From a virus: a DNA stretch of 21,507 nucleotides. The translations under genes and the position numbers were made by a program. The first letter of the stretch is position 1, and each line of letters begins with the position of its first letter. The notes below the pieces were generated by a model that was given only the letters and a program-made list of their open reading frames with translations, was not told where the DNA came from and searched no databases. Shown here one piece after another: positions 1 to 21,507 of the stretch. The stretch is from positions 1 to 21,507 of IMG/VR virus record IMGVR_UViG_3300007640_000291; one strand, 5' to 3'.

Positions 1-11
1 AAGGAGAGAAA

Positions 12-59
12 ATGGTTGGACACATTATTATTGAGGAGATAAGACGGTATGAAACTTGA
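12..59 (+). CDS. Possible 15-aa mini-ORF, or tail of an upstream gene
   Basis: A short frame reads MVGHIIIEEIRRYET and ends in TGA. An AAGGAG Shine-Dalgarno sequence lies at 1-6, five bases before the ATG, and the frame overlaps the next gene by 11 bases, so translation could be coupled. The frame is also open to the left edge of the window, so these residues may instead be the C-terminus of a longer gene that starts outside. I do not recognise a family, and the function is unknown. Confidence 0.3.
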   Translation: MVGHIIIEEIRRYET

Positions 60-321
60 GGTAGCAGATTACGTAGAGTTGAAGGACGGCGGTGCAGTCG
101 TCACGTTCGAAATGGACGAGGAGACACGCGCCGGTCTGATTTCAGAGGCTCTACAGCGTAGACTCGTCGAAGGCTTGGAAAGGATGCCTGATGTCCCAAA
201 AGAAAACACCCAAATCGACCTCGAAGAATACATTGCCAATTTGGAAGCAAGGAAACGGGTGGATACAGTACAACCCGCCGAAGAATCATCCGGCCTACAG
301 CGAGTGGAGAAAGACAGTTGA
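49..321 (+). CDS. Small acidic phage protein of unknown function (90 aa)
   Basis: I do not recognise a named family. The protein is acidic and probably mixed alpha/beta. It starts with a strand-like segment rich in alternating hydrophobics (KLEVADYVEL, then GAVVTFEMDEE), followed by a helical middle with Leu/Glu/Arg (residues about 27-46), and ends in a polar, probably disordered tail rich in Glu and Ser. There is no signal peptide or membrane segment. A GAGGAG ribosome site at 33-38 supports the ATG at 49. The stop TGA overlaps the TTG start of the nuclease gene by four bases, so the two are probably translationally coupled and belong to the same early or middle operon. A role beside the nuclease in DNA metabolism is a guess from position only. 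Confidence 0.75.
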   Translation: MKLEVADYVELKDGGAVVTFEMDEETRAGLISEALQRRLVEGLERMPDVPKENTQIDLEEYIANLEARKRVDTVQPAEESSGLQRVEKDS

Positions 322-824
322 TTGAAGTAACTCTGACTGATGATATGCTTTTGAAGGCTAGAAAAAAGGCAACAGAAATGGGCCTTTTGCACAACTCTAT
401 AATCAAAGGCGGTGGAAGTGTTGCCGGATTCCTCGGCGAACAGATTGTGCTGTCTGTTTTGGGAGGAAGATGGGATAACTCTTTTGACTTTGACATTGTG
501 CTGGATGACGGCAAAACAGTGGAAGTCAAAACAAAACAGACTTCTGCTATCCCGAAGCCTCACTATTCTTGCAGCATCAGCAACTACAATACACGTCAGA
601 AGTGTGACATCTACGCGTTTACTCGTGTTATGAAAGATTTCTCAAAGGGATGGTTCTTAGGATTCATGACAAAACAGGAATACTTCGACAAGGCAAAGTT
701 TATGAAAAAGGGCCAAGTAGATCCCGACAACGGATTCGAGGTACGCGCAGACTGCTATAACCTCGCTATAGAGGAGTTATGCGATGTATCTGACCGTAGT
801 GTTTCTGTGCTTCATAGGGCATAA
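318..824 (+). CDS. PD-(D/E)XK-superfamily-like nuclease (168 aa)
   Basis: Probable DNA endonuclease or resolvase-type enzyme of the restriction-endonuclease fold. The core shows the expected order: a helix carrying Glu41 (GFLGEQIVL), Asp57/Asp59 in a strand (FDFDIVLDDG), then E69-V-K71 followed by K73, which matches the D-Xn-E-X-K metal-binding signature. A later patch (YNTRQKCDIYAFTRV, residues 90-104) looks like the next conserved strand. The protein has no membrane segment. The start is a TTG at 318 that overlaps the upstream stop by four bases, with GGAGA about seven bases before it; no better-placed ATG preserves the conserved N-terminus. In a lytic phage such an enzyme could resolve branched DNA or degrade host DNA, as T7 gp3 does, but the sequence does not show which. 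The superfamily assignment is fairly secure; the substrate is unknown. Confidence 0.8.
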   Translation: MIEVTLTDDMLLKARKKATEMGLLHNSIIKGGGSVAGFLGEQIVLSVLGGRWDNSFDFDIVLDDGKTVEVKTKQTSAIPKPHYSCSISNYNTRQKCDIYAFTRVMKDFSKGWFLGFMTKQEYFDKAKFMKKGQVDPDNGFEVRADCYNLAIEELCDVSDRSVSVLHRA

Positions 825-984
825 CGATTGCATAAGGTTCGAAGACACGACCGGTCTAAAGCAAACAAGACAGCAATGTGTCACTAGGGCTATTGAGATG
901 GTTCAGCAGTTACAGACTATACCCCATATTGTACCGCCGCCTTATACTGTCTCTTACAAGTGTGTTTTGAGGGAATCTACATGA
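784..984 (+). CDS. Small cysteine-containing protein with hydrophobic N-terminus (66 aa)
   Basis: No named family is recognised. The first eleven residues (MYLTVVFLCFI) are strongly hydrophobic, resembling a short signal sequence or membrane anchor without an upstream basic region. Four cysteines follow across the chain (C9, C16, C32, C60), with a central helix (residues about 26-44) and a C-terminal strand-like part preceded by PPPY. Such a pattern fits a small exported protein held by disulfides, although this is inferred. The ATG at 784 has a GAGGAG at 771-776. The gene overlaps the end of the nuclease gene by 41 bases in another frame, an unusually long overlap. Its TGA overlaps the ATG of the next gene by four bases (ATGA), indicating coupled translation. 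Confidence 0.7.
   Translation: MYLTVVFLCFIGHNDCIRFEDTTGLKQTRQQCVTRAIEMVQQLQTIPHIVPPPYTVSYKCVLREST
969..974 (+). promoter_or_regulatory. Ribosome binding site deciding the start at 981
   Basis: GAGGGA lies six bases before the ATG at 981. An in-frame GTG at 960 would add seven residues but lies upstream of this site and has no comparable site of its own, so the ATG is preferred. Confidence 0.6.
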
Positions 985-1190
985 AGGCCACCCTGTTTTC
1001 ATTCAACGTATATCTGCGTCAAGACGGTAACGTCGAGATAGACAAGCAGTCCGTAAGACCTGATGAGCTACAAAAAGAAATGGACGCGGGATTGCCCGCC
1101 TATGACGGCGCACATTCCATCGCGTCCCTTCTGAGATACGTTAATTCTGTTACAGATGAGATGATCGAAAAATCATCTAGGTACGTCTAG
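981..1190 (+). CDS. Small unknown phage protein (69 aa), last gene of the plus-strand operon
   Basis: I do not recognise this protein. It begins MKATLFSFNVYLRQDG, a probable pair of beta strands, followed by a polar linker with many Asp, Glu and Lys and a C-terminal helical stretch (SIASLLRYVNSVTDEMIEK). It has no signal peptide or membrane segment. The chosen ATG overlaps the previous stop as ATGA and has a GAGGGA six bases upstream. It is the last plus-strand gene: its final 14 bases are shared, tail to tail, with the minus-strand EF-hand mini-gene. The gene looks real from spacing and coupling; the role is unknown. Confidence 0.7.
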   Translation: MKATLFSFNVYLRQDGNVEIDKQSVRPDELQKEMDAGLPAYDGAHSIASLLRYVNSVTDEMIEKSSRYV

Positions 1191-1191
1191 A
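1159..1191. repeat. Two adjoining inverted repeats at the convergent gene ends
   Basis: AGATGAT (1159-1165) pairs with ATCATCT (1172-1178) around a six-base loop, CGAAAA. Next to it, TCTAG (1176-1180) pairs with CTAGA (1187-1191) around GTACGT. The two arms share three bases, so only one structure could form at a time. Both convergent stop codons (TAG on each strand) sit inside the two CTAG copies. No T-run follows, so this is not a standard terminator; it may be chance within coding sequence. Confidence 0.4.
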
Positions 1192-1332
1192 AGACATAGC
1201 CTTTTCAATCTTCATTCCCCGCTTCTTTTCATACGGCGAAAGTTTGCCGTCTTTATTAAGATCGGCGAGTTGGGGCTTACGCACTTCTGATCCTCGTGCG
1301 TACTTTTTCATTTTCTTCATGGAACCGTACAT
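1177..1332 (-). CDS. EF-hand mini-protein (51 aa)
   Basis: A basic mini-protein beginning MYGSMKKMKKYARG and containing a textbook 12-residue EF-hand loop, DLNKDGKLSPYE, at residues 24-35: Asp1, Asn3, Asp5, Gly6, Leu8, Ser9 and Glu12 all fit calcium binding, and the same pattern occurs in dockerin-type repeats. Only one loop is present, flanked by Lys/Arg-rich helices, so it would have to dimerise or bind a partner to make a typical paired EF site. An AGGAGG at 1338-1343 overlaps the stop codon of the upstream 1725-aa gene, giving tight coupling at the very end of the late operon. The final 14 bases overlap the convergent plus-strand gene. A role as a virion-associated or calcium-responsive factor is inference from motif and position only. 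Confidence 0.7.
   Translation of the reverse strand: MYGSMKKMKKYARGSEVRKPQLADLNKDGKLSPYEKKRGMKIEKAMSSRRT
1233..1257 (+). terminator. Candidate rho-independent terminator of the plus-strand operon
   Basis: ACGGC (1233-1237) pairs with GCCGT (1246-1250), with a further G-T and A-T pair possible inside, followed directly by CTTTATT. It lies about 40 bases after the last plus-strand stop, on the correct strand. The T-run is short and interrupted, and the same bases encode the EF-hand loop region on the other strand, so the call is tentative. On the minus strand the hairpin is followed by ATGAAAAG, not a U-run, so it should act one way only. Confidence 0.35.
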
Positions 1333-1337
1333 CTGTG

Positions 1338-1343
1338 CCTCCT
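1338..1343 (-). promoter_or_regulatory. Shine-Dalgarno of the EF-hand mini-gene
   Basis: Read on the minus strand this is AGGAGG, five bases before the ATG at 1332, and it overlaps the TAG stop of the 1725-aa gene (1342-1344). This strong site is the main reason to believe that the short gene is translated. Confidence 0.65.
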
Positions 1344-4300
1344 ACGGTACTGCTTGTTCAAACAGGTCGGGTTCAGGGGTAAACAGCATTCCCTGTGAAA
1401 TCCAAAACTCTTCGGCATACTCGTTCGATGTAACGTCCGGCACTTGAAAAACAGTGGCCGGAAGATCGCCCGCGATGAATTTCATAAGGGCTGTCGAGAA
1501 ATATTCTGCGTCAGTCTTGGACACCAAGTCATCTTGTTCGAGAAGATTCTTGACAATTCCTGCGGCTTTAGGATCAGTAAGCAGGAAGTCCGCCGCCTTT
1601 CCCTGAGTCAGTGCCGCGTATTTAAGCGCCACTTCTGCGGCGACGTACTCTTTACTAACCATACCCCTAGCAAGGTTGAAAGCCTTTGACAGAGCGTTGT
1701 CAAGGGTAAAGCCTTTTGTGAGTTCGTTAAGTCTTCCTCCCGCCTGTCTTGCCATCAGATTTGTAGCCTCTACTCGTGTCGAGAGGCGGAAGATTGCGTG
1801 AAGCGTTTCAAGCTGCTCTTCTTGTATTCCTGCCAAATCAGCAAGCTGCCGTATCTTTCTTCCTTCGTCTGAAACGCCGAACGTACTTTTAGATCCGCGA
1901 ATAGTACCACTGCCGACCAGCGCGTCGTCCAAAAGCAAGAAGACATTCTGAGGGTCTCTGTAGCTATCGACCGGAACTTTTTTACCATCAAACATAGTGA
2001 CGGTGTTTGTCCCACGTGTATATCCGCCCGCTGCCTTCAACGTGTCCACAAACAGTGCGCGGTAAGCATCTTGTGTCTGATCTTCTGTTAGCGCGACCAT
2101 CTTTTTAGTGTCAGCGATTCGACTAACAAAATTGTCAAGTGCGAGAGGGTCGGGATTTGTAATTACATCGTTAAGGAAGCCTTGACCGCTTGCCAGCTTC
2201 GGTGCTGCACCTATCTCTTTTAGCTTCGCTTCTGTGGCACCTTCAACCAGCTTAGCAGAGCCTTCGATGGCAGTCTTTTGCGTTCGTGCTACGGACAAAA
2301 GATCCCCGTGTAGCTGTCTGTATTCCGGGACAGCGTTCACAACGTTGACGATGTTTCTGTCTTGCATGATAAGCTCGTTCATATCGAACAGCTTTCTAGT
2401 GGTCACATTGCCCTGCGAATCCATAACTTGAACGACGAACTTCTCCTGAATGTCATTGAAATATGCCTCAAGAGGGTTGTCACTGTTTGTGTATCCCGCA
2501 GGTGCTTTTATCCGACGAGGCGCACTCTCCGGGGCAAGAGCGGGTAGCTGTCCTCCTTCGAAAGCCTCTTTAAGACCTCGCATGTTAGTCTGATCGTAAA
2601 ATGCGTTTCGGATTACAACTTCAAATATAATTTGCAACTCTTCGAACGCTTTCTCATCCATAACACGAGATGTGGTAGCGGCTATGTCTTCTGACGTAGG
2701 AAGAACGTACCGACCATTCGCGTCCTTTTTTAGGACTTGTTCAGCCATGCTGGACGTAACCGGAGCAAACGTCGCAAGAAAGTCATCCATGACACCCTCA
2801 AGCTGGGCGGCTGATTCCTTGGTAGGCTTTGTGATGTACTGTGTGATCGGCTTTAACAGGCTGCTTATTTTTGCCGCGTCTCCGACTTCAAGTACGCCTT
2901 CTGCTACCCGCGTTTCCCCGATAGCTTTGTTGACCTTGCCGCCGAACGTCCCCTTTCCAAAGCGTTGACGTTCAAGCTGATGAGTTTTACGGGCCAAGAC
3001 AACAGCGTTGTAAGTTTCAAGATTTGCACCTTGTCCCCACGTGTCGAACGTCTTGTCGATTTCTGCCCGCATAGCCCTCGCAAGTTGTTGCTGTTTTTCT
3101 GAGCCGTCTCTTATTAGAGCGTTTGCGCCTTGCCGAAGTGTTTCTAGGTCTTTGACATCCGCTTTCATGCCGATAGACGCAGCGTCTATACTGGCAAACA
3201 TCGGATTGTCCATCGCGTAGAATACTAGCTGTGCGTCACTTATGTCACTGCCGTCTTCACTTTTAAGACCTGCTTGCCTCATGAAAGCTGTATCTTCGGA
3301 GGCTATCTGCCTTCTCATGTGAGCGATAAACTCATCCGGTGTGGCAAAGCTAAAGCCCATCGGGCCAAGCTTCTCATTGATGGAGGGCAACCTGTCGCCG
3401 ATGTGTTCCGAAAGACCCCTATAAGCAGCCCTATCTAGTGCGTAAATGAAATCTTGCCCAGCACCACCGGCAAAAGAGTTAAACCTCACAGGATCGATCA
3501 TCTTAATGAAAGACTGACCTTCTACCGCGTAACTTGAAAATACCTCCCGCATGCCAAGAGCAAACGTATCCAAAGGAATTACGACCTCAGAAGGTATGTT
3601 TGCGTACGCCGCGTCAACTTGCGCTACGCTTGCCGACTCTGCCATTTTCAAGACGCTAAGAACAGTACTGTTTTCTTTGCGGGCCATTTCTTCGGCGCTT
3701 TGAGAAACCCTGCCGCGATTAACTGTAGCTTTGATCGCCGTACGAAGCTCTTTGAGTGCGGTCTCCAAATTCGTACCCGCCTCTACAAGTTTCGCGGGAG
3801 TCGTTTCTTGCAGTGTCAGACGACCCGTCTCCATCGCAGGAGCCACTGCGCCTTCGGGGGCTATGTCCGCCCCGGTTTGAACGCGACGATCCATCCTGCT
3901 GTACACTGCCAGCATGTCGTCGATCTGACCCGACAAAAATGCCTCTTCCAAAAACTTTTCGTTTGATTCGAGAGTAAGCTCTGCCAGCACCCGATCTGCT
4001 GCTTCCAAGTCGCTGCGAATCATTTTTTCAAGAGACGCTCTGCCGAACTGCTCTGCATTCTTGAAGGAACCAGCAAGCACCTTGAGATTATCAAGTGCTG
4101 TCTCTCTTGCGCGAATGTCTTCCGCGCTGAGTAGCTTTCGGGAGGACATCATGTTGTTCTCGATGTTAAGAATAACACTGTCCAGCATTTCCACGGCTGC
4201 AGTCATAGCGCCTTGTTGCTGCTGCGCCTCGTACTGAAAGTCGAGATTTTTTCGCATCTTTTTCGAGAACTTCTCGATATCGCTGGCCTTTAGTCCCGCA

Positions 4301-6519
4301 GCCCTTTCTCCCGCAGAATTAGCAAGAGACATGTACACGCCCATCCCAGTAGACTGTCCCAAATTCAAAGACAGCGTTTGCCGAAGACCCCGTAGCATTT
4401 CGATATCAAGGTACGGATCGAACGACGACACTATTCTCTCAACATCTTGAAAGCCGGTATCCATAGAATCCAGCATTGTCTCCCGCATCATCGGGTTCAT
4501 GCCCGTAAACATTCTTTTGCTGAAATCTTCTAGCTGCCGCATTTGACCCGGAGACAGTATTCTACTAAGCTCTTCAGGGGCAGCGCCCATAAGACCCCGC
4601 AGACCCGGGTTGACAAGAATGCCTTGGGCGTATCCTCTAGCCGCAATGCTGTTGAACTCCAAGAAGAAGGCAAGAGCGTCTTCTACGCCCACTTTAGCTG
4701 AGAATGCCAATCTTTTTGCTGGACCCCCAACAATAGGGATAGCCTTGGGGAATTTCATGTCGAAAAGTTGGAGAGTGCCCATGCCCGCTAACAGAGCGCC
4801 CGCACCAACAGCCTCACCTACCGGCCCCATTACTTCTCGCATGGCAACTTGCGTACCTGCCATAAAGGTGTCAAAAGCGGGGGAGATGCCGTAAGACTTA
4901 GCCATAGGTGCAGCAGCCTTCACCATCCGCCAGTTTTGATAGGCACGTTCCATTCGGATTTGTTCTTGATATTTCAGTACGTCGCTTTTCTGTCCCCGAA
5001 GAGCGGCGTTACGGGATTTAGTCTGCAGTAAAGATATTCTTTTTACGGACTCCATGCCCGCTGCTGCCACTGCTTGTCTGTTGGCTTCTACGCCCAGCCT
5101 GTCTACAATGCGACCCGCCGTCCACTTATTCCAAAAATTAGCAGATTTATTCATCATGGCAAGCTGTCGGCCCGCTTCTTGCAGAGGGATACCGCGCAAA
5201 GCTGCGTATTCGGCTGATACTGCCAGTTGCTCCTGCGGGCTTGCAATGGAAAACTTCTGCGGTACTTCAAAGCCATCTCTTGTTTTGAAGCCGGATGGGC
5301 GTCCCTTTACGTTATCTATCTGCCTACGAATCATACGCTGTGCGTTGGCGGTTCCTTGGATAGGGGCTTTTACTCCGGCATAAGCTCCGACGTTTTCTAG
5401 CGCAAGAGATGCCATCTTTTCGACGAAGGTTTGATTGTCGAATACCTGCTCGAAAAATCCTTCCGCAAAGTCACTCGATACAAAGTTCTTTGTGTATCTT
5501 TCGACGCCATCTACCTCTTGCTTTTCGAGGTATCCTGCCTCTCGCATAGCATCTTCGTAGCCCATCTCCACGAGTTGATCGCGAATCATGTCGTTAAGAA
5601 CTTCTTGTCGATTTGCAAAAAAGGCGCTATTGCGAACAGACGCCAAGTCTTGAGCTATGTCTTCCTCCGTCATGGGCCGAATAAGTTCATCCGTCAGCCC
5701 GAAGGAAACAGTGGACAGTACGGAGGCTGCTGCCCACCTGCCGAAACGAGGCAGATAGTGGCGCACACCTTCTTCTGTTGCGCTGGCAAGATTATACAAC
5801 CTTTCGGCTGTAACATCCAGTATGTCGCCCTCAATAGCTTGTACGACAGCCCGCTGAATGACCTCGTTGCTTTGCAGATCCGGATGATTTCGAGCGAACC
5901 TTAGAAGCTTCTCCCCATCTTCGGCCCTGCGTGTTGCTATGTCGCGAGGGGTATCTACGCCGAGTGGCCCAAGACCGCCCTCATCAAACACGCTTTTCGG
6001 GATAATATCCAGTCCTTCGATCTCGCCTGTCAGTGAGTTGCGAGGAAATGTGCCGGTCTCAATGTAGCCTTTGCTGAGAACGGGATGACCTATCGAGAGG
6101 CTGTTGATGGTACGCATAACAGTGCCCTGTGGGTCACGAACACGGCCAAGCAGTGCTGTGTCCTCCGGGGTGGCAGTGCCATCCTTTTCGCGTTTGTACG
6201 CCTCTTGTGCAGAGGAGTACAGCCCGCTCATGTCTTTCCGAAAAACAGGAAGGTTGTTTCCAAAGTAGCTATCTAGATTGATGTCTTTACCGTTTATGTC
6301 TTTGACATCGCCTTGCAAGCCAAGCTCAAGAAACCTAGAGGCCACATTAGCCGACAGGTCTTGTTTGATATCCTCGAAAGTTCCGGCCTCAGTCTGCTGA
6401 CCCACGAATTCTTGATAAGTGGCCCCTGTCTCAGCGGGCATACCTGTAGTGAATATACGCTCTGTGGGACCGGTAAATTTATCGGTAGTAAAAATGGTTT
6501 CAGACGTGCTGTCAGCCAT
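1342..6519 (-). CDS. Giant internal virion (ejection) protein candidate, 1725 aa
   Basis: The largest gene of the window and probably the counterpart of the large T7 ejection protein gp16, packaged in the capsid and injected to help DNA cross the envelope. This is inferred from size, low-complexity helical composition and position after the other late virion genes; no direct T7 similarity is evident. The chain is mostly predicted helix, rich in Ala, Glu, Leu and Met. A hydrophobic glycine/alanine-rich stretch at about residues 564-586 (VGEAVGAGALLAGMGTLQLF) could insert in a membrane. The C-terminal part, about 1560-1660 (containing SKAFNLARGMVSKEYVAAEV), is helical and resembles the C-termini of large proteins I associate with marine phages. 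I see no lytic transglycosylase or peptidase motif. T7 gp16 has about 1318 residues, so this is larger. The ATG overlaps the previous stop by one base (TAATG). Confidence 0.65.
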   Translation of the reverse strand: MADSTSETIFTTDKFTGPTERIFTTGMPAETGATYQEFVGQQTEAGTFEDIKQDLSANVASRFLELGLQGDVKDINGKDINLDSYFGNNLPVFRKDMSGLYSSAQEAYKREKDGTATPEDTALLGRVRDPQGTVMRTINSLSIGHPVLSKGYIETGTFPRNSLTGEIEGLDIIPKSVFDEGGLGPLGVDTPRDIATRRAEDGEKLLRFARNHPDLQSNEVIQRAVVQAIEGDILDVTAERLYNLASATEEGVRHYLPRFGRWAAASVLSTVSFGLTDELIRPMTEEDIAQDLASVRNSAFFANRQEVLNDMIRDQLVEMGYEDAMREAGYLEKQEVDGVERYTKNFVSSDFAEGFFEQVFDNQTFVEKMASLALENVGAYAGVKAPIQGTANAQRMIRRQIDNVKGRPSGFKTRDGFEVPQKFSIASPQEQLAVSAEYAALRGIPLQEAGRQLAMMNKSANFWNKWTAGRIVDRLGVEANRQAVAAAGMESVKRISLLQTKSRNAALRGQKSDVLKYQEQIRMERAYQNWRMVKAAAPMAKSYGISPAFDTFMAGTQVAMREVMGPVGEAVGAGALLAGMGTLQLFDMKFPKAIPIVGGPAKRLAFSAKVGVEDALAFFLEFNSIAARGYAQGILVNPGLRGLMGAAPEELSRILSPGQMRQLEDFSKRMFTGMNPMMRETMLDSMDTGFQDVERIVSSFDPYLDIEMLRGLRQTLSLNLGQSTGMGVYMSLANSAGERAAGLKASDIEKFSKKMRKNLDFQYEAQQQQGAMTAAVEMLDSVILNIENNMMSSRKLLSAEDIRARETALDNLKVLAGSFKNAEQFGRASLEKMIRSDLEAADRVLAELTLESNEKFLEEAFLSGQIDDMLAVYSRMDRRVQTGADIAPEGAVAPAMETGRLTLQETTPAKLVEAGTNLETALKELRTAIKATVNRGRVSQSAEEMARKENSTVLSVLKMAESASVAQVDAAYANIPSEVVIPLDTFALGMREVFSSYAVEGQSFIKMIDPVRFNSFAGGAGQDFIYALDRAAYRGLSEHIGDRLPSINEKLGPMGFSFATPDEFIAHMRRQIASEDTAFMRQAGLKSEDGSDISDAQLVFYAMDNPMFASIDAASIGMKADVKDLETLRQGANALIRDGSEKQQQLARAMRAEIDKTFDTWGQGANLETYNAVVLARKTHQLERQRFGKGTFGGKVNKAIGETRVAEGVLEVGDAAKISSLLKPITQYITKPTKESAAQLEGVMDDFLATFAPVTSSMAEQVLKKDANGRYVLPTSEDIAATTSRVMDEKAFEELQIIFEVVIRNAFYDQTNMRGLKEAFEGGQLPALAPESAPRRIKAPAGYTNSDNPLEAYFNDIQEKFVVQVMDSQGNVTTRKLFDMNELIMQDRNIVNVVNAVPEYRQLHGDLLSVARTQKTAIEGSAKLVEGATEAKLKEIGAAPKLASGQGFLNDVITNPDPLALDNFVSRIADTKKMVALTEDQTQDAYRALFVDTLKAAGGYTRGTNTVTMFDGKKVPVDSYRDPQNVFLLLDDALVGSGTIRGSKSTFGVSDEGRKIRQLADLAGIQEEQLETLHAIFRLSTRVEATNLMARQAGGRLNELTKGFTLDNALSKAFNLARGMVSKEYVAAEVALKYAALTQGKAADFLLTDPKAAGIVKNLLEQDDLVSKTDAEYFSTALMKFIAGDLPATVFQVPDVTSNEYAEEFWISQGMLFTPEPDLFEQAVP

Positions 6520-9356
6520 TATATTGCCCTACTCATTTCTTGGAAAGTTCTGATTTGACGTGGGGTAAGGACTTTGCCGGAATCCTTAAAGAAGTAGATG
6601 GGGACACCGCTACCCATCGGATGTGAAAGAGTGTCACGGCCCACACGCATTTTCAGAACGCTGATGCCGTTGTCCACTGCAATGTCACCGAATTCAGTGG
6701 CTGCTGCGCTGTCGTCTATCGCGAACATAGACTGCCAAGCCTTATCTTGGATGTACCCTGAACCCGCTCGTTCTACTACGTCCGTGTGACTTCTGACAGT
6801 GTTCATGCCACGGGTCACTCTTTTCAACGGATCAAAATAACGCAGCGCACGAATGTTACGAATGTTGTCCTTGGAAAGTTGGTACGTCCGAGAACCTCCG
6901 CGCACGGATGAGGCCACGTCAAACATCATGCCGTGGAATATTACGTTGTCTTGTGCTTGGCTGATCAAGCGCCTAACAGTGGCGATCTGAGTTTCGCGAG
7001 TATCGAATCGACCCGCAGACACAGCCTCAAGTGCCGCCGAAAAATCTCGTTCTGAAATTCTTCCCGACGGGTCCATAGTCTTGGCGTAGTTGTAGGCCAA
7101 AGTTACAAGTGCCGCGTTTAATTGGGCATTCACACCGAGGAAGTTATTGTCCATAAATTTTTCGGACATAGCGATAATTGATTTTCGTACGTCACTGGCG
7201 CTTTGGCCCTCTTCCACAAACATGTCCTGCTCTCGGAAGAGAGTCTCACTGTCGGGATCTATGACCGTCTTAACCGTTCTCATAACGCCCGTTGCGACCT
7301 GCTTAAAAAAGGAGTCCTCAACCTTAAAGACGTTAAGAAGGAAGGCGGCTAGTTCGTCGTAGGCTCGTGATCCCGGAGGCAATCTGTTGGCGAGATAGAA
7401 CTCAACCTCGTCAGCAGTGTTAAGAAAATTTTCACTGTTGTTTTTTGATTGGCCGATATCTTCTAGGTCAATCGATCTGCCAGTCGCTGTCTGAATAAAC
7501 GCGGTGTACTGTTCCGGGGTGATTCCCACTGTTCCAAATTCCGGCTGATACTGTTTTGGAAGATCGGAACTCATATTCATAGCGATGAGGGAAAGCTGAT
7601 CTCTGCGATCAGTGATACCCCGACTAACCGGAACCATTGCGAGAGTGGCGTGTTGGCTGGTTCTCAAATCCGTATCGGTGCGAGTAAACAGACCCGCATC
7701 TTGATACCCCTTTGCCGCTTCAAACAGACGAAGAGGATCTTGAGAACCGTTGTCGATCATACCATAGGCAATGCCGTCTGTCAAGAAAAGATTTTGAGGC
7801 GTCTTTCCTTGGCTCTTCGCGATAGCCTTGACCGTTTCGTTGGCCTCGATAACTAGCGAGTCGTTTACCCGGAAGAAATCAGTGCCGAGGGGAGTGACCC
7901 CATCGTCTTCAAGTTGAGGGACAGAAACGGTTTGAACGCCGGAGGAAAGCTCCCCCGGTTTTGCGTATTGAAGATTTTCGTGGATGAACTTGCGGACAAA
8001 CGGTAACTCTTGGTACATCCGGGGTAGAACGTCTATAAAGTTAGTTTGAGGACGTTGTTCTGTGGTGCCGCCCTGCCTTGTTGTTGCCGTGCGTGTCTGC
8101 TGATTGTCAAGAATCATAAGCTGCTTGACAAGAGCTTCGAATTCACCCTGTTCTTTTGCGTCTAGATTTTTGTAGATCTCTCCTAGATCAGACCTTCTAT
8201 CCATGTTCATGAGCGATTGAAGAGGATTGTCGAAGGGCTTATCCAGCTTGAGAGGATTCGTTGTACCGAATGTCGTAGTGTCGTTGTCTACGTCTTCGAA
8301 GTCTTGCGCGTATTGTTGGAGTTGAGTGAACGCTATAATCTGCTCGGGAGTGGCGTTTTCGGGTTTAAACCCAAGATCCGTTAAGGATTTAATTGCTGCT
8401 GCACCCGACGCTTCAAGTCGAGCGGCTCCCGGTCCAGTGTCCTTCAAGTCTTCTAGCTGTTTTAGAGCTTGGTCCAGCAACGACGTAAAGTCAACGTCTG
8501 CATCGCCACTTCCGGCAGACTGAGCGTACGCCTTTTCCATCATCGTCAAAACAATGTGATCGTTCACTGCTTTCGGATTAGCACCCTTCATATACGGAAC
8601 ATCGTCGCCCTTTTCCTCAGAAGTTTTCGCCTTCGGATCGAAAATAAAGGGTGCAATACGAGACTTTGCCAACGCTATTTGAGACAAAACACCCTTCATT
8701 GCTCCGGGATCAGCATCTTCGCCTTGTGCGGCTTTAAGCTGCGACTCTATCTGAGTCAAATTCAAAGGTTCGTATGCGACAGGATCTTTGGGAATACTCA
8801 TGAGGCCGCTTATTTTACTGCGTAGCACACGTCCGAAAGGACTGTCCTGCGGATACAGGCCGGTAAAGGACTCAAAGTGTCTGATTGTTTCTTCTCGGGT
8901 GCCGGTAAAGGACAGGATATCTTTTTCGACTGTACCAATAGGCTGACTTGCTCTCGCTGTGATGATAGCTTTCGTGGTAGGGCTGAAGTTACTAAACAAT
9001 TCTTTGTTGCCCATAAACGACCGAGCTTCCCCGGCAGTATTTATGTTAGACAGAATTTTTTGTTCCCTGTCGGGGACAGGTAAATCTCGCGAGGCGTAGT
9101 TATACACTGTGGACTGCTCCACAAGAGACAAGCTATTGAAGATAGAGCCAATAGCAGGATCAACGTCCTTAGCTATTACAAAGTTGAAAGCAGACACGGG
9201 GTCAGTGAGAGAGGCCATTAAATTTTCATGCGCCGTTTCAGATCGGGCCGCAGCCTTTTCAGCCCTTTTTTTCTCGACCTCTTTTTCCGCTGCTTGCCCT
9301 GCAAGTATGCTTTCAAGGACACCGCCAATAACGCCCATAGTGATAGGATCAGCCAT
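6519..9356 (-). CDS. Large internal virion protein candidate, 945 aa
   Basis: Probably a second ejection or internal virion protein, in the place of T7 gp15 (about 747 residues) and directly upstream of the 1725-aa gene. The N-terminus has a short hydrophobic, glycine-containing helix (ITMGVIGGVLESILAG, residues 5-20) followed at once by a highly charged Lys/Glu/Arg/Ala helix (residues about 23-40), so the two could form a membrane-touching coiled-coil start. The rest is mainly helical with polar linkers; no enzymatic motif is recognised. GAGGAG seven bases before the ATG supports the start, and the gene overlaps the end of the 199-aa gene by eight bases. The stop is fused to the next start as TAATG. 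The gene is certain; the role comes from operon position and composition, not from recognised similarity. Confidence 0.6.
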   Translation of the reverse strand: MADPITMGVIGGVLESILAGQAAEKEVEKKRAEKAAARSETAHENLMASLTDPVSAFNFVIAKDVDPAIGSIFNSLSLVEQSTVYNYASRDLPVPDREQKILSNINTAGEARSFMGNKELFSNFSPTTKAIITARASQPIGTVEKDILSFTGTREETIRHFESFTGLYPQDSPFGRVLRSKISGLMSIPKDPVAYEPLNLTQIESQLKAAQGEDADPGAMKGVLSQIALAKSRIAPFIFDPKAKTSEEKGDDVPYMKGANPKAVNDHIVLTMMEKAYAQSAGSGDADVDFTSLLDQALKQLEDLKDTGPGAARLEASGAAAIKSLTDLGFKPENATPEQIIAFTQLQQYAQDFEDVDNDTTTFGTTNPLKLDKPFDNPLQSLMNMDRRSDLGEIYKNLDAKEQGEFEALVKQLMILDNQQTRTATTRQGGTTEQRPQTNFIDVLPRMYQELPFVRKFIHENLQYAKPGELSSGVQTVSVPQLEDDGVTPLGTDFFRVNDSLVIEANETVKAIAKSQGKTPQNLFLTDGIAYGMIDNGSQDPLRLFEAAKGYQDAGLFTRTDTDLRTSQHATLAMVPVSRGITDRRDQLSLIAMNMSSDLPKQYQPEFGTVGITPEQYTAFIQTATGRSIDLEDIGQSKNNSENFLNTADEVEFYLANRLPPGSRAYDELAAFLLNVFKVEDSFFKQVATGVMRTVKTVIDPDSETLFREQDMFVEEGQSASDVRKSIIAMSEKFMDNNFLGVNAQLNAALVTLAYNYAKTMDPSGRISERDFSAALEAVSAGRFDTRETQIATVRRLISQAQDNVIFHGMMFDVASSVRGGSRTYQLSKDNIRNIRALRYFDPLKRVTRGMNTVRSHTDVVERAGSGYIQDKAWQSMFAIDDSAAATEFGDIAVDNGISVLKMRVGRDTLSHPMGSGVPIYFFKDSGKVLTPRQIRTFQEMSRAI

Positions 9357-9948
9357 CTAGCGACTCCTCTTCTATATTTATGAATCCTTCGGGGGCGGGA
9401 GCCTCTTGGGGAGCTTCTGCACTTGCCCTGCCAACCTTGTCGTATCCGTCGCGGATAGTCTTGTTGATTGTTTCTCGCATCTCGTTAAACATCTTTGGAT
9501 TGTTTGTTTTCAGAAGGCGAAGATACTCTTTGTTATCCATCCGATCCCCTGCGGTAGGATCGTCTTGTTCGAACATGCGGTACGGAACGTTGTACTGTTC
9601 TGCGGTGTACGCCACATACACAGAAAGCGGACCCTTCGCAAGAAGGCCCGCGTCAAGTGTGAATTTGCCTGTTTCGAAGCCGTCCATAACCCAAGCTTCG
9701 ACGATGTGTTCTACAGAGATTCCCGCCACAAGAAGCTTTAGCAGTTCCTCTCGAAACACTTCGTCGTTGTCAATCTTGGAAGTGGCATCCTCAAGGATGA
9801 TATCTACGTCAACTTCTTGAGGGGGATTACCCCACGGCCAGTTTTGATTGTCTACGGTTAGGGATATCCCGGGAGGGGCTGCGGCGAACGGATCGCGGGA
9901 CTCGATGGCACCCCTCTGAACGTCCTTTTTATCAGAGCCTTTGAACAT
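9349..9948 (-). CDS. Conserved-looking virion-region protein of unknown function (199 aa)
   Basis: Acidic, soluble protein with no membrane segment. The N-terminal third contains Pro/Gly-rich segments (PFAAAPPGISL and NWPWGNPPQEVD, residues about 20-48), followed by helices with pattern EELLKLLVAGISVEHIVEAWVMDGF (about 67-91; shown here only as the stretch ELLKLLVAGISVEHIVEAW) and a segment ending in RMFEQDDPTAGDR. The C-terminus is Ala/Pro/Glu-rich and probably flexible. I recall the layout 'PGxSLT…WPWxxPP' from proteins in marine phage genomes that lie among internal virion genes, but I know no function for it. It sits between the 145-aa and 945-aa genes and overlaps the latter by eight bases. 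It may be a minor virion or scaffold-like component; this is inferred from the neighbours. Confidence 0.6.
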   Translation of the reverse strand: MFKGSDKKDVQRGAIESRDPFAAAPPGISLTVDNQNWPWGNPPQEVDVDIILEDATSKIDNDEVFREELLKLLVAGISVEHIVEAWVMDGFETGKFTLDAGLLAKGPLSVYVAYTAEQYNVPYRMFEQDDPTAGDRMDNKEYLRLLKTNNPKMFNEMRETINKTIRDGYDKVGRASAEAPQEAPAPEGFINIEEESLDG

Positions 9949-9964
9949 CTAATCTTGTCCTTTA

Positions 9965-10402
9965 CTAGAGGCGGGAGCGGAAAGTGCTGCGATTTACCCG
10001 TGAAGCACGGGCGCTTCCCAATGTTGTTCCGCCGTATCCACCCTCTTCAATAGTCTGCTGTGTGCTTACTCTTTTGCGAGAGATGCCCGCTTTGTAGTTT
10101 TGAGCCACGATGCGGCTAAGATTTGTGTCTCTAGCAACGTTGTCCGCAAAGTACCTGTAGGCCGATTGAATATTCGGATTTCTAAGACCTACCGGGGCAT
10201 CCATAGTGCGTAACTGGGCGCGAGGAGTAGGGATAGATGAGTCGAAGTTAAACTTTTTTTTCGGCATAAAGCCGCCTTGTTCTTTTTCAGCATCTGCACC
10301 CGCTACGGCAGTGTAAAACTGGGCACCCGTCTGAAATAACTCGAAAGCTTCTCCGAAGTTTTCCTTGACTACGTTAAAAAGTTTTAATCCCTTGTCAAAC
10401 AT
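9965..10402 (-). CDS. Basic late-region protein of unknown function (145 aa)
   Basis: No family is recognised. The N-terminal 40 residues form an aromatic-rich helix (FNVVKENFGEAFELFQTGAQF), followed by a basic linker (MPKKKFNF) and a strongly basic C-terminal half with many Arg, Ser and Asn, ending in SRVNRSTFRSRL. The helix plus basic tail would suit a DNA- or core-binding virion protein, but this is only inference. It lies one base after the 455-aa gene; GGAG six bases before the ATG supports the start. A 16-base gap with an AAAGGA site separates it from the 199-aa gene. All neighbours are probable internal virion genes, so it is likely a late structural or assembly factor. Confidence 0.6.
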   Translation of the reverse strand: MFDKGLKLFNVVKENFGEAFELFQTGAQFYTAVAGADAEKEQGGFMPKKKFNFDSSIPTPRAQLRTMDAPVGLRNPNIQSAYRYFADNVARDTNLSRIVAQNYKAGISRKRVSTQQTIEEGGYGGTTLGSARASRVNRSTFRSRL

Positions 10403-10403
10403 A

Positions 10404-11771
10404 CTAGCTCCAATTCCCGATCACCTTGATAAGGTTATTTGCGATATCAGATCGCTGCTGATCGTTGTACAACTTTTCAGTGGCAGATACTTCGAGAGAT
10501 TTCAGCATAGTCTCGTGCTGGCGCTGCTTTTCGCTCTCTGCCATAGTGAAATTAAATGTTGCGTTGTCGCGGTACATCTGCCACAACTGATTCATAGCCG
10601 TCTGAGAGGCGTTGAACTTGTTCTGTACGTTGATACGATTGGCTTCGTTTTGCGTGGCTGTATTCGCTGTGTTAATCTGCCTACGCCACTGAACGTTGGA
10701 TTGATCTATGGCAAATTTCATGTTGGCGTTAAACTTCTCACGCTGATCTGCCATAGATGCGTTGAATTCTTTGTAGGCGTTCTCTTGGTTGATATTGAAC
10801 TGCTTGACTGCCACGTCGCGGTTTAAGTTAGCAGTGTCAATCTGCACACCCAATTCAGTAAAGAACTCTTCCACTTGCAATTCGCTTTTTGCGTTGAACT
10901 GGCGTCGAGCATTCTCCGCAGCCGCGTCTGATAAAGCGGCCTGTGTTGCGGCGCTATATTTCAGTGCGTTGCTTTGCTGCTTTGCGTCAAGTTCTTTCAA
11001 GTCAATAGAAAGCAGTGCTTGTGCGTTGGATATGGCTGCTTTTGTGCGGGCATCAGCGTTTTGCCTGTCCATCGTGGCTACTTGCAAAGCGTTCTGCAAA
11101 GCCGCCTGTTGCCTGTTATCCAAATTCTTCATTTGGACAGCACCGTACATTTGGGCGTCTTGCGAGGCAATCGATATGCCCGATTCCATAACCTCACGAG
11201 TAATAGCCGCAGCAGCCATCGAAGAAGCCCCAAGACCGCGCTGCTGCATGATTGCGGTAGCTTTTCGGGCAGGACCGGAAGCCCAAGCGGGGAGAGGCTT
11301 GCCGTCCTCAATTCCCTTGAACAAATCCCCAAGCTGATATTGAACGGTGGCCCGCTCGTCTAGCTCGTCCGTGGCCGCCGTAGCGAAAGCCTCTTGGGAA
11401 AGAGCTTGCGACGATATGGCGTCGAGATCAATCAGATCAGAAGCAGTGAATTGGGACTGTGCCGCATCGGGATCTCCAAGGGCTTGAGTGGTGGCTAAAG
11501 CACTTTCCGTGGCGGCAATCTGCCCCGTAGCTGAGTCAGCGGGTTTAGTGCGCTGTTCAACTTGGTATTGTGACATATCCGCCGTAGAAAGAAGAGACGG
11601 ATCTACACCGGGCATCTGCCCCGGAGTGGTAGTTAGCTGCGCTGTGTCCGCAGGAAGAAGCTCAGACGCACTATCGACTGTTTGAAGGATGGGCTGTACC
11701 TGCGTAGCTTCGGTGCCCGCCTCTGCTGCCAGTTCTTCTGTGGTCTTTTCAAATTCGGGTTTTTCTGCCAT
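10404..11771 (-). CDS. Internal virion protein candidate with hendecad coiled coil (455 aa)
   Basis: A polar, Ala/Gln/Asn-rich helical protein that fits the T7 gp14-like place at the head of the ejection-protein block. Residues 1-150 are acidic and probably disordered. A conserved-looking segment, RGLGASSMAAAAITREVMES (178-197), is one I associate with similar marine phage proteins. From about 205 to 440 the chain is one long helix with repeated DNRQQ-like and F-N motifs; QFN, EFN and KFN recur exactly 11 residues apart at 325, 336 and 347, and another lies 33 residues earlier at 292. Such 11-residue spacing suggests a hendecad coiled coil. There is no catalytic motif. The ATG overlaps the preceding stop by one base. 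The role is inferred from family memory and position. Confidence 0.65.
   Translation of the reverse strand: MAEKPEFEKTTEELAAEAGTEATQVQPILQTVDSASELLPADTAQLTTTPGQMPGVDPSLLSTADMSQYQVEQRTKPADSATGQIAATESALATTQALGDPDAAQSQFTASDLIDLDAISSQALSQEAFATAATDELDERATVQYQLGDLFKGIEDGKPLPAWASGPARKATAIMQQRGLGASSMAAAAITREVMESGISIASQDAQMYGAVQMKNLDNRQQAALQNALQVATMDRQNADARTKAAISNAQALLSIDLKELDAKQQSNALKYSAATQAALSDAAAENARRQFNAKSELQVEEFFTELGVQIDTANLNRDVAVKQFNINQENAYKEFNASMADQREKFNANMKFAIDQSNVQWRRQINTANTATQNEANRINVQNKFNASQTAMNQLWQMYRDNATFNFTMAESEKQRQHETMLKSLEVSATEKLYNDQQRSDIANNLIKVIGNWS
10701..10901 (-). repeat. Coding repeat: 11-residue F-N coiled-coil units
   Basis: This part of the 455-aa gene (residues 291-357) encodes three consecutive 11-residue units beginning QFN, EFN and KFN, with a further QFN exactly three units upstream. 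It is a protein-level periodicity, not an exact DNA repeat. Confidence 0.6.
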
Positions 11772-11983
11772 TATTTAATTCCCATAAACACCGAGACGAC
11801 CATAGCCACGACCAAAACAGTGCTTCCCATTATCATAGCCTCGAGCCGCCACATTCGCTTGTCCAACGAATCTAACTTCCCGTGAACCAACTCACGAAAC
11901 ATAGCGCACTCTTTTTCATGCGCCTCAAGGTCCATTGCGACTTTTAATGAGTGTTCCGGAATTTGTTCATGTGCGAGTTTCAT
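11771..11983 (-). CDS. XhlA/holin-like small membrane protein (70 aa)
   Basis: The protein has an amphipathic, charged N-terminal helix (residues about 1-45, with HGKLDSLDKRMWRLE) and a single C-terminal transmembrane segment (about 49-67, IMGSTVLVVAMVVSVFMG), ending in IK. This architecture, a coiled helix then one membrane anchor in about 70-90 residues, is that of XhlA-type haemolysin/holin-associated proteins, which help phage lysis at the inner membrane. No endolysin is found nearby, so the lysis role is inferred; an alternative is a membrane-anchored virion or assembly factor. A GGTGGGG-type site precedes the ATG. The stop TAA is fused to the 455-aa gene start (TAATG), so expression is coupled to the ejection-protein block. 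The architecture is clear; the function is moderately supported. Confidence 0.65.
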   Translation of the reverse strand: MKLAHEQIPEHSLKVAMDLEAHEKECAMFRELVHGKLDSLDKRMWRLEAMIMGSTVLVVAMVVSVFMGIK

Positions 11984-11998
11984 ATCTTATCCCCACCT

Positions 11999-12511
11999 TT
12001 AGTACGCAAAAAAATTCATTGTGAACCGTGAATCGCCCTCAGTCTGCCCATAGTTAGATTTCGAGCAATGATATGGGTCACCGTAGAAAAGGACAAACCT
12101 GTTTTGAACAAACGGCACGTCTAAAATAACCGTGCCGCCATTGTCGGGGTGATTGTCAAAAAACAACGTCCCACTGTTTTGGTTTGTTTCTGACAGATAA
12201 ACAATGCCCGTACACAGGTTTTGATCTACATGAACCCAGTCTTTGCTAGTGCCGTATCGGTAATGCGTACACAGCGAAGCATGACTAAACGAAGATGGAA
12301 TAAACTCCCCAGCACAAGTCATAAACAGGCTAGATAGAACCGGGTCTGCCTTTAGATAATCTAAGCTGCGCTTCCCCGGCCAGTTGCCAGCATTAGGAAA
12401 GTCGGGATGCTCATCAGAAGTCCAATGCCCCCTCGCCTTTAGATGCTCTAGCATCTCCGGCAAATGTGGAAAAAACTCGTCAATGATAATATAGTGTGGC
12501 GATGATCTCAC
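11999..12511 (-). CDS. 2-oxoglutarate/Fe(II)-dependent oxygenase-like protein 3 (170 aa)
   Basis: A compact double-stranded beta-helix oxygenase candidate. The iron triad can be read as H94-V-D96 (in KDWVHVDQ) and H148 (DPYHCSKSN), with R162 (SRFTMNFF) as the likely 2-oxoglutarate anchor. A DUF6445-like affinity is suspected from the layout, with NWPGKRS upstream of the core, but I could not test it. The enzyme would hydroxylate or oxidise a peptide, nucleotide or small molecule using O2, 2-oxoglutarate and iron. The only sensible start is a GTG at 12511 with a weak AAGAG upstream; the gene follows the second oxygenase by four bases. It differs clearly in sequence from its two neighbours, so it is not a recent duplicate. 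The substrate is unknown. Confidence 0.75.
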   Translation of the reverse strand: MRSSPHYIIIDEFFPHLPEMLEHLKARGHWTSDEHPDFPNAGNWPGKRSLDYLKADPVLSSLFMTCAGEFIPSSFSHASLCTHYRYGTSKDWVHVDQNLCTGIVYLSETNQNSGTLFFDNHPDNGGTVILDVPFVQNRFVLFYGDPYHCSKSNYGQTEGDSRFTMNFFAY

Positions 12512-12515
12512 GCGG

Positions 12516-13124
12516 CTACGCTCTTAAAATATCGTATGGGTTTACGTCCGTGAACCATCCCGTTAGTATGTATTTTGTGCCTTTTATAGGCGGGTTTCCT
12601 CGATGGGTGTGTAAAAACCCTGCGGGAAAAACTGCGAACCTACCTGTAACGGGTGTAATTCTCATGTTTTGATACAGAAACTCTGTTTCACCGCCTTCAA
12701 AATCTCCGTTAAGGTATAGGGTCCATGCAAGTACCCTGTCCATGCTGAGGCCACGTTCGCACTCATAGTGCCACCCGTGAAATCCTCCCCCCGGAGAAGT
12801 TCTCTGCCCCTTTACATCCATACTCCAAAGGTCTCTCTGCGTTAGTATGGGGAATCTTGAAAGGTATTCTGGTAAAACTGCATTATGTAACCTGTCTAAG
12901 AACGCTTTGGTGTTTGCGCTGGAAATGAGTCCAACGGTCTTAAGACTGGCTAACTCTGCGAAATGTACGCCCTCATCTTGTCTATTTATCAGATTGTTCG
13001 ATTCGTAGGCGTAACCGCCCTCTATCAAAGTATCTATATTTTTACAGAAATCTTGACACTCTTCTGCGGACAGTAGGTTGTCTATGACAAGTATTTCTCC
13101 GTATGCGGACAATTCTATCTCCAT
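12516..13124 (-). CDS. 2-oxoglutarate/Fe(II)-dependent oxygenase, prolyl-hydroxylase-like 2 (202 aa)
   Basis: The N-terminus (ILVIDNLLSAEECQDFCKNI) is the usual start of prolyl-4-hydroxylase-like proteins. The metal site reads H119-Y-E121 (FHGWHYE), with Glu where most relatives have Asp, and H174 in LHTHRGNPP; K184 (KGTKYILTGWF) would bind 2-oxoglutarate. The core strand EGGETEFLYQ is typical. I recall WHYE and HTHRGNPP as features of a phage and bacterial subfamily, so the Glu ligand is probably functional. The ATG at 13124 is preferred over an in-frame TTG at 13142 because GAAGG lies six bases before it. It overlaps the first oxygenase gene by ten bases. Local base composition is AT-rich (hand count 20 G+C in 60 bases at 13021-13080). 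The substrate is unknown. Confidence 0.85.
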   Translation of the reverse strand: MEIELSAYGEILVIDNLLSAEECQDFCKNIDTLIEGGYAYESNNLINRQDEGVHFAELASLKTVGLISSANTKAFLDRLHNAVLPEYLSRFPILTQRDLWSMDVKGQRTSPGGGFHGWHYECERGLSMDRVLAWTLYLNGDFEGGETEFLYQNMRITPVTGRFAVFPAGFLHTHRGNPPIKGTKYILTGWFTDVNPYDILRA

Positions 13125-13660
13125 CGTGGACCTTCGAACCAAGCTACCAGTGACTTTCTCGTTCCTCGCGTTACCGGTGTAACCCGGTGAGTAAGGTATG
13201 ACGGAAAAACTAAAATAGTCCCTTTACTTTTTCTTCCGTAGGGAGGTTGTTCGGCGCGTTGAAACTCAAATTCCCCGCCGTCATATTCGTCGGGCGACGA
13301 CAACTGGACTGTCATAGATAGCTTCCTATCATACATGTTTGAGGAGTCCCACAGAACGTCTTCGTGCCAGTCGTAATGGCCATTTTCTTCGGCAAAGTAT
13401 TTCGTGTACTGGACCTCGCAGAACGGTGTAACATCGAAGTTAAAGGAAGACCTGTTAGCCTGTTGAATGTATGTCCACAAAGTCGCCTTAATTACATCGT
13501 CGTATACCCAACTTATCGAAGACTTTCTCACTGAATTTTCTTTCTTCCCTAGTGCGCTTATGCCAGCTTCTTGAGAGGAAAGTTGTTCTAGTCTTTCAAC
13601 TAAAGTGTCAACCTCGTGGGAAGGAATCACACTATCCCACATCTGCCACTCTGTCCGCAT
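13115..13660 (-). CDS. 2-oxoglutarate/Fe(II)-dependent oxygenase, prolyl-hydroxylase-like 1 (181 aa)
   Basis: A clear member of the prolyl-4-hydroxylase-like 2OG-Fe(II) oxygenases, close in pattern to PKHD-type and cyanophage enzymes. The iron ligands are H99-E-D101 (YDWHEDVLW) and H158 (SYLTHRVTPV); R168 (GTRKSLVAWF) should hold 2-oxoglutarate. Between them are the expected strands KLSMTVQLSSPDEYDGGEFEF and GTILVFPS (the former spans residues 113-133). Length is normal for a stand-alone catalytic domain and there is no signal peptide, so it acts in the cytoplasm. GGAG eight bases upstream supports the ATG. It is the first of three consecutive oxygenase genes and follows the tail chaperone-like gene by nine bases, so it is expressed late with the fibers. 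Possible roles are modification of a virion protein or of host metabolism; neither is shown. Confidence 0.88.
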   Translation of the reverse strand: MRTEWQMWDSVIPSHEVDTLVERLEQLSSQEAGISALGKKENSVRKSSISWVYDDVIKATLWTYIQQANRSSFNFDVTPFCEVQYTKYFAEENGHYDWHEDVLWDSSNMYDRKLSMTVQLSSPDEYDGGEFEFQRAEQPPYGRKSKGTILVFPSYLTHRVTPVTRGTRKSLVAWFEGPRWR

Positions 13661-13669
13661 ATTATGCTC

Positions 13670-14104
13670 CTAGATTGTGGGCCATGTCACGTTAGCCCAG
13701 ACGTATTTCCAGTCACTTTCGTTCCAAGTCATGTAGGCATTTGGATAATTAGAGGGAAGATCACGCAAGGCTTGCCTGTAAGCTGTCTGTTCAGCAGTAG
13801 GAGTCCGATCAGGCAGAACCATCCAGTCAGATGCCGCAAGTAACTTATCACGCTCATACCTTAGAAGCATCATCGCCTCTTCACCAGTAACATCTGCTGG
13901 CGGCACATAAGCACCAATAGCGCCAAAATCACCAGCCACTGCACGGTTATATATTTCAACACCATGCGGCTCATCGTCGAGGGGATTCGCTGCAAAATCC
14001 ACAAACTCATCTGAAAGATGGTCAAAGTTGACTTCGATTTCGATGAAGGTTTGTGCTGCGTTACCCCAAGCTGGGTTCCTTGCAGTTGTATATGTGTAGC
14101 TCAT
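13670..14104 (-). CDS. Tail fiber assembly chaperone-like protein (144 aa)
   Basis: The C-terminal half carries the signature of phage tail assembly chaperone proteins (Phage_tail_APC type): a helix ending in RDKLLAASDWMVLPDRTPTA, then QTAYRQALRDLP and NYPNA (residues about 83-123). The N-terminal part (YTTARNPAWGNAAQTFIEIEV) is variable and may recognise the partner fiber. Such proteins help fold or trimerise tail fibers and are normally coded next to them. Here the gene abuts the stop of the collagen-like fiber gene, which is its most likely client, with the 342-aa fiber next. There is no signal or membrane segment. The domain call is from memory of the family pattern. Confidence 0.8.
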   Translation of the reverse strand: MSYTYTTARNPAWGNAAQTFIEIEVNFDHLSDEFVDFAANPLDDEPHGVEIYNRAVAGDFGAIGAYVPPADVTGEEAMMLLRYERDKLLAASDWMVLPDRTPTAEQTAYRQALRDLPSNYPNAYMTWNESDWKYVWANVTWPTI

Positions 14105-14677
14105 TTAACTTACCCTCGTCCACGATGTCGCCCTGTCCTCGTCACTTGCATTTGTAGAGCGTCCCATGCACCTCCAAGTGCCGGAAGGCTGAGTGCCGAA
14201 CCCTTGAGCGCCCTTAGCATTTGTATTTTGTAACTGACCGCCGCCGATTGTATCGCCAGCATTATAATGGGTGTTGATATTGGGCTTGCAGAAATGAGTA
14301 ACCCCAACTTGATTAGCCCCAGTATTTTGTGGCCCCGCTGGACCTTGTGGTCCTGTTGGGCCTGTTGGGCCTTGTGGTCCTGATGGCCCTGTCGGCCCTG
14401 TTGTGCCTTGTGGGCCAGTCGCTCCCTGCGGGCCAGTCGGACCTGCTGCGCCGTCTGCGCCATTAGGGCCAGTCGGGCCAGTTGGGCCGGTCGGTCCTTG
14501 AAGCGCAGCGTTAGTGATAGTACCTTTGCGGATTACACCAGCACTGCTGTCGTATACCAAAACTGAGTCTCCGCCTTGAAATGAAGTCTCGACAGTTGCA
14601 CCGTTAATATCAAGTTGTTCAGCGACAATGTTTCCACTGTCGTCAACAACCGTAGTAGCTCCTACTTTGAATGCCAT
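14105..14677 (-). CDS. Collagen-like (Gly-X-Y) tail fiber protein (190 aa)
   Basis: A short fiber protein with three parts. Residues 1-60 form a beta-rich attachment region resembling phage fiber N-termini ([20 protein letters not shown]). Residues 61-117 are 19 uninterrupted Gly-X-Y triplets, mostly GPT and GPQ, which should make a collagen-like triple helix of about 16 nm or less. Residues 118-190 are a small C-terminal head with two cysteines (HFCKP and WRCMG), ending in SWTRVS, probably the receptor-binding or trimerising tip. Proline occupies the X position in 15 of 19 triplets and never the Y position, and there is no lysine in the repeat. The start overlaps the stop of the 342-aa fiber gene by one base. 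The protein probably trimerises and needs the adjacent chaperone. Confidence 0.85.
14327..14497 (-). repeat. Collagen-like Gly-X-Y coding repeat, 19 triplets
   Basis: A nine-base periodic run in the 190-aa fiber gene. The glycine codons stay in phase and near-identical GGNCCN units recur, so slippage or recombination could change the number of triplets and hence the fiber length. Confidence 0.85.
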
Positions 14678-15705
14678 TAGATTGTCCCCTCAGAGATAAC
14701 ATCGCCGGTCACTGTAAGATTACCGGACGTGTCTAGTTTCATTTTAGCTGTACCAGCATAGCTGATAATAAGGTTGTTACTGACAACACTGAATTGCCAG
14801 TCACTTGCACCGTTATCCAGTGTGAAAGTGTCACTGAGAACGTCGCCGGTTACGTCAATGCCTGTTGAGGTGGTGGCGAGTTTGACTGCGTTGTTGTAGA
14901 ACAGAGTGACAGCGCCATCTGCTACTGCTGTGAGCATTTCCTCACCAGTATATTTTTGCAGCTTAACTTGGTTTGCCCCTCGCATAAGCAGGAAACCCGT
15001 ACCCGCATCATCAATGTAGCTGTTGCTGCCATCGTGATAAATCTGCAAATCCGACCCAGCACCGAAAATGGCCTTGCCATTGTCATCAAACGTAGCGTTG
15101 CCAGTCACGTCGATGCCGGTGGCGGTGGTGGCGAGACGAGCAATATTGTCGTGGAACAATGTTGCCGCGCCGTTGGCGGCAAAAGTGGCCATTGACTCTG
15201 CACCATCTCCTGCCGTGATGTTTACATTTGCACCGTTGGAGGTGTCCAAATAAAGAGACCCAGTCCCAACCTCGTTGATGTAAGAATTAAGCCCATCATG
15301 AAACACCTCAAGGTCCGGCCCGTTTCCGAAAGCGGCTTTTACACTATCACTGAATGACAAGTCGCCGCTGGTCTTGGTATCTGCCGCATCGCTACGAAGG
15401 AACGAGGTGCTGTCGATGTTGTCGAGGAGTGCTGCGTTGGATGCTGTACCTGTGAGAGGTCCAGTAAACCCGGCGGCGGTAATTGTCGTTGTCGAGTCAA
15501 TCTTTGCGCCAGTTACAGCATCGTCAGCAAGACCCCCCGTGTCAATCTGCGGACCTTCGCCGGTAGTACCGTCGTGGCTGTGTCCTGTTGTCGCGTTGAA
15601 CGCAGCTTGTACCGCATCAAATTCGCCGTCCAAGTCGGAAGCGTTGATGACGTTACCGTCTGCGATGTTATTCGCAGTGTCATTACGAGTATAGCCTGTA
15701 CCCAT
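14677..15705 (-). CDS. Tail fiber protein with internal repeats (342 aa)
   Basis: A probable tail fiber or tail-spike-like protein. The N-terminus ([22 protein letters not shown], residues 4-25) and the region [17 protein letters not shown] are common in phage fiber proteins that attach to the tail. The body contains two homologous units: residues about 123-203 and 211-287, each starting KAxFGxGxDLxxxHDGxNSYI and ending LATTxTGIDVTG. These beta-rich repeats probably form part of a trimeric shaft. The C-terminus ([16 protein letters not shown]) is another fiber-like strand motif; I see no intramolecular chaperone with its cleavage motif. A strong GGAGGAG seven bases before the ATG supports the start. 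It follows the nozzle gene by three bases and shares one base with the collagen-like gene. Confidence 0.82.
14845..15339 (-). repeat. Two diverged coding repeats in the tail fiber gene
   Basis: Unit 1 is 15097-15339 (residues 123-203) and unit 2 is 14845-15075 (residues 211-287). Key matched residues are FG, DL, HDG, NSYI, GTG, and LATT-TGIDVTG. The copies are diverged, so the duplication is old. Confidence 0.7.
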
Positions 15706-15708
15706 TTT

Positions 15709-17229
15709 TTATCTCCTCCCGTATGTCGCGAATTCTAGAGTCGCAGCATCTACGGTAAATACAGCGTCTGTACTAGTTCCTGTTGTTTCATATAGTATCG
15801 ACACTGTGAATCCTGATCCTATTGTGGGTACTTCAAAAATAGCTTTCTGTTTTGTACCCAAAAGTGAAGTGCCGTAAATACCCGAGCCGTAAGTAATAGA
15901 AGCCCCTGCATCAGAGCTTAGTATCGAATCCGGTTGTGGCGAGTCCGGCTGGTCAAAGTCAAACTTCAAAGAAAACTGCAGATCAAACGCGCCGTTCACA
16001 TCCAAATAAGTAGTGCCCTTGTATATCGTCTTACGAAGCTCTGAGTCGCCCAGCGGAACAAATGGAGTAGCGAATGTAGCTACAATGTCAGTGCCGTCTT
16101 GAGTGTTCCCCTGTTCCATCTGATATACGTAGCCATCTTTAGCGGCAAAGTATATTCGTTCTGCGAACCCGTCGTATTCACTGTATGTAACGTATGCGTT
16201 GAAGCCCCGGAGGTCGTTCCAAGAAATACCCTCTTGAAGCTGTGTTCCCGCGATACCCTTTGCCGCATCGTTAGTATACGCGCCGTTAAATCCAAACAGC
16301 CGGTATTGACTCTTCTCACGAATGATGGTACTGGAGAATACCGTGCTACTCGAAACCAAGTCAGTGACTTCTGTCTGAATCGGCTTAGATATGACCCCAA
16401 GACTAAAATCACCCACACGATCCGTAGCCGAAAAGAGCCGCAAACCATCCGGCCCTAAGAACATGATGTCTCCGCCTATTTCCTGAATGGTATCTTCGGC
16501 GACACATCCCAAATCTCGCGACACAGGCTGCAACTGAAAGTCTCCGACACTACTACCAGCCAACCTGTTAATTGAAGTTTCACTAAAAATGATCAGTTGA
16601 TCACGAAAAACAATCAGTCCGGTTATAGTATCTGCAATATTAATTATACCACCGCCGCTGGCACTTGTAAAGTCATCATCTTCGTATGGGGCCGAAAAAA
16701 CAAGGTTTTTGCCGTTTCCAAGAAAGATGTGGTTCTTGAAGTTGACAATGTGACTTGATCCAGCAGTGTCAGATGGCAGGGATGTTAGCTGTTCGAAGGT
16801 GGTTCCGTCGAATCTGAACGGCTTACCACTGCCGTCCACGATAAGAATCTTTTCGGTGCCGTCAAAATCATACTTAAGAAATCTGATTCTTTCTGATCCG
16901 CCAAGAGTGATGCCTGTGCTGCCGAACGAGGCGTTGTCCGTGATCTGCGTCCATCCCGATCCTGCGGAGCGAAAAAGATCATCACCCCGTGCAGCATAGA
17001 CATTCCCCCCGTATCTCACGATACCTCTAACATTACCACTATTAGACAGTGCGCTACTGTCAAACTTCTCGTATCCCTCAACACGACGATACCCGCCGAA
17101 AACAGACGGTTCAAAGTTACGCAGGATACGGGCAGAACCCGGAGCCTGAACACCCTGCTGATAGGGCGAAAGGTTAGTCACCAGTCCGCCCTTGAATTCA
17201 AAGGGGTATGTTTGCCACCTATCCGGCAT
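15709..17229 (-). CDS. Tail nozzle/stabilisation protein, beta-propeller-like (506 aa)
   Basis: Probable tail tube tip of a short-tailed phage, in the role of T7 gp12 or P22 gp10. The N-terminus (FKGGLVTNLSPYQQGVQAPG, then RNFEPSVFGGYRRVEGYEKF) is a pattern I know from phage tail/nozzle proteins. The middle holds repeated short blade-like segments such as RGIVRYGGNVYAARGDDLF, TEKILIVDGSGKPFRFDG and NHIFLGNGKNLVFSAP, as expected of a beta propeller, and the C-terminal third is a beta sandwich (GSGFTVSILYETTGTSTDA). The gene abuts the stop of the adaptor gene directly upstream, the order T7-like phages use. The ribosome site is weak, so translation may depend on coupling. The family role is well supported by position; similarity to T7 itself is not evident. 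Confidence 0.8.
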   Translation of the reverse strand: MPDRWQTYPFEFKGGLVTNLSPYQQGVQAPGSARILRNFEPSVFGGYRRVEGYEKFDSSALSNSGNVRGIVRYGGNVYAARGDDLFRSAGSGWTQITDNASFGSTGITLGGSERIRFLKYDFDGTEKILIVDGSGKPFRFDGTTFEQLTSLPSDTAGSSHIVNFKNHIFLGNGKNLVFSAPYEDDDFTSASGGGIINIADTITGLIVFRDQLIIFSETSINRLAGSSVGDFQLQPVSRDLGCVAEDTIQEIGGDIMFLGPDGLRLFSATDRVGDFSLGVISKPIQTEVTDLVSSSTVFSSTIIREKSQYRLFGFNGAYTNDAAKGIAGTQLQEGISWNDLRGFNAYVTYSEYDGFAERIYFAAKDGYVYQMEQGNTQDGTDIVATFATPFVPLGDSELRKTIYKGTTYLDVNGAFDLQFSLKFDFDQPDSPQPDSILSSDAGASITYGSGIYGTSLLGTKQKAIFEVPTIGSGFTVSILYETTGTSTDAVFTVDAATLEFATYGRR

Positions 17230-17910
17230 CTAAACCGCCCGTGCGTATACGTTTTCGTTTACAAGAAGAGTCCGCATGTGCTTCACTCCTTCGTCGAACT
17301 TCCGGAGAGAAAGGCCCGCAGATTCAAGATTATCTCGGAACATATAGGCGTAGTACATAGCGCCGTCAACAATTACGTGCTTAAACCGAAACGGAACGGT
17401 GGGCACATCGTCATAGGTAGTCAAATCTGCGGGGTACATAAAGTATTCGTAGTCCACCGTGTACGCCTTATCCGGCATTGGGGCGAAGATAATATCTCCG
17501 TCCTGTGAGCGAATTACATACTCGGGAACCGTACCCTTTGATGTGTCTGTCTCGAACTCTTGGTCGATAAAACGATCAACATACTCATCGTACGACATCT
17601 GCTTAAGATGGACTGCCGACCCAACACTCAGACTAGTATCTCGACGAAGCCGTACCGTATCAAAGTCAACGTACTTTGAGTTTTCGGGAAGAGGGTAGCG
17701 AAGCTCTCCCGCTGTCAAGATAATGTCGTCTGTGTTGTGGTTGAACGGCCAATTAAAGTGCTTTTGATTTATGTCGCGCACAGACGAGTTGATACTGTCC
17801 TTGATCTGTGCGTAAAATCCCGAAGCAGCAGAGAAGTTACTGGACGTAAGCTCAGTCTCATTCAGACGGCGGCAAACTTCGTTGGTAAGAGAAAGGTAGT
17901 TGTATGCCAT
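17230..17910 (-). CDS. Head-tail adaptor, tail tubular protein A-like (226 aa)
   Basis: Probable ring-forming adaptor that sits between portal and nozzle (T7 gp11 / P22 gp4 role). The N-terminal helix pair (YNYLSLTNEVCRRLNETEL, then IKDSINSSVRDINQKHFNW) and the following strands with a Trp-Pro (FNWPFNH) are typical of the adaptor fold. Later motifs include GDIIFAPMPDKAYTVDYEY and a long C-terminal helical region (VDGAMYYAYMFRDNLE to the end). The length of about 200-230 residues is normal. The ATG overlaps the upstream stop by one base (TGATG), and the gene is followed at once by the nozzle gene. The neighbours agree with the assignment. Confidence 0.82.
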   Translation of the reverse strand: MAYNYLSLTNEVCRRLNETELTSSNFSAASGFYAQIKDSINSSVRDINQKHFNWPFNHNTDDIILTAGELRYPLPENSKYVDFDTVRLRRDTSLSVGSAVHLKQMSYDEYVDRFIDQEFETDTSKGTVPEYVIRSQDGDIIFAPMPDKAYTVDYEYFMYPADLTTYDDVPTVPFRFKHVIVDGAMYYAYMFRDNLESAGLSLRKFDEGVKHMRTLLVNENVYARAV

Positions 17911-18230
17911 CAGTTTTTCTCCACGACTCTAATGCGAACTTCTTGTTCGATGATTGTGGCGTCACTGGCAGTCATCCGGCACACGATCTTGTACGTCGTA
18001 AACGCAGTGCCGCTACCCAAGTAAATTGTAGCAACGGTGCTTGTGTTTGTGCTGCTTACGTACTGCAAGCCGTTGACAATTTGTCCGGGAGACCACGTTT
18101 GCAGAACTCCATCCGCATCGAAAATCTTCCAAACTATGCTGGATATAGTGTCCCCTTCAAGCTGCTCGGTCCAGTTGATAGAGTAATCTAGCTGATCATC
18201 GGGGTCTTTATCTGGCCACTTCAAAGACAT
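17910..18230 (-). CDS. Ig-like structural protein, possible fiber-tail adaptor (106 aa)
   Basis: A small beta-sandwich protein beginning SLKWPDKDPDDQLDYSINW, a start that I recall from phage proteins proposed to link fibers to the tail (phage fiber-tail adaptor type). Alternating hydrophobic and polar residues through TISSIVWKI, VATIYLGSG and TYKIVCRMTASD fit an immunoglobulin-like fold. It has no signal peptide and no catalytic motif. It lies between the LamG tail protein and the adaptor, one base from the former and sharing one base with the latter, which suits a tail-assembly role. The fold is reasonably supported, the exact function less so. Confidence 0.7.
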   Translation of the reverse strand: MSLKWPDKDPDDQLDYSINWTEQLEGDTISSIVWKIFDADGVLQTWSPGQIVNGLQYVSSTNTSTVATIYLGSGTAFTTYKIVCRMTASDATIIEQEVRIRVVEKN

Positions 18231-18231
18231 C

Positions 18232-19713
18232 TTACGCTGCCCTTCTATTTGGGGTAATTTCTTTTGGCTGCAGAATCACGGTTCTAATCCTACTGAATGT
18301 GGTCGCGTCAAACACTGTTATCGCATCAGATGGTGCAGGTAAGTTAACCGCTGTTGTTCCAACAACTCCCGACAAACCTGCCGCTGTGTTGAGAGTCAAG
18401 GAACCAACAAAAGTAGTTGCACTTACACTTAGTAAGGCTTCTGTTGGCTTTTCTTCTACTGTGTTTACAGAGCCTGTAGCTGATACGCCTGTGAGTGTTG
18501 TATTGGCTGTACCTGTTAAAGTAAGATTAATTACATTAGATGCTTCATTCGTAATTGTAGTAGAACCATTTGTTCCGTCAAAATGAAGCAGTGCTTCTGT
18601 ACTAGCATCTAAAGAGTATGCCTCTGTTTCAGGTGTGAAACTTGCGGCAGAAAGACCTGTTGGTGTAGACGCCCTAAACTCATCTATGTATCCTGTAAAT
18701 TCTTCGGAACCATTTTCTTTGGCCCCGATTACATAGGTATGAGGACTGTATTCTGCACCTGCTTGCTGACCTCTTTGGAACCCATCTACAAAGATTTCTG
18801 TAAAGGCGTACCTTCTTTGTAGTCGAATATGATGCCAAGTATTGTTACTTAATTGTCCGGTAACTGACCTAGCTATAGAACCATCTTTTATTACTTGTAA
18901 ATTGCCGCTACTAATACGCAGGGCGAATCCGGAGTTAGACTTTTGAGAGTCCCAAAGATGGGCAGTTTGAGTTGTCAGCGTTGAAGAATAAACCCAAAAA
19001 TCTACAGCCCATTCTGAACTTGTTAACAGACTCGAAGTGTAACTTGTTGTTACAAAATCACCTGTTCCATCTAGTAGTAAACTAGCAGTGCCAAACTTCT
19101 TTTCTGCTGTAGAAAGCTGTGCATCACCACTGGCTGTAAAAGGTTTGAGAGGATTAAGTTCCCCTTCTACTCCCGTAATACTTTCAGAAATATTAAGCGA
19201 TACTGTTCCAATAGTACCGGAAGCAGACACACTACTCAGGGGTTCATCAACATTTTCGGAAAGTGTTCCGATTGAACCTGCAGCCACAACTCCGACTACG
19301 CTAATACGGTTAATAGAAACAACCCGACCAAACGGATGGGCTGAACCTGTAGCGGCTACACCTGTTATAGGTTCGTTTATATTTACAGAAGGAGTTCCCG
19401 CAAATCCTGTTGATGAAACACTATTAAGTGCCTCAGTTAGATTTACAAAAACAGACCCGGCTGAACCTGTAGCAGATACTCCATCAGGGAAAGCAGTATC
19501 AAGAATTACCTCAACACTACCGATAGATCCTATTGCAGATACGGAGCCTAGTCTCTCGCTGATATCTACTTCAAAGCCACCAGCAGCAACAGATTCGACT
19601 GTTCCTGTTGCAGAAACACCCGTAACTGCTACTTCAGGTTGGACGATTCCGTAACTTGCGGAACCATACGCACCAGTGCCGTAGAGAGCATCTGTGGTGT
19701 CGTAGAACGCCAT
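18232..19713 (-). CDS. Tail protein with LamG/lectin domain inside a 20-residue repeat array (493 aa)
   Basis: The N-terminus has a Tyr-Gly motif (YGTGAYGSASYG, residues 11-22) seen in phage structural proteins. Residues 32-180 form seven degenerate units of about 20 residues (GVSATGSAGSVFVNLTEALN-like). A concanavalin/LamG-type domain follows (about 190-350), marked by FGTASLLLDGTGDFV, EWAVDFWVY, NTWHHIRLQRR, IFVDGFQRG and GYIDEFRAS. Two to three more repeats (409-466) and a tail (TFSRIRTVILQPKE) end the protein. LamG domains bind carbohydrate or protein, so it may contact the host surface or decorate the virion. AAGGAG six bases before the ATG fixes the start. Hand counts show low G+C at several places in this gene, suggesting that it or the LamG part came from elsewhere. 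Confidence 0.78.
   Translation of the reverse strand: MAFYDTTDALYGTGAYGSASYGIVQPEVAVTGVSATGTVESVAAGGFEVDISERLGSVSAIGSIGSVEVILDTAFPDGVSATGSAGSVFVNLTEALNSVSSTGFAGTPSVNINEPITGVAATGSAHPFGRVVSINRISVVGVVAAGSIGTLSENVDEPLSSVSASGTIGTVSLNISESITGVEGELNPLKPFTASGDAQLSTAEKKFGTASLLLDGTGDFVTTSYTSSLLTSSEWAVDFWVYSSTLTTQTAHLWDSQKSNSGFALRISSGNLQVIKDGSIARSVTGQLSNNTWHHIRLQRRYAFTEIFVDGFQRGQQAGAEYSPHTYVIGAKENGSEEFTGYIDEFRASTPTGLSAASFTPETEAYSLDASTEALLHFDGTNGSTTITNEASNVINLTLTGTANTTLTGVSATGSVNTVEEKPTEALLSVSATTFVGSLTLNTAAGLSGVVGTTAVNLPAPSDAITVFDATTFSRIRTVILQPKEITPNRRAA
18316..18489 (-). repeat. Downstream part of the 20-residue repeat array
   Basis: Residues 409-466 of the LamG protein resume the repeat after the lectin-like domain: GVSATGSVNTVEEKPTEALL, then SVSATTFVGSLTLNTAAGLS, then a shorter, more diverged unit. 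Confidence 0.65.
19174..19620 (-). repeat. Upstream part of the 20-residue repeat array
   Basis: Residues 32-180 of the LamG protein are about seven units of the pattern xVSAxGxxGxVxVNxxExxx. Units 2, 1 and 5 carry small insertions. The repeat is visible in protein but weak in DNA. Confidence 0.7.
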
Positions 19714-19723
19714 GTTCTACTCC

Positions 19724-20161
19724 TTACGCGATACGGATTACAGCGTTGGATGCGTCAGCAGCAGGAAATTCAATAGTCAAGTCACCGGCAGTAGCAGAAA
19801 CAGTGCCACCGAAATCGATAACAGCAATGGCTGAATTACTATTGGCCGTGTTGTAGATGATACAGCCGTCAGCAGAAACAGTGACGTTCGAAAACACTTC
19901 GTCAGTAAAGTCAACGATAGCCGTAGTGCCGTCTGTAGTGATCGACGCACCGTCGAGTACCTGTCCACCAGCAGTGTAGTTGGTGCCGGACGCTTCATCA
20001 GAGTTACCAGTTACGTCCGAGTAGTTGGTTGTAGCCGCACCGTAAGTCCCGGATGGGGATTCTTTGATGAGGGCGATTTTAAGAGAGTCTGTGTCAAGAT
20101 CGTGTAAACCACCCAAAAGTTCAGACTTGAAGCTGGTACACATTGCAGTTGTGATTGCCAT
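19724..20161 (-). CDS. Conserved phage virion structural protein (145 aa)
   Basis: A beta-rich protein of a family I recall from many tailed phages: the start MAITTAMCTSFKSELLGGLHDLDTDSLKIALI-type, then YTAGGQVLDGASI, VDFTDEVFSN, CIIYNTANSNSAIAVIDFGG, and the end FPAADASNAVIRIA are all diagnostic (residues 1-32, 62-74, 83-92, 99-118, 132-145). It has been annotated as a minor virion or tail protein in various genomes; its precise position is unknown to me. There is no signal or membrane segment. AAAGGAG eight to nine bases before the ATG supports the start. It is encoded ten bases before the LamG gene and after the 112-aa protein, among other beta-sandwich virion proteins. Confidence 0.72.
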   Translation of the reverse strand: MAITTAMCTSFKSELLGGLHDLDTDSLKIALIKESPSGTYGAATTNYSDVTGNSDEASGTNYTAGGQVLDGASITTDGTTAIVDFTDEVFSNVTVSADGCIIYNTANSNSAIAVIDFGGTVSATAGDLTIEFPAADASNAVIRIA

Positions 20162-20185
20162 GAGGTTTTCTCCTTTTAGGCGAGG

Positions 20186-20524
20186 TTAAAGTGCAGTTTC
20201 GTAATACTCTTCGACAGAGATTGTAATATTCACGGCGCTGTTTGCACTTGCCAGTCCGCGAATCTTGTCGTTCTTCACCAAGAACAGGGGATAGTCAGTA
20301 ATCTGTAGCAAAGAGTTGGCAGGAAGTTCGACAGTTTCTGCCAGCGTGTAATACGTAGTTGTGGCAGCGTCATACCAGTCGAGGCTAAATGTGACTGCGC
20401 TACCGGACTCGTTGTTAACATAGATGCTGTTGATGTCTGCGTTAAACCGTGCAGGAACAGTGTATATGTCTGCATTCGCCGTCGTAAGCTGCGCTGCAAG
20501 CGTCCGTTTTTTACGTACTTCCAT
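20186..20524 (-). CDS. Small beta-sandwich virion protein (112 aa)
   Basis: A beta-rich protein starting MEVRKKRTLAAQLTTANADI, with AVTFSLDWYDAATTTYYTLA (residues 43-62) and LPANSLLQITDYPLFLVKND (67-86). This pattern, a short jelly-roll-like domain with 'SAVTFxLDWYDA', is one I associate with structural proteins of marine phages, possibly head or tail decoration; no function is known to me. It has no transmembrane segment and no enzymatic motif. The ribosome site is weak, so it may depend on the upstream gene, whose stop lies two bases before. A 24-base gap with an AAAGGAG site separates it from the 145-aa gene. Confidence 0.65.
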   Translation of the reverse strand: MEVRKKRTLAAQLTTANADIYTVPARFNADINSIYVNNESGSAVTFSLDWYDAATTTYYTLAETVELPANSLLQITDYPLFLVKNDKIRGLASANSAVNITISVEEYYETAL

Positions 20525-20526
20525 CG

Positions 20527-21276
20527 CTAGTTCTCTATGTAAATGATGTCCATTGAAGCAGCTACACGTAAGTCTGCATTCGAACTAGTGGCTACAGCGC
20601 GGAACTCAATGTCTGTCTTTTCCGAAATAGGTTCAGGCGTAATAAAGTTCTGATGAAACGCTGCCGCAAACAAATCAAACTTATTTTTAACACGGAACAC
20701 ACCGTTAAGTTCCCGTGTAAGATAGCGCAACGTAGCGACCTTGTTATTCTGTTCTGTAAACGCAGTAGCGTCTAGTGCCATTAGATATGCCGTATATCCA
20801 GCGGGTACAGTCCACACTGTCATCAAGGTTTGATTTTCACCATTGGTAATCTGTGCGTAAGTAGTGCCACCATTGGCTACAGTCACGTCATCAGTGGGAG
20901 CAGTAGACCCCGCTATGAAACAGCGATTAACCCGTAGGAATGTTTGGGTTGTTGTAGCCGTACCACTACCAGCCAGTGTGACAGTCTCGTTGACTTCGTT
21001 GTAATCCCCGTCAAGACCGCCCACATTTACCTGCACATCGTTATCCGTAGCACCTGCGCCGCTAGTCACTGTCATGGCCACAGCACTGGAAGGATAAGTG
21101 TAAAGACCCCCACCATCCCAAATGGTTTCTTCTACGTCTTGAATTACAGGATTGTGACCAAACTTGAATAGGCGCTTGTGGCCGTCAATAAGACCGCGAG
21201 AAACCTGCAAGAAGTATGGAAAGGAGCCAACACCGTCTGCAAAGGTCATGACATTGGGGTATGACGTGATTGACAT
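20527..21276 (-). CDS. Virion structural protein of marine-phage type (249 aa)
   Basis: A beta-rich structural protein. Notable pieces are KRLFKFGHNPVIQDVEETIWDGGGLYTYP (residues 34-62), a Gly/Thr-rich central part, the strand pair MTVWTVPAGYTAYLMALDAT (about 151-170), and a C-terminal segment FHQNFITPEPISEKTDIEFRAVATSSN. I recall the 'FGxNPxVxxxxExIWxxGG' and 'TIPAGYTAYL' patterns from marine phage virion genes near the capsid genes, but I cannot name a role. There is no signal peptide or membrane segment. The start is fused to the stop of the upstream basic protein (TAATG), with AGGAAA about four bases before. Confidence 0.72.
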   Translation of the reverse strand: MSITSYPNVMTFADGVGSFPYFLQVSRGLIDGHKRLFKFGHNPVIQDVEETIWDGGGLYTYPSSAVAMTVTSGAGATDNDVQVNVGGLDGDYNEVNETVTLAGSGTATTTQTFLRVNRCFIAGSTAPTDDVTVANGGTTYAQITNGENQTLMTVWTVPAGYTAYLMALDATAFTEQNNKVATLRYLTRELNGVFRVKNKFDLFAAAFHQNFITPEPISEKTDIEFRAVATSSNADLRVAASMDIIYIEN

Positions 21277-21507
21277 TAAACTTTCCTGTACGCCCGCGTC
21301 TTCTTCGCTATCTTCTTGGGCTGCTTGGCAACCTGCTTCCCGGCCTTCGTGGCTTTACGCTTTGCGCGAGTCGTAGCAGCGTATTCTTTCGCGGAGAGGG
21401 CTTTAATGGCCTTTTCCGGTAGATATCGCTCCCCGGTTGCTTTTGGACCTTGTGTGGACGGCTTGCCACTCTTGGTGCGCCACTTCTGTTTAGTCCACGC
21501 TGTTAAA
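21276..21507 (-). CDS. DUF5872-like basic protein, 5' part missing (at least 76 aa)
   Basis: The last visible gene is cut by the window end; its start lies to the right. The 76 visible residues are very basic and read LTAWTKQKWRTKSGKPSTQ, then GERYLPEKAIKALSAKEYAA, then TTRAKRKATKAGKQ and KQPKKIAKKTRAYRKV to the stop. This pattern (WTxxxWxTKSGKPS, GERYLPxKAxKALxxKEYAATTRAKR, KQPKKIAKKT) matches my memory of the DUF5872 family, small proteins found in tailed phages and in some large eukaryotic viruses; the function is unknown. The charge suggests binding to nucleic acid or packaged DNA, which is inference. The stop overlaps the 249-aa gene start by one base, placing it in the same late operon. 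Confidence 0.7.
   Translation of the reverse strand, partial: LTAWTKQKWRTKSGKPSTQGPKATGERYLPEKAIKALSAKEYAATTRAKRKATKAGKQVAKQPKKIAKKTRAYRKV

What the first reader, a model, noticed from the sequence alone, without database searches (positions are those of the whole stretch)
11999..13660. Three adjacent, unrelated-looking 2OG-Fe(II) oxygenase genes in a phage late operon
Three consecutive genes each keep a plausible iron triad and a 2-oxoglutarate anchor: H99-E-D101/H158/R168, H119-Y-E121/H174/K184, and H94-V-D96/H148/R162. They are different subfamilies rather than tandem copies. One such gene is common in marine phages; three in a row between fiber and ejection genes suggests a multi-step modification or three substrates, expressed with the virion proteins.
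Basis: partly seen in the sequence, partly recalled or inferred. Interest (0 to 1): 0.65.

Follow-up and report, generated by a model that had tools for sequence, protein, structure and literature searches.

The report
Phage enzymes likely hydroxylating collagen-like fibre
A marine phage carries three oxygen-using enzymes just behind a collagen-like tail-fibre gene, and comparison of many phages indicates that at least the first one hydroxylates the prolines of that viral collagen, a modification that bacteria and their viruses were said not to make.

Summary
Window 13660-11999 (minus strand) has three intact, adjacent, mutually distant 2OG-Fe(II) oxygenase genes; every proposed triad and anchor residue is invariant among relatives, except that oxy2's E121 varies between Glu and Asp. 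Oxy3, which Pfam misses, folds as a jelly-roll oxygenase.

In 40 of 44 clusters of oxy1 relatives a collagen-like ORF lies in the neighbourhood; the 4 exceptions are distant relatives. In HMO-2011-like phages sampled by an unrelated tail gene, oxy1 and collagen co-occur (8 with both, 21 with neither).

Many oxy1 relatives are followed by a GT25-PLOD-lysyl-hydroxylase fusion. Oxy1 tracks proline in X; the PLOD-like gene tracks lysine in Y. Pro-free, Lys-rich collagens have PLOD without oxy1; Lys-free, Pro-rich ones have oxy1 without PLOD. Oxy1's model is nearest to prolyl hydroxylases, including the Chlorella-virus collagen enzyme.

Best reading: a swappable fibre-modification cassette, in which oxy1 is a collagen prolyl hydroxylase, oxy2 probably a second, oxy3 a fibre hydroxylase of unknown target. 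Activity is inferred, not shown. Most phage GPT collagens elsewhere lack such enzymes, so modification is optional.

The parts
13115..13660 (-). oxy1: 2OG-Fe(II) oxygenase, candidate collagen prolyl hydroxylase; H99 (13366-13364), D101 (13360-13358), H158 (13189-13187), R168 (13159-13157)
   Evidence: PF13640 E 2.6e-16; residues invariant in 27 sequences; model pLDDT 92, best PDB folds prolyl hydroxylases incl. PBCV-1 collagen prolyl hydroxylase; linked to Pro-rich collagen
12516..13124 (-). oxy2: P4H-like 2OG-Fe(II) oxygenase; H119 (12770-12768), E121 (12764-12762), H174 (12605-12603), K184 (12575-12573)
   Evidence: PF13640 E 7.7e-12; family profile best matches B. anthracis P4H 1.2e-12 and PBCV-1 P4H 3.6e-10; H, H, K invariant in 15 sequences
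11999..12511 (-). oxy3: divergent 2OG-Fe(II) oxygenase (DUF6445-like); H94 (12232-12230), D96 (12226-12224), H148 (12070-12068), R162 (12028-12026)
   Evidence: no Pfam match above cut-off; motif invariant in 5 relatives; AlphaFold2 model with eight strands, best PDB hits 2OG oxygenases
14105..14677 (-). collagen-like tail-fibre protein (190 aa), proposed substrate
   Evidence: PF01391 E 2.4e-9; tail fibre PHROGs
14327..14497 (-). collagen repeat, 19 Gly-X-Y triplets, 15 with Pro in X, none with Pro or Lys in Y
13670..14104 (-). tail fibre assembly chaperone between collagen gene and oxygenases
   Evidence: PF16778 E 1.1e-9
11996..13680 (.). oxygenase block exchanged as a unit between close relatives: no nucleotide similarity to L101/L103/L116, whereas the DNA from 15333 up is 93-99% identical and the small gene just below 11996 is 96% identical
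   Evidence: blastn mosaic
14677..15705 (-). tail fibre gene upstream of the collagen gene
   Evidence: PHROG tail/virion families
11771..11983 (-). small protein with a hydrophobic C-terminal segment, right flank of the swapped cassette
   Evidence: ORF; phrog_38642 E 3.5e-5; 96% identical in relatives with a different cassette

Best explanation
The three genes are a tail-fibre modification cassette. [quoted passage not shown] Oxy1 is a peptidyl-prolyl hydroxylase acting on proline in the X position of the Gly-Pro-Thr repeats, probably before the three chains fold. Oxy2 is a second P4H-like enzyme on the same fibre, with another context or ring position. Oxy3 is a DUF6445-type hydroxylase of another residue of the fibre or its tip. 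The product would be a harder or differently recognised triple-helical fibre. Shown here: three intact oxygenase genes, their fold (oxy1 and oxy3 by model, oxy2 by family match), and the residue-specific genomic co-occurrence of oxy1 with Pro(X) collagen. Inferred: catalysis, substrate, site, order of events and effect on the virion.
For: Linkage: a collagen-like ORF lies in the neighbourhood in 40 of 44 clusters of oxy1 homologues; the 4 without are distant relatives; in the 19 clusters measured with collagen it was on the same strand and upstream. In a sample drawn by the neighbouring tail gene, 8 loci have collagen and oxy1, 21 have neither, none has one alone (Fisher 2e-7, not corrected for kinship). 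Residue specificity: among 15 PLOD-first clusters, oxy1 is present in 10/10 with Pro(X) >= 19 and absent in 5/5 with Pro(X) 0-1; Roseobacter phage CRP-6, a complete genome with 14 Lys(Y) but only 5 Pro(X) in its 54-triplet fibre, has the PLOD-like gene and no oxy1. The PLOD-like gene is present in 20/20 oxy1 clusters with >= 5 Lys(Y) and in 1/18 with fewer, the one being cut at the contig edge inside a Lys repeat. These states changed repeatedly: PLOD presence needs 5 changes (at least 3 forced) on the oxy1 tree, oxy1 presence at least 2 on the PLOD tree. Chemistry: the oxy1 model is nearest to P. putida P4H, Dictyostelium PHD, PBCV-1 viral collagen prolyl hydroxylase, PiuC and PHD2; the oxy2 profile to B. 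anthracis P4H and PBCV-1 P4H. Module behaviour: the oxygenase block is swapped between phages that are 93-99% identical upstream, and the other block again holds oxy1 plus two other oxygenase-like genes.
Against: Most GPT-rich collagen genes in IMG/VR have no such enzyme: only 4 of 45 with >= 3 kb downstream had one, and none of the other 41 whole records had a PF13640 match over cut-off, so hydroxylation is not needed for a phage collagen. Oxy2 relatives occur without collagen, in two contigs beside replication genes. Oxy3 relatives at about 30% identity lie in oxygenase clusters with no collagen. Oxy1 has Arg, not the Lys of collagen P4Hs, as its 2OG anchor. L007 oxy1 is N-terminally shortened. 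No biochemical or mass-spectrometric data.
Confidence: 0.72

Rival explanations
1. Oxy1 hydroxylates a host protein, such as the prolyl of EF-Tu hydroxylated by Pseudomonas P4H, to alter translation during infection; position behind the fibre is only for late expression.
For: The single best structural match of oxy1 is the P. putida P4H in complex with EF-Tu.
Against: A host target would not make presence of oxy1 follow the presence of the collagen fibre and of its prolines, nor make the block swap with fibre-side DNA.
Confidence: 0.1
2. Only oxy1 acts on the collagen; oxy2 and oxy3 modify other virion parts (fibre tip, other tail proteins), as in marine phages with several oxygenases behind Gly-rich, non-collagen fibres.
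For: Oxy2-type and oxy3-type relatives without collagen but next to tail-fibre genes; trio members vary while oxy1 is constant.
Against: Window and L007 keep all three together, with oxy3 the most conserved (70% identity); cyanophages place an oxy2-like gene between the collagen fibre's small neighbour and oxy1.
Confidence: 0.4
3. The genes are metabolic or DNA-repair auxiliary genes, as often written for phage 2OG oxygenases (e.g. PMC11288001, PMC10436341).
For: Annotation habit; PHROG labels such as 'DNA endonuclease V' and 'ferrochelatase' match these proteins.
Against: Fold and sequence neighbours of oxy1 and oxy2 are mainly peptidyl-prolyl and collagen hydroxylases; linkage to a structural gene with residue-specific covariation.
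Confidence: 0.05
4. The linkage reflects joint transfer of a tail-fibre cassette without enzyme-substrate relation.
For: Cassette swapping is clear and tail-fibre genes are mobile.
Against: Joint transfer alone does not explain why Pro-free collagens lack exactly oxy1 and Lys-free collagens lack exactly the PLOD-like gene, with repeated changes on both trees.
Confidence: 0.12

Closest known systems
PBCV-1 viral collagen prolyl hydroxylase vCPH (PDB 5c5t; Chlorella virus)
   Same: virus-encoded 2OG enzyme of the prolyl hydroxylase fold; among the best fold matches of oxy1 and second-best PDB group for the oxy2 profile
   Different: eukaryotic-algal virus; below 25% identity; here in tailed phages of bacteria, next to the collagen gene
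Bacillus anthracis P4H (PDB 3itq, 5hv0)
   Same: best PDB match for oxy2 by sequence and profile; a prokaryotic peptidyl-proline hydroxylase on collagen-like peptides (own knowledge of the literature)
   Different: cellular enzyme, not linked here to a tail fibre
PKHD-type hydroxylases PiuC / Sbal_3634 and Pseudomonas EF-Tu P4H
   Same: PiuC and Sbal_3634 are the best sequence matches of oxy1, the EF-Tu P4H its best fold match
   Different: cellular enzymes, no collagen substrate known
Mimivirus L230 and human LH3 / procollagen galactosyltransferase 1
   Same: the phage PLOD-like protein that follows oxy1 in many relatives matches COLGALT1 (16-95), the LH3 glycosyltransferase domain (181-396) and the L230 lysyl hydroxylase domain (424-587)
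   Different: three parts in one chain in phages; absent from this window, whose collagen has no Lys
2OG oxygenase clusters of cyanophages and pelagiphages
   Same: several 2OG genes per genome (7 PF13640 matches in S-PRM1, 10 in S-8S55), some behind collagen fibres
   Different: described only as auxiliary or DNA-repair genes in the papers read (PMC10436341, PMC11288001)

Membership tests
2OG-Fe(II) oxygenase superfamily | HxD/E...H facial triad and downstream R/K anchor | tested here: met
   invariant (or D/E) in alignments of all three families
2OG-Fe(II) oxygenase superfamily | double-stranded beta-helix fold | tested here: met
   models of oxy1 and oxy3 with PDB matches to 2OG oxygenases; oxy2 by PF13640 only
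Prolyl hydroxylases (P4H/PHD fold group) | closest structural neighbours are prolyl hydroxylases | tested here: met
   oxy1: most of the listed best PDB matches are P4H, PHD or vCPH, the rest PKHD-type PiuC and a Shewanella putative oxygenase; oxy2 by profile only; oxy3 matches mixed 2OG enzymes
Collagen prolyl 4-hydroxylase (CP4H/vCPH) family | Lys as the 2-oxoglutarate C5-carboxylate anchor | tested here: not met
   oxy1 has Arg168 invariant, like PHD/PKHD enzymes (own knowledge); oxy2 has Lys184 invariant. Oxy1 is therefore said to work like, not to be, a collagen P4H
Collagen prolyl 4-hydroxylase (CP4H/vCPH) family | co-occurring Pro-containing collagen-like substrate | tested here: met
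   Pro is in X, not Y as in animals
Collagen prolyl 4-hydroxylase (CP4H/vCPH) family | hydroxylation of peptidyl proline, C4 position | not testable with these tools
   needs enzyme assay or mass spectrometry
PLOD/L230 collagen lysyl hydroxylase-glycosyltransferase | GT_PLOD and lysyl hydroxylase domains in the window | tested here: not met
   no such gene in the window; present in relatives with Lys(Y) collagens
Phage collagen-like tail fibre (PF01391) | long Gly-X-Y run above Pfam cut-off in a tail-fibre operon | tested here: met
   37.3 bits against cut-off 27.2; 19 triplets

The most novel reading that the evidence does not exclude
Marine tailed phages encode a modular collagen-maturation system: X-position prolyl hydroxylases (oxy1 and P4H-like oxy2), and in relatives a single-chain lysyl hydroxylase-galactosyl/glucosyltransferase, each matched to the proline or lysine content of its own collagen-like fibre; hydroxylating Gly-Pro-Thr at X would make a stable triple helix by a route different from animal Y-position 4-hydroxyproline.
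Probability: 0.6. Interest if true: 0.85.

Novelty: new variant of a known kind. Interest (0 to 1): 0.76.

Why it matters
A 2012 study of prophage collagens states that bacteria and viruses lack the prolyl hydroxylases needed for collagen (PMC3368898), and a 2022 virome study calls the use of prolyl 4-hydroxylase by viruses 'cryptic' (PMC9301287). A residue-matched enzyme-substrate pairing gives a large class of marine phage 'auxiliary' oxygenases a concrete, testable job in virion maturation, ties tail-fibre building to O2 and iron, and offers compact enzymes for making hydroxylated collagen in bacteria. Cultured phages (CRP-6, S-CAM9, S-PRM1, S-8S55) allow a direct test.

Tried and rejected
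Nucleotide search of named phages gave only short matches, so the window could be placed no better than HMO-2011-like. Oxy3 found no named phage relative and no bacterial one, so its substrate could not be approached by covariation. A collagen-first scan was made to test the reverse implication; it failed (4 of 45), so 'phage collagens need oxygenases' was rejected and the claim kept one-way. Thr as oxy1's target was rejected as less likely: Lys-only collagens without oxy1 still have 33% Thr in Y. DNA repair or metabolic roles from PHROG labels (DNA endonuclease V, ferrochelatase, minor coat protein) were rejected as probable mislabels. Literature searches for phage collagen hydroxylation found no report; the library has no preprints and few subscription papers, so priority is not proven. 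That X-position hydroxyproline stabilises (Gly-Hyp-Thr)n is from memory (Riftia cuticle collagen work); the search for it found nothing. A profile of oxy3 against PDB sequences gave only one irrelevant weak match.

Full report
The window is a 21,507-base virus contig. Its minus-strand late genes match tail and virion PHROGs, and one stretch resembles Puniceispirillum phage HMO-2011, so it is an HMO-2011-like marine phage fragment. In transcription order the relevant genes are: a tail-fibre gene (15705-14677), a 190-aa collagen-like protein (14677-14105, PF01391 E 2.4e-9), a tail assembly chaperone (14104-13670, PF16778), oxy1 (13660-13115), oxy2 (13124-12516), oxy3 (12511-11999) and a 70-aa small protein with a hydrophobic C-terminal segment (11983-11771).

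Oxy1 and oxy2 exceed the PF13640 cut-off; oxy3 does not match Pfam above cut-off. Relatives were collected and aligned: oxy1 H99/D101/H158/R168 are invariant in 27 sequences, oxy2 H119/H174/K184 in 15 with E or D at 121, oxy3 H94/D96/H148/R162 in 5. An AlphaFold2 model of oxy3 (pLDDT 79) has the eight-strand arrangement, and its best PDB matches are 2OG oxygenases. So there are three real, mutually distant oxygenases.

What they probably act on came from the neighbourhood. A six-frame scan of the fetched loci showed Gly-X-Y runs upstream of most oxy1 homologues. After clustering at 85% identity, 19 of 21 oxy1 clusters had a collagen-like ORF on the same strand, upstream; in the enlarged set it was 40 of 44, the four without being distant relatives at 34-39% identity to the window protein. 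Because this sample was drawn by oxy1, a second sample was drawn by the unrelated tail protein at 15709-17229. Of 29 loci with at least 3.5 kb beyond that gene, 8 have both collagen and oxy1, 21 have neither and none has only one (Fisher 2e-7, not corrected for kinship). Four of the 21 have other oxygenases (oxy2 type or a distant oxy1), so the tie is specific to close oxy1 homologues.

A further gene makes the case residue-specific. In many relatives the next gene encodes about 590 residues with GT25, GT_PLOD and 2OG domains. Its parts match human procollagen galactosyltransferase 1, the LH3 glycosyltransferase domain and the mimivirus L230 lysyl hydroxylase domain. The collagens of these phages have lysine in Y (GQK, GAK), and Lys in X is practically absent. 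Drawn by the PLOD-like gene, 15 clusters all have Lys(Y)-rich collagens; oxy1 is present in the 10 whose collagens have 19 or more X prolines and absent in the 5 with 0-1. The complete genome of Roseobacter phage CRP-6 has a Lys-rich fibre with few prolines, the PLOD-like gene and no other PF13640 match. Drawn by oxy1, PLOD is present in 20 of 20 clusters with 5 or more Lys(Y) and in 1 of 18 with fewer, the exception being a fibre gene cut at the contig edge inside a Lys repeat. PLOD presence needs 5 changes, at least 3 forced by well-supported branches, on the oxy1 tree; oxy1 presence needs at least 2 on the PLOD tree. The window fits: 15 X prolines in 19 triplets, no lysine, no PLOD-like gene.

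Structure points the same way independently. The oxy1 model (pLDDT 92) is nearest to prolyl hydroxylases: P. putida P4H with EF-Tu, Dictyostelium PHD, the PBCV-1 viral collagen prolyl hydroxylase and PHD2, together with PKHD-type PiuC. The oxy2 family profile is nearest to B. anthracis P4H (1.2e-12) and PBCV-1 P4H (3.6e-10). Oxy1's anchor is Arg, as in PHD/PKHD enzymes (own knowledge), so it is not filed as a member of the Lys-anchored collagen P4H family; the claim is that it works like one.

The cassette moves as a unit. Three contigs (L101, L103, L116) are 93-99% identical to the window upstream of 15333 and 96% identical again below 11996, but in between the chaperone is only 74% identical and the oxygenase block shares no detectable nucleotide similarity. 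Their block also holds three oxygenase-like genes: a different PF13640 protein, an oxy1 homologue and a DUF6445-like protein. The window's own trio recurs in order in L007, where oxy3 is 70% identical and oxy1 has lost its N-terminal part. Cyanophages S-PRM1, S-8S55 and S-CAM9 have oxy2-like, oxy1-like and PLOD-like genes in a row behind a GPT/GQK collagen fibre.

Limits. A collagen-first scan for Gly-Pro-Thr repeats found that most such viral contigs lack a nearby oxygenase (4 of 45 with enough sequence), and the remaining 41 records hold no PF13640 match over cut-off. Modification is therefore optional, and the implication runs from oxy1 to collagen only. Oxy2 and oxy3 relatives occur without collagen, so their targets are less certain. 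The absence calls rest on contig fragments, apart from CRP-6. No activity has been shown. Papers on marine phages treat these oxygenases as auxiliary or DNA-repair genes (PMC10436341, PMC11288001), a study of prophage collagens states that bacteria and viruses lack collagen prolyl hydroxylases (PMC3368898), and one virome study calls viral prolyl 4-hydroxylase use cryptic (PMC9301287); no paper linking phage collagen to its own hydroxylases was found in the library.

How it would work (inferred): late in infection the fibre, chaperone and oxygenases are made together; oxy1 hydroxylates X prolines of the unfolded Gly-Pro-Thr strands, oxy2 and oxy3 other sites of the fibre; the strands then trimerise. 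From memory, Gly-Hyp-Thr peptides form stable triple helices where Gly-Pro-Thr peptides do not, which would give a direct benefit to short repeats such as the 19 triplets here.

Noticed in passing
L080:5225-7018, L068:3341-5089, L074:6525-8315, phage CRP-6 (L178:7998-9767), S-PRM1 (L179:7872-9716): Single-chain GT25 + GT_PLOD + lysyl hydroxylase proteins in marine phages, matching human COLGALT1, LH3 and mimivirus L230; present whenever the adjacent collagen of an oxy1 phage has several Lys in Y.
   Followed up: yes
PHROG families 274, 2297, 1644, 3531: Families labelled DNA endonuclease V, DNA endonuclease, minor coat protein and ferrochelatase match the 2OG oxygenase domains here; the labels look wrong or come from neighbouring genes or fusions.
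   Followed up: partly
L374:2382-7130 (and L375): Pelagic phage with at least five oxygenase-like genes and a sulfotransferase-like gene behind a glycine-rich, non-collagen fibre; suggests other fibre types also have modification cassettes.
   Followed up: no
L008:1466-2065 and L009:882-1481: Oxy2 orthologues (about 52% identity) lie just before replication genes, with no collagen on the contig; a different context for the same enzyme.
   Followed up: partly
L007:5528-6028: Oxy1 of the second trio-bearing phage lacks its N-terminal 30-45 residues and overlaps a 243-aa gene; possibly decaying although the active site is kept.
   Followed up: partly
L120:8892-9614, L007:4905-5636, L101:5498-6091: An extra gene often sits between the chaperone and oxy1: DUF6065-like in L120, unassigned in L007, another 2OG oxygenase in L101.
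   Followed up: no
window 9356-1342 (-): Two very large proteins (945 and 1725 aa) with no PHROG match; ejection proteins by position only.
   Followed up: no
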